Virus record (IMG/VR): IMGVR_UViG_3300049215_000210
Coordinates: 1-52,701 of that record
Source: a virus
Reading direction: 5' to 3' (one strand)
Length of the DNA stretch: 52,701 bases
The notes below the pieces were generated by a model. It saw only the letters and a program-made list of their open reading frames with translations, was not told the origin of the DNA and did no database searches. Positions 1 through 52,701 of this stretch are shown piece after piece; position 1 is the stretch's first letter; every line of letters begins with the position of its first letter. The position numbers and the translations under genes are program-made.

Positions 1-104
1 AACGATGGGCTCGTATTTTACGCAAATAAACCGGCCTGCCAAAATCCCATTGCGTTTGATTTGCCGAGTTCGTGGAAAACCCCCTTCGAATCTAGTATGA
101 CTGT

Positions 105-1397
105 ATGGACCTGCCGATGACTCAGCCACTGAGAATCTACCGACTAGAAATCAAGGACACCGAGACCCTCATTGTGGAGAGGCCCGAGTGGGGGCCAAGG
201 GGGCTGGTGGGCAGAGTCTCCATCGAGGAAGTGAAGCCCACCGACCACGGCTACACCCACCGCGAGGAGTATTTCTTGGGTTCTATCTCGCTGACCAGCC
301 CCCAGGACCGCCTGACGCTGTTCAACCTGCTGTCGCAGATGTGGGGATTGAAGAACGAGGATACTGTGTACGAGCCGGCCGGCGATGGGTCGGAGCCTGA
401 TGGGCCGGAGCCGCCGCCCGAACCGGTGACCAAGCAATCAGTCCTCTGGCAGGTGGGGAAGTTCTTCGCGGACATCATCGAGGCGGAGAACAACCGCAAT
501 ATCGTCGTGAACCTCGCCGACATCCGTCCGCAGCCCCAGGAGAAGCTGACCATCGACCTGGGTGGGATGACCATCCTCACCAACCACCCGACCACACTCT
601 TTGGCGATGGCGAGTCGTGCAAGAGCATCATCGCCCTGAACCTGGTCGGGGAGATGGCCCTCCGTGGACTCCGCCCCCTGATGCTCGACTACGAGCTGGG
701 CGCGCAGGACCACGTCAACCGCCTGTCGAGGATGTTCCGCGAGATGCCACGGGTCGCCTACATGCGGTGTACGAGCCCCCTGGTCGAGATGGTGAGCAAG
801 ATTCGGGAGGTTGTGGAGGACTACGATATCAACTACCTGCTGGTGGACTCGGTGGCCGCCGCGTGTGGCTCCGAGGCTGAGAGGTCCGAATCCGCCAACG
901 CCTACTACTCCGCCCTTCTCGATATCGGGGTGCCGGGGCATATGAGTATCGCCCACCGGTCCAAGGCCAGTTACGACAAGCCGGGGGAGGAGAAGCCCTT
1001 CGGGTCGTCCTTCTGGCACAACTGGGCTAGGGAGACCTACCTGGTCACCCAGGACAAGGACCAGAACGGGTCGAAGTACCGGAGGGTTACCCTGGCCTGC
1101 AGGAAAGCCAATCTCAGGAACTGGCCCCCAATGGTCGAGGTCAACATCCGGTTTGAACCCTCCCGTTACGACCTAGTGTGGAAGAAGGCGGCGTCGGCCC
1201 AGGTCCAGGAGGCACTGGATTCAAGCCAGGAGAAGGCCCTGCAAGCGTTGAAGGACCTTGGACCCCTGACCTACGATGCCTGGCTCGCTGTGTCCCAGAT
1301 GCCTTCTGGGGAGTTTTCGGGGGCTATGCAGGCATTGCGTACGAGGGGAGCTGTAGTCCGCGACCCCGAGGATGATGGACAGTGGATGGCGCGGTAA
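105..1397 (+). CDS. RepA/DnaB-like RecA-fold replication ATPase with C-terminal winged helix
   Basis: A 430-residue protein with a RecA/KaiC-type ATPase core. A Walker A motif GDGESCKS lies at about 167-174, and a Walker B strand YLLVDS at about 244-249 follows a short hydrophobic stretch. The N-terminal ~110 residues are a separate region ending in a Pro/Glu-rich linker. The last ~60 residues read like a winged helix. This layout matches phage RepA-like (AAA_25) helicases, so a role as replicative helicase or loader is likely; that role is inferred. A second in-frame ATG at 117 is a possible start. The first 104 bases before it contain no clear ribosome-binding site or promoter. The next gene is separated by a 159-base gap holding a palindrome and a promoter. 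Confidence 0.75.
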   Translation: MDLPMTQPLRIYRLEIKDTETLIVERPEWGPRGLVGRVSIEEVKPTDHGYTHREEYFLGSISLTSPQDRLTLFNLLSQMWGLKNEDTVYEPAGDGSEPDGPEPPPEPVTKQSVLWQVGKFFADIIEAENNRNIVVNLADIRPQPQEKLTIDLGGMTILTNHPTTLFGDGESCKSIIALNLVGEMALRGLRPLMLDYELGAQDHVNRLSRMFREMPRVAYMRCTSPLVEMVSKIREVVEDYDINYLLVDSVAAACGSEAERSESANAYYSALLDIGVPGHMSIAHRSKASYDKPGEEKPFGSSFWHNWARETYLVTQDKDQNGSKYRRVTLACRKANLRNWPPMVEVNIRFEPSRYDLVWKKAASAQVQEALDSSQEKALQALKDLGPLTYDAWLAVSQMPSGEFSGAMQALRTRGAVVRDPEDDGQWMAR

Positions 1398-1424
1398 ATC
1401 CTTATGAGTCCCTTACCAGGGGAG

Positions 1425-1468
1425 GAGGGTGCTCACTTTGTGTGTGTATACACAAGTAGAGCACCCTC
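1425..1468. terminator. Long palindrome A (hairpin), possible terminator or regulatory element
   Basis: Arms GAGGGTGCTC (1425-1434) and GAGCACCCTC (1459-1468) are perfectly complementary. They enclose a second palindrome centred on TGTGTATACACA (1443-1454). G-rich sequence lies outside the left arm and C-rich sequence outside the right arm. A related element with different arms and the same core, inverted, lies at 41251-41290. No T-tract follows, so a simple intrinsic terminator is not proven. Confidence 0.6.
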
Positions 1469-1518
1469 CCCCTCCCCCCGATTTTGGGCACTTGTAATTG
1501 ATTGTAATCGGCCCTCGG

Positions 1519-1534
1519 TGGCCTGGGGTTTGCA
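1519..1534 (+). promoter_or_regulatory. Sigma-54-type -24/-12 promoter
   Basis: TGGCCT-GGGGT-TTGCA has GG and GC at the spacing required by sigma-54 promoters. The predicted start (12 nt after the GC) is near 1545, 12 nt before the helicase ATG at 1557, and GGAGG at 1548-1552 serves as ribosome-binding site. CCT replaces the usual CAC or TAC, so this is a weaker match than others in the window. Confidence 0.5.
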
Positions 1535-1556
1535 AGTAACCCCGGCTGGAGGCGAC

Positions 1557-3173
1557 ATGGCAGGAGCGAGAGGGTTTGCGAAACACCTGGAGCTGGACTT
1601 GACCAACCTTCCCGACGATGGGCGGGGGAACATGGTCATCACGCCCAACACCGAGACCCGGTTCTGGTCGTCCTACCAGGAGGCCATCTTTGAGTGGTTT
1701 GCTCACGGGAAGGGACATCTTGTTGTCGATGCGGTGGCCGGCAGTGGCAAGACGACTACCATCATCGAGGGTATCAACCACGCGTGGGAGGACGATGTCC
1801 TACTGACCGCCTTCACCAAGGACATCGCGGAGGTCCTGAACCAACGCCTCGCCGGCAAACCCGGGGCGCAGGCCAAGACTCTGCATGGCGTGGGGATGCG
1901 GTACATCGGCAGGCAGTATCGCGGCATCCCCATCAACAACAAGGACCGCGCCCGCTGGCTGGTCGACCAGGTGGGAGGGAGGAAGCTGCCCTTCCAGGTC
2001 ATGCGGGAGGTGGCGAACCTCCACACCAAGGCCCGGGAGGTCTCCCCCCTGGAGATGAGCCAGGAGATTATGCTGGCCATCATGGAGAAGTACGGGTTTG
2101 GGCTGGACGATAACTGGGGGCCGAGTGACGATGAACTTGCCGCCCTCGCCATCAAGGCGTATCGGTTCGCCGCCGACAACCCTCCCGACCGCCGGGTAGG
2201 GGTGGACTTCGCGGACATGATTTTCCTCCCCCTCCAGCAAGGGCTGTTGACTCCGGACTACCCGCTCATCGTGGTCGACGAGACTCAGGATATGAACAAG
2301 GGACAACTGGAGATGGTGGTCCGGATTTCCGATGGCCGCATCTGCATCGTGGGGGACCCCTACCAATCCATCTATCTATTTCGAGGGGCGGAGACGGGCG
2401 GCATGACGCAGATGAAGGACCGGCTGCAAGCGCAGAAGCTGCCCCTGTCGGTGACCTATCGGTGCGGTCATGCCATTGTGGCGGAGGCCCAGAAGCTGGT
2501 TCCGCATATCGAGGCCGGCGAGAAGAACCCCGAGGGGACCATCATCCTGGACCCCGGCGGCAACTACCTGTTCGACAACGTGACGGCGGGAGACTTCATC
2601 CTGTCCCGCATCAACGCGCCCCTGGTGAAGCTGTGTCTCCAGCTGCTGGCCGCTGGCAAGCGCGCCCGCATCAAAGGCCGGGACATCTCCAAGCAGATTC
2701 TGAAAATCCTCAAACGTATCAAGGCCGACAAGTCCTGGTCCCTCGCCTACCTGGAGGAGAAGGTCCGGGAGTACGAGGTCGAGCACACCACCCGGCTGGC
2801 GAGTAATGGCGACCCCGAGGGGGCTGACCGGGTGCGGGACAACTGTGCGGTCCTCTTTTTCATCGCGGAGGACAGCCGGGACATGTCCCAGTTCTACGAC
2901 AAATGCAGCTATCTCTTTGTCAAGGATGTGGATGTGTCGGAGTACATCATGCTGTCGTCGGTCCATAAGGCCAAGGGGCTAGAGGCCGACACCGTGTACG
3001 TCCTCGCGGACACCCTGTACCGATTCGGCTACAGCGAGGAGGAGCGCAACATCCACTACGTCGCCATCACCCGAGCCAAGTATACCCTCTACCTTGTGGA
3101 TGGGTTGGGGCTCACCCCCAAGCAGAAGGAGGCGAAGGCAAAACGCCTGGAACAGGAGGCCGCTGGCATCTAG
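1557..3173 (+). CDS. UvrD/Rep-family superfamily 1 DNA helicase
   Basis: A 538-residue SF1A helicase. Visible motifs: I AGSGKTT (61-67), II VVDETQD (239-245), III GDPYQSIYLFRGA (266-278), IV TYRCG (300-304), V SSVHKAKGLE (467-475) and VI YVAITRAK (501-508). It is shorter than cellular UvrD (about 720), with reduced 1B/2B insertions. Role: 3'-5' unwinding in phage replication or recombination; the direction is family knowledge. An upstream in-frame ATG at 1404 exists, but the extra 51 residues would read through palindrome A and are low in quality. ATG 1557 has GGAGG 5 nt upstream and follows a promoter, so it is preferred. Confidence 0.88.
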   Translation: MAGARGFAKHLELDLTNLPDDGRGNMVITPNTETRFWSSYQEAIFEWFAHGKGHLVVDAVAGSGKTTTIIEGINHAWEDDVLLTAFTKDIAEVLNQRLAGKPGAQAKTLHGVGMRYIGRQYRGIPINNKDRARWLVDQVGGRKLPFQVMREVANLHTKAREVSPLEMSQEIMLAIMEKYGFGLDDNWGPSDDELAALAIKAYRFAADNPPDRRVGVDFADMIFLPLQQGLLTPDYPLIVVDETQDMNKGQLEMVVRISDGRICIVGDPYQSIYLFRGAETGGMTQMKDRLQAQKLPLSVTYRCGHAIVAEAQKLVPHIEAGEKNPEGTIILDPGGNYLFDNVTAGDFILSRINAPLVKLCLQLLAAGKRARIKGRDISKQILKILKRIKADKSWSLAYLEEKVREYEVEHTTRLASNGDPEGADRVRDNCAVLFFIAEDSRDMSQFYDKCSYLFVKDVDVSEYIMLSSVHKAKGLEADTVYVLADTLYRFGYSEEERNIHYVAITRAKYTLYLVDGLGLTPKQKEAKAKRLEQEAAGI

Positions 3174-3179
3174 CTTGCA
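3164..3179 (+). promoter_or_regulatory. Sigma-54-type -24/-12 promoter
   Basis: TGGCAT-CTAGC-TTGCA overlaps the stop codon of the helicase gene. The predicted start is near 3190, leaving a 35-nt leader that contains AAGGAG before the ATG at 3225. It would drive the SSB-like gene and the recombination genes behind it. Confidence 0.6.
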
Positions 3180-3224
3180 GAACTGTTGGTGTACACGTTT
3201 TCACTCTTTTTCAAGGAGCGACAC

Positions 3225-4022
3225 ATGGCAGGTTCACGTCCGAGTCAGTTTCGTAAGGGTGGCGGGTTTCTTCACGGCACAGACCTCGTCATTCGGGACA
3301 TCGTCTTCACGGACGTGCTCCCCAATGGTCAGCCGTTCGTGCCGGGAAAGGACCCCAAGGACCCGAAGAAGGACAAGTTCCACAGCTTGTTCGCGCGGTT
3401 GACGGTTCGGGTGGATGGGGCGGACGCCGATGTCTCGACCTCACTGTTCGTCGGGAACGCCGATGACTACGCCATCACGGACAACGGCCACACCATCGAG
3501 GGTCCGGACCTGGGCGTCTCAGCGTTGACGAAGTTCATCGGCAGCTTGGTGACAGCCGGGTTCCCGGACACCAATCTCCCGGAGGACAAAATCAACTTCA
3601 CGTCGGTCATCGGTGCGAGGGTTCGCACCATCCAGCAGACCGACGCCGAGCGCACGAAGAAAATCGGCAAGCGCAAGGGCAAGGACGGTCGTGAGTACGA
3701 CCAAAAGGACCTTCTCGTCGACCAGTTCTACGGGATGGTGGGTGGGGCGCAAGTCCCTGCCGGTTCCTCGACAGCTGCTGCTTCCTCGGCCGCGCCAGCG
3801 GCTCCCGCCGGCAATGTGGGTGACGCCGCCGCCACCCTCCTCATGGATATCCTCGCCAAGGCCAAGGACAACAAGATTGCCAAGGCTAAGTTGAATTCTG
3901 CCATCGTGGGTGCCACGGTGGGGAATCCGCAGCGCGAGGCGCTCCGCAAGTATCTGCTGGAGGACGCGAACCTCCAGGCCATCGAGGGCGTCACCTTCGA
4001 CGGCACCACCATCAGCCTGTAG
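3225..4022 (+). CDS. Putative single-stranded DNA-binding protein
   Basis: A 265-residue protein. Residues 1-150 are rich in beta-forming stretches. A Ser/Ala/Pro linker lies at about 178-196, and a helical C-terminal domain of about 65 residues follows. It sits first in a unit with a PD-(D/E)XK nuclease and a Sak4-like annealing ATPase. That context, and similarity in style to phage SSB-like proteins, suggests binding of single-stranded DNA; no catalytic motif is seen. The start is ATG 3225 with AAGGAG 8 nt upstream. An in-frame upstream codon at 3186 lacks a ribosome-binding site and lies before or at the predicted transcript start. Confidence 0.5.
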   Translation: MAGSRPSQFRKGGGFLHGTDLVIRDIVFTDVLPNGQPFVPGKDPKDPKKDKFHSLFARLTVRVDGADADVSTSLFVGNADDYAITDNGHTIEGPDLGVSALTKFIGSLVTAGFPDTNLPEDKINFTSVIGARVRTIQQTDAERTKKIGKRKGKDGREYDQKDLLVDQFYGMVGGAQVPAGSSTAAASSAAPAAPAGNVGDAAATLLMDILAKAKDNKIAKAKLNSAIVGATVGNPQREALRKYLLEDANLQAIEGVTFDGTTISL

Positions 4023-4031
4023 GCACAGGCA

Positions 4032-4059
4032 GGGACGGAGGGGGCGACCTCTCCGTCCC
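4032..4059 (+). terminator. Hairpin between SSB-like gene and next gene
   Basis: GGGACGGAG (4032-4040) and CTCCGTCCC (4051-4059) form a perfect 9-bp stem with a 10-nt loop, followed by ATCCTT. It could be a weak terminator or an mRNA processing or stability element, giving extra copies of the upstream SSB-like message. Confidence 0.55.
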
Positions 4060-4076
4060 ATCCTTAGGGAGGCACT

Positions 4077-4268
4077 ATGGGCGGGATTCAGATTGTGATT
4101 CAGTTTGACCCGGCGGCAGGGATGAAGGTCCAGGGGCCGCTGGAGAACCCGGTGGTGATGTTGGGGCTGCTGGAGTTGGCGAAGGTGACGTGCATCAAGA
4201 ATATGGAGACTGCGCAGAATCGGGTGCAGCTCGCGCCGCCTGGGACGATTGTGCCGAAGGTCGAGTAG
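4077..4268 (+). CDS. Small conserved-looking phage protein
   Basis: A 63-residue protein of unknown function with no recognised motif. Start ATG 4077 has GGGAGG 5 nt upstream. Its stop codon overlaps the GTG start of the nuclease gene (TAGTG), so the two are translationally coupled, which supports it being real. Confidence 0.6.
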   Translation: MGGIQIVIQFDPAAGMKVQGPLENPVVMLGLLELAKVTCIKNMETAQNRVQLAPPGTIVPKVE

Positions 4269-4873
4269 TGATTGTCACGCCCGTCCTCGACCACGGTCTG
4301 GAGTTTTTCACCAATGTCCCGGGATACGTCCGTTCGGCCGGCGTGCACATGTCGGACCTCTATGGGGCGTACTACCGGGAGCTGGACCCTAAGAGATACG
4401 ACAAGGACCCGGAGACCTCGAATCCGCTGGTGCCGGAGTTAGGCACCGCATGGGAGGCGCTCCTCAAGATTCGGCTGAAGAAGGCGTTCCCGCAGTGGGA
4501 CATGGAACCCGGCGAGTTTGTCGAGCCACAGTATGGGATTGCCTACTCGCCAGATGTCACCATCTACAACGGGTCCACGAAACTTGGGGAAATCAAGCTG
4601 ACCTTCATGTCGTGCCGGGAGTGGCCGAAGGAGAGGACCAATCAGTTCCCGCCGGCCGCCGACAAGTATCTGTCGCAGATGAAGCTGTACTGCTATTGCT
4701 TGGGCGTGAATGAAGCCGTCCTCATGGCCCTGTTCGTCAATGGGGCCGGGTCCTTCAAAGACCGGCTGGGGCCGGAGTTCCGAATGTGGAACATCGAGTT
4801 CACGGCACGGGAGTTGCGAGAAGAGTGGGAGACCATGACGGGTTTCGCAAAGGCGAGGAGATTGATTGTATGA
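4268..4873 (+). CDS. PD-(D/E)XK nuclease, RecB/Cas4-like
   Basis: A 201-residue protein starting at GTG 4268. Catalytic-site residues of the PD-(D/E)XK fold are visible in order: a helix with Glu (GTAWEALLK), YSPDVTIYN with the Asp, and GEIKLT with the E-x-K pair. A Gln/Tyr-containing helix (LSQMKLYCYC) matches the QxxxY motif of RecB/Cas4-type exonucleases. Role inferred: DNA end resection feeding the nearby Sak4-like annealing protein. Only a single Cys pair is seen near the C-terminus, so a Cas4 iron-sulphur cluster is not supported. An upstream in-frame ATG at 4190 would overlap the preceding gene and adds low-quality sequence. Confidence 0.7.
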   Translation: MIVTPVLDHGLEFFTNVPGYVRSAGVHMSDLYGAYYRELDPKRYDKDPETSNPLVPELGTAWEALLKIRLKKAFPQWDMEPGEFVEPQYGIAYSPDVTIYNGSTKLGEIKLTFMSCREWPKERTNQFPPAADKYLSQMKLYCYCLGVNEAVLMALFVNGAGSFKDRLGPEFRMWNIEFTARELREEWETMTGFAKARRLIV

Positions 4874-5130
4874 AAAGAAGCTACAAGCGTGTGTCGCTCA
4901 TCACGGCGGACCCGGTGCCCCCGACGGACGTGACCCTGACAATGCCAAGGGACGTGGCGTTGAAGTTACGGGTACTGTTGGGGGCTGTTGCCATCGACCA
5001 CGATGGAACGCTGTCAGGTAATATCAGCTATTTCGAATACGCAGCTGCAGGTCCTGTTCGGGAGCAACGAAACGCCTTAGGGGAAATCTTCAGCGTTCTG
5101 GATGCTGAATTCGAGCGAGAGGTTCACTAA
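4870..5130 (+). CDS. Hypothetical protein, 86 residues
   Basis: It starts with an ATGA overlap with the nuclease gene and ends in TAATG with the Sak4-like gene, so it sits inside a tightly coupled recombination unit. The N-terminus is basic (KRSYKR). The sequence is otherwise soluble, without recognised motifs. It may be an accessory subunit of its neighbours, but nothing in the sequence shows this. Confidence 0.65.
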   Translation: MKRSYKRVSLITADPVPPTDVTLTMPRDVALKLRVLLGAVAIDHDGTLSGNISYFEYAAAGPVREQRNALGEIFSVLDAEFEREVH

Positions 5131-5924
5131 TGGCGACCACCAATCCGTTGGCTGCTGCGTTCAAGAAAGCCGACACCCGGGAGAAGTACCGGTTGTTCGG
5201 ACTTTCTGCCGGTGAGCCGGGAAGTCGGAAGACTTCCTTCTGGCTGGAAGCGCCTGGCCCGATTGCCGTGTTCAGTCTCGACCAAGGACTGGAAGGTGTG
5301 GTCTCCCGTCAGCTGCGCGAGACCCCCGACAAGGAAATCTGGGTCAAGGAGTACGAGTGGGCACCACGCAAGGATGTCGACCTGCAGGAGAAGGCGATTG
5401 AGACGCGCGACCAGTTTGAGGCTGACGTAAAGTTGGCCCTCCTCCACGCGCGCACCCTGATTTTCGACAAGGAAGGCGATTTCTGGAGCCTCTTTCGGTA
5501 TGCCGAATTCGGCCCCGAGCAGAACGACGCGCCCCGCAACTACCCCGCCCTGAACCAGCGATATCGGGAGTTTGTCAACGCTGCCAAGTCGACCGACCAC
5601 AATGTTGGATTCATCGACGGCATGAAGGACGAGTGGGGGACGAAGGTGAATGAGCGCACTGGGGCGCGCGGGGCTGCGTCGACTGGTAAGCGCATCCGCA
5701 GTGGGTTCGGGGACCTGCCGGGACTTGTCCACATTGAACTCTATCATTCGGGACTCGGCCCCGTGGGGGAGAATCCTGACCCGTCGAGGGATTGGAACAT
5801 CCATATCGGGAAGGCCCGAGGCCCCGAGGGTTGGAAGTACGCCGGCATGGACATCGGGAACATGACCTTCTCGGAGGTCGGGATGTTGATTTTCCCGGAC
5901 TCTGAGGAAGGGGATTGGCTGTGA
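5130..5924 (+). CDS. Sak4-like RecA-fold single-strand annealing ATPase
   Basis: A 264-residue AAA_24-type protein. A P-loop variant GEPGSRKT lies at about residues 28-35, followed by IAVFSLDQG; a second acidic strand TLIFDKEGD lies at about 109-117. Size, P-loop position and linkage to an exonuclease and an SSB-like protein match Sak4 single-strand annealing ATPases, which use SSB for recombination. The start ATG 5130 overlaps the previous TAA by one base. Alternative: a general phage AAA nucleotide-binding protein. Confidence 0.65.
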   Translation: MATTNPLAAAFKKADTREKYRLFGLSAGEPGSRKTSFWLEAPGPIAVFSLDQGLEGVVSRQLRETPDKEIWVKEYEWAPRKDVDLQEKAIETRDQFEADVKLALLHARTLIFDKEGDFWSLFRYAEFGPEQNDAPRNYPALNQRYREFVNAAKSTDHNVGFIDGMKDEWGTKVNERTGARGAASTGKRIRSGFGDLPGLVHIELYHSGLGPVGENPDPSRDWNIHIGKARGPEGWKYAGMDIGNMTFSEVGMLIFPDSEEGDWL

Positions 5925-6151
5925 AGGGCGCAGAACATATCCGTCATACCAAGCGGGAGTGGAGACAACTGAAGCGGCGGCAGTTGAGGGAGATTCGGAA
6001 GGCAGTAGATGCCTTTCGATTGGGTTGTGCATATGTCCCTGGCTACCGCGACAAGGAACTTATCCTCGCATACCATGCCGGCATGGAGGGTTTGGAAGCG
6101 CACTTGGCTTTCATTGAAAACCAAGCGAGCAGCAAGAACTGGGGGCACTGA
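5921..6151 (+). CDS. Hypothetical protein, 76 residues
   Basis: It starts at GTG 5921 (GTGA overlap with the Sak4-like gene) and its TGA overlaps the ATG of the next gene. The N-terminal half is strongly basic and helical (Arg/Lys/Gln-rich), suggesting nucleic-acid contact; the function is unknown. Confidence 0.55.
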   Translation: MKGAEHIRHTKREWRQLKRRQLREIRKAVDAFRLGCAYVPGYRDKELILAYHAGMEGLEAHLAFIENQASSKNWGH

Positions 6152-6348
6152 TGCCGCGCTACGATTTCAAATGCGAGGTCTGTGGCAAGGTCGAGGAGTA
6201 CACCCTGCCGATTTACATGGGACCCGAGGAAGTCAAAACCCTGTGGCCCAAACATTGCAACGAGCTGATGGACAAACAGTGGGGCGCACCGCGCTTCAAG
6301 ATTGAGGGCTACTCGGCCCAGAATGGATATTCCAATGGCCAGGAATGA
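6151..6348 (+). CDS. FmdB-like zinc-ribbon protein
   Basis: A 65-residue protein beginning MPRYDFKCEVCGKVEEY, the typical start of FmdB/CxxC_CxxC_SSSS-type zinc ribbons, with a first CxxC at residues 8-11. The second knuckle is unusual (His-Cys in KHCNE, about residue 36), so metal binding may be incomplete. A second FmdB-like gene lies next to the portal gene at 36111. Function in phages is unknown; regulatory binding is proposed for the family. Confidence 0.65.
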   Translation: MPRYDFKCEVCGKVEEYTLPIYMGPEEVKTLWPKHCNELMDKQWGAPRFKIEGYSAQNGYSNGQE

Positions 6349-6541
6349 GAAACAGCGTACGATTCTCAAGTTAATAGAGGACTCTCCCTCAGGGATAGCC
6401 TCTTGGGGATTGCATCTGCGAACAGAGTATCCCCTTCCATCCATTCGACGGATTATCGGAGAGCTGCGCCGCCAGGGGTGGAAAATCGAACATCGCAAGG
6501 TGAACGGCTATTACTACCCCCGCTACATCATGGTCCGGTAG
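6335..6541 (+). CDS. Small winged-helix DNA-binding protein
   Basis: A 68-residue protein whose whole length reads as a winged helix: helix (QRTILKLIED), turn, recognition helix (PSIRRIIGELRRQGW) and wing (KVNGYYYPRYIM). It overlaps the FmdB-like gene by 14 bases. Earlier in-frame ATGs at 6302 and 6323 are possible; ATG 6335 gives the compact domain. It is the best candidate local regulator in the left module. Confidence 0.55.
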   Translation: MARNEKQRTILKLIEDSPSGIASWGLHLRTEYPLPSIRRIIGELRRQGWKIEHRKVNGYYYPRYIMVR

Positions 6542-6542
6542 G

Positions 6543-7307
6543 ATGATTCTCGTTGATGACCGCACGGGTAGTAAGGACCTCGCTCCGGAGCTGCAGGCCC
6601 TAGGGTTCCAGGTCGAGGTCCTGCGGATGGAGTTTGGCGACATCGCGTGGACCGGGAGGGGTGAGAAGGGGACGAACGTCCAGGTCGGGCTGGAGTTGAA
6701 AAAACTCCCTGACCTTCTCACATCCCTCCGCGACAACCGACTAGGGAATCACCAGATTCCGGGGATGCTGAAGAAGCCGGATGGGGCCTACGACTACGGG
6801 TGGCTGATAGTCGAGGGCAAGTGGCGGAAAGGCCCTCTCGGTGAAGTGCAGGCTCCCAAGTATGCCGGCGCGAAAGAGTGGAAGGATGTACCGGGGTCGT
6901 GGAAAGTGGCCGAGATGAGGAAGCGGCTGTGGACCCTGGAGATGACGTGGGGGGTTCATGTGGAGTTCTGCCAGGACCGTACGGCCACCCTCGACTTCCT
7001 CTCGAATCTCTACCACTGGTGGACGGACGTGGCCCTGGACGAACACAAGTCCCAGTTGGCAGAGCACAACCCCATGAGTTGGCTGAAGATTTCGGACTTC
7101 CGTGAGGTTGTCAGGAGGTTCCCGGAGATTGGTCTGAAGGCGTCCCTCGGGGTCGAGCAGTATTTCGGTGGCTCCCTCAGGGCTGCTGTGAACGCCGATG
7201 TCAAGGATTGGGCGGCCGTCCCGGTGCCTCTCGCGGGAGGGAAGGTTAAGAGGCTGGGCCACATCGTGGCGGAACGGGTGGTGAAGTTCTGCAGGGGGGA
7301 GAAATGA
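6543..7307 (+). CDS. ERCC4/XPF-type nuclease
   Basis: A 254-residue protein beginning with ILVDDRTGS, then a GD (residues ~32-33) and GLELKKLPDLLTSL, a match to the ERCC4 nuclease motif GD...(V/I)ERKxxxD with Leu-Glu-Leu-Lys-Lys in place of ERK. The C-terminal ~70 residues could be a helix-hairpin-helix-like region (ASLGVEQYFGG...KRLGHIVAERVVKF). It probably cuts branched or flap DNA in replication or recombination. It starts one base after the preceding stop, and its TGA overlaps the ATG of the next small gene. Confidence 0.78.
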   Translation: MILVDDRTGSKDLAPELQALGFQVEVLRMEFGDIAWTGRGEKGTNVQVGLELKKLPDLLTSLRDNRLGNHQIPGMLKKPDGAYDYGWLIVEGKWRKGPLGEVQAPKYAGAKEWKDVPGSWKVAEMRKRLWTLEMTWGVHVEFCQDRTATLDFLSNLYHWWTDVALDEHKSQLAEHNPMSWLKISDFREVVRRFPEIGLKASLGVEQYFGGSLRAAVNADVKDWAAVPVPLAGGKVKRLGHIVAERVVKFCRGEK

Positions 7308-7471
7308 AGCACAAGTGGCTTGCCTTCAGTGGTCCTCAGCGCAAACACTACTTTTACTGTTTTCGCTGTAACTATGTCTCTCCTGGTCACCAATATGTGA
7401 GTGGTGGCCTCGACCAACTGTGGTCCTATATTTGCATACGATTCCACCTGTGGTGGAAACACAGTGATTGA
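7304..7471 (+). CDS. 55-residue Cys/His/Trp-rich protein
   Basis: An ATGA overlap with the ERCC4 gene and a strong GGGGGGAG ribosome-binding site support this gene. The protein has YCFRCNY (CxxC) followed by several His and Trp residues, suggesting one zinc knuckle. Its 3' end overlaps the GTG start of DNA polymerase, and the polymerase promoter lies inside it. Function unknown. Confidence 0.55.
   Translation: MKHKWLAFSGPQRKHYFYCFRCNYVSPGHQYVSGGLDQLWSYICIRFHLWWKHSD
7421..7436 (+). promoter_or_regulatory. Sigma-54-type -24/-12 promoter before DNA polymerase
   Basis: TGGTCC-TATAT-TTGCA lies within the small upstream gene. The predicted start is near 7447, 17 nt before the polymerase GTG. A perfect palindrome (TTCCACC, TGT, GGTGGAA; 7442-7458) covers the predicted start and could be an operator or a hairpin at the 5' end of the message. 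Confidence 0.5.
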
Positions 7472-9611
7472 ACGGGCGACCATCGACTTCGAGACCCGTT
7501 CCGCCATCTCCATCAAGACGGCAGGAGCCTACCGCTATTCCGAGGACCCCTCGACGGAGGTCCTCTGTATGGCGTTTCGCCTTCCCCACTACGAGGATGA
7601 TTATGTCGACCTTTGGCACCCTGCGTACCCGCATCTTGGAATTGCTGAGGCGGAGACCCGCCCCCTCGCCGCTCTTTTTGAATGGGTCTCTCAGGGCGGC
7701 ATGGTGGAGGCTCATAACGCCCAGTTCGAGCGAGCGATATGGCGGAATGTCTGTGGACCAAGGCTTGGGTGGCCCCGAATATCCTCTCGTCAGTGGATGT
7801 GCTCAGCCGCCAAGGCAGCGGCCCATGCTCTACCTCGCGGGCTCGATGACACACTTGCCGCACTTAGACTCGATATACGAAAACTCGAAACATCCGTCAT
7901 CGCCGCAGGTCCTCGTGGAACCAAGCGAGTCAAGATTGTCCAGAAAGTTTCCAAACCCCGGAAGCCTCGCAAGGCTGAACGAGAGCGATGGGCTCGGACC
8001 CACTCAACGCCGGTGCCTATGCCCACCCTCTGGTGGGAAAGCCGGGAACTCTTCGAAACGCTCTGGGCGTATTGCAAGCAGGACGTGCTCGCAGAATTCC
8101 TCCTCAGTGAGACGCTCCCCGACCTCTCGGACTACGAACAGGAGGTCTACTGGGCGGACCAGGAGGCGAACGAGCGGGGGTTTCTCCTCGACAGGGATGG
8201 CGTGGACGCCGCCCTTGCGCTCATCAGTGAGGAGAATCGCATCCTTCTCGAAGAATTCCAAACGCTCACGCAGGGGCAAATAGAGTCGCCCCGGCAGCGT
8301 GCCAAGTTGATGACGTGGTTGGGCGAGCAGGGGCTGGTCATCGCCAACACCCGTAAGGACACTGTCGACGACATCCTAGAAGGAAAATACTATGCCTCCG
8401 GAGACCTTAACCAATCGGTGTTCCGCGTGCTCGAAATCCTTCGACAACTTGGCGCTTCCTCCACCGCCAAGTACGAATCCATGTCTGCGCAGATGTGCGT
8501 CGATAGCCGAGTGCGCGGAGGAATGCTTTATCATGGAGCGACTACGGGCCGGTGGTCCGGAGCGGGTGTTCAACCTCATAACTTTCCGAAAGGGGTCGTA
8601 GACCGCTGTCATGAACCTACAAAAAATCATCCCGACTGGTTGGGGATGGAAACATCCTGGGACGTGGTTAAAACTGCGGCTTCGCGCGAGGATTTACAAG
8701 ATATCTTCGCGGCCCCCACAATGCCTGTGCTCTCGTCCATCCTTCGGGGTGCGATTGTTGCTCCTCCCGGGCGGCAGCTCTATATCGCTGATTACGCGGG
8801 CATCGAAGCGAGGGTTCTCCTGTGGCTGGCTGAGGACGAGGAAGCACTGGGAGTGTTTCATCGGGGGGAAGATATCTACTGTGTGATGGCGGAGGCGATT
8901 TATGGCTACCCCTGCAACAAGACGGACCACCCTACTGAACGAGGCATTGGGAAAATCGCGGTACTTGGGCTGGGATATCAGATGGGCTGGTCTAGGTTCA
9001 TCGACACGGCTGCACTGGGCGGGGTCACCCTCACGGAAGACTTTAGCCGACGAGTTGTCGATGCATATCGTGCGAAATTTCATCGAGTCAAGTCGATGTG
9101 GTACGACCAGGAACGAGTTGCCATCCAAGCGACAGTGGATGAAGGCTGCGATTACGGGTGCGGTAAGATGGTCTGGGAGCGGGTCCAGAACGCCCAGAAG
9201 GGCACAGATTTTCTCTATTGCCATCTGCCTTCCGGAAGACGGCTGGCCTATCCTAATCCACAAGTGAGGTTGATGCCCACGTCGTGGGGCGACATGAAGG
9301 AAGCCCTCACCTTCATGGGCATCGACACCTACACACGGCAATGGAGGCGGCAGCAGACGTATGGGGGCTCGCTGGTGGAGAACCAGACTCAGGCAGTCGC
9401 CAGGGACTTCATGGCCGACGCCTTCCTCACCCTGTCGAAATCCCCAGTGTACGATGTCACGATGACTGTCCACGATGAAATTGTCTCCGAGGCACACCCT
9501 TTGCAAGGGAACATCCGAGAGTTTGAGCACATCCTGACCACCCTGCCTGACTGGGGCGAAGGATGCCCGATTGCGGCAGAGGGGTTCACGGGGAAGAGGT
9601 ATAGAAAATGA
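7464..9611 (+). CDS. Family A DNA polymerase with 3'-5' exonuclease
   Basis: A 715-residue replicative polymerase. The exonuclease domain shows TIDFET (Asp8, Glu10), AHNAQFE (81-89 region) and YCKQD (Tyr203, Asp207). The polymerase domain shows TGRWSG (361-366), motif A YIADYAGIEAR (Asp443), motif B R-x3-K-x7-YQ (Arg493, Lys497, Tyr505) and motif C TVHDEIV (His670, Asp671). Motif B has YQ, not the YG of bacterial Pol I, which fits phage enzymes. GTG 7464 is chosen because it starts right before the exonuclease strand; the in-frame upstream extension to 7401 is poor. ATGA links it to the next gene. Confidence 0.92.
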   Translation: MIERATIDFETRSAISIKTAGAYRYSEDPSTEVLCMAFRLPHYEDDYVDLWHPAYPHLGIAEAETRPLAALFEWVSQGGMVEAHNAQFERAIWRNVCGPRLGWPRISSRQWMCSAAKAAAHALPRGLDDTLAALRLDIRKLETSVIAAGPRGTKRVKIVQKVSKPRKPRKAERERWARTHSTPVPMPTLWWESRELFETLWAYCKQDVLAEFLLSETLPDLSDYEQEVYWADQEANERGFLLDRDGVDAALALISEENRILLEEFQTLTQGQIESPRQRAKLMTWLGEQGLVIANTRKDTVDDILEGKYYASGDLNQSVFRVLEILRQLGASSTAKYESMSAQMCVDSRVRGGMLYHGATTGRWSGAGVQPHNFPKGVVDRCHEPTKNHPDWLGMETSWDVVKTAASREDLQDIFAAPTMPVLSSILRGAIVAPPGRQLYIADYAGIEARVLLWLAEDEEALGVFHRGEDIYCVMAEAIYGYPCNKTDHPTERGIGKIAVLGLGYQMGWSRFIDTAALGGVTLTEDFSRRVVDAYRAKFHRVKSMWYDQERVAIQATVDEGCDYGCGKMVWERVQNAQKGTDFLYCHLPSGRRLAYPNPQVRLMPTSWGDMKEALTFMGIDTYTRQWRRQQTYGGSLVENQTQAVARDFMADAFLTLSKSPVYDVTMTVHDEIVSEAHPLQGNIREFEHILTTLPDWGEGCPIAAEGFTGKRYRK

Positions 9612-9976
9612 GTACACTAAGCACCACGGTTGAGACGACGGTCACTGAGGAAGTGAAGCTGACGCCCAAGCAGCGGGCGGAACTCCGCGCCGGCCTGAAG
9701 GAATACGAACGCATCCAGGAGCAGATTCACCTTCTGGAGAAGCAGAAAAAAGAGACCGTCTCGGAGATACGGAAAATTCGGGAATCCCTGGGGGTAGACT
9801 CTATCCTGTTCGAGGGGTTCAGGAGTACGAACGTCGCCGGGGTTCAGAAGTCCTACGATAAGAAGAAGGCCCTCAAGGATGGGGTCAACCTGGACGACTA
9901 CCTGGTGTACAAGCCGAAGAAGGCGTACGAGAAGATATCCATCCCCGGTGAGACTCCAAACGAGGACAGTGAGTAG
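9608..9976 (+). CDS. Coiled-coil hypothetical protein, 122 residues
   Basis: An acidic/basic helical protein with a clear coiled-coil stretch (about residues 18-60: LKEYERIQEQIHLLEKQKK and following). The C-terminal half is Lys-rich. It is coupled to the polymerase gene by ATGA. It may be a polymerase accessory factor, but this rests on position only. Confidence 0.65.
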   Translation: MSTLSTTVETTVTEEVKLTPKQRAELRAGLKEYERIQEQIHLLEKQKKETVSEIRKIRESLGVDSILFEGFRSTNVAGVQKSYDKKKALKDGVNLDDYLVYKPKKAYEKISIPGETPNEDSE

Positions 9977-10011
9977 CCCTCCACTGAGGACAGCCTTCCG
10001 CTGTACAATAG

Positions 10012-10027
10012 TGGTACGCAATTTGCA
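10012..10027 (+). promoter_or_regulatory. Sigma-54-type -24/-12 promoter
   Basis: TGGTAC-GCAAT-TTGCA lies in the 76-base gap before the metallophosphoesterase gene. The predicted start is near 10038, giving a 15-nt leader that includes TAGGAG before ATG 10053. Confidence 0.65.
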
Positions 10028-10052
10028 TCCCTCTTTCTAGGAGTCTCCCTAC

Positions 10053-11180
10053 ATGGCCATTGGAAAAACCCCTTGCCCTGGTTGCGGTGGTCCACTGCAC
10101 AGGGGTAGTCCCCGGTGCAAGAACTGCACGTTTGTCAAAACCGCTCCGGCCAAGGAGATGCCGGCCCTCACCCCTGACCAGACCCTCGCCTACAAGCGGG
10201 ACCTGGCCAAGGCGGCGGTGGCCCACGCCGAGACCAAGCTGCAGCTGAAGGCGGCCCTCCAGCAACTGGAACAACGGGACAACGACCTCGCGGCCCTCAT
10301 CGACCTCAAGGCCCGGGTGGAGTCGTATGATATCAAGCCCATTGAAAAAGGCGGGGGCTCGAATGAAGGAACGCTTGTCGTTTTGGCGAGCGATTGGCAC
10401 GCTGAAGAGAAAGTGGTCAAGGCCCAGGTATCAGGGCTGAACGAGTTCAATCTGGAGATTGCCCATGCGCGTGCAACTCGATTTTTCCAAGCTACACTCC
10501 GGCTTACACGTCTCCTACAGGCGGAGCTACGGATTCCAAACATGGTCCTGGCACTGCTTGGTGACTTTATCACCGGTCAGATTCATGGTGCTGAGAACGC
10601 AGAATCGAACCTCCTACTGCCTAACGATGCGATTGTCTTCGCTAAGGGATTACTGGTATCGGGCATTCATTTTCTGCTCAACCATACCTCTCTCAATCTG
10701 GTACTCCCTTGTCACTCTGGCAACCACGCCCGTACAACTCACACTACTCGGTTCGCTAGTGAGAATGGTCACTCGCTGGAATTTCTGATGTACTCGATTC
10801 TGGAGGCGGAGTTCAAGAACGAGCCTCGACTGAAGTTTCAGGTAGCCGAGGGGCCGCACTCCTACCTCCAGGTGTATGATGTCCTGCATCGCTTCCAACA
10901 TGGCCACATGGTGAAGTATAACGGGGGCGTGGGCGGGCTCACCATCCCGGCCAACAAGGCGATTGCGCAGTGGGACCTTGCGCGGAAGGCCGACCTCGAC
11001 TGTTTTGGACATTTCCATACGCGCGTGAACGGGCCGAAGTTCACGGCCAACGGCTCGCTGATTGGCTACAACAACTTCGCCCTGAGCATCAAGGCGGGGT
11101 TTGAGAAACCCCAGCAGGAGATGTTCCTCATCGACAAGAAGCGGGGGAAGACGTGCAACTGGCCCATCCTGCTCGAATAG
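10053..11180 (+). CDS. Calcineurin-like metallophosphoesterase with N-terminal zinc ribbon
   Basis: A 375-residue protein. The N-terminus has a zinc ribbon CPGC...CKNC (Cys8, 11, 22, 25). A helical, coiled-coil-like linker covers about 45-90. The phosphoesterase domain follows, with metal-binding motifs SDWH (113-116), LLGDF (168-172), GNHAR (223-227), HGH (283-285) and GHFH (319-322). It is expected to hydrolyse phosphodiesters, perhaps in DNA processing, given the zinc ribbon and the position next to DNA polymerase; substrate unknown. The C-terminus ends at a standard stop, 44 bases before the next start. Confidence 0.85.
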   Translation: MAIGKTPCPGCGGPLHRGSPRCKNCTFVKTAPAKEMPALTPDQTLAYKRDLAKAAVAHAETKLQLKAALQQLEQRDNDLAALIDLKARVESYDIKPIEKGGGSNEGTLVVLASDWHAEEKVVKAQVSGLNEFNLEIAHARATRFFQATLRLTRLLQAELRIPNMVLALLGDFITGQIHGAENAESNLLLPNDAIVFAKGLLVSGIHFLLNHTSLNLVLPCHSGNHARTTHTTRFASENGHSLEFLMYSILEAEFKNEPRLKFQVAEGPHSYLQVYDVLHRFQHGHMVKYNGGVGGLTIPANKAIAQWDLARKADLDCFGHFHTRVNGPKFTANGSLIGYNNFALSIKAGFEKPQQEMFLIDKKRGKTCNWPILLE

Positions 11181-11224
11181 CGGTGTGCGCGCTCCTCGCG
11201 GTTGCTGCAGGGAAGGAACCGGCG

Positions 11225-11509
11225 GTGAAAATCCGTCTCTACCGCCAGGTGATGATGGCCAACGACTGGAACGACCTCACCTGTAGTGTGAGGCGGGACC
11301 CGGCCAACCGCCTACTCCAGTACGGCATCATGAACTATATGGAGCGGTCGGAGCGGGACCTAGATGGGGAGAAGGCTCCGGTGACCCACATGTTCCACTA
11401 CACGCACATTCCGTGTGGGGCGGGGCCGGCGTACTGCATGGTGATACGGGCCGACAATTCCGAAGACCACGTAGAGCAGTCGTTAGAGATTGCAGGATGT
11501 GACCAGTGA
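11225..11509 (+). CDS. Hypothetical protein, 94 residues
   Basis: GTG start at 11225 with AAGGA 8 nt upstream. The upstream in-frame extension to 11153 overlaps the phosphoesterase gene and is low quality. There are three cysteines and no known motif. The stop overlaps the next GTG (GTGA). Confidence 0.55.
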   Translation: MKIRLYRQVMMANDWNDLTCSVRRDPANRLLQYGIMNYMERSERDLDGEKAPVTHMFHYTHIPCGAGPAYCMVIRADNSEDHVEQSLEIAGCDQ

Positions 11510-11910
11510 ATATTTTCGTGCCGTTCACGGCGCTCCGAGCGGAGACGTGGGATGCAGTGTGGCCGATGTATGGGGCAACCCTAGTGCCGCTCCTCGATTC
11601 CAAGGCGTACAGTCGGTATTTCATGCGTCGATGGGAAGAGACCAAGACCTTCATCAACATCGAGCATGACGTGGTGCCGACACTGGCGCAGCTGCAGGAG
11701 CTGTGGAATTGCCCCCATCCGTGGTGCGCGTGTGGATACACCGGTGAGTGTGTGACGCCGTACCTGGGCTGCGCGAAAATCTCGACCGAATTCATCCTCA
11801 CTCACCCCGATATGTGGGTCGAGCGCGAGTGGGGCAACCTCGACGTATACATGGCTGACCGTGCGAAACTACCCTTCCACCTTCATCCCGCAGTGAGGCA
11901 TGTGAAATGA
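11506..11910 (+). CDS. Putative glycosyltransferase-like phage protein, 134 residues
   Basis: It begins NIFVPFTALR, then has INIEHDVVPTLAQL (about residues 47-60) and CPHPWCACGY followed by PYLGCAKIS. The order of an acidic EHD loop, a W-C motif and LGC resembles a small family of phage proteins with a GT-A-like nucleotide-sugar core (EHD in place of DxD). The assignment is by pattern memory and is tentative. It is coupled by GTGA and ATGA to its neighbours, including the secreted lipoprotein downstream. Confidence 0.45.
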   Translation: MNIFVPFTALRAETWDAVWPMYGATLVPLLDSKAYSRYFMRRWEETKTFINIEHDVVPTLAQLQELWNCPHPWCACGYTGECVTPYLGCAKISTEFILTHPDMWVEREWGNLDVYMADRAKLPFHLHPAVRHVK

Positions 11911-13265
11911 GAAACCTGTTCAAGATTCTGGCTTGTACGTTATTCCTGAACATTGCGTGCGGGCTACCGATTCCACCGCCCAACCCCAACCCGCAGCCGC
12001 CGCCAAGCTGCTCGACGGACCCCTCGCTCTGCCCCGACCCACAGAGAACCATCGCCACGATTGTGTTGGACAACTCGTCCAACCAGCCGGTGGTCGGAGC
12101 GGTGTGCGATATCCTCAACAACAAGCCACCCTCACCGATTGCTGGGGTGACCTCGGATACGGGGTATGTTGCCTGGAATGGCGTGTTTGCCTCCGTTAGG
12201 CAAACGAACATCAGCTGCACAGCGGAGGGGTATAACGACCTCTCCCTCCCGGTGACCATCCCGGTGGAGACGAACTATCAGTTCCCGCCTATTTACATGG
12301 TCCCCGTGGTGCCGCCGATTCCTCCGCCCCCAACCCGCGACCAGGCCCTCCGCTTCAACATGACCGCGCAGGGGTTGATGGTCCACACGTCGCAGTTCGG
12401 GGACCTGCACTGGTGGGACGCTGCCCTCAGCTGGCTGAACGCCCAGGACCGGCAGGCTGTGTATGCCGCCAAGCACGCAGCGGGAGATACGCACGTCATC
12501 ATCGAGTTGCCGGATGGGCTGCCCCTCTATGACGAGTGCTGCAACGACTACTCACCCGACCGATTCCCGGCACTGGACTGGAGCCAAGGTGAGACCTCGT
12601 ATCGTAACTCCCCGCTGGCCGACCTTGTCGCAGAGGTCCGCCGCGCCGGCCTGATTCCGGCCATCTTCCCCGACGAACGCTACGAGCACTCGCTGACCAA
12701 CACCCTGCTGGCGATTGATGCGCTCCAGCATTCGAAGTACGGGGACCTGACCCCACAGATTGCCTTCTTCTCCACGGGTTGGGATGGGGTCTTCTATGGC
12801 TGGCCCGACAGCGTGTCCAACCCGGTCATCAGCGACTGGGCAGTGAGCGTCAGGAACGTCTGCCCCGCCTGCCGCCTCGGCATCGAGTTCAACAGCGGCC
12901 ACATCCCTCTCGGTGAAGGTGGCGGCGACTACCAGCCCGGTGGCCGGATGAACGGGTTCGACATCATCCTGGCGGAGTATGATTCGACCCTCTCGAACGA
13001 CAACTTCTGGCAGATTACCGGGAGGATGGTTCCCGACTGGGTCTCGCCGCCCGACAAGCCGGCGGGAGATGACACGCAGATTGGCACCGGCCCCAACCGC
13101 CAGTGGCCGCCCTTCTACCTGCTGCCTCAGTCACCGCGTGGCCCCTACTACTACTCCTGCTTCGAATGGCGGATGTATGATTGGGTCCGGGGCAACGCGA
13201 CCTCTCAGGATATCGCCAATCAGCGGCAGTACGCTCGCAACGCCGGCTGCTATATCACGGGCTGA
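11907..13265 (+). CDS. Large lipoprotein with carboxypeptidase-regulatory-like and hydrolase-like domains
   Basis: A 452-residue protein with a type II signal peptide (MRNLFKILACTLFLNIACG, lipobox IACG, Cys19). A proline-rich spacer follows (about 20-35), then a beta-sandwich of the carboxypeptidase regulatory kind (about 47-130: PVVGAVCDI, SDTGYVAWNG), a second proline stretch, and a ~310-residue C-terminal domain. The C-terminal domain alternates strands and acidic loops (HVIIELPDG, LIPAIFPDE, GWDGVFYGW, LGIEFNSGH), suggesting a TIM-barrel, glycoside-hydrolase-like fold. The protein should be exported and lipid-anchored in the infected host. Lysogenic conversion, surface exclusion or glycan cleavage are possible roles; none is proven. 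Confidence 0.6.
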   Translation: MRNLFKILACTLFLNIACGLPIPPPNPNPQPPPSCSTDPSLCPDPQRTIATIVLDNSSNQPVVGAVCDILNNKPPSPIAGVTSDTGYVAWNGVFASVRQTNISCTAEGYNDLSLPVTIPVETNYQFPPIYMVPVVPPIPPPPTRDQALRFNMTAQGLMVHTSQFGDLHWWDAALSWLNAQDRQAVYAAKHAAGDTHVIIELPDGLPLYDECCNDYSPDRFPALDWSQGETSYRNSPLADLVAEVRRAGLIPAIFPDERYEHSLTNTLLAIDALQHSKYGDLTPQIAFFSTGWDGVFYGWPDSVSNPVISDWAVSVRNVCPACRLGIEFNSGHIPLGEGGGDYQPGGRMNGFDIILAEYDSTLSNDNFWQITGRMVPDWVSPPDKPAGDDTQIGTGPNRQWPPFYLLPQSPRGPYYYSCFEWRMYDWVRGNATSQDIANQRQYARNAGCYITG

Positions 13266-13266
13266 C

Positions 13267-13529
13267 ATGAAGCCCATCGTCTTCGAGGTTCCCACGATTA
13301 TCTGTGTGGATGAGGAGGGGACCATCCGCCCCGTCCACACAGAGCACTTCCCCCTGGAGCTGGAGGAGTATAGATCAGCGGTCACTGGCTCCTCTCCCAC
13401 CGGTGGAAGAAGGTCGAGCCGGCCCACGGCGTGTGGATACGCGAACACGGGATGTTTGGGTCGAATGAACGCCGTATCGAGGTTCCCGAGCGGGTGGTGT
13501 GGTCCCCGTGTCCCCTGTACACCAAGTAG
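13267..13529 (+). pseudogene. Small gene interrupted by an apparent frameshift
   Basis: Starting at ATG 13267, about 38 residues read well (MKPIVFEVPTIICVDEEGTI...LELEEY). After ~13378 this frame turns into poor Arg/Ser/Gly-rich sequence. The -1 frame then reads as good protein (GHWLLSHRWKKVEPAHGVW...) and stops at 13529. The AGGAGG ribosome-binding site of the next gene lies exactly at this stop, supporting 13529 as the original end. No slippery heptamer is seen, so a one-base deletion or assembly error is likelier than programmed frameshifting. Function unknown. Confidence 0.5.
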
Positions 13530-13538
13530 GAGGCCCGC

Positions 13539-14087
13539 GTGGGAGACGCATTTGCCTGGATAGGCCAGATTGTCGAATGGTTCGGGATGTTCATCCCGAG
13601 GAGAATAATCCTTGACACCACGGAAGGCGCGGTCAAGTACGTCCGAGGCTATCGTGTGGTCGTTCTGGGGGCAGGTTTCCACTGGTACTGGCCGCTCACC
13701 ACAACTCTCGTTCAGTATCCAGTCTCCGAGCAGACCGACCGTCTCGAATCCCAAGTCATGGAGTCTGCAGACGGAAAAACCTTTCTCGTTTCTGGTACGT
13801 TTACATATCGTGTGGTCAATCTGGAGAAACTTGTCCCAACTACGCATTCTCCGGCGACCATGACCATCGACATCGCCAACCTGGCCATCCACGATGTCCT
13901 CTGTGAGTACAATTGGGATGACATCCAAAGGCTACAGCGGCGGGACCTGCTGAAAACGCAGCTGCGCAATCAGGCACAGAAATTGCTTCTTGATAAGGGT
14001 ATAGAGGTCATCCGGCTGAAGCTGAACAGTTTGGCTAGATGCAGGGTGCTGAAGATTTCACAGTCCACTAGCTCGGAGGAAAACTAA
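13539..14087 (+). CDS. SPFH/band 7-like protein
   Basis: A 182-residue protein starting at GTG 13539 with AGGAGG 6 nt upstream. ILDTTEGAVKYVRGYRVVVL-GAGFHWYWPL is the hallmark start of the SPFH (stomatin/prohibitin/flotillin) domain; TRVVNLEKL-like and DDIQRLQRRDLLKTQLRNQ match its later part. The N-terminal ~20 residues are amphipathic rather than a full membrane span. Family members form membrane-bound oligomers, some of which restrain proteases. The role in a phage is unknown. The stop overlaps the next ATG. Confidence 0.7.
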   Translation: MGDAFAWIGQIVEWFGMFIPRRIILDTTEGAVKYVRGYRVVVLGAGFHWYWPLTTTLVQYPVSEQTDRLESQVMESADGKTFLVSGTFTYRVVNLEKLVPTTHSPATMTIDIANLAIHDVLCEYNWDDIQRLQRRDLLKTQLRNQAQKLLLDKGIEVIRLKLNSLARCRVLKISQSTSSEEN

Positions 14088-14686
14088 TGCAGGAATTCTC
14101 CACTGGCGCAACCCGCAACATCGACACCAACAAGTTCGATTACGAGGGGTTTATCTGTCCGGAAGTCCTCCATGCGTTCGGTGAGTACATGCACGAACAC
14201 CGCCGGCAGAAGGATGGGTCCATCCGGGATTCCGACAACTGGCAGAAGGGCATCCCGCTGAGGACGTATATCAAGTCCCTCGTTCGCCACGTCATCGACC
14301 TGTGGAGGATGGAGCGGGGGTTCGCGGTGACCAACCCGGACACCGGCCTGCCGCACACCAAAATCGAGCTGTGCGCCGCCATCATGTTCAACGTGATGGG
14401 GTATGCGAAAGAGACGCTGCAACCTTCAGCTATCAATCAAAGCAATCAGCGTGAAGAAAAGGTCGCCCTCGTCAAGAAACTCATAGAGAACGCAAAGGTT
14501 GCGATGGACGTAGAGCACGACAAGGCGATGCAGAAGGTCGAAGAGAAATTTCTCGAAGACCGAGCAGTGGCAGGTCTGAAGAAGGCCCAGCAGGTCCGCG
14601 AAGACCTCGACACCGCCGCCCGGGACCTCGGAGAGAAGATGGTTGGAGCATCCCTCGCCTCCGCTCGTCAGGGCATGAAGCTGTGA
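14087..14686 (+). CDS. dATP/dGTP diphosphohydrolase-like protein (DUF5664-type)
   Basis: A 199-residue protein. Residues 1-115 match the pattern of the phage family annotated as dATP/dGTP diphosphohydrolase N-terminal domain: STGATRNIDTNKFDYEGF, then DSDNWQKGIP, RHVIDLWRMERG and a hydrophobic helix ending in AIMFNVMGYAKE. The expected all-alpha, MazG-like metal site would use Asp/Glu of these helices. The C-terminal ~85 residues are an added coiled coil. Likely role: removing particular dNTPs, next to a deoxyribosyltransferase and a deoxyribonucleotidase. The assignment is from memory of the family. Confidence 0.6.
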   Translation: MQEFSTGATRNIDTNKFDYEGFICPEVLHAFGEYMHEHRRQKDGSIRDSDNWQKGIPLRTYIKSLVRHVIDLWRMERGFAVTNPDTGLPHTKIELCAAIMFNVMGYAKETLQPSAINQSNQREEKVALVKKLIENAKVAMDVEHDKAMQKVEEKFLEDRAVAGLKKAQQVREDLDTAARDLGEKMVGASLASARQGMKL

Positions 14687-15582
14687 GACCGACACACGGA
14701 AAATGTCCCATTTGCGACCAAAAGTTTGCCTTCAAGATTCGTGTCCAAGGCGGCGGCAAACGACCTATCTACTGCTCCGCCAAATGTCGGTCGAAGGATT
14801 GGGCGCGTAATCATCCGGCCAGCAGGAAGGCATCGGTCGTACGATATGACGAAGGGCATCGACAGGAAAAAAGACTTCGTCAACGTAAAGCCCGATTTCA
14901 AAGATATGGGTGGACGGACGTTCAGTTTGAACACCAACTTCGCCGGCAAGCAGGGGTATGTTACGGGTGTCTCGCGCCTCTAACAGAAGAGACCGCTCAC
15001 ATTGACCACGACCATACAGAGGGGCATGTTCGGGGGCTTCTATGCGGTCGATGCAACTACACATTGGGCCACGCCCACGATAACCCTACTACGTTGCGTC
15101 GGCTCATGGCCTATCTCGACCATAAGCGTACTCGATTAAATGTGTATCTTATCGGGGCGCTGAAAAATGAACGCATCCCCACTATCGGCAATACCCTTCG
15201 GGACCGTAACTTTGATGTGATGGATGAGTGGTATACCCCAGGTCCGCTCGCGGATGAGAATTGGCAAGCTTACGAGCGCCTTCGAAAACGGTCCTACCAC
15301 GAAGCTCTTCGAGGACGAGCAGCAACAAACATCTTCTTGTTCGACCGTTCGTATCTCGACCACTGCGATGCTGCGGTTTTAGTGATGCCGGCGGGAAAGT
15401 CTGCCATGATAGAACTGGGATACGCGAAGGGTCGAGGAAAGACTACGTACATCCTTCTCGATGGAAAAGACCCCGACCGATATGACATCATGCCGGGGTT
15501 TGCCGATAAAATCGTCAGTACGGTTTCCGAATTAGAAGTCGAACTTGTATCCCTTCGTGATGAAGTATTGAGGTATCTATGA
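14683..15582 (+). CDS. Fusion: zinc finger, endonuclease VII and nucleoside 2-deoxyribosyltransferase-like domains
   Basis: A 299-residue protein starting at GTG 14683 (GTGA overlap). Three parts are seen. Residues 8-35: a zinc finger (CPICDQKF, YCSAKC). Residues ~92-146: a recombination endonuclease VII domain with CYGC, the catalytic HIDHDH (106-111), GLLCGRCN and LGHAHD. Residues ~152-290: a nucleoside 2-deoxyribosyltransferase-like Rossmann domain (VYLIGAL, LFDRSYLDHCDAAVLVMP, MIELGYAKG with probable catalytic Glu244, TYILLDG). An internal ATG (MAYLDHKRTR, residue ~142) could yield the transferase alone. The fusion may result from a mobile nuclease invading a transferase gene. The ATGA end overlaps the nucleotidase gene. 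Confidence 0.75.
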   Translation: MRPTHGKCPICDQKFAFKIRVQGGGKRPIYCSAKCRSKDWARNHPASRKASVVRYDEGHRQEKRLRQRKARFQRYGWTDVQFEHQLRRQAGVCYGCLAPLTEETAHIDHDHTEGHVRGLLCGRCNYTLGHAHDNPTTLRRLMAYLDHKRTRLNVYLIGALKNERIPTIGNTLRDRNFDVMDEWYTPGPLADENWQAYERLRKRSYHEALRGRAATNIFLFDRSYLDHCDAAVLVMPAGKSAMIELGYAKGRGKTTYILLDGKDPDRYDIMPGFADKIVSTVSELEVELVSLRDEVLRYL

Positions 15583-16220
15583 GCATTCGAGGACTGCGAA
15601 TCGGCGTTGATGTCGACGGCGTCCTGGCGGATTTCAACCAAGCCTACGTGCGACGAACCATCTCGGTGACCGGCAAGGACCTCTTTCCTGGGAAGTACGG
15701 CGAGTTCGAGATTACCACTTGGAACTACCCCGAGTCTTACGGCTACACGCACGCAGAGGTCTCGGCCGTGTGGCGTGATATCAAGGCTGATGGCTACTTC
15801 TGGCAGGGGCTGGGGTATTACGATACCACGCACCGGGACATCCAGGAGCTGGCGTTCGCGCATCAGACCCACGGGGATGACGTGTATTTCATCACCGCAC
15901 GTCCGGGTGTCCTGGCCAAACTGCAGACCGAGACCTGGCTGACCACTCGCAAGAAGATGGCGACTCACCAGTCCCTCCCAGCGACCGTTCTCATCTCCTC
16001 GAAGAAGGGGCTCGCGGCCCAGACGCTCGACCTCGATGTCTACGTGGATGACAGGTGGGAGAACTGCCTGGAGGTTGCGCAGACGAAGACGAAGACCTAT
16101 CTCTTCAATCGCGGATGGAATCTGGAATACGATGCGGCCCAGTACGGCATCATTCGGGTGCAGTCGGTGGCAGACATGCTCCAGCTCGTCCAACAGCACG
16201 CCTACGAGTTCAAGAGGTAA
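15579..16220 (+). CDS. HAD-family 5'(3')-deoxyribonucleotidase-like
   Basis: A 213-residue HAD hydrolase. Motif I is GVDVDGVLADF (nucleophile Asp10, general acid Asp12), motif II FITARP, motif III a Lys in ISSKKGL and motif IV VYVDDRWENC. This motif set matches the NT5C deoxyribonucleotidase branch, which dephosphorylates deoxynucleoside monophosphates. With the neighbouring transferase and dNTP hydrolase-like genes, it suggests reshaping of the host nucleotide pool. Confidence 0.78.
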   Translation: MSIRGLRIGVDVDGVLADFNQAYVRRTISVTGKDLFPGKYGEFEITTWNYPESYGYTHAEVSAVWRDIKADGYFWQGLGYYDTTHRDIQELAFAHQTHGDDVYFITARPGVLAKLQTETWLTTRKKMATHQSLPATVLISSKKGLAAQTLDLDVYVDDRWENCLEVAQTKTKTYLFNRGWNLEYDAAQYGIIRVQSVADMLQLVQQHAYEFKR

Positions 16221-16222
16221 TT

Positions 16223-16471
16223 GTGGAAGACGAACAGTCTCTTCCGGTGAGGCTTCCTATTCGCAAGGACATCGTGGATGACGCGGTGGCGCGCATCCAC
16301 CATCTCCTCCACAATCACCCCTGCAACCAAACCGAGGCGATGGCGGCGGCCTACCTGGTGGTGTCCCAGTTGAACGCCTGGGTGGTGAAACTCGCCCCGG
16401 AGCAGCGCCTGACTCTCATCGCAGCCATGTCCAAGCTGATGATGGAGCTGGCGGACCCCAGGGCGAATTAG
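16223..16471 (+). CDS. Hypothetical helical protein, 82 residues
   Basis: GTG start 2 bases after the previous stop. It is predicted all-helical, with no known motif. It is the last gene of the left module and ends 3 bases before the convergent end of the protease gene on the other strand, with no clear terminator between. Confidence 0.55.
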   Translation: MEDEQSLPVRLPIRKDIVDDAVARIHHLLHNHPCNQTEAMAAAYLVVSQLNAWVVKLAPEQRLTLIAAMSKLMMELADPRAN

Positions 16472-16474
16472 CCT

Positions 16475-17116
16475 CTACTTGCCGGCCTTCGAGGGTGATG
16501 CGTGACCCGAGAAGAATCGCCCCATGCGGGTGCGGATGATGTCCGCGCCCACGCCAATCCCGACCGTCCCTGAGGCGCGCTGGACAATCATCACAACCTC
16601 GCCCGAGAGGTTGACGACGGGTCCGCCGCTCTGCCCACCTACGAAGGCACTGTCCAAGCTGATGAACGGCCCTCCGATTTCCGGAATCATCGTGTTGTCA
16701 TCGCTGACGTGCGCCTGCCGATAAATCGGCCGCTCCAGCCCCATGCCGAAGCCGGCGGACATGACCTCGCTGCCGATGGCGGGGTTGGAAGGCGCGAGGA
16801 CGAGCGCCGGCCGCGCCGGGTCGAGGTCCTTCGCTTCGATGACCAGGAGGTCCTTCTGGACATCACGCGAGACGACACGGGCGGGAACCCGGTCGGCCCA
16901 GATGACGCCGCTCTCTGATGGCTGGCAATGTTGGGCGGTCATGACGTAGTGCTTCGCTTGGTCAATGACGAACCCGGTGCAACTCCCCTCGTTGCCGACT
17001 TCGATGAACACAATCGACTTCTCGACTTGTGTCACGATGGCCGACCAATCGGTGGCCTGGAGGGAACTCGCCAAACAGATGACCAACGTGAGCAGCGCAG
17101 CAATCAGTGTCCTCAT
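16475..17116 (-). CDS. Secreted trypsin-like serine protease
   Basis: A 213-residue protein with a Sec signal peptide (MRTLIAALLTLVICLASSLQA). It is followed by a chymotrypsin-fold domain with the full triad: TAQHC (His63), VQKDLLVIE (Asp89) and GGQSGGPV (Ser163). It should act in the periplasm or outside the cell. It is the last gene of the virion block, just after a holin-like protein, where lysis genes often lie; no endolysin is recognised. It could help lysis, process a surface protein or be a moron gene. GGAG lies 8 nt before ATG. Confidence 0.82.
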   Translation of the reverse strand: MRTLIAALLTLVICLASSLQATDWSAIVTQVEKSIVFIEVGNEGSCTGFVIDQAKHYVMTAQHCQPSESGVIWADRVPARVVSRDVQKDLLVIEAKDLDPARPALVLAPSNPAIGSEVMSAGFGMGLERPIYRQAHVSDDNTMIPEIGGPFISLDSAFVGGQSGGPVVNLSGEVVMIVQRASGTVGIGVGADIIRTRMGRFFSGHASPSKAGK

Positions 17117-17146
17117 GACCGAATCTCCGAACGTGTTAGGGGTTAC

Positions 17147-17404
17147 TTACTTGTGGCCGAGTGCCCACTCGACCAGTTTGTCGACTTGTGATTGGATGTG
17201 GTCGATTTTCGCTTGGTCCGCAGCGTGAGAGGTCTCCACCGCTGTGAGACGATGCTCAATCTGCTTGTCGTTGCTTGAGTACGCCGTCATCCCGGCAATC
17301 AGCAGGGAGGTCACCGCAATGATGATGGCGAGCGTCTCCCTTACATCCACCTGGAGTCGGGAGAAGCGTATGTTACCGAGGGTTCGTTCTGTCCGTTCTG
17401 ACAT
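17147..17404 (-). CDS. Single-span membrane protein, holin- or spanin-like
   Basis: An 85-residue protein with one membrane segment (about 25-42: LAIIIAVTSLLIAGMTAY) and a C-terminal coiled coil (HRLTAVETSHAADQAKID). One span plus a coiled coil suits a class III holin or inner-membrane spanin. Start ATG 17404 lies just after the preceding stop. The assignment is by topology and position. Confidence 0.6.
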   Translation of the reverse strand: MSERTERTLGNIRFSRLQVDVRETLAIIIAVTSLLIAGMTAYSSNDKQIEHRLTAVETSHAADQAKIDHIQSQVDKLVEWALGHK

Positions 17405-17406
17405 AT

Positions 17407-18903
17407 CTACTGCTCCGCGCCGCCGAGGTCACCTGACCTGTACAGACGATTACGCATCTCCCGTTCCTTGAGGAAATCTTCCGGAGAGATGCCTGGGTTG
17501 TTGAGGAGGATGTCCTCGTCGTTGGGAGAGAGATGGGGAAACATCTCGCTCCGGCCCTTGGTGGAACGAGACGCCGGCATCTCCGCACCCATCTTGTGCT
17601 TGGCCGAGCCCTTGGGCATCTCGCCCACGGAGGAGGGCTTGTCCTGGTTGTAGGCGGGGCCTTCCTCGGCTACCCCGAAGTCCTCCGGGACGTTCGTCTC
17701 CGCCATCATCTGCTCGTAGCTGCCGGCTTTTGGCGCAATCTGCTGGACGGGGCCCTGGAACCACTCGGGATTGTCGGCCTCCCCAAACACGCGGTCGCGG
17801 ATTTCGGCGGGGACGCTGGCCGGGTCCATCGCGTGGGTGCCGAGGTCCTGGAACCTCGACCCCATGACGCGGGACTGCTCGCCGGCCGCGTACTCGTCGC
17901 GCGCTGCGGCTGCTGCGTCGGCGTCGGGGGAGATGGGCGCCGCCGGGGCTGCCTGCGCTGCCGCCGCATCCTCCGCCCTCTGCGCCGCCAACAACTTTTC
18001 TCTCACCGAGGGGCCCGGCGGACGATAACTCACCAGGCGTTTCTGACCGTTCGGGAGTTCCTTGTAGATGGGCTCGTAGCCCGCTTCGAGCTTGGCCGCG
18101 TGCTGGGCACCCGAGGGGGTCTGGAACGGCTTGGGAGCTTCCGCCGCTGCCGTCGCTTCCTCCATGACCGGCAACTCACCCGCTACCGCCTGCAATGCGC
18201 GTCCACCGATTTTGAATGTCGGTTTAACTGCCATCGAGATAGGGGCACGGATAGCTTTGCGACCAGCCGCAATGTTGTCCAATGATTGTTGGATGGACGG
18301 GGCCTTATCGGCGGCTGATTCGAGCATTCTCCCAGCGGTCGCAAGACCAGGCTTGGCCTTGTTCACCAGTCCAGGCAACGCCATCGCTACGCCAGCCTGG
18401 CCCGCGATATTGCCCATCGCTTGGCCAAACTCCTCCGGCTGTTCCATCGCCATCTTCGTCGCCTTGTCGAGGAGCGGCGCGAGCGGGTTGTCCTGACGCT
18501 CACCGAGGAACTTCTTGGCCTTGTCGAAAATCCCCGCCGCCTTGGACGGGTCCTTGGCAATAGAGAGGACTTCCTGAGTGCCGATGAGGCCGGCCTTCAA
18601 GAGGTCGACCACCATTGCGGGGATGGCCTGCACACCTTGAGCGACACCGGGGATGAATCCCTCGGCGGCTCCCTGGGCATGCTTACCAGCTTCCCCTGAA
18701 TCCGAGTACGCCTTACCTCCCGGCATGAGCGCCTTCATGAACCCGCCCCACCAGGTGGAGGGCTCGTCGGCGGAGACAGGCTGCGCCCCCACGGAGCGGG
18801 CTTTGGCTTGACGAACCACCTCACGGATGGCCCCTTCGTCCTGCCCCTCGTCAATCATTTTCTGAATGACAGCACGCAGCTTGGGTGCTTGTTCGTCAGC
18901 CAT
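17407..18903 (-). CDS. Putative internal virion / ejection protein, 498 residues
   Basis: An Ala/Gly/Pro-rich protein with long helical stretches and amphipathic or hydrophobic segments at about 85-110 and 165-185 (GQAGVAMALPGLVNKAKPG). Ala-rich linkers lie at about 250-335. Size, composition and position at the end of the tail genes fit podovirus ejection proteins that enter the cell with DNA. No enzyme motif is seen. Its start overlaps the stop of the 445-residue gene. Confidence 0.5.
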   Translation of the reverse strand: MADEQAPKLRAVIQKMIDEGQDEGAIREVVRQAKARSVGAQPVSADEPSTWWGGFMKALMPGGKAYSDSGEAGKHAQGAAEGFIPGVAQGVQAIPAMVVDLLKAGLIGTQEVLSIAKDPSKAAGIFDKAKKFLGERQDNPLAPLLDKATKMAMEQPEEFGQAMGNIAGQAGVAMALPGLVNKAKPGLATAGRMLESAADKAPSIQQSLDNIAAGRKAIRAPISMAVKPTFKIGGRALQAVAGELPVMEEATAAAEAPKPFQTPSGAQHAAKLEAGYEPIYKELPNGQKRLVSYRPPGPSVREKLLAAQRAEDAAAAQAAPAAPISPDADAAAAARDEYAAGEQSRVMGSRFQDLGTHAMDPASVPAEIRDRVFGEADNPEWFQGPVQQIAPKAGSYEQMMAETNVPEDFGVAEEGPAYNQDKPSSVGEMPKGSAKHKMGAEMPASRSTKGRSEMFPHLSPNDEDILLNNPGISPEDFLKEREMRNRLYRSGDLGGAEQ

Positions 18904-20240
18904 TACTTTTTCACTCCGATACCGGCTTCGTTGAGGTAGTCTTCAGGGGTCTTGCTAGATTTGCCCTTCGGCCCCGTTTCCTCTTCATTGGATTCGAGCA
19001 TGGTCGAGTGGAAAGTGTTCATCGCCCGCTCGATTTCCCGAGGATTGTTAGCATTGAGGATGTCCTCGCGGCCCTTGTTGATTTTCGAGACGAACTTGGT
19101 TTCCTCAGCACGAATAGCTACCGCCAACCGCCGAAGCAGCGCCCGCTGGTCGTCCGTGATGAGGAGAGCCTGCGAGGGGTCAGTATCCCAGTGCTGGAGT
19201 TTCGCCTTAAGGTTTTCCCAACCGCTGCGTGCACCCTCGACCTTGTTGATTTCGCCCTGAGTCATACGGAAGCCAGTGCCCATGCCCGAGATAGTCGCGC
19301 CGATGACGAGGGGCGCGATGATAGCATCGGCCTGGGGTGTCATCTGGTTGAGAGCCACACCCAGCGAGTTCAGTTTCTTGACGTGTTCACGAGTCGGCTC
19401 CTCAATTTTGTCGAGGACGCGAGTGGCCACGTCATAGGCGTGGATGCGCTGTTGTTCAGCCTTGTACTCGGCCGCACCATTATCCGCCTTGGGTGGAGGC
19501 TCGGTAGCGAAGTGGGAGCCCTTGGGAGCCGTCCCAATCTGCTCGACGGTTCCGGTACGCGGGTTCACACGCATTACGGGGACAGTGTCAGCTGCCACGC
19601 CAGCAATCTTGAATGCACCAGCCGGGAGGTTCGCACCCTTGGGTTCCAGCCGGGACATAGTCTGCGCCTTGAAGCGCGCTTCCTTCGCAGACCCCGGGTC
19701 CGTGGCTTCTATCGAGTCGGCGTACTCCAGCAATGCTTTCTTCTGCCGAGCAATCTCCTCATCCTGCGCAGAGCCGGCATACACCGAGGGCATCCCGCCG
19801 CCCAACTCCGGAGCCTTGATAGCCTGGGGTGCACCCTCCGTAGGCGCAGGCCCACCTTCCGGCGCAGTGGTCGGCTGCTCGACGTTCGTCTCTCCCTCCG
19901 CCGCGAGCGCAGCAGGGACGGGCGGCGGCTGCATCTCCGGCGCTTTCAACTTCAACGGGATATGATGACGCTGCGTACGCGCGTTGAGTTCGCCCGAAAC
20001 GATGTCGCCAGGAGCCATATTGGCGACTTCCTCCTGGGTGGCCTTCTTCTCCTTCTCATCGAGGACGGCTTGGTTCTGAATCCGCTTCTCGTTGAGAGCT
20101 TCCTTGGCGAGCGCGTCCTCGTTCGCCTGGTGTTGCGCCAGCCGAGCATCGTTCGCCTGCTGACGCGCCAGCTCCTGCTGCTGCATCAGAAAGCCGTTGT
20201 AGCCCTGCGAGAAGGCGTCACCGGGGTCCGTGTACGGCAT
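18903..20240 (-). CDS. Putative internal virion protein, 445 residues
   Basis: The N-terminal ~75 residues are a Gln/Ala/Asn/Glu-rich coiled coil (QQQELARQQANDARLAQHQ), then a Pro-rich region, then a helical C-terminal half. Start ATG 20240 has GGGGAGG 6 nt upstream; an in-frame earlier start at 20255 overlaps the preceding gene. Composition resembles structural ejection proteins; no catalytic motif. Confidence 0.5.
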   Translation of the reverse strand: MPYTDPGDAFSQGYNGFLMQQQELARQQANDARLAQHQANEDALAKEALNEKRIQNQAVLDEKEKKATQEEVANMAPGDIVSGELNARTQRHHIPLKLKAPEMQPPPVPAALAAEGETNVEQPTTAPEGGPAPTEGAPQAIKAPELGGGMPSVYAGSAQDEEIARQKKALLEYADSIEATDPGSAKEARFKAQTMSRLEPKGANLPAGAFKIAGVAADTVPVMRVNPRTGTVEQIGTAPKGSHFATEPPPKADNGAAEYKAEQQRIHAYDVATRVLDKIEEPTREHVKKLNSLGVALNQMTPQADAIIAPLVIGATISGMGTGFRMTQGEINKVEGARSGWENLKAKLQHWDTDPSQALLITDDQRALLRRLAVAIRAEETKFVSKINKGREDILNANNPREIERAMNTFHSTMLESNEEETGPKGKSSKTPEDYLNEAGIGVKK

Positions 20241-20242
20241 GA

Positions 20243-20956
20243 TTAGCCTCCCCAATCGCCGCCATAAGTGCCGGAGTAGTCGCCGCCGCCTCCGCCATTC
20301 TGCGCGTTGAAGTAGTCGGAGTCGTCAATTGACTGGGATGAACCCGGAGCCTGCGGTTGAGACTTGGGCATCTGCTTCATCAGGTTTCCACCGATAGTCA
20401 ACGCAGGTCCAGCCCAGCTGCCCAGCTTCGAGAGGAACGATTGGCTGTTTCCCGTCGCGCCCGCAACATCCTTGATGTCGATGGGATTGTAAGTTGCCAG
20501 CGGGGCAGTGGTGTTGAGATTGTAGGACGACGGCTGAGCAATCCTCGCTGTCCCCTGCGTTTCGAGATTCTTCAGGGCCGCCAGATATTCCGGCGACTGC
20601 TTCGTCACGCCTGCCGGATTGTACGGCGAGCCCTTGAAATTCTGTGCGAACGATGAGGCGTAGATGTCCTTCAGAGCCTGCCGACGCTGGTCAGCGTCTT
20701 CCTTGGCCCGAGCCATCAGAGCGTTCTCGTAGGATGACTGCCCACTAATGTTTTGACGGTTGGCTTCGAGGGAATTCTGGGTCGCCGTCTGACGGTTGTT
20801 GCCGGCGGCGGTGTTGGCTGCTCCGACCGCTGAGCCTGCACCCCCTACCGCATTGCCAATCGCGTCAACCGCCGGAATAGCGAGCGCCGACAGTCCACCC
20901 GTAAACGGGGCTGCCACCCCGAGCCCAATCTTTGCAAGCGTCGACAGAAAACCCAT
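20243..20956 (-). CDS. Putative virion protein with hydrophobic N-terminus, 237 residues
   Basis: The N-terminus (MGFLSTLAKIGLGVAAPFTGG) is hydrophobic and glycine-rich, then a Gln/Asn/Ala helical region, and a Gly/Tyr/Asp-rich tail. This resembles small podovirus ejection proteins with membrane-inserting N-termini. It lies between two larger Ala/Gln-rich proteins in the same operon. Confidence 0.5.
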   Translation of the reverse strand: MGFLSTLAKIGLGVAAPFTGGLSALAIPAVDAIGNAVGGAGSAVGAANTAAGNNRQTATQNSLEANRQNISGQSSYENALMARAKEDADQRRQALKDIYASSFAQNFKGSPYNPAGVTKQSPEYLAALKNLETQGTARIAQPSSYNLNTTAPLATYNPIDIKDVAGATGNSQSFLSKLGSWAGPALTIGGNLMKQMPKSQPQAPGSSQSIDDSDYFNAQNGGGGGDYSGTYGGDWGG

Positions 20957-20957
20957 G

Positions 20958-22025
20958 TTAGTAGCCTCCGCCGTACAGGGGCGAATTCATGAATTGCATG
21001 TTGGTGTCGAACTGGTACGCGCCCTGGCCGAGCTGGAGCTGCGCCAACTCCTCTTGAAGCTGTGCCCGCTGGCTGTCAGTAAGGAATCCCTGCGCGCCCG
21101 AGAGCGCCTGCGCAATCTCCTGTCGCCGTGCTGCTACCTCGTTGCCCAGGAGCTGCGCTTGATAGCCGGAGGTCGCCTGGCCCACCTTCTCCGACGCCGA
21201 CCGCCGGAACGCATCCTGGTTGGAGATGGGTCCGCCGCGCTCCGCACGCGCCGTCTCGGCGTCCCTCGCGGCCCTCGTTTGCGCCGCCCCGAAGGCTCCC
21301 ACCTGATTCTTGATGATGGGGTCGTTGGGGTCGGGAGCGACACCCTGATGGGCTCGCTGCATGAGGAAGTCAAAGAGAGAGTTGCCGGCGGCCGACCCTG
21401 TCGTCCCGCCAGCTCCGAAGATGGTACCCATGCCCGGGACTCCCTGGCCAGGGACATACACCCCGCCACCCTGAAGGCCGGTGCTCGCGCCGCCGGCTCC
21501 GCCGCCACCGTAGAAGGGGTCGGCTGCAAACTTGTCGAGGTAGTACTGGGCGCTCCCCGCCTGCTCGGTGGGGTTGGCTCCCGGCTGACCCTTGATGACG
21601 CCCGCGTAGTAGTTGACCAGCTGGTCATTCCACCCCGGGTTGTTGGCCTTAATCCAGGAGGTCAGCTTCTGCGGGTCGTTGACGAGACCCATCCAGGACT
21701 GCGCGCTGTTGAGGTCTCCAAATTGGCCGGAGGAATCGGGAATAAAGTCCTGCTGGGTCTGCGCACCGCTCGCGCCGGGGGTACCCGTCTGTCCCCCGGT
21801 CGCCTGGGTCTGCGCCCCGTAGTTCATGCCCGTCTGACCACCGGTGGCCGACGTGATGGCCTGGGGCGGCGCAGGAATCGGCTGGCTGCCCGTCTGGCCG
21901 TTGCCCGACGCCGGTGGCGTGTTGGACGAACTCCCCGCCGGCTTCTGTTGATTCTGAAGGAACTGGGCGTAAGACGGTGTATCTTCGTCTTCCCTTTGCC
22001 CCTGATTCTGGCCAGATTCGTTCAT
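20958..22025 (-). CDS. Low-complexity virion protein, ~355 residues
   Basis: The first ~110 residues are Gly/Gln/Ser/Thr/Pro low complexity. The centre has Trp/Tyr-rich segments, and the C-terminal third is an Ala/Gln/Glu coiled coil ending LYGGGY. Start is uncertain: ATG 22025 or GTG 22049, neither with a strong ribosome-binding site. Probably a structural or ejection component. Confidence 0.5.
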   Translation of the reverse strand: MNESGQNQGQREDEDTPSYAQFLQNQQKPAGSSSNTPPASGNGQTGSQPIPAPPQAITSATGGQTGMNYGAQTQATGGQTGTPGASGAQTQQDFIPDSSGQFGDLNSAQSWMGLVNDPQKLTSWIKANNPGWNDQLVNYYAGVIKGQPGANPTEQAGSAQYYLDKFAADPFYGGGGAGGASTGLQGGGVYVPGQGVPGMGTIFGAGGTTGSAAGNSLFDFLMQRAHQGVAPDPNDPIIKNQVGAFGAAQTRAARDAETARAERGGPISNQDAFRRSASEKVGQATSGYQAQLLGNEVAARRQEIAQALSGAQGFLTDSQRAQLQEELAQLQLGQGAYQFDTNMQFMNSPLYGGGY

Positions 22026-22072
22026 GGTCGCACCGCTTTCATTATACACCTAAATGTCTCAAAATAGAACAC

Positions 22073-22834
22073 CTACGAGGTCAAGTATGTCGACTCCAAA
22101 CGCATGGAATTCGTGCTCGCCCACACAAACGGCTGAGATGTCCCCCATTGGGTGGCAATCGGGCTCGCGTTCGTGTAGGGCTGGAGGGTCGTCGAGCCGT
22201 TGATGAACAGGATGCCCAGGTAGTTACCGGAGCCGCCCGAGCCAATGATAGTACCAGGCTGCAGGTAAGCAGTTATGGTCGTAGCGAACGGTGGGAGCGT
22301 AAACGTCCAATTCCCGGAACTAGAGGTCGTGCTGCCCCACACCAGGGAGAGAGTGAACGCGACCGTCAGGTTCGTCACCGTGTAGTTGCCGGCGAGCGTC
22401 CCGTTGCCCAGGGTGCCGTTGGTCCAGACGGGCGTGTACGTGATGGCCGCCCCCTGGCTGTGACCCACAATCTTCCAGTTCGTCCCATCGTAGAAGTAGG
22501 TGATGTAGCCGCCCGGGGCGACCGGTGTCGTAGTCGACGTGATGATGTTCTTGAACTGGTTGGCGGAGGAGGAGCTTCCCGAGAGGTGCGAGAAGTTCGC
22601 CACCTTCGTGCCGATGTTCTTGAACGTGTAGAAGTAGCCCAGGACACCGCCTGACAACCCCGTGAATGTAGCATTCGATGCGCCCGACCACTCCTCGACG
22701 GTGTTCTGCAACACCCCCGGGGCGTAGTCGTTCTGTGTCCCCGTCACCGACGACGATATCAAGGTCGCCGGGGAGGCGGGGCTGGTGCGGATGGCACCGG
22801 TAGACGAGAGGACTTCCCAGACGTTGGTCGACAC
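22073..22834 (-). CDS. Putative tail fibre / receptor-binding protein, 253 residues
   Basis: A beta-rich Gly/Ser/Thr/Asn protein with hydrophobic-aromatic alternation throughout and no enzyme motif. It is one of a run of Thr/Ser-rich beta proteins (22.1-26.4 kb), typical of fibre or decoration proteins. It abuts the next gene directly. Confidence 0.5.
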   Translation of the reverse strand: MSTNVWEVLSSTGAIRTSPASPATLISSSVTGTQNDYAPGVLQNTVEEWSGASNATFTGLSGGVLGYFYTFKNIGTKVANFSHLSGSSSSANQFKNIITSTTTPVAPGGYITYFYDGTNWKIVGHSQGAAITYTPVWTNGTLGNGTLAGNYTVTNLTVAFTLSLVWGSTTSSSGNWTFTLPPFATTITAYLQPGTIIGSGGSGNYLGILFINGSTTLQPYTNASPIATQWGTSQPFVWASTNSMRLESTYLTS

Positions 22835-23392
22835 TTAAACCTCGAATGCTTGAATGGAGATATCCTTCACGGAGGCCGTATCGCCCGTGACCGCCGCTAC
22901 ACCAAGGTCCAACCAATAGGCGGTCCCAAGCGTCAAGCCCGTGATGACCGCGTTGCAGGCGAACGGTGCTTTCTGGTTGGCGGTCGTGCCCCACGCCAAG
23001 TAGGTGCAGATAGTGCCGACCGCTGTTCCGGTGAGCGCCGCACCGTTGGCCGGAGCGGTGTTGGTACCATACCTCGCCTGGCACTTGCTGCCGCGCGCCG
23101 CCGTGGTGGTCGAGGACGAAAGGTTTCCCGTAATCGACAGGAAGATGCGTCCGCTGAAAGCCGGCGTGATGCTTCCCGCCAGCCCCATCATCAGGCCGGT
23201 CGTGTTGGTGGTGCCGGTCGGGTCACCAGGAGCAGCAGAATATGTCGCCGGCCCACTGACAAGGTCCAGCGTACGACCTGTAGCATCAATGAAGGCAAAG
23301 TTGTTGCTTGCATTGAAAAACAAAATCGCCTTCCCGCTTGCCGGAGTGGAAGGGGCGGAACCCGCCGTCATCAACAAAGATGCAGTAGCCAT
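22835..23392 (-). CDS. Putative tail-associated beta protein, 185 residues
   Basis: Begins MATASLLMTAGSAPSTPASG; GKAILFFNASNNFAFIDATG resembles phage fibre motifs of the kind GxxxLYxxxxGxxYxxDxxG. The remaining sequence is a Thr/Ala/Gly beta sandwich-like domain. Probably a virion surface component. Confidence 0.5.
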   Translation of the reverse strand: MATASLLMTAGSAPSTPASGKAILFFNASNNFAFIDATGRTLDLVSGPATYSAAPGDPTGTTNTTGLMMGLAGSITPAFSGRIFLSITGNLSSSTTTAARGSKCQARYGTNTAPANGAALTGTAVGTICTYLAWGTTANQKAPFACNAVITGLTLGTAYWLDLGVAAVTGDTASVKDISIQAFEV

Positions 23393-23401
23393 CGGTGTCC
23401 T

Positions 23402-24241
23402 CTAGGTTAGAGCTATCCACGCCGCAATGAACCACACCTCGGAGGAGTTGGCGGTTGCGCCGGAGGATTTCACGTTAATCGTCATATCGCAGGGGGAACC
23501 CCAGTATTCGGCCTTGAAGAGCCACTGGGGGATGCTCCCCGCTGCGAAGCAATTGCGGTAGAACTGCGACTTGGACATCACGCCATTCGAGAAGCTGGCA
23601 TACACCGTCAGGTCGCAGGCGTTCGCCCCGAAAATCATCCGCAGCACCTTGCGCTGCATGTTAACGGGGACCTTGAACTGGTAACCAATCCCGTTCACAA
23701 TCGAGGCCGGGGCAACCTGTCGAGCGATCGTCTGGTCGTTGGTGGTGACGCCATTGGCGATGTCGTCTCCTGCGGTTGTGGTCTTGCCAATGTTCCCCGA
23801 CGATGTCCCCGGCGTGCAGGTCGTGCCGCCGTAGTCCCAACGGAAGGAGTTGAGAATCCAGCCACCACTGTACTTGGAGTGGGGCGACGGCCCACTGGTC
23901 AGCGGTGGTGTGGTGCTAAGCGTTCCCGAGAACCAATCGACCGTGCCTTCCGTCGACAGGTTGATGATAGGCTGGGTTAACCCAAGGTTGCAATTGTCCA
24001 TCCCCAACTGCAGGTAACCCAGGACCGAGCCGTTCGCCGCCCCCGTGATTTCCAGTTCCGACCCGCTGCCGATTTCCAGTTGTATCCCGCTGGCGATTTC
24101 GATACTATCCGGCGCAACAAGCCCCGTCCCATCCGTGAGCGTGGTGTTCGTTATCACGGTGCGCGGAAAGAACCCTACCGCAGAGGAGCTACTCCCTGCG
24201 CCCTGGTCAATCGCAATTTGTCCGGTCGAGGTCAGTTTCAT
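23402..24241 (-). CDS. Putative tail fibre protein, 279 residues
   Basis: Ser/Thr/Gly-rich, beta-forming. The start SGIQLEIGSGSELEITG is a repetitive parallel-beta-like stretch (about 50-68), followed by a globular C-terminal domain with a conserved-looking WDYGGTTCTPG region. Its ATG directly follows the stop of the 113-residue gene. No enzyme motif. Confidence 0.5.
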   Translation of the reverse strand: MKLTSTGQIAIDQGAGSSSSAVGFFPRTVITNTTLTDGTGLVAPDSIEIASGIQLEIGSGSELEITGAANGSVLGYLQLGMDNCNLGLTQPIINLSTEGTVDWFSGTLSTTPPLTSGPSPHSKYSGGWILNSFRWDYGGTTCTPGTSSGNIGKTTTAGDDIANGVTTNDQTIARQVAPASIVNGIGYQFKVPVNMQRKVLRMIFGANACDLTVYASFSNGVMSKSQFYRNCFAAGSIPQWLFKAEYWGSPCDMTINVKSSGATANSSEVWFIAAWIALT

Positions 24242-24583
24242 TTACTGCAGCACCAGCGTATCGCCCGCGTTGATGGTTTCCTTGGTGATGATGTACTTCG
24301 TGCCAGACACGTTAACCTCAATCGTAACCGTAGCCGCGACCGAGTCCCGGTTATACACCGAGACCTTCTGCACTGTTCGCGTGTGACCGCTCGCTGGAGC
24401 CGCGACCACGTCCACAGGCGTAGCCCCCGAGGTCACCCCGTGAAACGCGCCCACCGCCGAGAGGCTCTGGTCACTGCTCAGGAGGTCGACGTAGGTCACG
24501 TCAATGGTCAGCTCCAGGGTGGTGATGGCGCCACCCAGCTCCACCTGGAGTTTTTCAGTTGTCGCAACAAGATTGGTGACCAT
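24242..24583 (-). CDS. Putative virion beta protein, 113 residues
   Basis: Beta-sandwich-like throughout (TVQKVSVYNRDSVAATVTIE, GTKYIITKETINAGDTLVLQ), similar in style to small phage decoration or fibre-tip proteins. It abuts genes on both sides without gaps. Confidence 0.5.
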   Translation of the reverse strand: MVTNLVATTEKLQVELGGAITTLELTIDVTYVDLLSSDQSLSAVGAFHGVTSGATPVDVVAAPASGHTRTVQKVSVYNRDSVAATVTIEVNVSGTKYIITKETINAGDTLVLQ

Positions 24584-25126
24584 CTATACTCCCAACGCGA
24601 CCCGGGCCGCGACCTGTGCGATTGTTGGGGCCACTAGCGCGGCGCTCCCCCACTTGACGCCATCCGTCTGGGCCGAATCCGCGATGAGTACCGTGTTGTC
24701 CGCGCCGACCGCCAGCTTGTCGAGCACCGTGGCCGAGCGCGCGACCAGGATGTCGCCCTTCGTGTAGGACGACTGCGCGGTCCCGCCGTCCGCTACCGGC
24801 AACACACCCGTCACGTCCGCCGCCAGGTCCACCGCCGAGTAGGTCGGGTCGCCGGCTGCGTTGCCGTGGAGGACTTTGTTGGCATCCCCCGGGTCCGTGA
24901 GCGCACGGATTTCTGCCCCTCCCGCCCCCAAAATGACGTGCGTATCGGTGAGCGTCCCCGAGTTGGTGACCGAGCCGGCCCCGCCCCCACCCGACCGGTT
25001 GTTGTCGACCCCGAAGGTCTGAGCCCACCGGAGATTGATAACCGTCTCGATGGTGTTCAGGTCCTCCCAGAGGGACTGCCGCACCGCCTCCCAAGGCCCG
25101 CGTACGAATTTCTTCAGCTGCAGCAT
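24584..25126 (-). CDS. Tail fibre-like protein, 180 residues
   Basis: An N-terminal helix (WEAVRQSLWEDLNTIETVIN) may anchor to the tail. Then comes a fibre-shaft-like region with the familiar phage motif VLPVADGGTAQSSYTKGDIL and DKLAVGADNTVLIADS (about 110-160), seen in many tail fibres. The ATG overlaps the neighbouring stop. Confidence 0.6.
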   Translation of the reverse strand: MLQLKKFVRGPWEAVRQSLWEDLNTIETVINLRWAQTFGVDNNRSGGGGAGSVTNSGTLTDTHVILGAGGAEIRALTDPGDANKVLHGNAAGDPTYSAVDLAADVTGVLPVADGGTAQSSYTKGDILVARSATVLDKLAVGADNTVLIADSAQTDGVKWGSAALVAPTIAQVAARVALGV

Positions 25127-25995
25127 TAGGACCTCTCCTCATTGCGGGACTTGAGCGCGAACCGGTGAATCGCCCACCGGGGGACAGCGCTCACCGAGAT
25201 AGGGCCATTCGACCGCCCAGCGATGGTCATCACACCCTCGCCAATCCACACGTAGCCCTCGTAGTCCACCGAGCCCCAGCAGTAGGCAGAGGTCGACACC
25301 TTGTCGGCCGAGACGGTGAAGGCGTAGGGGCCGCTTTCGGTCGGCGTCCCAGTGATGGCACCGGTCGAGGAGTTGAGATGCAACCCTGCCGGCAACGCTC
25401 CATCCGCAATCGAGAACGTGAACCCACTCGTTCCGCATGGTGAGGAGGTCACCGCAATTGTCGGGAGGGAGTTGAAATTTAGCCCGCCGCCACCAGTGAG
25501 GCTAGCGTTTGAGGCAAACGTCAGCGTGATGGTCGTGTCGACAATCGCACCCGACACCGCTTGGTCGGCCGCCCCGCCGCCATCGAGATGCCGACCCACG
25601 CAGGTCGCCACCACTTGCGCTGTCCCGTTGGTCGGGTTCAGGAGCGTGTAGTCGCTGATGCCAAACCCAGTGCGGGTCGGTGCGTACGCCTGCAGTGGGG
25701 AGGAGGTGCTTCCTCGCTTGTAGCCAGAGGTCGGCGCGTAACAATACGTGTTCCCATCCCCCGACTGCGACCCATTTTCCTGTGGGTCCATGAAGAAGGT
25801 ATACCCAGACGGCCCACCGGGGGTCGTCAGAAAGCTGTTGTCTGGATTCATTATCCACTGGTCGACGGAGAAAGGAGGATTGACTCCGTTATCCCACAGA
25901 GAAGTCCCGAGCCCGATGGTGAAGTACAACCCATTCGAGACCGTGGGGAAATTTCCGTTCCCCGAAACGCCGACATCCAGGAAGGCGTTGGCCAT
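25126..25995 (-). CDS. Tail-associated protein with putative Ig-like domain, 289 residues
   Basis: The motif LPAGLHLNSSTGAITGTP followed by ESGPYAFTVSA (about 205-235) is the signature of a cadherin/He_PIG-type Ig fold. The N-terminal part is aromatic and Gly-rich with no recognised domain. Likely displayed on tail or fibre. One-base overlaps join it to both neighbours. Confidence 0.6.
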   Translation of the reverse strand: MANAFLDVGVSGNGNFPTVSNGLYFTIGLGTSLWDNGVNPPFSVDQWIMNPDNSFLTTPGGPSGYTFFMDPQENGSQSGDGNTYCYAPTSGYKRGSTSSPLQAYAPTRTGFGISDYTLLNPTNGTAQVVATCVGRHLDGGGAADQAVSGAIVDTTITLTFASNASLTGGGGLNFNSLPTIAVTSSPCGTSGFTFSIADGALPAGLHLNSSTGAITGTPTESGPYAFTVSADKVSTSAYCWGSVDYEGYVWIGEGVMTIAGRSNGPISVSAVPRWAIHRFALKSRNEERS

Positions 25996-26393
25996 TACTC
26001 ACCCGCCAAACTTATCCGCAACGACAGGGAAATGATGCCACCCAGAAACGGGGTATACTCCGTGATGTTCTCCGCCACGATGAGCGTCGTCCCAGCAGAG
26101 TCCGTGATGTAATAGCCGTAGACTTTGCCTGAGCCCATTGTCGGACCTGTGAAATCAAACTCCACAAACTCCGAGTAGAGGGCCACCAACGGGTCCGCCA
26201 GCGTATACCCCCAGTTGGCCGCTGTCAGGGTCTGTGCCGCGTAGCCGCCACCCGCAACCTCCGTGAAATCCGCAATCACCGTGTTATTGGCGATGGTGAA
26301 GTTGTTGGAGAACAGCTTGACCTTATTGCTAGCGAGCGCCAACATCCCCTGCAAGAATGACCGGCGGCTCACGTTGGGAAACAGCATCGACAT
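25995..26393 (-). CDS. Putative virion protein with twin-arginine-like N-terminus, 132 residues
   Basis: The N-terminus has SRRSFLQGMLALAS, which matches the Tat signal consensus SRRxFLK followed by a short hydrophobic stretch. The remaining ~100 residues are beta-rich, like a small tail protein. It could be a genuine Tat substrate or a chance match in a virion protein; the hydrophobic part is short, so this is not decided. Confidence 0.5.
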   Translation of the reverse strand: MSMLFPNVSRRSFLQGMLALASNKVKLFSNNFTIANNTVIADFTEVAGGGYAAQTLTAANWGYTLADPLVALYSEFVEFDFTGPTMGSGKVYGYYITDSAGTTLIVAENITEYTPFLGGIISLSLRISLAGE

Positions 26394-26402
26394 GGACGTA
26401 TC

Positions 26403-28331
26403 CTAACTGTCAGAAATCCGAATTTGTATCGAGTGCGCGTGAGACATCTTCATTTGGTCCATGAGGCGAAACACGTAGGTTTCATCTTCCTCGGGCGAGA
26501 GGTCCACCTCAATCGCCTCAGAAGTTTCAAGGCCAAAGTCCCTAATGATACGAACCTTGATAGAGTGTCCCTCACTGGCCGTCGCAAGCAGCCCTGCCGC
26601 CATTGCGCCCCACCAGTTGAGCAGGCCGGCCTGGATGTAGGGTTTCGTCAGGATGACCGACTCGTACTCGTCGCCCATGTCCGTGTCACCCGCATCGCAC
26701 CGGGCGATACGGGGCGAGTCTCCGTCAGTTCCGAAGATGAACGGTCGCTGGCTGAGAGTGATACTCCCATCGCCCTCGATGACCCACTCGGTGTAGGTGG
26801 TCACGTAGAGGGCCTCAGTAATCGTTCCATCCGCCAGTGACCACCCGCCGGTGACCGCCGCGGTCCCCTGCCACTGCGTGTTGGAGGTTTGGTTGACGAA
26901 CTTGAGGTTCGGTTCATCCGCCCCATCGGCCGCCAACCACCAGTGGGCTTGCCTCTTGTAGTTGTAGAAGAGTCCCGTCGCAATCACATGGTTCGCTTCG
27001 AGGTTCACCCGCTGCCAGGTGTTGCGGAGGCCCTCCATTGTCATCACGCCGCCGGTGCCGATGCGCGAGGGTCCGAACGTCGGGTCCAGGAAGTAGATGC
27101 AAGGCTGCCCCGCTTCATCCGCGCCCTGGAAGATGCTCCCGGGAATCGCGCCCCGCTGCGTAGACAGCGTAATAGCGGTGTACGCCTGCGCAAAATCCTG
27201 CGTCCTCGACAGCATGTAGATGCGCTGCCACTTGAACGCGTACCAGTTGCCGTTGACCGCGTTGGAAATCCCCGTCAGTGGTCCGCCGGCATAGTTGTCG
27301 AGGCTCAGGGAGGTCACAATGTCGGTGCCGCCCGTCGTCACGATGGGCTGACGCTGGCTGTTCGCTACTCCCGGGTCTTCGCTGGCAGGTGACCAGTAGA
27401 CGGTCGACGCCAATGAGAGGTCATTCCAGTTGCCGGCCCCGAGGAGACGGTCACCATCGTTGGCGAGAAACCGAAAGGACGGCTGCGTGAGGTACGCGCC
27501 TATCGCCGCCGACAACTCCCCCGCATCCTGAAACGATGTCGGGTCCACAGTATGGTCATCATAAGTGGTTGTGCCAATCGCCACCGTAGCCAATTCGTAG
27601 AAATCCGAATCATCATCAGACCCTTCGATAATCCAGTGGGTCTCGCCTTCGTTCGGGAGCGTCCCCTGCGTGATGGTGACGGTATCCTTCCCGGTAGGCG
27701 TGATAGATGCAGAATCACTCGGTTCTGAGAGTCGGACGATAGTCGAGCCAGAAAGCTGCGCCACTCGATAGCGGTAGTACCTCGTCCCCACCATCGAGCC
27801 GCTACCGCTACTACCGAGGCTAGGCACACCAGGCTCAGCCAGCCCAGTGACCTGCCAAGTAGAATTGTCGTAATAATGGAGGCGGTCGTGCCCACTATTA
27901 TAAGCAAGAAACAGAAATCCATTGAGAGACTGCGCTCGGATTTGATAGATGTCCGGTTGTGTTTCGAGAATCGCGGACCCCGAGGGAATGGTGATGGAGG
28001 TCCACGCGGGACTTCCGCTCACCGACCCAAGTCGCTTGTAGGCAATCGGGGCGTGCGACCCACCGGGCTCCGCAAAGATGACCACCAGTTCGGGGTCGAA
28101 TACCGAGTTGGTCGGGAACCACTCGACACCGAAAACCGCGGCGGTCATGTTGGTGAGCGTAGTGCCGCTGAGGCTCAGCTCCTCGCAGCCGGCACGCCTC
28201 TCCCCAAACGTCGACTGAAACCACTCCACGTTCATGGCGAGCGGAACCTGATTGTCGGGGAGCGCGGGCTGCGGGTCGGTGTCATTCATGCCGCCCCGCA
28301 GATTCATCATCTCGATATCTGCGGTCGCCAT
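26403..28331 (-). CDS. Large tail protein, beta-propeller-like, 642 residues
   Basis: Begins with IEMMNLRGGMNDTDPQPALPDNQ, a typical start of podovirus tail (tubular or needle-region) proteins that list contacts with the adaptor. The rest has repeated beta units with aromatic ends (FLFLAYNSGHDRLHYYD, STVYWSPASEDPG, NGNWYAFKWQRIYML), suggesting a beta-propeller. Start ATG 28331 follows the preceding TAA; an upstream in-frame start at 28355 overlaps the adaptor gene. Confidence 0.6.
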   Translation of the reverse strand: MATADIEMMNLRGGMNDTDPQPALPDNQVPLAMNVEWFQSTFGERRAGCEELSLSGTTLTNMTAAVFGVEWFPTNSVFDPELVVIFAEPGGSHAPIAYKRLGSVSGSPAWTSITIPSGSAILETQPDIYQIRAQSLNGFLFLAYNSGHDRLHYYDNSTWQVTGLAEPGVPSLGSSGSGSMVGTRYYRYRVAQLSGSTIVRLSEPSDSASITPTGKDTVTITQGTLPNEGETHWIIEGSDDDSDFYELATVAIGTTTYDDHTVDPTSFQDAGELSAAIGAYLTQPSFRFLANDGDRLLGAGNWNDLSLASTVYWSPASEDPGVANSQRQPIVTTGGTDIVTSLSLDNYAGGPLTGISNAVNGNWYAFKWQRIYMLSRTQDFAQAYTAITLSTQRGAIPGSIFQGADEAGQPCIYFLDPTFGPSRIGTGGVMTMEGLRNTWQRVNLEANHVIATGLFYNYKRQAHWWLAADGADEPNLKFVNQTSNTQWQGTAAVTGGWSLADGTITEALYVTTYTEWVIEGDGSITLSQRPFIFGTDGDSPRIARCDAGDTDMGDEYESVILTKPYIQAGLLNWWGAMAAGLLATASEGHSIKVRIIRDFGLETSEAIEVDLSPEEDETYVFRLMDQMKMSHAHSIQIRISDS

Positions 28332-28333
28332 GA

Positions 28334-28984
28334 TTAGGTCACCGGCTGGGACCACCAGGGGTTGGTGAAGTTATCCTTCCCCTGAACGATGTCCTTGTAG
28401 GCCGTCTTGGCGAGGAAGTACATGAGTTTCCCACGCTGGGTCTCGTACTTGCCTTCGAACTTGGTCGCCATGTCAGGCTTTTCCATTTTGTCGTACTCAT
28501 CCGCCATCACCCCATAGACCAGAGCGATGTGGAAGTTCTCCGGAAACGCCGGTTCGTCCGTGCCGGTCATCGTGTCGACCGTGGCTATCACGTCAGCAGT
28601 CAACATATACTCCGACGACGGGATGGAGCTGAGGAAGATTTGGCATGTGGTCGCGCCTGTCAGCGATACCGCATACATCTGCGCCGGGTCCGTACCGGGA
28701 ATCTGGTTCCGCAGCTCCTGGAACGACATCTGTGTGAGCACGATGTACGGGTCGAAGTTCGTGTTGAACACCGACAGCAGCTTGAGAATCCCCGTGAACG
28801 TCAGGTAGCGGTCATCAATGGCCGTCGTGGCCGTTGTGGTCGTGCGCGCAATCGTATCCACCCCGCACTCAGTCATCAGCTGCTTGAAGCGGTCATTGAC
28901 CTCCTCCCCAATGCGGGTCGTCGCATCAGCGGAGGTCAGGTTCATGCGCTTTTTCACTTGCTCGACGATTTGGTCGAACGTCAC
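28334..28984 (-). CDS. Head-tail adaptor / tail tubular-like protein, 216 residues
   Basis: Begins MTFDQIVEQVKKRMNL, followed by helices and EEVNDRFKQLMTECG, matching phage adaptor proteins that ring the portal. The C-terminus (EYDKMEKPDMATKFEGKYE, RGKLMYFLAK) also fits this family. It lies between head genes and the large tail protein, the expected place. Confidence 0.65.
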   Translation of the reverse strand: MTFDQIVEQVKKRMNLTSADATTRIGEEVNDRFKQLMTECGVDTIARTTTTATTAIDDRYLTFTGILKLLSVFNTNFDPYIVLTQMSFQELRNQIPGTDPAQMYAVSLTGATTCQIFLSSIPSSEYMLTADVIATVDTMTGTDEPAFPENFHIALVYGVMADEYDKMEKPDMATKFEGKYETQRGKLMYFLAKTAYKDIVQGKDNFTNPWWSQPVT

Positions 28985-28993
28985 CGCAGACTC

Positions 28994-29401
28994 CTAGTCC
29001 TGGTCTTCGCCGTCCGGGTCCTGCATGGAGTCGGGCTCGGCCCCGTGCATCCCCATGTGCGTGATTTGCAGCTCCATCCGCGAGGACGGCTCCTCCCCAT
29101 CCCGGTGGTTGTGGCTCACCGAGACGACCTTAGCATGCGCCTTCAGCTTGACCTTGTGGCCGGCCTTGGCCTTGTGGACGCCGAGTTTCTTCGCCTGGTC
29201 GCCATCCACATGGATACGGAGACCGTAGGGATACTCCTCACGGCTCAGGACTTCATGGGGCGAATTCTTGTGCGTCTTCGAGTTCGAGGAAGACTTCGTG
29301 ACCTTGTTCTTCATCGAATGGATGACCGCATCCTTCTCGCTCATCCCCTTCCGCATCATTGCCTTCTGATTCTCGCGGTCGATGGCTTCTTCGTGCTTCA
29401 T
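28994..29401 (-). CDS. Small capsid-associated protein, 135 residues
   Basis: A Lys/His-rich N-terminus, then EYPYGLRIHVDGDQAKKLGV, GHKVKLKAHAKVVSVS and RMELQITHMGM. This pattern (YPYGL, Gly/Lys barrel, MELQIT end) is that of small phage proteins found beside major capsid genes and thought to staple or stabilise the capsid. The assignment comes from pattern memory. Confidence 0.6.
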   Translation of the reverse strand: MKHEEAIDRENQKAMMRKGMSEKDAVIHSMKNKVTKSSSNSKTHKNSPHEVLSREEYPYGLRIHVDGDQAKKLGVHKAKAGHKVKLKAHAKVVSVSHNHRDGEEPSSRMELQITHMGMHGAEPDSMQDPDGEDQD

Positions 29402-29403
29402 GA

Positions 29404-29763
29404 TTACCCTCGGAGAACGTTTTTGGCGAACATCGCCTGTTTCTTGGCCTTTGGGCCGAACTTGCCCGCCGCCGCCGCAGCCTTCTTCGCGGCCGGAATC
29501 TTCTCGCCCTGGGGAACGTGCAAGGATTCATGCAGCCCACCGGGGTGGAACGAGATGGGCTTCTGTCCCGCCTTGTTGGGCTCGATGGTCTTCATCTTCT
29601 TCGTGCCGGCCTTCTTCGGCGGGTCAGCTTTCTTCTTGGAGCGCGATTTCCCGGCCTTCCTGTACGCCGCTGCGATGGCCTGGTCCTCAGGGTGCCCCGC
29701 CCTGCGCATCTCTGCAATGTTCGAGCTGATTACGTCTTTCGAGCTACCACTTATGAGAGGCAT
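29404..29763 (-). CDS. Small basic phage protein, 119 residues
   Basis: Begins [20 protein letters not shown] followed by [12 protein letters not shown], a common phage head-region module (MPLxxGxSxxxISxNI...QAxAIAxxKA). The rest is Lys/Ala/Pro-rich. Probably a minor head protein; function unknown. Confidence 0.65.
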
Positions 29764-29774
29764 GGTCGTTCTCC

Positions 29775-30428
29775 TTACACTTGCGTGCCAGCCGGCACGA
29801 ACTTGACCTTCAGGTATTTCGCCACGATGTCGTCGGTCGTGGTGGCAATCAACTTCAGGTAGATGTGAATCGCGTTGGCGAGCGTTTCGGTTGGGGCCGC
29901 CGACTGCACCAACACCGACCCACTCTCACTGAGCACCGCTCCCGATATCTGGGTCGCCGCCCCCGTTCGCATCACTGTGGCCTTGTGCAGGCGCGCGATG
30001 TTCTGGGTTGTCGCGGTCACGCTGGCAATCACCGTCGCGCCAAAGTACAGGAACGAAGTTTTGTCCGCTCCGTTGTCGGCTCCAATCATCAGGGCTTCGA
30101 TTTCCAGGGCGTCCCCCGCGCTGGCCAGGAGACCCGCCGGCACGGTGAGGTCATACACCGTGGTCAATCCGTTATCCACGTTCCCCGCTGACGTGTGCGA
30201 CCCACCAACCCCAGTCACCGGCCGCAGCCCGTTGACGGTCAGAACCGCCGTATCCACCGTGACCGAATTGAACTCGACATCGTCCGTGGTGTTGAGGTCC
30301 TGGTCGAAGGGATTCCCACCACCCGCCAGCAGCCCATCATCATCCACCCGCACCGGGACATTGTCCCCACCAGAGGTCCGTCCCACCAACACGACAAACG
30401 GTTTCGGCCCGACAATTTCTCCAGCCAT
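29775..30428 (-). CDS. Putative head decoration or fibre protein, 217 residues
   Basis: The N-terminus contains [20 protein letters not shown], a unit also found twice in the 76-residue protein next door. The C-terminal ~150 residues form a beta-rich TNF- or jelly-roll-like domain ([20 protein letters not shown]). Start ATG 30428 overlaps the neighbouring TAA by one base; an earlier in-frame codon at 30440 is not favoured. Confidence 0.55.
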
Positions 30429-30658
30429 TAGAGATTCCAATCTATGTTGAGAAGCCCATCCGCATCACAGAGGACGGGGATGTTGTTTCCGTCAATCGTT
30501 CGCCCGCACACGACCCGCATATCCTTCACGCCGCAGCCGCCGCCCACCGGGTCTCCGGACCCGTCAATGATTCCGGTCGACCCCACGCGGATGGGGATGT
30601 TGTCCCCATCGGTGGTGCGAGCCAAACCCAGCGAAAGCGGCTGCGGTCCCGTCGCCAT
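30428..30658 (-). CDS. Small protein with two copies of the GDNIP unit, 76 residues
   Basis: It consists almost entirely of two repeats: ARTTDGDNIPIRVGSTGII and GRTIDGNNIPVLCDADGLL, separated by a Gly/Asp linker. The same unit begins the next gene. Probably a small adhesive virion module, for instance a fibre anchor. Confidence 0.55.
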   Translation of the reverse strand: MATGPQPLSLGLARTTDGDNIPIRVGSTGIIDGSGDPVGGGCGVKDMRVVCGRTIDGNNIPVLCDADGLLNIDWNL

Positions 30659-30661
30659 GCC

Positions 30662-31216
30662 CTACTCCTGCGCGCCCTTGCGGAAGTGACCCTTGCGGCT
30701 GGCCGGCGCGGTCAGCTGCGCAATCGCCTCACGCTGCGCTTCGTCCTTCTCGTTCTCCTCGGCCTGCCACGCCACAATCTGTTCCAAGAAATGCTTGAAG
30801 TTGTTGTAGTAGCCTCGGAGTTCGAACCGATTGTCAGGGCTCTTGTTGTCGTAGCGGAAGTACACGATACGGTCGTTGCCGTTGTTCTGGTAAACCACCT
30901 CAACCTTGCGGTCGAAGTAGCGTCCACCCCGGTTGATTTGGTTCAGGAGGTCGATTTCCGCATTCGTCAGCACGCCCGCGTCAATCTGACGGTCGTTCTG
31001 GAAGGCGGTCAGCTTGAGGATGCTTCGGCCGGCGTTGACCCGGCGGAGGTACTCTCCGAATTTGACCGTGCGGGCGGGCTGGGCGGCATTCACGCCTGCG
31101 ACCACCGCCGCAGAAATCATCTCGCCCAACGCTTTCATGTCGATGTTGCCGTGCGCGTCGTACGGCACGTCACTCTTGACTTCGGGAACCGCCGGAGTTT
31201 GTGTCTGTTCAGCCAT
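30662..31216 (-). CDS. Hypothetical virion-block protein, 184 residues
   Basis: A Glu/Pro-rich N-terminus, then a helical and mixed domain (RTVKFGEYLRRVNAGRSIL, IDLLNQINRGGRYFDRK, IVYFRYDNKSPDNR). GGAAGGA lies before ATG 31216. Not recognised; position suggests a minor structural protein. Confidence 0.5.
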   Translation of the reverse strand: MAEQTQTPAVPEVKSDVPYDAHGNIDMKALGEMISAAVVAGVNAAQPARTVKFGEYLRRVNAGRSILKLTAFQNDRQIDAGVLTNAEIDLLNQINRGGRYFDRKVEVVYQNNGNDRIVYFRYDNKSPDNRFELRGYYNNFKHFLEQIVAWQAEENEKDEAQREAIAQLTAPASRKGHFRKGAQE

Positions 31217-31300
31217 TGTCGTGTCCTTCCGCTCAGGAGAGCGTTGAGCAGGCCGGTTATTTGGACTCAGCCCCTCTGTGGTGGCGCGTGATTGCGCCGG

Positions 31301-31711
31301 TTATGTGGTCACTTCTGTGACCAGAACAGCGCCCGTGCCGCTCTGCGTCACCACGGAAACCACGCCCGTGTATCCATCCTTCGGGGACTCGTAAGAGCCC
31401 TGGTTGGAGATTCGTACCGTGTAGGCCGCCGCCGATGCGGTCGCCGCAAACGCGATGTAGATGTTCCGCCCGCTGTCGTTGTAGACGATGAACTGGCGAC
31501 GATTCGCATTGGCCGCCAACAGCACGCCGCTCGATGCGGTGGCGTTGACCGAGACGACCGTCGCGGCTGCTGGCCGTGACGCATCAAACCCCGTCAGCTG
31601 GTCGCCGTTTCCATTGACGACCGCGACATCGACCGGCTTGGCATTGGTCAGCGTACGGGCTGAGACAACGACCCCGTTCTGCTCAACCTGTACGTTTCCT
31701 GTCAGTGGCAT
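31301..31711 (-). CDS. Putative decoration/fibre protein, 136 residues
   Basis: Beta-rich, Val/Ala/Thr/Gly-rich with RRQFIVYNDSGRNIYIAFA and VSVVTQSGTGAVLVTEV, as in small phage surface proteins. GAGGAG lies upstream of ATG 31711. No catalytic motif. Confidence 0.5.
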   Translation of the reverse strand: MPLTGNVQVEQNGVVVSARTLTNAKPVDVAVVNGNGDQLTGFDASRPAAATVVSVNATASSGVLLAANANRRQFIVYNDSGRNIYIAFAATASAAAYTVRISNQGSYESPKDGYTGVVSVVTQSGTGAVLVTEVTT

Positions 31712-31744
31712 GACGCCTACTCCTCAAAAACGGAGAGGACGAAC

Positions 31745-31781
31745 CGGGCTATCCAACTCGCCCTCTCCTGAGAATAGCCCG
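31745..31781 (-). terminator. Hairpin with alternative pairing between virion genes
   Basis: CGGGCTAT (31745-31752) pairs with ATAGCCCG (31774-31781). A competing pairing GGAGAGG/CCTCTCC involves sequence just outside and inside it. It may attenuate or stabilise the virion message; there is no T-tract. Confidence 0.4.
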
Positions 31782-31782
31782 C

Positions 31783-32412
31783 TTATCCGGTGAACGTCGC
31801 GCCCGCCGCAACCTTCACGAACGCACGGCCAGCCCAGCCAGCCGCCAACGCCACGATGTCCGCCTGGTCACCGATGACCGCCTGGCCGTCGACCAGGTTG
31901 ATGGCATCCGCCGTGAACGCTGCCTCGCTGTCGCCCGCCGTCCCGTCACCCGGGAAGACCGACCCCGCGATGTTGTCACCTTCCGCCGACGTGATGGAGT
32001 AACTCCCACCGCTCGGCGCTGTCTGCACGATGAAGCGCGCGTTGAAACCTGTCGAGCCCGAGAGCGCCGGCAACGTGACCGTGAAGCCACCCGCCAGGTT
32101 CAGGGCGAACACCTTGCCGCTGTCCGCCAACGTCAGCACCCGCGTAGTCGTCAGGACCTCGACCCTCGCACCACCCACGCCGGCCGAAATCACCCACAGG
32201 GGGCTCGCCGCCGTGCCGCTGTTGATGTACTGCAGACCGTTGGTGTAGTCGATGTACAGGGAGCCCGGGCCGGCGTAGTTCAGACCCGTGCCTGACGTAC
32301 CGCTGGTCGGTGCGCCCGCACCGCTGATAATCGCTGTCGAAGGAGAACCGTTGATTCGAAGACCGGGCTTCGTGAAAGGACGCCCGCCTTTGTAGATGGG
32401 ACCACCCGCCAT
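31783..32412 (-). CDS. Putative head fibre or decoration protein, 209 residues
   Basis: An N-terminal Gly/Pro/Lys-rich region, GAPTSGTSGTG, then SLYIDYTNGLQYINSG, a motif of phage fibre proteins (YIDxxNGxxYxN), and a Gly/Ala/Thr beta domain with SGKVFALN. AGGAGT lies upstream of ATG. Likely surface-exposed on the head. Confidence 0.55.
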   Translation of the reverse strand: MAGGPIYKGGRPFTKPGLRINGSPSTAIISGAGAPTSGTSGTGLNYAGPGSLYIDYTNGLQYINSGTAASPLWVISAGVGGARVEVLTTTRVLTLADSGKVFALNLAGGFTVTLPALSGSTGFNARFIVQTAPSGGSYSITSAEGDNIAGSVFPGDGTAGDSEAAFTADAINLVDGQAVIGDQADIVALAAGWAGRAFVKVAAGATFTG

Positions 32413-32458
32413 GATGAATTACTCCTGAGGGACAACCGGCCCCTTGCGGAAAAAGGAA

Positions 32459-32477
32459 GGGGGTCAGGGCGACCCCC
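32459..32477 (-). terminator. Rho-independent terminator after decoration protein gene
   Basis: GGGGGTC (32459-32465) and GACCCCC (32471-32477) form a 7-bp stem with a 5-nt loop. In the minus direction it is followed by TTCCTTTTT, a T-tract. It would end or reduce transcription after the capsid and decoration genes. Confidence 0.75.
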
Positions 32478-32484
32478 ATTCCAA

Positions 32485-33000
32485 CTACGACATCTTGATT
32501 CCACCCCACGGACGGCTGAACTGGCAGTTGACCACGGCGGCCCCTGTCGTCGCTGCACGCGAGATGATGTTGCTGACCTGCCGGTCGGTTGTGGCCGCGT
32601 CATCGAGGCTGCCACCCGTCGAGCAGAAGTACAGGAGCGCGTTGTCCGCCACGCTGGCGACCAGCGAGACCGGGAACGTGCCCGTGATGGCGTACCATGC
32701 ACCGCGCGCCGGGTCGGTGTTGGCGACGAGCGCCACCGCAACCGGGCCGAGGCATGTGGCCGCTGAGTCGGTGTCCGCCAGAGCCGTCACCCCCGCCTCG
32801 TCGTAGGTCACAACGGAACCGACCGCTGTGGACGCCACGCCCAGGAGGAACACGAATTCCGCGAACCCGCCAACCGCATCGAGACCCGCGACAACCGAGC
32901 CGTAGGGCATGATGGGGTTGCTGGCCGAGTCGACGGCGTACGTGACACCGATGACGCCGACGTTGGCCTGAAGATTACCTGTGATGATAGGAGTTGCCAT
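32485..33000 (-). CDS. Capsid decoration-like protein, 171 residues
   Basis: Ala/Val/Gly/Thr-rich beta protein immediately downstream of the major capsid gene, in the place of DUF2190-type decoration proteins (SVVTYDEAGVTALADTDSAA, PARGAWYAITGTFPV). AAGGAA lies before ATG 33000, and a terminator follows. Role: capsid surface stabilisation, inferred. Confidence 0.6.
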   Translation of the reverse strand: MATPIITGNLQANVGVIGVTYAVDSASNPIMPYGSVVAGLDAVGGFAEFVFLLGVASTAVGSVVTYDEAGVTALADTDSAATCLGPVAVALVANTDPARGAWYAITGTFPVSLVASVADNALLYFCSTGGSLDDAATTDRQVSNIISRAATTGAAVVNCQFSRPWGGIKMS

Positions 33001-33027
33001 TGTTTTTCCTTTGCTTCTAGAAGGTGA

Positions 33028-33043
33028 GGGGGCCTAAGCCCCC
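33028..33043 (-). terminator. GC-rich hairpin after major capsid gene
   Basis: GGGGGC and GCCCCC form a 6-bp stem with a 4-nt loop just downstream of the capsid stop. No T-tract follows directly; partial termination or mRNA stabilisation is possible. Confidence 0.5.
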
Positions 33044-33049
33044 ATCATC

Positions 33050-33982
33050 TTAGAGGTGAGCAACGCCTCCACGTGAACGGTTGTTGGTGATGAACTGCAG
33101 TGCCGAGTAAATCTTCGACACGTAGCCGTTCGCGTTCGGGATTTCCTGGGTGTCGCCACGGTCCTTGTAGTACTCGCGGCTGACCACCAGCTGGATGTTC
33201 TTCGGGTTCTGGAAGTAGACCGAGGTCGTTCCATACTGCGAGAACACGTAGCGCGCCGTCTTGAACGCCAGAATCTTGAAGCCGGCCTTCAGTTCCTGGC
33301 TGTCGACGTAACGCTGATTCGCCTGCTGCGTGCCTTCGAACAGCGCCTGCGTGGTGCCGCCCGAAACCATCAGTGTCGGAACCAGCTTGCTGCCCGAGCC
33401 CTTGGCGCACGCGTTCCACACCTGGGTGAACGCGGACTCGATGTCCGTGTCATCCACGTAGGTCGACTGTTGGTTGCGCCAGAACGTTTCCGTGCCGCTG
33501 TCGATGCCGCCGTCCGAGCCGGTGCCGGCTGTGGACATGTGCGTCGGGAGGCCGAGGAAGCCGTTCGTCGAGGTCGTGAAGAACGCCTGCTCCAGGAGGT
33601 CGTCGTGCGTCTCCAGGCCGTTCTCGATGATGGACTTGACCAGGGCGACCTTCTGGTTTTCCGAGGGGTTCTCGGCTTCGTCCTTCTTCGACCAGACCAT
33701 CGGGGCGGTGAGTTCCGCGACCGAGTAGCTGGCGGCGGTCAGGACTTCAGTCTTCGTCAGAGAGACGGGCTGAAGGTCCGTCGCCTGGAAGACCGCGTTC
33801 GGGTTGCGCTGGTAGTCGAGGGTTGCTTCGATTGTCGGGCCGAGGGAGACACGCTTGATGCCGCCCTGTCGTTCGAGTTCGTGGAGGTAAGCCGACTCCG
33901 CCCACTGGTTGGCGGGCTTGTTCGACTCATTGACCACCGCCGCGTACGACACGGCGAGAATCTGTGAGATTGTCAGAGCCAT
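33050..33982 (-). CDS. Major capsid protein
   Basis: A 310-residue protein with a typical HK97-like course: a helical N-arm (MALTISQILAVSYAAVVNES), LERQGGIKR, the central SYSVAELTAPMVWSK, a long spine-like helix (SENQKVALVKSIIENGLETHD) and a beta-rich C-terminal part (VYFQNPKNIQLVVSREY). It sits between scaffold and decoration genes, which supports the call. The 198-base upstream gap has a possible sigma-70-type promoter. AGGTG is the only weak ribosome-binding site. Confidence 0.8.
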   Translation of the reverse strand: MALTISQILAVSYAAVVNESNKPANQWAESAYLHELERQGGIKRVSLGPTIEATLDYQRNPNAVFQATDLQPVSLTKTEVLTAASYSVAELTAPMVWSKKDEAENPSENQKVALVKSIIENGLETHDDLLEQAFFTTSTNGFLGLPTHMSTAGTGSDGGIDSGTETFWRNQQSTYVDDTDIESAFTQVWNACAKGSGSKLVPTLMVSGGTTQALFEGTQQANQRYVDSQELKAGFKILAFKTARYVFSQYGTTSVYFQNPKNIQLVVSREYYKDRGDTQEIPNANGYVSKIYSALQFITNNRSRGGVAHL

Positions 33983-34123
33983 CTAAACACCTGTGTAAAA
34001 AGCAGTTAGCGACCAAGGATTCAGTCCCTGTGCTGCCGGCCATTTACGCAGGTCGTCGGCGGAATGCGGGAGGATTTGCCAGGAATACGTCCTGGGGCGA
34101 AGTACCAAACTCCTGCAAGGGAT

Positions 34124-34152
34124 ATTCTAAGCCCTAAATACTAAAAATGCAA
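34124..34152 (-). promoter_or_regulatory. Possible sigma-70-type promoter for major capsid gene
   Basis: On the minus strand TTGCAT, a 17-bp AT-rich spacer and TAGAAT give a -35/-10 pair in an AT-rich patch upstream of the capsid gene, which is otherwise cut off by the terminator at 34867-34906. A -24/-12 reading of the same area (TAGAAT-ATCCC-TTGCA) lacks the essential GG. Confidence 0.35.
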
Positions 34153-34153
34153 T

Positions 34154-34169
34154 TGGCATATAACTTGCA
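34154..34169 (+). promoter_or_regulatory. Sigma-54-type -24/-12 promoter, leaderless unit
   Basis: TGGCAT-ATAAC-TTGCA. The predicted start at 34180 is one base before the ATG of the nuclease gene at 34181. The promoter-to-ATG distance is identical to that of the other free-standing nuclease gene at 40856. Confidence 0.65.
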
Positions 34170-34180
34170 ATATCCCAAGT

Positions 34181-34855
34181 ATGTCAATATCTTCTCGAAA
34201 TGCAGAAATTCTACAGCTTTTTAAATCCGGACAAACCGTGTGTCAAATAGCTCCGATATTTGGCATTTCTCGTCAACGAGTGCAACAAATCCTCAAACGT
34301 TGGGGAGTTTCTGCCCTCGAAGGAGGACAAGCAAAAACTCAACGCGAAAAACGAGCCACAAAGTTAGCGGAAAAAGAATCTCGTTGTATCCAAGAATGGG
34401 GACACGGACTATCTGAACACGCTTCTATTGTGGCTCTGCAAAAGGAGCAAAATTCTTACTACAGAGGTCCTTTAGGGGCCTTCAGGACTCAGCGTCGAAA
34501 TGCTGCCCGTCGTGGAATTGGGTGGCAACTTACGTTTGTTCAATGGTGGAAAATCTGGCAGGAATCTGGTAAATGGGAAAAAAGGGGAAGAGGAAATTTT
34601 GGCTATGTTATGGCTCGACATGGAGACGAAGGGCCTTATGCGGTTGATAATGTTTGTATCGAATTAAGTACAGACAATGTCGCCTCTCGAAAAAATTGTC
34701 AAAACAGAACATTACCCCGTGGAGTATACGAAACCGCTACCGGTAAATTTATCGCACATCGAATGATTCAAGGAAAACATCAATATCTGGGGACTTTTGA
34801 TAATTCTTTAGAGGCTTCAGAGGCTTACATAAAATCCGTCGAAAATCAAGGATAA
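34181..34855 (+). CDS. HTH / GPY-NV core / AP2-like homing-type nuclease protein
   Basis: A 224-residue protein. Residues 1-45 are a helix-turn-helix (CQIAPIFGISRQRVQQILKR). The middle has NFGYVMARHGDEGPYAVDNV (about 141-160), the core of a phage family of HNH/AP2 homing-type proteins. The C-terminus is AP2-like (GVYETATGKFIAHRM, YLGTFDNSLEASEAY). The gene is markedly AT-richer than its surroundings and lies antisense between scaffold and capsid genes, signs of recent insertion. Classical HNH catalytic residues are not obvious. It starts at the promoter's predicted +2, without a leader. Confidence 0.65.
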   Translation: MSISSRNAEILQLFKSGQTVCQIAPIFGISRQRVQQILKRWGVSALEGGQAKTQREKRATKLAEKESRCIQEWGHGLSEHASIVALQKEQNSYYRGPLGAFRTQRRNAARRGIGWQLTFVQWWKIWQESGKWEKRGRGNFGYVMARHGDEGPYAVDNVCIELSTDNVASRKNCQNRTLPRGVYETATGKFIAHRMIQGKHQYLGTFDNSLEASEAYIKSVENQG

Positions 34856-34866
34856 AAAGAAAAACA

Positions 34867-34906
34867 GGAAAATGCGTCGAAAAGGGGCCTAATCGACGCA
34901 TTTTCC
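34867..34906. terminator. Strong bidirectional terminator
   Basis: GGAAAATGCGTCGA (34867-34880) and TCGACGCATTTTCC (34893-34906) form a perfect 14-bp stem with a 12-nt loop. On the minus strand a T-rich tract follows, ending scaffold transcription. On the plus strand it closes the nuclease gene. Confidence 0.8.
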
Positions 34907-34913
34907 ACGAAAT

Positions 34914-36062
34914 TTACTCTTGGCTGAGGCCCGCCTCCCGCAGGCTCTGGCGGATGACATCCTCGGTGGAGGTCTTCTCGTCCGGACCCTTGGTCACCGT
35001 GGCCTTGGTCCCCGCGCCCGGTGCGCCCTTCGAGACAGCCTTGGGGGCCTTCTTGAGTTCCGCCAAGATGCTCTGCCGCATGGAGTTACGGTCCTGCCGC
35101 AGCTTGGGGATGATGTACGCGGCTGCCGCCTGTGCAAACGTCATGCCAGGGTTCTTGGTCATGAGGGCCATGACCTCGCGGGATTCCTTGGTGCCGTCCG
35201 CCGGCAGGAGGTCGCCCCAGGTCTTCTTGACGGCTTCGACTTCGTTGTGGATGCGTTGGGCACGCTCCTGGTAGGCAGCCCGGGCCTTGGCCTCCCTCTC
35301 GAAGGGGGTCAGGCGCTCGTTCATCTTGGCCAACAGGCGTTTCTCGGCCGCATGCTCGGCTTTGCGCGCTTGCCAGTCGGTGAACTTCTCCCACTGTTCG
35401 GGGGAGTACATCGGGTTGCCGTCCTTGTCCTCCGCATCAGGACCCGGCATCTTCTCGGTGAACTCCTCGGGTTGGGCCGGTACGGCCTTCTGGGGCTCCA
35501 CGAACTTCTTGAACGCGGGGTTCTGCTCGGCCAGCCAGTGAATCAGGCGCTCGTCACCCTGGGCAATCATCTGGTCGAAGCGGTCGGCCCCGGCCTTGGT
35601 GGCCCGCAGGCCCTCGACCTCAGTCTTCAGGCCGTCGAGTTCCATACGGATGGGCGCGGTGTGCTTCTCCAGACCGTTGAGGAGAATCTTCCTCACGCGC
35701 GAGTGAGGAATGCGGTTGTCGCGCTGGCCTTCCTTCGGCTTGTTGAAGCCGATGGCGGCGAGGATGGCGTCTTCCTTCTCTACTTTTTCTCGCGCCGCTG
35801 TTTGCTCAGGGGTTTCAACGACCTCAACAGCTTCCTCTCCAACTCCCTCTGCTGACTCGTCTCCAACTCCATCGCCTCCGGCATCTCCAGAATCAGCAAC
35901 ACCATCCCCTTCACTTCCCTCGCTGCTATCCGAAGACGAATCCAGAACTTCCGTACTACCTTCATCGCCGCCCCCGATGTCCTCTCCTCCTTCGGATTCC
36001 CCGCCGCCTGTTGCGTCCGCCACCGCCGCCGAAATCAGTGCCTCTGCGTTGTCGATACCCAT
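34914..36062 (-). CDS. Scaffold / head assembly protein
   Basis: A 382-residue, highly charged protein. The N-terminal ~90 residues are Gly/Ser/Asp/Glu low complexity; the middle is helical with coiled coils (IRMELDGLKTEVEGLRATK, FTDWQARKAEHAAEKRLL), and the C-terminus is basic then acidic. Lying between portal and major capsid, it fits an assembly scaffold. GGGAGA lies before ATG 36062. Confidence 0.72.
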   Translation of the reverse strand: MGIDNAEALISAAVADATGGGESEGGEDIGGGDEGSTEVLDSSSDSSEGSEGDGVADSGDAGGDGVGDESAEGVGEEAVEVVETPEQTAAREKVEKEDAILAAIGFNKPKEGQRDNRIPHSRVRKILLNGLEKHTAPIRMELDGLKTEVEGLRATKAGADRFDQMIAQGDERLIHWLAEQNPAFKKFVEPQKAVPAQPEEFTEKMPGPDAEDKDGNPMYSPEQWEKFTDWQARKAEHAAEKRLLAKMNERLTPFEREAKARAAYQERAQRIHNEVEAVKKTWGDLLPADGTKESREVMALMTKNPGMTFAQAAAAYIIPKLRQDRNSMRQSILAELKKAPKAVSKGAPGAGTKATVTKGPDEKTSTEDVIRQSLREAGLSQE

Positions 36063-36110
36063 GAATTTATCTCCCGTGACGTGGAAGGAACGTAAGTGCT
36101 CCCCCGACCT

Positions 36111-36476
36111 TTAGGTCCACCGTGTAGTGTGCTTCGACTTGTCGCTGCCTTGAGTGCCCTTGTGCTCGACGTAATTCATCCACCCGGACGCCTTCTCCGC
36201 ACGCCGCAGCTCCTCGCGTGAGCGGAATCGGCGGGGCGTCCCATCCGGGTGGCAGAGACCATGTTTGATTTCGATATCGATTTCGTCTCCAATTACCGCA
36301 CCTGTAGTGGTCGCACGCCACACTCGTTGCGCGACCTTCCCACATTCCCTGATGAACGGCTCGCCATCCTCGTTGACATCCCCGACATGATGAGGGCAAA
36401 GCGTCTCCTGCGTCCCCATCGGGCGGAGGGCTTCAAAATCATGGCCCTCCTCACAGGCGTAGTCATACATCGGCAT
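36111..36476 (-). CDS. FmdB-like zinc-ribbon protein beside portal
   Basis: 121 residues. The N-terminus MPMYDYACEEGHDFEALRPM resembles an FmdB ribbon with CEEGH in place of CxxC, then LCPHH and RECG, giving a possible metal site Cys8/His12/Cys27/Cys45 (approximate). The C-terminal half is charged. GGAGG precedes the ATG. Such proteins are often found near phage portal genes; the role is unknown. Confidence 0.6.
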   Translation of the reverse strand: MPMYDYACEEGHDFEALRPMGTQETLCPHHVGDVNEDGEPFIRECGKVAQRVWRATTTGAVIGDEIDIEIKHGLCHPDGTPRRFRSREELRRAEKASGWMNYVEHKGTQGSDKSKHTTRWT

Positions 36477-36484
36477 GAATCCTC

Positions 36485-38707
36485 CTATTCCGCGTCTCGG
36501 CTGCGTTTCATGATACGGTCGCCCAGCTTCCAGTTGGGGTGAGCATTCACCACCGGGGGCGCCGCCGGTGGAGGCCCCACAGGTCCCGCGCCGCCCGCAG
36601 GCCCAGGCGGGGGAGGAGGCCCGCCAGGACCCGCAGGTGGTGCGCCCGCCGGAGCGCCCGCAGGCCCTCCCGGCGGAGTCGGTTGGCCAGGGAGGGGGAC
36701 GGCCCCGGTTCCCTGGGCGTTCATCGCGGCATCCTGGGCCGCCTTGAGGGTCTGGGCTGCCGCCTGGATGTCCTCCACGCTCGGAGCCTCGCCCAGCTTC
36801 TGCAACAGCGCCATGACCGAGACGTTCGTGATGTCGTCCTTGCCAGTGAACCGGAACGACAGCTGAGCCTTCTCCTTGGGTGGCGGCGGAGCCTTGACCA
36901 CCTTCGTCGGGTCGAGGCCGGCCAACTCGGCCATCTCCTCCAGAATAGGCATGGGGTCGACGTACCCGGACTTCACGGTCTTGTTGAGGAAGTCGGAGAG
37001 CTTGGCCATGCGGGCATTGCTGTCCAGCACCACTTGTGAGTCCGGCCGAATCTTGAACGCCAGGTCGTGGGTGATTTGCTTGTCATTCCACGCCGACATC
37101 ATCTGCTGCTTCTCTTGGTCGGTGAGGTTCGGGAAGTCAGAGTTGAGCACCATCAAGCCGGCGAGCACGTCGCAGATGCCGATGAAGAACCGCGCCACCG
37201 CGTTCCGCTCCTGACCGATGCGGGTTTGGAAGTTGCTGTTGGTGATGTTCGCCTGGGTCGCGGTTTCTTCGCTGCCCTGCGTTCCCAACTGGTTCGGCCC
37301 AATCATCCACATTTCCATCAGGTCTTCTTTGGACCGCTGGTCGAACTCGAAGTTCTCGGAGGGGTAGGTGGCGCGGGCGATTTCCCCGAAGGTACGGGAC
37401 CCATCCCCGTTGGTCGGAAGCATTGCCTGCCACACGCCCCTCATCAGCTGGTCCTGGATGGCCGGGTCGACGCGGTTCACATCGAACCACCGAATCGGCA
37501 GGGACCGCTCCCGGTTCATGAACATCTGGGCGCGAGACCGACGCATATCATTGACCTGTGGACGGCCAGCCTCAGAATCCGATGGCGGAATGGGATTGTC
37601 TGTAATGTACGTGAGCGTCAGCACTCGCGTCGGGAAGCGAAGGCTTCCAATCAACTTGCCATCCGCCGTTTCCTGCTGCCCCTTCCACGGACCATGATAG
37701 ACCGGCTTGTCCATGCCGTGGATGAAGACGACCTCCCAGATGCGCTTCAGCTGTTTCTCGTTGGGGTCGACGCGCGCACGCCAGTAGTGGATGCGGTCGT
37801 ACATGACCTTCGGTTCGAGGTTGCGTTCGGCGCGCTGGGGGTTCTCCCTCAGGTCATCCTGGGTCTTGTACTGGGTCGCCTGGAGGATGTTGTACTTCTC
37901 TGTGGGCGGCAGCTCCGGCCACTCGTTGACCGCTTCGGCCCAACTGCACCGTCCCGTGTAGCCGATGAAGTCCCCATCGTCGAAGTTGCTCCCCACGAAC
38001 TCTGTCGGCCACAAGCCATCGGTGGGGGACTTACGCGAGATGAGGAATTGGTCACTTATCTTCTGCGGCACCGACTCTTGGGTGGCCGGGATTTGAGTCG
38101 GCTGCAACGCCTCCGGTGTGGGCGACTGCATGGCCATCATCGGGTCGGCCTGCGGGAGGACCTTGTTCTCGAACCGGGCGATGTAGTCGACATGGATGAA
38201 GCCGACACCCGCTGCGTTCACCACGTCGTTGAGGACCTCTTCCATCGGCGGGCCGGCATTGGCCCTCTTCTCCCCCAGCTCGTAATTGAGGGCCTTGGCG
38301 AAGGGTTGGACGGCCGGCTTGTACGGCTCGGATTCGTGGGTCAGCTGGACGGTCGGGACCTGCGAGAACAGGTTGGCCGTCTTGGCTTTGGTCAGCGCCC
38401 AATCGGGATTCACCGAGGTCCGGATGTCGTCACTGCCATTGATGAGCGAAATCCCGTCCGTGAACTGGCTGGCGATGGTGCCGATTCGAATGTCGATGTT
38501 GCGCTTCCAGGCGGGGGACCGCTGCCGGCGGAGCATCACACACGCCGCGATGCGGTCCTTCAGGCGTTTTTCAACGGTGTCGTTGGAGGGGGTGACAGGG
38601 AGGGCATCAGTCTGACCAGCGGTGGGGCCGTCCTCCCGGCTGGTCGATTCATCGGGGGTGAGGCTCCCCAGGTCCTGGTTGCCGATTTCGGTATTTGACG
38701 CAATCAT
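36485..38707 (-). CDS. Portal protein
   Basis: A 740-residue protein of the long podovirus-type portal kind. Helical wing region with ERDIAACVMLRRQRSPAW-like segments near 50-70, GVGFIHVDYIARFEN (about 168-182), a core with LKRIWEVVFIHGMDKPVYHG, and stem and crown helices later. The last ~75 residues are a Pro/Gly/Ala tail, unusually long. It lies directly before large terminase in genome order, and GGAAC precedes ATG 38707. It forms the ring through which DNA is packaged and ejected. Confidence 0.8.
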   Translation of the reverse strand: MIASNTEIGNQDLGSLTPDESTSREDGPTAGQTDALPVTPSNDTVEKRLKDRIAACVMLRRQRSPAWKRNIDIRIGTIASQFTDGISLINGSDDIRTSVNPDWALTKAKTANLFSQVPTVQLTHESEPYKPAVQPFAKALNYELGEKRANAGPPMEEVLNDVVNAAGVGFIHVDYIARFENKVLPQADPMMAMQSPTPEALQPTQIPATQESVPQKISDQFLISRKSPTDGLWPTEFVGSNFDDGDFIGYTGRCSWAEAVNEWPELPPTEKYNILQATQYKTQDDLRENPQRAERNLEPKVMYDRIHYWRARVDPNEKQLKRIWEVVFIHGMDKPVYHGPWKGQQETADGKLIGSLRFPTRVLTLTYITDNPIPPSDSEAGRPQVNDMRRSRAQMFMNRERSLPIRWFDVNRVDPAIQDQLMRGVWQAMLPTNGDGSRTFGEIARATYPSENFEFDQRSKEDLMEMWMIGPNQLGTQGSEETATQANITNSNFQTRIGQERNAVARFFIGICDVLAGLMVLNSDFPNLTDQEKQQMMSAWNDKQITHDLAFKIRPDSQVVLDSNARMAKLSDFLNKTVKSGYVDPMPILEEMAELAGLDPTKVVKAPPPPKEKAQLSFRFTGKDDITNVSVMALLQKLGEAPSVEDIQAAAQTLKAAQDAAMNAQGTGAVPLPGQPTPPGGPAGAPAGAPPAGPGGPPPPPGPAGGAGPVGPPPAAPPVVNAHPNWKLGDRIMKRSRDAE

Positions 38708-38734
38708 GGCTGTTCCATTCTAGCACACGGTGTG

Positions 38735-40261
38735 CTACATCGAGGCAAGCATTCGGGGCGGCTGCTTCGGCCGCATCCACCGGGGAATCTCGTTGAGATG
38801 GGGCTCGCGTGCCGGCATGGCGTTCCCCATACAGAAGTACGCCAGGCTCACCACCCAGTGGTCGTTGCCGTTGGCGATTTTGCGCGGGTCGTTCTCGTCC
38901 ATCTGTTGGACCGGAAGGGTCTTGATGAGTTCGGGGCAGCCCCCGTACTTCCCATGCCCACCCCTCATAATCTGGAGCTGCGGTCGGTCGTCGATGATGG
39001 TGTTGAGGTAATCGTGGATGGCGGTCCCGTAGACCTCGCGGTTGTTCTGGGCCGGCGTGAGGGGCACGCCGTTGGTCTCAAACTGCTCCGCTATCGAGTA
39101 CTTGCTGGCCCCGTCCTTGATGAACATGGTGGGGTCGCAGAACGTGTCGAGGATTCTCATTCCCTTCGACAGGTTCTTGATTTGTGTCGCTACATCCTTC
39201 GCCAGCGTCCTCCGCCAATGCCTCTCCATGAACGGGACCGCCCGTTTGTTCGGGAACACCGCAATCCACAGGCAGACCGCCGGGTCGGGGAAGTACCCCC
39301 AATCGACTGCCCGGTAGATACTCATCCACGACAGCGAGAAAATCTCCTGGTCCTGGCCGGTGCCGGGGTCCCGGTAGGTGGGCATCACGTCGATGACGTG
39401 CCACTGGACCACCTCTTCCTTGTCGCGGACCCCCTCCTCCGGCTCCAGCAACTTCCGCTGCACAAAGTCCGTGAAATACGCCCCCTCGATGACGAATTCC
39501 CCCAGCAACCACGCCTTCCTGATATGGTCCGGGAGGTTGCGGAGGCGCTTCTCATACGTCTTCTTGTCGATGTACTTGTTCTGCTCCAGGGTCTGGAACT
39601 GCATCTCGAAGTCTTCCGGGAGGTAGTCCGGGAAGTCGACGAGATTGACATCATGGTCGACGAACCAACTTTTCAGCCACGGGGCTCCGGGTCCCAGAGG
39701 GTTCGTTCCTGCGCGGACCACGGCAACATAGGGAGCATCTGCGGGCGCTCGGGCCGCAGCACTAATCTGGAGGAACATATCGAGGTCAAATGTTGAGAGT
39801 TCGTCGAACCCAATGAACCCCCACTCGCTCGACAGGAAGTTGAGGACATCTTTGATGGTTTCGCAGTGCGAGAATTGGATGACCGAGCCATTGGGGAATT
39901 TTGCCTCGAAGGTGGTCCACAGGAATTTGCCCCCCAACAGCTCCATCTCAGCGGCGATGAACGCCAGGTGGCTCTTGCGGAGGTCGGGGATAGTACGACG
40001 AAGAATCAAGGCCCGGAAATTCGGGAACATGAGACACCGAATGATGGCGTCCCACCGGAGTTGTTTGGATTTCCCCGTGCCCCGGGTCCCCAGGGCCAGG
40101 AGGTTGCTCGCATTCGACGCATGGAACGGCACCTGGTGGGGCTGGGGGCAGTACGCCACCACCTGCTCGCCATCCTTCTCCACCACGACCGAGTTGGCCA
40201 GCTCGTCGGGGAAGTAATCGCTGAAAGTACGGGGTAGGGTCGCCCGGTCGGCTCTCGGCAT
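38735..40261 (-). CDS. Terminase large subunit
   Basis: A 508-residue packaging motor. Walker A is GTRGTGKS (58-65). An ATPase coupling stretch RALILRRTIPDLRKSH follows. Walker B is FIGFDELS (149-156). The C-terminal RNase H-like nuclease shows AVDWGYFPDPA, DTFCDPTMF and a late acidic cluster (NGNDHWVVSLAY). Start ATG 40261 follows the small terminase stop. Confidence 0.92.
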   Translation of the reverse strand: MPRADRATLPRTFSDYFPDELANSVVVEKDGEQVVAYCPQPHQVPFHASNASNLLALGTRGTGKSKQLRWDAIIRCLMFPNFRALILRRTIPDLRKSHLAFIAAEMELLGGKFLWTTFEAKFPNGSVIQFSHCETIKDVLNFLSSEWGFIGFDELSTFDLDMFLQISAAARAPADAPYVAVVRAGTNPLGPGAPWLKSWFVDHDVNLVDFPDYLPEDFEMQFQTLEQNKYIDKKTYEKRLRNLPDHIRKAWLLGEFVIEGAYFTDFVQRKLLEPEEGVRDKEEVVQWHVIDVMPTYRDPGTGQDQEIFSLSWMSIYRAVDWGYFPDPAVCLWIAVFPNKRAVPFMERHWRRTLAKDVATQIKNLSKGMRILDTFCDPTMFIKDGASKYSIAEQFETNGVPLTPAQNNREVYGTAIHDYLNTIIDDRPQLQIMRGGHGKYGGCPELIKTLPVQQMDENDPRKIANGNDHWVVSLAYFCMGNAMPAREPHLNEIPRWMRPKQPPRMLASM

Positions 40262-40263
40262 GG

Positions 40264-40761
40264 CTACTCGCTCTGGACGCCGACCGCGATGGGTTCGTTG
40301 AGGCCGCCAATCTTCACGCCAACGGTAATTTTCGTACCGGTGGGGGCTCCGGAGGCGGCTTTTTCGACAATCCGCGCGCCCCCGCCACTCAGATTCTCAA
40401 TCGCCCACTGGCTGGCCTTGATAGCAATGTCCTTCCCGGCCATCGTGTCGGATTTCAGGGCGTCCTGGGTGGCCTGCCGGTGGGTGTCGATGTAAAAACG
40501 GGCGTTTTCTTGGAATTGCTCCGCCGCCTCCTCAATCATCTGGCGGAGGACCTCCTTGGAGCGCCGCATCGTCTTGGAAAGGGCTCCGAGCTGCCGCTCG
40601 CTGATGGGTCCCGGCATATCCTGAACAAACTGGGCCACGAATTCCTTCTCCCCCTTGGTCACTGGCCCCATTCGGCCGAAGATTTTCTGGGGTGGCTTCG
40701 AGCTTTCCTCCACCTTGACGGCCAACTGTCCTGTTTTTGCACTCTGGCGGGCTGAGGCCAC
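40264..40761 (-). CDS. Putative terminase small subunit
   Basis: 165 residues starting at GTG 40761 with AGGGAGGA upstream. An N-terminal basic tail, then helices (ISERQLGALSKTMRRSKEVLRQ) that could be a DNA-binding helix-turn-helix, then a long helical oligomerisation region and a beta C-terminus. It lies immediately before the large subunit gene and is the first gene of the virion block, behind a minus-strand -24/-12 promoter. Confidence 0.65.
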   Translation of the reverse strand: MASARQSAKTGQLAVKVEESSKPPQKIFGRMGPVTKGEKEFVAQFVQDMPGPISERQLGALSKTMRRSKEVLRQMIEEAAEQFQENARFYIDTHRQATQDALKSDTMAGKDIAIKASQWAIENLSGGGARIVEKAASGAPTGTKITVGVKIGGLNEPIAVGVQSE

Positions 40762-40782
40762 TGTTCCTCCCTAGTACACTCT

Positions 40783-40798
40783 TGCAAGAATCATACCA
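40783..40798 (-). promoter_or_regulatory. Sigma-54-type -24/-12 promoter for the virion block
   Basis: On the minus strand TGGTAT-GATTC-TTGCA. The predicted start near 40772 leaves an 11-nt leader before GTG 40761. It is divergent from the promoter at 40829 and would launch the packaging and head operon. Confidence 0.6.
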
Positions 40799-40828
40799 TA
40801 TCCTGTGTAGAAACGGAACAAGGGGTCC

Positions 40829-40844
40829 TGGCATTCGGATTGCA
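40829..40844 (+). promoter_or_regulatory. Sigma-54-type -24/-12 promoter, leaderless unit
   Basis: TGGCAT-TCGGA-TTGCA. The predicted start at 40855 is one base before the ATG at 40856, the same geometry as at 34154. Confidence 0.65.
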
Positions 40845-40855
40845 TACCCCTTTGT

Positions 40856-41233
40856 ATGGGCAACGGCGACCGGAAGTGGTCCTCCCGCAATCCGGAGTAC
40901 AAAAAGCGAAAATTGGACCGCAACAAGGAGAAGGCCAGGCAGCGGCGCATCCAATCGAGGGGGCTCACCATCGAAGAGTACGACGTGATGGTTGGGGACC
41001 AGGGATGCGTGTGCGCCTGCTGCTCCCGACCCTTCACCAAAGCCGTCATCCACTCTCGCAAGAATCCCGACCGGGTGTGGGGGGTGCTGTGCATAGGCTG
41101 CTACCGGCTGATTGCGATGAATTGGGGCTCTTTTTCCCTCAAAATCAAGCGTTTTCAACAACTTATCACCTATTTGGAGTCCCGAACCGCCCAAACCACC
41201 CGACTACCGTTACAACCGGAGACAAACCCCTGA
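40856..41233 (+). CDS. Diverged endonuclease VII-like protein
   Basis: 125 residues. A basic N-terminus, GLTIEEYDVMVGDQGCVCACC (the usual helix and first CxxC of endonuclease VII), then VIHSRKNPDRVWGVLCIGCYRLI. The second zinc pair (LCIGC) is kept. The catalytic block HIDHDH and its Gly-x-RG context are replaced by HSRKNPDRVWG, with one His left. It may be an inactive or altered nuclease. A palindrome (41251-41290) follows. Confidence 0.65.
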   Translation: MGNGDRKWSSRNPEYKKRKLDRNKEKARQRRIQSRGLTIEEYDVMVGDQGCVCACCSRPFTKAVIHSRKNPDRVWGVLCIGCYRLIAMNWGSFSLKIKRFQQLITYLESRTAQTTRLPLQPETNP

Positions 41234-41250
41234 AATGAGGGGAGGGGGGA

Positions 41251-41290
41251 GGGTCTGTTATTTGTGTATACACACACAAAATACAGACCC
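41251..41290. terminator. Long palindrome B (hairpin), partner of palindrome A
   Basis: Arms GGGTCTGT (41251-41258) and ACAGACCC (41283-41290) enclose the palindrome TGTGTATACACA (41264-41275). The 19-bp core is the reverse complement of that in element A, while the arms differ but remain complementary. G-rich and C-rich runs flank it as in A. Confidence 0.6.
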
Positions 41291-41320
41291 TGCCCTCCCC
41301 ACCCCCTGAGGAGCCCGTAG

Positions 41321-41614
41321 ATGGACATCACCACCGAACCGCAGTACCTGGAGAAGGAAGTCCTGCAGCTGGACTTTGTATTCTTAGGGAGCACCACCCC
41401 GCTGCCCCTCACCCTGGAGGTCACCGACTCCATTGTCGAGGGCAAGGAAGACCTGGTCCTCACCCTTTCCGACAGCCGAGGGAACATCAAGGTTATCTCC
41501 ATCGAGCGCCGCAACCTCCTCTACTGGTCGAGCATGAAGACCCGTATCCGTGTCATTAACCCGAAGTACGCCAAACCCCAACCCACACCACCCACATCAG
41601 GAGACAATCAGTGA
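41321..41614 (+). CDS. Hypothetical protein, 97 residues
   Basis: Beta-rich first half (VLQLDFVFLGSTTPLPLTLE) and a Pro/Thr-rich tail. GAGGAG lies upstream of ATG. The stop overlaps the next start. Not recognised. Confidence 0.55.
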   Translation: MDITTEPQYLEKEVLQLDFVFLGSTTPLPLTLEVTDSIVEGKEDLVLTLSDSRGNIKVISIERRNLLYWSSMKTRIRVINPKYAKPQPTPPTSGDNQ

Positions 41615-41913
41615 CAAACCCGAAAATCGCTCTGTTCCTCGACGCGGTGAGCCGGCTCCTCCCGGTCCTCGGCCCTGCCCTCCGCATCCCGCCGGCCTAC
41701 CTCCCGGTCATCCAGGATGGCATCGCGCTGGCGGAGTCCTCGAATCTCGAGGGCAACGACAAGCTGACGGCCGCCGTCAACCATGTCACCGCCAACCAGC
41801 CAGCGAAATCGGATGGTAGCGGTACGGTTGGGTTCGCCCTCGGCCCGCTCACCGATGCGATTGGTGCGGTGGTCGACGCATCGAACGTCGCCACCACGCT
41901 GAACAAATTCTAG
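41611..41913 (+). CDS. Hypothetical protein, 100 residues
   Basis: GTG start at 41611 overlapping the previous TGA. Contains two amphipathic or hydrophobic helices (IALFLDAVSRLLPVLGPAL, GFALGPLTDAIGAVVDAS) but no clear membrane span. A hairpin follows at 41918. Not recognised. Confidence 0.5.
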   Translation: MTNPKIALFLDAVSRLLPVLGPALRIPPAYLPVIQDGIALAESSNLEGNDKLTAAVNHVTANQPAKSDGSGTVGFALGPLTDAIGAVVDASNVATTLNKF

Positions 41914-41917
41914 GACA

Positions 41918-41932
41918 GGGGCGTCCTGCCCC
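41918..41932 (+). terminator. Short GC-rich hairpin
   Basis: GGGGC and GCCCC form a 5-bp stem with a 5-nt loop just after the stop codon of the 100-residue gene. No T-tract; a weak terminator at most. Confidence 0.35.
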
Positions 41933-41969
41933 GATGACACTGGGTTCCCGTATCTGCGCGCCGCTGCAC

Positions 41970-41985
41970 AGGTACGGGGATTGCA
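41970..41985 (+). promoter_or_regulatory. Sigma-54-type -24/-12 promoter for glycosyltransferase gene
   Basis: AGGTAC-GGGGA-TTGCA; A replaces the first T, while GG, GC and the spacing are kept. The predicted start near 41996 is 3 nt before ATG 41999, again nearly leaderless. Confidence 0.5.
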
Positions 41986-41998
41986 GTACTACCCTCTC

Positions 41999-43009
41999 AT
42001 GAATGTTTGCATCGTGATTCCGGCGTACAACGAGGAGAAGCTGTTGGGGCGCGCTATCCGAAGCGCCGTCTACGCCGGCATCTCCCCCGACGATATCTAC
42101 GTGTTTGACGATGGGTCCAAGGACCACACCGCTGCGGTCGCCCATCGGTACGAGGTCAATGTCCGGTCGGCGGGGAATGCTGGCAAGGCCATCGCCATCC
42201 AGAATGGTATCCAGTACTTCCGGCTGTTCGACCGCTACGAGTGGCTGACCATCCTGGATGCGGATTCCCTCCTCGACAAGGACTACTTCCACTCCATCGG
42301 GGACGCGACCGTGCGATACCCCGAATGTGCGGCGGTATGCGGCGCCCCCCGGTCACAGCGTGGCAACTGGCTCACGGCCTTTAGGGCAGTAGAGACCACC
42401 CTCTCCACATGCGTGTACCGGGAGGCCCAGCATCTGATGGGCGCGATTACGGTCGCTCCGGGGTGCGCGACCACCTATCGGACGGCGGCCTTCCGTCACC
42501 TGGACTTCGGGGGTGGCACGCTCACCGAAGATATGGACTGGACCGTCCAGTTCCAGCGCAAGGGCGAGCAGGTGGTGCAGGCCCACAACGCCCTCGTCTA
42601 TACCCAGGACCCCCTCACGCTCGGGGGCTTCCGTGGTCAGGTCATGCGGTGGTACCGAGGTCTCTGGCAAGTGGTGAGGCTGCATCGGTTGTGCCGGCAG
42701 GCCACCAAGATTGATGCCGAGTTCGCCCTGGTGCTGGGCGAGGCCCTCATCTTTGGCGCAATCCTTGCATTACTGCCGCTGTGGTTGGTGCTGTTTCCAG
42801 GCAAGACCCTGATGGCTCTGGCGATGGACCAGGCCATCTTCTTCGGGTTCACGATACTAACGGCAGTGAGGGAAAAGCGGTGGGATGTTATCTACAGTTT
42901 CCCCCTCTATCTCATTCCCCGCATCTTCGGGTACGCGCTGTTCATCAGCGCATTCATCTTGGAACGTCGGAAATCGGAAACGCGCTGGTATTCTCCAGCC
43001 CGCTACTAG
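41999..43009 (+). CDS. Membrane processive family 2 glycosyltransferase
   Basis: A 336-residue GT2 enzyme. It has VIPAYNEE (7-13), FDDGS (36-40), DAD (87-89), TEDMDW with the catalytic-base region (176-181) and QVMRW (214-218), the QxxRW signature of processive synthases (cellulose, chitin, hyaluronan, PNAG type). Three C-terminal membrane spans follow (about 243-265, 272-292, 299-320); no N-terminal span is seen. It likely polymerises a sugar at the host inner membrane. It is translationally close to a secreted protein. TTG 41981 is an alternative start but would lie inside the promoter. Confidence 0.82.
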   Translation: MNVCIVIPAYNEEKLLGRAIRSAVYAGISPDDIYVFDDGSKDHTAAVAHRYEVNVRSAGNAGKAIAIQNGIQYFRLFDRYEWLTILDADSLLDKDYFHSIGDATVRYPECAAVCGAPRSQRGNWLTAFRAVETTLSTCVYREAQHLMGAITVAPGCATTYRTAAFRHLDFGGGTLTEDMDWTVQFQRKGEQVVQAHNALVYTQDPLTLGGFRGQVMRWYRGLWQVVRLHRLCRQATKIDAEFALVLGEALIFGAILALLPLWLVLFPGKTLMALAMDQAIFFGFTILTAVREKRWDVIYSFPLYLIPRIFGYALFISAFILERRKSETRWYSPARY

Positions 43010-43017
43010 GAGGCAGA

Positions 43018-43440
43018 ATGAAAGGGACGATTCTCGCGGTGGCAGTGGCAGCAGTGATGGCGGTGACGGGCTCAGCGTCCGCCCAGGAAATCTACTACCC
43101 GGGGTCCGTGTGGACCAGCAACGGCAACCTCACCCCCGCTGAGAAGGGGAACCTCTTCACCCAGACCCACGTCGAGCAGGGCGTGGCCTTCCGTGGAGCC
43201 GAGGTCTTCGGGCAGACCACCCTCGGGATGGATTCCAAGGGTTACGACTGGAACCGCAAGATGCTCGGGGGCGTGGGTGCCCGCTTCACCCAGACCATCG
43301 GTCCTGGCATGGTTCGTGCAAGCGTGAGCTACGTGTCAGAGAAGCGATTCGTTACAGATGCCGTCCACTCGGGTATCGTGGTGGCCGTCGAGGCATGGTT
43401 CGGATGGAACCAATCCCCCCGTCCTCAGGGAGGGAAGTAG
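43018..43440 (+). CDS. Secreted protein, partner of the glycosyltransferase
   Basis: 140 residues with a clean Sec signal (MKGTILAVAVAAVMAVTGSASAQ). The mature part alternates aromatic and polar residues (GVGARFTQTIGPGMVRASVSY, GIVVAVEAWFGW), consistent with amphipathic outer-membrane beta strands. AGGAGG overlaps the stop codon of the synthase, so they are coupled. It could be a small export pore or surface factor for the polymer. Confidence 0.65.
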   Translation: MKGTILAVAVAAVMAVTGSASAQEIYYPGSVWTSNGNLTPAEKGNLFTQTHVEQGVAFRGAEVFGQTTLGMDSKGYDWNRKMLGGVGARFTQTIGPGMVRASVSYVSEKRFVTDAVHSGIVVAVEAWFGWNQSPRPQGGK

Positions 43441-43442
43441 TC

Positions 43443-43532
43443 ATGTACATGCTCATTCCGCCCTTCGGCGTGGGGCAAGTCATTCACCTGGTCGGGGCCG
43501 TGATGTCCCGTCTCGCGGGTCTCTTCCGATGA
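43443..43532 (+). CDS. 29-residue hydrophobic peptide
   Basis: It starts 2 bases after the previous stop, and its TGA overlaps the next ATG. It is mostly hydrophobic (LIPPFGVGQVIHLVGAVM). The coupling supports translation; function unknown. Confidence 0.4.
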   Translation: MYMLIPPFGVGQVIHLVGAVMSRLAGLFR

Positions 43533-43654
43533 GGCGGTTCTTCCAACGGGTGATGGGCATTCGTGCCCGCCGCCTGCAAGAGGCGAGGGACCGGCGGACC
43601 ATGCAAGCCATCCTCAGGAATTTCTCCACTGTGACAGCGAGGAATCAGTGGTAG
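43529..43654 (+). CDS. 41-residue basic peptide
   Basis: ATGA overlap with the previous gene and a 7-base overlap with the next GTG. It is very Arg-rich (MRRFFQRVMGIRARRLQEAR). Possibly a nucleic-acid-binding microprotein. Confidence 0.4.
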   Translation: MRRFFQRVMGIRARRLQEARDRRTMQAILRNFSTVTARNQW

Positions 43655-43869
43655 TCCCGGTCGACCCCGCCCTCGGCCACCGGATGGACCCTCGGCAAAA
43701 GCGGTGTCTCGACTGTGGGGCGGCAAAGTGGGACATCATCAACGGGCAGCTACCCTGTCCCAACTCGTCCCCGCAGGAGGAAACTCCCTGCGCATCCAGT
43801 CCCGATGGGTCGCACTGCGAATGCTGGTACGATTCCTCCGACCCGTGTTGCTATTGTGGAGAGAAATAG
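43648..43869 (+). CDS. Cys-rich zinc-binding-like protein, 73 residues
   Basis: GTG start. Cysteines occur as CLDC, LPCPN, ETPC, HCEC and CCYC, enough for one or two zinc sites. An alternative ATG at 43684 would remove 12 residues before the first CxxC. Not recognised. Confidence 0.5.
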   Translation: MVVPVDPALGHRMDPRQKRCLDCGAAKWDIINGQLPCPNSSPQEETPCASSPDGSHCECWYDSSDPCCYCGEK

Positions 43870-43872
43870 CCT

Positions 43873-44076
43873 ATGACCACCGCCCAGCGTACTAAGGTTG
43901 TTGAACAACCCTCCGAGCCCACCTACCCGAACCTGAAATTGCGTCTGCTCATTGGCAGCATCATCTTCGTGTTGGGCTCGCTGGCCATCGGCATCCTCGC
44001 TTCCGACCTGGGCACCGCCATCATTCTGGGGCTGCTCAACGGAGCGTTCTTCTCGCACTTTGTGTTTCGGAGGTAG
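43873..44076 (+). CDS. Small membrane protein, 67 residues
   Basis: A soluble N-terminus of ~22 residues, then two hydrophobic helices (LLIGSIIFVLGSLAIGIL and AIILGLLNGAFFSHFVF). Hairpin topology fits a class II holin or a small host-interaction protein. Confidence 0.55.
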   Translation: MTTAQRTKVVEQPSEPTYPNLKLRLLIGSIIFVLGSLAIGILASDLGTAIILGLLNGAFFSHFVFRR

Positions 44077-44078
44077 AC

Positions 44079-44141
44079 ATGACCTGCATCCGTGAGTGTG
44101 AGAAGATGGAAATCTTCGGAGGGACGGCTTACTTCTCATGA
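44079..44141 (+). CDS. 20-residue peptide
   Basis: ATG 44079 preceded by GGAGG; the stop overlaps the next ATG (ATGA). Two cysteines. It may be a real microprotein or a leader that couples translation of the next gene. Confidence 0.35.
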   Translation: MTCIRECEKMEIFGGTAYFS

Positions 44142-44419
44142 TTCGCCTCGTCCTCCTCCACCGCACGGGGCCGCGCCGAGGCATGTACGAAATCTGCGGC
44201 TACGACCAGTATCCTCCCGACACCACGTTCGTTTCGCCCCTCAAGTTCAACCGGGGTTCCCTCGCCACCGAGGTCTCGGCGTCCATTGTTTCCAAAACCC
44301 AACGGATGGTCCTCTACATGGAGGACCCGCCCGCCGATTCCGCGCCGGCTGTGGGCGTCCTGGATTGCGCGTCGAAACTCCCTGCCAGCTGGGAACCGTT
44401 CGTGAGACCTGAACCATGA
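44138..44419 (+). CDS. Hypothetical protein, 93 residues
   Basis: Begins MIRLVLLHRTGPRRGMYEIC. Mixed composition; no motif recognised. ATGA junctions on both sides. Confidence 0.5.
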   Translation: MIRLVLLHRTGPRRGMYEICGYDQYPPDTTFVSPLKFNRGSLATEVSASIVSKTQRMVLYMEDPPADSAPAVGVLDCASKLPASWEPFVRPEP

Positions 44420-44616
44420 CTCCAGACCACGTCATCGCCGTCCCCTCTATCATTTGCAAACACTGCCTCCGTCTCTGTGACGTTCGCCTTCCCCATCTCA
44501 TCCTCCGGGAGGCCAAGGAAGTGTGCGTGACCGCCATCTGTCCCAGCCCCACCTGCCGCTACTCTTACCTCATCCACCTTCCCCTCGTCCCCGCCGTCCG
44601 TACGGACCTCCCATGA
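44416..44616 (+). CDS. Putative zinc-binding protein, 66 residues
   Basis: CKHCLRLC near residues 14-21 and CPSPTC near 42-47 form two knuckles of a possible zinc ribbon. ATGA overlap on both sides. Function unknown. Confidence 0.5.
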   Translation: MTPDHVIAVPSIICKHCLRLCDVRLPHLILREAKEVCVTAICPSPTCRYSYLIHLPLVPAVRTDLP

Positions 44617-44693
44617 CGGCCACCGAATTCATGCTCCTCTCGCTGACCCTGCTGACTGTCGGCTTCCTCCTGCTCCTGGCTCACCTGCTGTAG
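44613..44693 (+). CDS. 26-residue membrane peptide
   Basis: ATGA overlap with the previous gene. Nearly the whole peptide is one hydrophobic helix (FMLLSLTLLTVGFLLLLAHL). It is the last gene of the plus-strand block. Confidence 0.4.
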   Translation: MTATEFMLLSLTLLTVGFLLLLAHLL

Positions 44694-45078
44694 AAATCAC
44701 CGTCACGCTTACGCACCACTAAGCGCGTGCCCCCGCCGTGCCCCCTTAGGCGCACTTCTGCGCCGGCAGTGGCGGAAAGGAATTGGGCCTCCCGCAGTTT
44801 GTGCGCGCGGACACTCCCCTCGAATGATTAGCCCTGCTAACCATTTACTTTGAGTCCCAACTATCGGTGTGCGCGAGGCCCGATGATGTGAGAGAAATCC
44901 TGGCGGATTGGAAATTGCGTTTTGAAACTTGGCCGACGTGAGCAGTGAAGCACACCATTTTGCCTACATCGCAGTCAATTACCCCGTACCTCTCGGTTAC
45001 CGATAGGAGAGAATAGCGAATTGGCCCGGTTAGCTGTCCCGGGCCTGAAGGGAGGTAGGTTGTTGGTTGGACGGGGAG
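44694..45078. other. Convergent intergenic region with hairpins
   Basis: 385 bases between converging gene blocks, without a credible gene. Two hairpins are seen: GGCGCA-CTTC-TGCGCC (44749-44764) and GGCCCGG...CCGGGCC (45023-45045), the latter 33 bases past the last minus-strand stop. Neither has a T-tract. They are the best candidates for ending the two blocks. Confidence 0.5.
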
Positions 45079-45153
45079 TTAGCCCTTAGGCTTGCGGATG
45101 AGCTTCCAGCTGAGGATAACGACCAGGGTAGCGAGCATAGGTTCATGCGTCAT
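45079..45153 (-). CDS. 24-residue membrane peptide
   Basis: ATGA overlap with the upstream gene. A hydrophobic helix (MLATLVVILSWKLI) with a basic C-terminus. Last gene of the minus-strand accessory block. Confidence 0.4.
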   Translation of the reverse strand: MTHEPMLATLVVILSWKLIRKPKG

Positions 45154-45326
45154 GCGAGCCTTTCGGCCTGGTCCTCAAGGACTTTGGCCAGTGTTTCGAG
45201 AGGCAGGGAGGCGTGATACGCGATAGATGCCTTGCACGTGTCGCAGTCCTCCGGGGATTTCTTGCAGCCCCTTGCGTGTTTGTGAAATGACTCCGATGTG
45301 CGGCACGCCTTGTCTAGGTCGGTCAT
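45150..45326 (-). CDS. Cys/His small protein, 58 residues
   Basis: ATGA junctions at both ends. CKKSPEDCDTC plus nearby His residues suggest a zinc site. A C-terminal helix. Not recognised. Confidence 0.5.
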   Translation of the reverse strand: MTDLDKACRTSESFHKHARGCKKSPEDCDTCKASIAYHASLPLETLAKVLEDQAERLA

Positions 45327-45511
45327 TTAGTCCTCAGCCTTTCGATGATGTCGGCCAGCTGGCCGGCGGTATCAGTGAGCATCGTTACCAGGGTGCGCGC
45401 GACATGCGGTTGAGTCTCTGCCCACTTGGCCGTCTTGAGAATCTCAGCCTGATAACCGGTCAAGGCTTCGCGCACGAGTTGCACGTCGGAAGGTTGGAGC
45501 GTTACGGCCAT
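45323..45511 (-). CDS. Hypothetical helical protein, 62 residues
   Basis: All-helical, with LVTMLTDTAGQLADIIERLR as a probable amphipathic helix. It starts 3 bases after the previous stop and its TGA overlaps the next ATG. Not recognised. Confidence 0.5.
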   Translation of the reverse strand: MAVTLQPSDVQLVREALTGYQAEILKTAKWAETQPHVARTLVTMLTDTAGQLADIIERLRTK

Positions 45512-45514
45512 CGG

Positions 45515-45754
45515 TCAATCCTGCCTTTCGTAACCGTCAAACCACGGGCCATATCGACGGGTTCGAGCAATCGCGCTAGATTTCCATGCTGTCGAGCTAG
45601 AGGTATTCAAGTCTTGGCAATGGGCTTGCGCTTGTTCGAGCGTTAGGCCACTAGGCAGTCCGCGCGTACTAGAGTATTTGCCATTCGGCAGTCCATTACG
45701 ATAGAACCGTCGAATGCGGTAACGCTCGATTGTGGTCCACGAACGAGTAGACAT
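45515..45754 (-). CDS. Conserved-looking phage protein, 79 residues
   Basis: RYRIRRFYRNG, GLTLEQAQAHCQD, NTSSSTAW and RYGPWFDGYE form a pattern common in small phage and plasmid accessory proteins. Function unknown. Start ATG 45754 overlaps the previous TGA by one base; an upstream extension to 45799 is not favoured. Confidence 0.6.
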   Translation of the reverse strand: MSTRSWTTIERYRIRRFYRNGLPNGKYSSTRGLPSGLTLEQAQAHCQDLNTSSSTAWKSSAIARTRRYGPWFDGYERQD

Positions 45755-46020
45755 CACTTTGCCTTGCCTTTCTTCGCGGGTTTGGCCACCAATCCGCACG
45801 CGACAAGAAAACGGTCCTGGTCGAAACGGGGATTATGCTCAGCTGCGATTTTGATGAAAGCTTCAGCGGTCCAGACTGCGCGCGTGTAGGCGTAATCGCT
45901 ATTGTTCCAGCTGATAGCATTGCGGGATTCGTCACCATACGGCGGGAATTCTGCAATCCAGTGTCCGTCAAGAATGGCTTTGACGATGGACGCCATATGC
46001 TCAAAGTGTCGTTTTTGCAT
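45754..46020 (-). CDS. Conserved-looking phage protein, 88 residues
   Basis: KRHFEHMASIVKAI at the start and NPRFDQDRFLVACG near the end are typical of a family of small phage proteins of unknown function. AAGGGAG lies 8 nt before ATG. The C-terminus is Lys-rich. Confidence 0.6.
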   Translation of the reverse strand: MQKRHFEHMASIVKAILDGHWIAEFPPYGDESRNAISWNNSDYAYTRAVWTAEAFIKIAAEHNPRFDQDRFLVACGLVAKPAKKGKAK

Positions 46021-46025
46021 GTGTG

Positions 46026-46244
46026 CTACTCCCTTGTGAGTGAGTGAACCGAAACCATGCCAAGAAAATCGCCCGTTTCGGCGTTTTCAATATGGCATTG
46101 TCCCATGGTGTTAGCTTTCGGTGCTCCGGGAAGGTTGATAACCCGCACACGTTCGCCAGCTGTGGCCGAATGATGGCGCGACCAAACGATGTCCATCATC
46201 ACGGGTTGAAATGTGTAGACGGAACCCGCGCGTACTCGTTTCAT
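46026..46244 (-). CDS. Hypothetical protein, 72 residues
   Basis: Beta-rich, basic start (MKRVRAGSVYTFQPVMMD). ATGA overlap with the 20-residue peptide gene upstream. Not recognised. Confidence 0.45.
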   Translation of the reverse strand: MKRVRAGSVYTFQPVMMDIVWSRHHSATAGERVRVINLPGAPKANTMGQCHIENAETGDFLGMVSVHSLTRE

Positions 46245-46303
46245 CGGCCATACCTCCAGACACCAAGGGACGCCAGTAGGATAGCGAGCAGGGAGTCAAT
46301 CAT
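46241..46303 (-). CDS. 20-residue hydrophobic peptide
   Basis: ATGA overlaps on both sides. A single hydrophobic helix (DSLLAILLASLGVW) with a basic end. The double coupling argues for translation; function unknown. Confidence 0.4.
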   Translation of the reverse strand: MIDSLLAILLASLGVWRYGR

Positions 46304-46947
46304 CGGTTACCCCGTTTCTTTGCTCTGTGAATGTCCGCACGTTTTGACGCTGCCGGATGTTCGCGTTTCCAGACATGCCAGACGATAGCCTGAAAGATTG
46401 CCGGCGGTAGGCCAACCTTGCGCGCGACCTTGGCGTAGCATTCGGCATAGACGGCGTAGTGTGTCCAGCGTATCTGTAGGTCACACTCCGGCAAGGTCGT
46501 ATCGTTCCATGCCGCTTCGATAGCATGTCGGTCGATTGTGATAGCTCCGGAGTAATCGCCCGCGATGTTCCGCGCGAACGAATTGACCTTAGGCCCGTGC
46601 GGGAAGTAAGGAAAAATATCACCCGCACGGTCGGCGAGGATACGCTTTGCCTTGTCGATGTTTGCGCGCAGTGGGCCGATGATAGAGAGAGTCGGGTTGC
46701 CCTGGAGAACTTCGTCGGCCGCGATTAGGTTTCGGTTCCAGTCACACTGAGGGGAGAGTGCCGCTACCACGTTCGCCACCGTGGCGATAGAGACTCCGTA
46801 AAACTCTGACCATTCGCAGACGATGCTATGCGCCTTGTCATACCACGCGCTACCGGTCGAGATATCGTCGGGAGTCGCGCGTTTGTAGGCGCGAAGTAGG
46901 TTAGACTCCAGCTTGCGACGATTGGCGCGAAGCACTCCGATAATCAT
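46300..46947 (-). CDS. Phage helical-repeat protein resembling DUF7178/HhH-glycosylase-like proteins
   Basis: 215 residues. VVAALSPQCDWNRNLIAADE, NIDKAKRILADRAGDIF, VNSFARNIAGDYSGAITIDRHA and HYAVYAECYAKVARKVGLPP match a phage family whose helices and late invariant Asp (TIDRHA) recall helix-hairpin-helix DNA glycosylases. DNA repair or modification is therefore possible. It is the largest gene of the accessory block. ATGA at both ends. Confidence 0.55.
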   Translation of the reverse strand: MIIGVLRANRRKLESNLLRAYKRATPDDISTGSAWYDKAHSIVCEWSEFYGVSIATVANVVAALSPQCDWNRNLIAADEVLQGNPTLSIIGPLRANIDKAKRILADRAGDIFPYFPHGPKVNSFARNIAGDYSGAITIDRHAIEAAWNDTTLPECDLQIRWTHYAVYAECYAKVARKVGLPPAIFQAIVWHVWKREHPAASKRADIHRAKKRGNR

Positions 46948-47075
46948 CGGTCGAGGTCCTCAAGGCGATAGTAAACCGCGTCGACATAATCGAACGTGCG
47001 AGCGTTACGGCGTTCGTCGCGGCGGTAACGGATGTTTTCGAGCAGTAAGCGAACGACAGCGATGAGTGCTTTCAT
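46944..47075 (-). CDS. 43-residue basic peptide
   Basis: ATGA coupled on both sides. A hydrophobic start (LIAVVRLLLENI), then Arg-rich (RYRRDERRNAR) and an acidic end. Not recognised. Confidence 0.45.
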   Translation of the reverse strand: MKALIAVVRLLLENIRYRRDERRNARTFDYVDAVYYRLEDLDR

Positions 47076-47434
47076 TCGGTCACCAGAATCGAACCAACCC
47101 GTTCATAGGTGACCAGAACGGCCGTATCGTTATTGGCAACCCGGATATCACCGGCAAGGTCCGTTACCTTCTGCAGGTCATCCATCGTTCCGACCACTTT
47201 GATAACGAGCAAGTGTTCTAGTTCGCCATTCCACAACCCTTGCGAGAGATAGAGGGTTGCACCAGCGAAGTAACGAGCAACCCGCGTATAGTGCAGGCCG
47301 TCACCACGGGTTGTGTAGAGCGTAAAGAGGACGGCTCGCGGGTTGACTTCGGCGCGAACCTTGCGCGCGTGGGCTTCCTGTGCGTCAGCCATACGCTGGG
47401 TATGGTTGTAGTTGGTAAACGAGCCTTCAATCAT
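47072..47434 (-). CDS. Hypothetical protein, 120 residues
   Basis: A helical N-terminus (AQEAHARKVRAEV), then a beta-rich domain (AVLFTLYTTRGDGLHYTRVA, LLVIKVVGTMDDL). AGGAGA lies before ATG 47434. Not recognised. Confidence 0.5.
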   Translation of the reverse strand: MIEGSFTNYNHTQRMADAQEAHARKVRAEVNPRAVLFTLYTTRGDGLHYTRVARYFAGATLYLSQGLWNGELEHLLVIKVVGTMDDLQKVTDLAGDIRVANNDTAVLVTYERVGSILVTE

Positions 47435-47449
47435 TGGTCTAGTCTCCTG

Positions 47450-47677
47450 TTATCGGTCAGTGTCGGCCATGTCGCCATCGTCCGGGATGCCGTTTTCGTA
47501 TTCCACGGCCACGATAGCCGTGGAGTCAAACTGTGCGTAGTGGAAAAATTCTCGCCAGCTACCCCACGAAGCGATACGCTTCGAACGCCAGCATGAATCG
47601 CACGGTTCATGTAGCGATACGTAAACGTCGAGACGACCGGATTCACGAACGAGGATAAGAATCTCAGATTTAGTCAT
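47450..47677 (-). CDS. Hypothetical protein, 75 residues
   Basis: Mixed alpha/beta, with CDSCW (CxxC) at about 26-30. It is the first gene after a small gap holding a -24/-12 promoter; the predicted transcript begins 2 bases before ATG. Not recognised. Confidence 0.5.
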   Translation of the reverse strand: MTKSEILILVRESGRLDVYVSLHEPCDSCWRSKRIASWGSWREFFHYAQFDSTAIVAVEYENGIPDDGDMADTDR

Positions 47678-47689
47678 GGCCTACCCTAT

Positions 47690-47705
47690 TGCTAACGCCA
47701 TGCCA
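47690..47705 (-). promoter_or_regulatory. Sigma-54-type promoter within accessory block
   Basis: On the minus strand TGGCAT-GGCGT-TAGCA, one mismatch (TAGCA for TTGCA). The predicted start near 47679 is 2 nt before ATG 47677. Confidence 0.45.
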
Positions 47706-47742
47706 CAACCTAACTTGTTGATTCTACAGGGATAGCGCCAAT

Positions 47743-47943
47743 CTATCGCCAGCTGTAGATGTCTCGTTCTGACACACCGGCGGACACAATCGTATCAATG
47801 GTGTCGCGCGTTTCGCATGCCTTCGAGCAATACGGATAGTAGTCGTCTGCGTCATCATGACACACAACCTTGTCAGAGCAGAAGGCACAACGGAAGTGTA
47901 GTAACTCTGCTCTGCCGTCGTTGTACTTGTCCTCGCACGTCAT
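47743..47943 (-). CDS. Zinc-finger-like small protein, 66 residues
   Basis: FRCAFCSDK (CxxC) and YCSKACE (CxxxC) frame a likely treble-clef or MYM-type zinc site. ATG 47943 has GGAG 9 nt upstream; an in-frame ATG at 47958 is possible but lacks a ribosome-binding site. Function unknown. Confidence 0.5.
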   Translation of the reverse strand: MTCEDKYNDGRAELLHFRCAFCSDKVVCHDDADDYYPYCSKACETRDTIDTIVSAGVSERDIYSWR

Positions 47944-47947
47944 ATCG

Positions 47948-48112
47948 TTATTCTCCATCTGCAGGGCAGACTACGTCTGTTACCTTGGCGGACTGTAGGC
48001 GTTCATTGATTCGGTTCGTTTCGAGTGCCTGTAAAATGGCGTCACCCTTGGATGTCGCACGGATGACCACTTTAACTTCCATCGTCACGCTGTAGACTTT
48101 TTGCTTTGCCAT
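47948..48112 (-). CDS. Small protein, 54 residues
   Basis: Begins MAKQKVYSVTMEVKVVIRAT, then SKGDAILQALETNRINERLQ. The beta-alpha pattern resembles small phage proteins that transform inputs (VxVxxxxxASxxEAxxxA). It lies 3 bases after the previous stop. Confidence 0.5.
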   Translation of the reverse strand: MAKQKVYSVTMEVKVVIRATSKGDAILQALETNRINERLQSAKVTDVVCPADGE

Positions 48113-48115
48113 GTC

Positions 48116-48691
48116 TCAGTACTCCAGTGACCGATAGACGGTCTCTACAAGGTCCGCCGGCAGGATGAGTGCCTTCTGTGGCGGAAAGGTTTTCGGGTTA
48201 CTCCCGAGATGGTAGGTAAGGTTTTGGCCGATAGTTTCGGTTGCAAGTGCCAATCGTGCATCCGGGGAGAGTAGGTCACAGTGGGCACGAAAGGCGCGTA
48301 ATTCGCCTGTCATGCTGAAGTTATTCCGGTCGGGAAAGTGTGCGAACCCATCATGAACGGCGCGGAATACGTTGTTCCACGATTGGCCATTCGGCGCAAT
48401 GCTCGCCATCGGATGACCAGCTAGTGGATTGCCGCCAGTGTAGACAAACAAGGTCCGGAATTCGCTGATGCTTCGGAACATTTCCGCAGAGTTTTTGTAG
48501 GGGTCAACTGGGGTAAACTCCACACTGACGAACGCGCGTAGCGTTTCGAATTGTGCCCACAGTTCCGCCTGTAGGCGGCCGTAGTGTGCGCGCATGACCG
48601 GACATGAGAGTATCGCTGGTGTGCGTTCGTAATAGTCGGCAACCGATTGGAGGGTGGCACGGAATTCGGGAGAGTAACTAGGGTTTGGCAT
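48116..48691 (-). CDS. Conserved hypothetical phage protein, 191 residues
   Basis: The C-terminal part has NVFRAVHDGFAHFPDRNNFS, GELRAFRAHCDLLSPDAR and LALATETIGQNLTYH. This signature (FRAVHDxFxH, then ETxGQN) recurs in phage and plasmid proteins of unknown function and looks like a metal-binding or catalytic site (His, His, Glu). It overlaps the upstream gene by 14 bases. Confidence 0.6.
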   Translation of the reverse strand: MPNPSYSPEFRATLQSVADYYERTPAILSCPVMRAHYGRLQAELWAQFETLRAFVSVEFTPVDPYKNSAEMFRSISEFRTLFVYTGGNPLAGHPMASIAPNGQSWNNVFRAVHDGFAHFPDRNNFSMTGELRAFRAHCDLLSPDARLALATETIGQNLTYHLGSNPKTFPPQKALILPADLVETVYRSLEY

Positions 48692-49007
48692 ATTTGCTGG
48701 TGTTCAGTGTCCGATGGTTGTCACTGCGGGAATTGTGCCAGAGCGTTATCACGGTTCCATTGGCCGAAACGACCAGTACTAAATCTTCTGTCTCAGTATG
48801 AGGCACTCGAACAACAGATTTGATAAGCACGCCGTGGTCTAGAGTAAGTTCTATCAACTGAAACGACCACGTCAAAAACACCGGTAAGGATTGGATATTT
48901 TTGCGATTGGCCTGTTCTATCGCGTGAAGGGAATATTTCAATTTAGTGTGCCCTTTGGGGCGAGGACTTTCCTTTGGAAATCCTAAGGTGTAATGGTATG
49001 TTTTCAT
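48678..49007 (-). CDS. Hypothetical protein, 109 residues
   Basis: First gene of the minus-strand accessory block. TKLKYSLHAIEQANRKNI followed by beta strands (VVRVPHTETEDLVLVVSANG, VITLWHN, SDNHRTLN) resembles small RelE-like or DUF4258-like beta folds found in phages; the resemblance is weak. ATG 49007 lies 5 nt after the predicted start of a -24/-12 promoter. An earlier in-frame start at 49034 would lie within the promoter. Confidence 0.5.
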   Translation of the reverse strand: MKTYHYTLGFPKESPRPKGHTKLKYSLHAIEQANRKNIQSLPVFLTWSFQLIELTLDHGVLIKSVVRVPHTETEDLVLVVSANGTVITLWHNSRSDNHRTLNTSKYAKP

Positions 49008-49022
49008 CGCGGCAAACAAGAG

Positions 49023-49038
49023 AGCAGAGCCCATGCCA
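49023..49038 (-). promoter_or_regulatory. Sigma-54-type promoter for accessory block
   Basis: On the minus strand TGGCAT-GGGCT-CTGCT, with GG and GC correctly spaced and one mismatch in TTGCW. The predicted start near 49012 gives a 5-nt leader. Confidence 0.45.
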
Positions 49039-49120
49039 TAGGCAATCGTGTGCCGTCACGCGCAGGTACGTGCAGGGGTGTGTCTCGAAATGGAACAGTC
49101 GTGTCCACCAAAACGGTACA

Positions 49121-49190
49121 TTGCACAGGACTGCACAAAACATCACAAAACATCACAAAACATCACAGGACTGCACAGGACTGCACAGTT
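49121..49190 (+). repeat. Seven tandem 10-bp repeats, possible activator sites or iterons
   Basis: Seven units in perfect 10-bp register, one per helical turn: TTGCACAGGA, CTGCACAAAA, CATCACAAAA twice, CATCACAGGA, CTGCACAGGA, CTGCACAGTT. Every unit contains CACA at the same place. They lie 34 bp upstream of a -24/-12 promoter and between divergent genes. Binding sites for an activator or repressor, or replication iterons, are the main options. Confidence 0.7.
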
Positions 49191-49223
49191 TAGCGTATTT
49201 TGGCACATTGCACACTTTGGCAC

Positions 49224-49239
49224 TGGCACGGCGGTTGCA
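49224..49239 (+). promoter_or_regulatory. Sigma-54-type -24/-12 promoter (best match in window)
   Basis: CTGGCACGGCGGTTGCA (49223-49239) fits the published consensus YTGGCACGRNNNTTGCW at every position. The predicted start is near 49250, 69 nt before ATG 49319. Confidence 0.7.
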
Positions 49240-49288
49240 TCTAGCCGGCTGGACCCCGGGGGACAAGGTCGTGGGGGACAAGGTTGAG

Positions 49289-49304
49289 TGGCACACTGAT
49301 TGCA
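49289..49304 (+). promoter_or_regulatory. Second sigma-54-type promoter of the right module
   Basis: TGGCAC-ACTGA-TTGCA, 65 bp downstream of the first. The predicted start near 49315 is 4 nt before ATG 49319. Confidence 0.6.
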
Positions 49305-49318
49305 TGAGGGACAAGGTC

Positions 49319-49558
49319 ATGAAGAGTAGCGACCGATACAAGCTGTTGCCGGTGGGGACAAGGGTCTATATCAGAAACGGTAATGGCGAAGTGCCCGCCG
49401 TGATTGCCGGGACCTCGACGTTCATCCCCCGGTGGTCAAAGGACGTGCCGGAAGTGTTTTATATTGTGGACATTCGAGGCGAGTATCTGGAATCGAGGAC
49501 AGCGTATGTGACGATGTTGGTGGTCCATCCGGATAATGTGGTGGAGGACAGGTCATGA
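49319..49558 (+). CDS. Hypothetical protein, 79 residues
   Basis: Beta-rich (LLPVGTRVYIRNGNGEVPAV, VFYIVDIRGEYLESRTAYVT), resembling a small SH3- or KOW-like barrel. ATG 49319 is chosen because it follows the second promoter; a long upstream in-frame extension runs through the repeat region and is not coding. The stop overlaps the next ATG. Confidence 0.5.
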   Translation: MKSSDRYKLLPVGTRVYIRNGNGEVPAVIAGTSTFIPRWSKDVPEVFYIVDIRGEYLESRTAYVTMLVVHPDNVVEDRS

Positions 49559-49941
49559 GAAAGAATTTTTTGCTCGCGTGTGTGATTGCAGGGATTTCGA
49601 TGGCGTGCGGAAATAGTCCAACTGCGCCTTCACAGACATACGCGCCTCCGCCGCCCACCACTGGCGTTCTCCATGTTGGGCTCGATGTTTCGACGTGCTA
49701 TGCCGTGCTTGGAGCGGTGGTCTCTGTAGACGGAACAATTGTTGGAAAAGTCTATCCAGGAGACGCGGGGGTTTCTCAGACGGTCAGTATTGGCCAGCAC
49801 AGTGTTTCTGCAGTTGGTGTAGGCCCTTATCCTATTATAGAAACTTGGAGACCCCAAACGGTTACAGTTCCTGCCGCTGGATATAACTACCTACTGTTTT
49901 GTACGGGTAGTCACGGATATTCCATTGGTAAGGCCCAGTGA
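49555..49941 (+). CDS. Small lipoprotein, 128 residues
   Basis: Type II signal peptide MRKNFLLACVIAGISMACG (lipobox SMACG, Cys18), a Pro/Thr spacer, and a PEGA-like beta sandwich (VVSVDGTIVGKVYPGDAGVS, IGQHSVSAVG). It should be exported and anchored to a membrane. ATGA couples it to the preceding gene. A role at the host surface, for example superinfection exclusion, is possible. Confidence 0.65.
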   Translation: MRKNFLLACVIAGISMACGNSPTAPSQTYAPPPPTTGVLHVGLDVSTCYAVLGAVVSVDGTIVGKVYPGDAGVSQTVSIGQHSVSAVGVGPYPIIETWRPQTVTVPAAGYNYLLFCTGSHGYSIGKAQ

Positions 49942-50141
49942 CTCGCCGGCAGTCCATCCGCTGGGGCACGCTGTTTGCAATGGGCATGGCGCTGGGCAAA
50001 CTGGACGCACTGAAAGCTCAGGGCGGCCAGCTGACCTGTGACCTCAATCAGTGGCGGGCAATCGTGTTCAAGTATCGGGGCAAGACGGTCGTGGTGCCGA
50101 TGTCCCAGGTGTTTGAGGCTTTGGCAGGAGGAGGACAGTGA
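49938..50141 (+). CDS. Small protein with Tat-like N-terminus, 67 residues
   Basis: GTG start overlapping the previous TGA. The N-terminus TRRQSIRWGTLFAMGMALG has twin arginines followed by a hydrophobic stretch; the match to the Tat consensus is partial. The C-terminal half (WRAIVFKYRGKTVVVPMSQV) is a small beta unit. Not recognised. Confidence 0.45.
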   Translation: MTRRQSIRWGTLFAMGMALGKLDALKAQGGQLTCDLNQWRAIVFKYRGKTVVVPMSQVFEALAGGGQ

Positions 50142-50884
50142 GTACAGAAGAAAAGGTCAATTTTGTTCCTCGGAAAATGTGGTTGAAGTTTGTGCCCATC
50201 GACCAGCTGAAAGAGGCACCCGACCAACCGAGCAGCCGGCAAGACCCCCGGCGTCGTAGCAAGGTCATGAAGAAGCTGGAAGAAGACCGCATCCAGGCTC
50301 CGATTCCGGTGAATGAATCGTATGTCATTCTCGACGGACATGGGCGGTGGGATGCGATGAAGCGGTTGGGGGCCACGCATGTCTGGGTGGCGGTTGTGGA
50401 GGACCGAAAGGACGTGAGTTCAAGGGTGGCGGCCATCAAGGACTTTGCAGCCCTGAACACCAGTTCAACGGTGTCTCCGCATGACCATTGGTGTCAGTAC
50501 GCAGAAACCCCGACATCCTTGCGGCCCCGGATTCTGGACTCTATCGCACACGTCAAGACCCGCAACGATATCGTTAAGTTGTACTCCATCATGCCGCAGA
50601 CGGAGGCGGATGAACTGGGGAAGACCTCGAACAAGAGTCCGGACATTGTGAATTATGTCAGGCGGGCCAAGAGTGTGCTGGAACGGGAGGAGTTGAATAC
50701 GCTGTCGGAGCTACAGATTTTTCGGTGGATACTGAAGTACCCGAAGACCACGAAACTCATCCTAAACTTGGAAGGCAAGGCCACCAAGGGAGAGATTGTC
50801 GACCTGTTCAACCGTATTCACGACGATATTTCGCCAAGTGCTCGATACAGCGTATCTCGACAGAAGAAGTCAAAGAATGAGTAG
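50138..50884 (+). CDS. ParB/Srx-fold nuclease-domain-like protein
   Basis: 248 residues. Residues ~15-95 match a ParB N-terminal-like domain: KFVPIDQLKEAPDQPSSR, then PVNESYVILDGHGRWDAM with the GHxR phosphate-binding motif and RLGATHVWVAVVEDR. The C-terminal part is helical and lacks a clear centromere-binding HTH. ParB-like domains bind or hydrolyse nucleotides. In phages they serve in partition, regulation or as nucleases; no ParA is seen here. Confidence 0.65.
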   Translation: MSTEEKVNFVPRKMWLKFVPIDQLKEAPDQPSSRQDPRRRSKVMKKLEEDRIQAPIPVNESYVILDGHGRWDAMKRLGATHVWVAVVEDRKDVSSRVAAIKDFAALNTSSTVSPHDHWCQYAETPTSLRPRILDSIAHVKTRNDIVKLYSIMPQTEADELGKTSNKSPDIVNYVRRAKSVLEREELNTLSELQIFRWILKYPKTTKLILNLEGKATKGEIVDLFNRIHDDISPSARYSVSRQKKSKNE

Positions 50885-51413
50885 GAGTTTCTTTCGGAAG
50901 GCCGTGGCCCTGCGGGACAAACCGGCCAAGGTTCGGGGCCATCGCCGGGTCTCGCTGAAGGGGAATCTCGTCTGGACCCGCACGAAGGTAGGGACAAGGT
51001 ATGTGCATCGCTACATGACCGAGGCCCAGGCCCGAATGAAGCAGGGTGCACAGAAAATGGGACGCTCGCCCCGTGCGCACCGGTGGACAAGTGAGGAGGC
51101 CCGGAAGGCGGCCCTGAAATCCTGGAAGAAAAAGGGACGGAAGGGACCGTACACCGGCAGACGGCTTGGCAGGAAGCTTGCAAGAGCGAAGGCCGTGGAT
51201 AGGGAGCCGTTTCGAATCCTCCATAGCGATAGGTGGTTTTTGGATTATATGTACGCGACCGCTCAGAAGCAATGGTACAAGTTACGAAAAGACCCCTATG
51301 CGTGGGTACAGCAGGTGAGCGAACGAACCGCCCTCCGCAACCTGGGCTACCTCCCGAAACCGAGTGGCCACGTGCCGGAGGAAGTCCACAAGGTGACGAG
51401 GAGAGGACAATGA
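50877..51413 (+). CDS. Very basic DNA-binding-like protein, 178 residues
   Basis: Rich in Arg/Lys throughout. HRWTSEEARKAALKSWKKKG (about 68-88) resembles short DNA-binding repeats of homing-type proteins. The C-terminal ~60 residues are aromatic (SDRWFLDYMYATAQKQWYK). No nuclease motif is seen. It overlaps the ParB-like gene by 8 bases. Confidence 0.5.
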   Translation: MSRSFFRKAVALRDKPAKVRGHRRVSLKGNLVWTRTKVGTRYVHRYMTEAQARMKQGAQKMGRSPRAHRWTSEEARKAALKSWKKKGRKGPYTGRRLGRKLARAKAVDREPFRILHSDRWFLDYMYATAQKQWYKLRKDPYAWVQQVSERTALRNLGYLPKPSGHVPEEVHKVTRRGQ

Positions 51414-51622
51414 TAGTGTTTGAATCCGAGGACGAGGTCAGAATCTGGACTTCAGTCTATACGGCTGTGCTGACAAATTCTCTGCTATTGCCATCAAGTA
51501 CCTATTCAGGGTTTGCTGACCTCGCGGTGAGGGACTTTCGGGCTCGCCTGGCGGTCGATGAGCCGGTGAAGGCCAATGAGGTCATCCCCGAGGCGCTAAA
51601 GAAGACGGTGAAGGAGTCGTAG
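51410..51622 (+). CDS. Hypothetical protein, 70 residues
   Basis: ATGA overlap with the preceding gene. MIVFESEDEVRIWTSVYTAV then an amphipathic helix near LAVRDFRARLA; a pattern common in small phage proteins. Function unknown. Confidence 0.5.
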   Translation: MIVFESEDEVRIWTSVYTAVLTNSLLLPSSTYSGFADLAVRDFRARLAVDEPVKANEVIPEALKKTVKES

Positions 51623-51826
51623 ATGACGCCCGAGGAGAGACGGAAGATTCTGCTCGCCCCCATCAGCCTCCCGGTGACTCACGGTTCCTGTGGCAAGAGT
51701 TATGCAGGGGTTACGAGGGAGAAGGTCGTGTTCGATGGCGACCGAGGATTCATCCAGCGGACGGGGGCGTTTCCCAAGCGCCTGCAGGAATACGAGGGAC
51801 TGAAGTCAAACGAGGAGATTGAATAG
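51623..51826 (+). CDS. Hypothetical protein, 67 residues
   Basis: It starts directly after the previous stop and ends directly before the next ATG. Begins MTPEERRKILLAPISLPVTH. Not recognised. Confidence 0.45.
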   Translation: MTPEERRKILLAPISLPVTHGSCGKSYAGVTREKVVFDGDRGFIQRTGAFPKRLQEYEGLKSNEEIE

Positions 51827-52216
51827 ATGGCCAAGAAGTCGAATCATCAGCGGCATGTGGCGCAGTTGCGGCGGGAGAAGAATCTCCTCCGCCGGCAGAC
51901 TGGGGAGGTCCTCCGCCGGCTGCGGCAGGCCGAGACCTTGCTATCCTTCGTTCTCGCCCAGACGGGAGGCACGGTCAACGTGTCCAAGGGTGTTGGGCAG
52001 ACCGTGATGCAGAACCTGCACCGGCTGGGTTACTCGGCCAAGCCGCCGGCCCCGGGGCGCGAGGACCTGGACTACGTGGTCATCACGCAGAGCGAGGTCG
52101 AGGTCGAGCCCGCCGAGCCTCAGCAGGAGGCCAGCCTGAGCATCCGGAAGATTGAGGAAGAGGAGTCTCCGGCGGTCGAGGAAGGGCAGTCTCCTGACCA
52201 GGCTGTGGTAGACTAG
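51827..52216 (+). CDS. Hypothetical protein, 129 residues
   Basis: A strongly basic N-terminal coiled coil (HVAQLRREKNLLRRQTGEVL), a middle domain, and a very acidic C-terminal tail (from about residue 85). The charge split is typical of DNA-binding proteins with mimic or interaction tails. Last protein gene before the tRNA region. Confidence 0.5.
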   Translation: MAKKSNHQRHVAQLRREKNLLRRQTGEVLRRLRQAETLLSFVLAQTGGTVNVSKGVGQTVMQNLHRLGYSAKPPAPGREDLDYVVITQSEVEVEPAEPQQEASLSIRKIEEEESPAVEEGQSPDQAVVD

Positions 52217-52233
52217 AAGGAGCAACTTTTCAA

Positions 52234-52300
52234 GGCGGCTATCGGTCATACGGTCGGTTGCACATTCTGTGGCTCTGACCTTCAACCCGTAAATGCCGCC
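52234..52300 (+). other. Structured sequence before tRNA-Asn, not a normal tRNA
   Basis: GGCGGC (52234-52239) pairs with GCCGCC (52295-52300), and GGTCA with TGACC inside. The length (67 nt) and outer stem recall a tRNA, but no T-arm is found. It could be a decayed tRNA or a processing element. Confidence 0.25.
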
Positions 52301-52309
52301 AGCGTTTCT

Positions 52310-52385
52310 TGCGAGGTAGCTCAGCAGGTAGAGCGCGCCGCTGTTAACGGCGTGGTCGCTGGTTCGAGTCCAGCCCTCGCAGCCA
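52310..52385 (+). tRNA. tRNA-Asn (GTT)
   Basis: A full cloverleaf: acceptor TGCGAGG/CCTCGCA, D-arm GCTC-AGCAGGTA-GAGC, anticodon arm CGCCG-CTGTTAA-CGGCG with anticodon GTT, T-arm GCTGG-TTCGAGT-CCAGC, discriminator G and an encoded CCA. Phage-encoded CCA suggests independence from host CCA addition. Confidence 0.93.
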
Positions 52386-52404
52386 AGACCGGAGAGGAGG
52401 AGGG

Positions 52405-52536
52405 ATGATGACCCTCTGCAACCTCTTCGTAGACCCGGGGGATACGGTGGGGGAGGGTCGGGTGGCTAACCTCCTGCAACGATGCCTAACAGGCTCGCAG
52501 GCCCAGCGAACCTACCGTACCTCGGGTCGCATGTAA
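52405..52536 (+). CDS. Possible 43-residue protein between tRNAs
   Basis: ATG 52405 is preceded by a purine-rich GGAGGAGGG ribosome-binding-like run and reads 43 codons to TAA. Nothing else supports it, and it may be spacer. Confidence 0.25.
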   Translation: MMTLCNLFVDPGDTVGEGRVANLLQRCLTGSQAQRTYRTSGRM

Positions 52537-52538
52537 TC

Positions 52539-52568
52539 TGTCCGAAGCGTGTAGACATTCTTCGGACA
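52539..52568 (+). other. Perfect hairpin in inter-tRNA spacer
   Basis: TGTCCGAAG (52539-52547) and CTTCGGACA (52560-52568) form a 9-bp stem with a 12-nt loop. It could be a tRNA precursor processing or termination signal. Confidence 0.4.
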
Positions 52569-52668
52569 AACCCTTTGGCGAGGGTGTAGGGACGACGGTC
52601 CTGAGGTCGAGGATGGGCGGGACGAACCCAGAGCCCCTCAAGTCTCGGAGAACTCGCCAAACCGGAAC

Positions 52669-52701
52669 GCCGAAATAGCTCAGCGGCAGAGCGGCTTATG
52701 C
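52669..52701 (+). tRNA. Partial tRNA cut by window end
   Basis: GCCGAAA (acceptor), TA, then D-arm GCTC-AGCGGCA-GAGC and the start of an anticodon stem. The anticodon is cut off, so identity cannot be given. Confidence 0.7.

Follow-up and report, generated by a model that had tools for sequence, protein, structure and literature searches.

The window analyzed here, i.e., the whole stretch of DNA with a length of 52,701 bases (59% G+C), is a single IMG/VR virus record featuring genes for a phage terminase, major head protein, DNA polymerase, helicase, and exonuclease. A rightward accessory cassette (about 40.8-44.6 kb) is flanked by the leftward late operon, harboring the terminase gene (38735-40261), and the next leftward genes. 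The cassette starts with an endonuclease VII/HNH gene and includes two small ORFs of 97 and 100 aa (41321..41913, + strand, from the ORF list), followed by a GT2 gene, the gene of a secreted protein, and more small ORFs. The 97-aa ORF is weakly similar to a gene at the matching place in a relative contig, L005, whose terminase is 61% identical and which carries a different gene set between the late and early genes.

Sequence and predicted fold of the two gene products

The GT2 gene (41999..43009, + strand; start codon ATG at 41999, stop codon at 43007-43009) encodes a PgaC/HAS-like polysaccharide synthase of 336 aa, as judged from Pfam, NCBIfam, AlphaFold2, Foldseek, and its homologs. The first-pass annotation, made from the sequence alone, described a GT2 enzyme with DxD, TED, and QxxRW motifs and three membrane spans, and this description is borne out: the motifs are found as DAD (residues 87-89), TED (176-178), and QVMRW (214-218), and hydropathy reveals three C-terminal hydrophobic segments (249-267, 272-290, and 303-321). 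The Pfam family hit is Glyco_tranf_2_3 (3e-21), and the nearest NCBIfam model is PgaC_IcaA (1.7e-26). The latter was nearest for both phage GT2s tested, that of the window (93 bits) and that of contig L064, with scores of 93-104 bits vs. a cut-off of 422. Across the phage GT2 clade, QxxRW and the E-D of TED are invariant.

The same annotation had proposed a structure comparison and named a non-processive fold as grounds for rejection. The AlphaFold2 model, predicted with 17 family members as input (pLDDT 84), is closest to processive membrane-integrated synthases rather than to a non-processive enzyme: in Foldseek, the chlorovirus hyaluronan synthase comes out as the top PDB match (TM 0.80, E 5e-14), with chitin synthases and BcsA (TM about 0.72) next. 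One hallmark of processive synthases, DxD/TED/QxxRW in a GT-A fold, is present. Another hallmark, a channel built with N- and C-terminal transmembrane helices, is not, since only the three C-terminal segments are present. The N-terminal helices are absent from every phage GT2 copy, whereas most cellular relatives possess them; as a result, translocation could be impaired, or the enzyme could be non-processive. This absence is the chief reason for caution about the passage of the chain across the membrane. Polymerization by the GT2 enzyme is itself inferred, without biochemical proof.

The stop codon of the GT2 gene overlaps the ribosome-binding site of the second gene, just as had been claimed: read off the sequence, the TAG lies in TAGGAGG (43007..43013, + strand) ahead of the ATG at 43018. 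The second gene (43018..43440, + strand) encodes a secreted beta protein of 140 aa, whose six strands resemble an outer-membrane-type half-barrel according to its homologs, AlphaFold2, and BFVD; it is referred to below as the barrel protein. The small signal-peptide beta protein anticipated at this place is thus recovered, with a hydrophobic signal peptide at about residues 1-22, ending in ...SASA|QE, and six beta strands, predicted to be amphipathic, in the AlphaFold2 model (pLDDT 78.6). An outer-membrane barrel is defined, among other features, by an aromatic C-terminal strand and a closed barrel of at least eight strands; the features seen here are the signal peptide, a beta meander, and a conserved W-x-G-W end, with only six strands predicted.

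The barrel family is not assigned by Pfam, NCBIfam, or PHROGs; the model has no significant PDB match, and the barrel alignment, used as a profile against the PDB, returned nothing. No TPR or PgaA similarity was found. In BFVD, the fold matches are cyanophage OMP-like barrels of about 115 aa (TM 0.4-0.5). The phmmer matches to KcsA were rejected, as they look like artefacts of signal-peptide composition. By analogy with a tandem form from cellular genomes (see below), it is inferred that the protein may act as a dimer equal to twelve strands.

Promoter-like sites of the -24/-12 type

A promoter of the -24/-12 type had been claimed for the gene pair, and such a site is indeed present: the sigma-54-like motif AGGTAC-GGGGA-TTGCA (41970..41985, + strand) deviates from TGGYAY-N5-TTGCA by one mismatch, its GG and GC being at the sigma-54 spacing. 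Exact TGGYAY/TTGCA pairs occur in the window eight times at a spacing of 5, and none of the other spacings between 0 and 16 yields more than one; with one mismatch allowed, there are 18 pairs at a spacing of 5 vs. at most six at other spacings. Because the counts are so spacing-specific, this class of sites cannot be ascribed to chance, and it is real in the phage represented by the window. The description of sigma-54 promoters (GG...GC 12 bp apart, TGGCAYR-N4-TTGCA, location upstream of genes) is satisfied, the copy ahead of the GT2 gene with one mismatch.

The sites listed on the + strand start at 3164, 10012, 34154, 40829, 41970, 49224, 49289, 49964, and 51167, and a further site (40798-40783, - strand) faces the terminase operon. 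The latter forms a divergent pair with the site at 40829-40844 (+), which faces the HNH gene. In most cases, an exact site is situated in a gap, with a start codon 11-45 nt away. At 34154, 40829, and 41970, the distance from TTGCA to the start codon is only 11-13 nt, so the transcripts would be nearly leaderless. There is no good ribosome-binding site ahead of the GT2 start codon, and the site at 41970-41985, if it is a promoter, would place the transcript start about 3 nt 5' of this ATG. An HTH protein encoded at 34181-34855 (+), on the strand opposite to its late-gene neighbors, also has an exact -24/-12-like site of its own and is possibly a phage regulator.

Reading of these sites by sigma-54 remains an inference. 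Neither a phage-encoded sigma-54 nor its activator was detected in the window (no Sigma54_activat or Sigma54_DBD), and an AAA+ enhancer-binding activator would have to be supplied by the host. Around the GT2 loci of other phages, sigma-54-like motifs show no enrichment, so this promoter class belongs to the phage of the window and not to the module; in several of the other phages, sigma-70-like elements were noticed by eye directly 5' of the GT2 gene.

Distribution and larger versions of the module

Scans of viral contigs for close relatives with single proteins of the window retrieved none, and no homologs of the barrel protein were found among cultured phages and plasmids. Alignment-based scans (A4 and A7) of IMG/VR yielded 16 further distinct phage contigs, 15 to 358 kb long, near-identical ones being counted once. 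With the family profile, no member of the phage GT2 clade falls below 437 bits, and no other match, the 80 cellular loci included, exceeds 189. In the tree, the phage GT2s cluster together with support, and the only protein joining them is a long-branched one from a Mesorhizobium plasmid, whose place is unsure.

A barrel homolog is encoded in the GT2 locus of all 17 contigs (the window and the 16 others), in most of them immediately 3' of the GT2 gene. In L070 and L074, it is located about 1.9 kb downstream, past a deacetylase gene and one more gene, the latter encoding an Acyl_transf_3 protein (Pfam) in L070. A barrel profile built without the copy from the window still recovers it (E=1.5e-18). 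An unrelated secreted protein in other genomes would, according to the first-pass annotation, have refuted the link between the two genes; the presence of homologs at the GT2 locus in 16 of 16 other contigs rules this out. Six viral contigs coding for other membrane GT2s were devoid of the barrel, and so were a Moorella phage, the Mesorhizobium plasmid, and ten bacterial genomes carrying related GT2s. In the 20-kb record of the Moorella phage MCACPph1 (L010), an unrelated membrane GT2 (7878-9020) is found beside a protein annotated as Hoc-like.

Among the large contigs, judging from the nearest terminases, L067 is close to T4-like cyanophages, L070 to the PA5oct group, and L072 to XacN1-like jumbo phages. 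The terminase of the window has no match in the carrier contigs, several of which are fragments possibly lacking the gene. Since the carriers are close to several phage groups and none matches this terminase, the module seemingly moves as a unit. The signal peptides together with the outer-membrane-type partner point to diderm hosts.

Profiles of neighboring genes, run across the 17 contigs, revealed larger versions of the module. A short Pro-rich membrane protein is encoded in 15 of them, with weak matches in three of these. Eleven contigs carry a YkuD-like L,D-transpeptidase, eight a NodB-type deacetylase, and seven a GH16 protein; an acyltransferase is present in two, recognized in L070 by Pfam and in L074 by position and similar sequence. 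The motifs DDG and HxxxH of the deacetylase and TxGCxN of the transpeptidase are invariant. For the deacetylases of L064 (1e-17) and L070 (4e-29), the nearest NCBIfam model is PgaB, below its cut-off; for that of L072, it is HfsH. The window carries the core pair only: no deacetylase was found with Pfam, and the profiles gave no match to the transpeptidase, GH16, or the Pro-rich protein, and the version in the window may therefore act in another way. The 29-aa ORF right after the barrel gene (43444..43533, + strand), characterized by position only, merely occupies the place of the Pro-rich gene elsewhere. Other genes were encountered near the module as well: those of secreted Asn/Gly/Ser/Thr-rich repeat proteins with a curli-like look (L057, 9196-9891; L063, 10311-11084; L068, 4618-5403), ClpX-like genes (L062, L064, L066, L069, and L071), and ClpS-like genes (L064, L066, L069, and L071).

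The barrel was also sought in bacteria, in two samples of proteobacterial genomes (398 and 369). A convincing copy was found in two genomes, both with the unit occurring twice in one protein; the independent scores were 5e-5 and 1e-17, the later profile having already included these copies. In the gammaproteobacterial locus L188 (G594:C205, 4956-10146), the tandem barrel adjoins genes for a PgaC-like GT2, a NodB deacetylase, and a PgaB-like glycosidase, the latter two separated by an apparent frameshift. This locus possibly represents an undescribed Pga-like exopolysaccharide system. As an independent cellular case, it supports both the functional link of the barrel to polymer synthesis and the idea of a dimer. 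The other two-unit protein (L189, G239:C3, 5145-5939) has no GT2 nearby within the 11 kb read.

Interpretation and comparison with known systems

The two genes are best explained as the core pair of a small exopolysaccharide system that is carried by phages and works like a stripped-down Pga/Ica, a reading to which a probability of roughly 0.7 is assigned, the identity of the polymer, its export, and its benefit being inferred. Computation has established the enzyme family and fold class, the linkage of the GT2 to the barrel, the linkage to a PgaB-like deacetylase elsewhere, and the spread over unrelated phages. Under the proposed mechanism, the pair would be expressed from the promoter directly 5' of the GT2 gene, and at the inner membrane, the enzyme would polymerize a nucleotide-sugar, probably UDP-GlcNAc (the product of Pga/Ica being poly-beta-1,6-GlcNAc). 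The signal-peptide beta protein would reach the outer membrane, where it would provide passage or an anchor for the chain, probably in dimeric form. In the larger versions, the PgaB-like deacetylase, GH16 hydrolase, acyltransferase, and YkuD-like transpeptidase may trim, decorate, or attach the polymer. A phage-specified glycan would thereby appear on the infected cell, its most plausible effects being changed adsorption of other phages, cell clumping, or an envelope change late in infection. Blocking of other phages is an inference and one among several possible roles.

Other explanations of the locus need to be weighed against this one. The GT2 could be a non-processive transferase of the GtrB type, involved in O-antigen conversion and adding a single sugar to a lipid carrier, with the barrel as an unrelated receptor-blocking outer membrane protein; the cell surface would then be changed without a new polymer. 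Seroconversion genes are often carried by phages, PHROGs matches the GT2 to GtrB-like O-antigen conversion (1e-5), and the lack of N-terminal helices fits such a transferase. Still, this is unlikely in view of the invariant QxxRW and E-D of TED, the position of HAS, chitin synthase, and BcsA at the top of the fold matches, the strict barrel linkage, and the NodB-type deacetylase in eight contigs; moreover, no GtrA or GtrC partner was seen in the neighborhood.

A marginally weaker candidate is remodeling of peptidoglycan, which would delay lysis or block superinfecting phages: the deacetylase and L,D-transpeptidase would act on the wall, the barrel and the Pro-rich protein would tie the envelope layers, and the GT2 would make a short wall-attached glycan. 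The frequency of the transpeptidase, the deacetylase, and the Pro-rich protein (11, eight, and 15 of the 17 contigs, respectively) speaks for it. At the same time, the invariant core consists of the GT2 and the barrel rather than the wall enzymes, and the deacetylases of L064 and L070 are nearer to PgaB than to PgdA, though that of L072 is nearest to HfsH; GH16 is, to our knowledge, not a family of peptidoglycan enzymes. That the two genes are unrelated morons brought together by coincidence in a hypervariable cassette can hardly be maintained: the cassette is variable, as the different set in L005 illustrates, but the linkage in every carrier contig across several phage groups, plus one bacterium, already contradicts this notion.

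Overall, the recurrence of the pair in 16 other environmental phages, several of them with additional enzymes for polymer modification, is a sign that certain bacteriophages may cause the bacteria they infect to produce a new polysaccharide. A bolder version, for which the odds fall somewhat short of even, holds that bacteriophages of a widespread class, ranging from about 40 kb to jumbo size, share a mobile module making infected bacteria synthesize, modify, and export an extracellular hexosamine polymer specified by the phage via a new dimeric small outer-membrane exporter, as a bacterial counterpart of the hyaluronan/chitin coats of chloroviruses. Phages have a reputation for breaking down the polysaccharides of their hosts and are not known for making them; no report of a bacteriophage polysaccharide synthase or polysaccharide-synthesis module was found in the open-access literature. 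A conserved pair of a synthase and an outer-membrane protein in otherwise unrelated phages, accompanied by Pga-like tailoring enzymes, brings phage-directed glycan synthesis within direct experimental reach. It would provide a minimal two-gene system for the study of polymer export and is a candidate for understanding superinfection exclusion, effects on biofilms, and the unresolved reason for the coating of hosts by chloroviruses.

Among the known systems, the cyanophage OMP-like beta-barrel family resembles the phage barrel in its fold in BFVD, with a modest TM. The Bcs cellulose synthase-exporter shares the GT2 fold and motifs and the pairing of a synthase with an outer-membrane barrel; the phage module differs in being far smaller and in lacking the PilZ domain, BcsB, and BcsC. 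Like the phage GT2, the hyaluronan/chitin synthases of chloroviruses (e.g., PBCV-1 A98R) are virus-encoded, and they provide the closest solved structure to its model. Unlike it, they belong to a eukaryotic virus, are single-gene systems with N- and C-terminal membrane helices, and have no outer-membrane partner; the identity to the phage enzyme is only about 15%. That a virus can cover its host with polysaccharide is known from chloroviruses, whose benefit from it is unresolved; the fibres on their hosts hinder the attachment of other viruses, and exclusion there has a different cause (PMC5408694).

The closest parallel is Pga/Ica (HmsHFRS), yet the phage module is not a member of this family: the PgaC/IcaA score is under the cut-off, and the window has no PgaB/IcaB deacetylase, PgaA, or PgaD, nor was a PgaD-like transmembrane protein seen beside the GT2. 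The phage enzyme is phage-carried, without the N-terminal helices, a six-strand protein takes the place of the TPR-porin PgaA, and the larger phage versions add the transpeptidase, GH16, and the Pro-rich protein. The two systems are alike in the nearest NCBIfam model (PgaC), in the outer-membrane component, in the PgaB-like deacetylase of several phage versions, and in an IcaC-like acyltransferase, present in L070 and, judged by position, also in L074.
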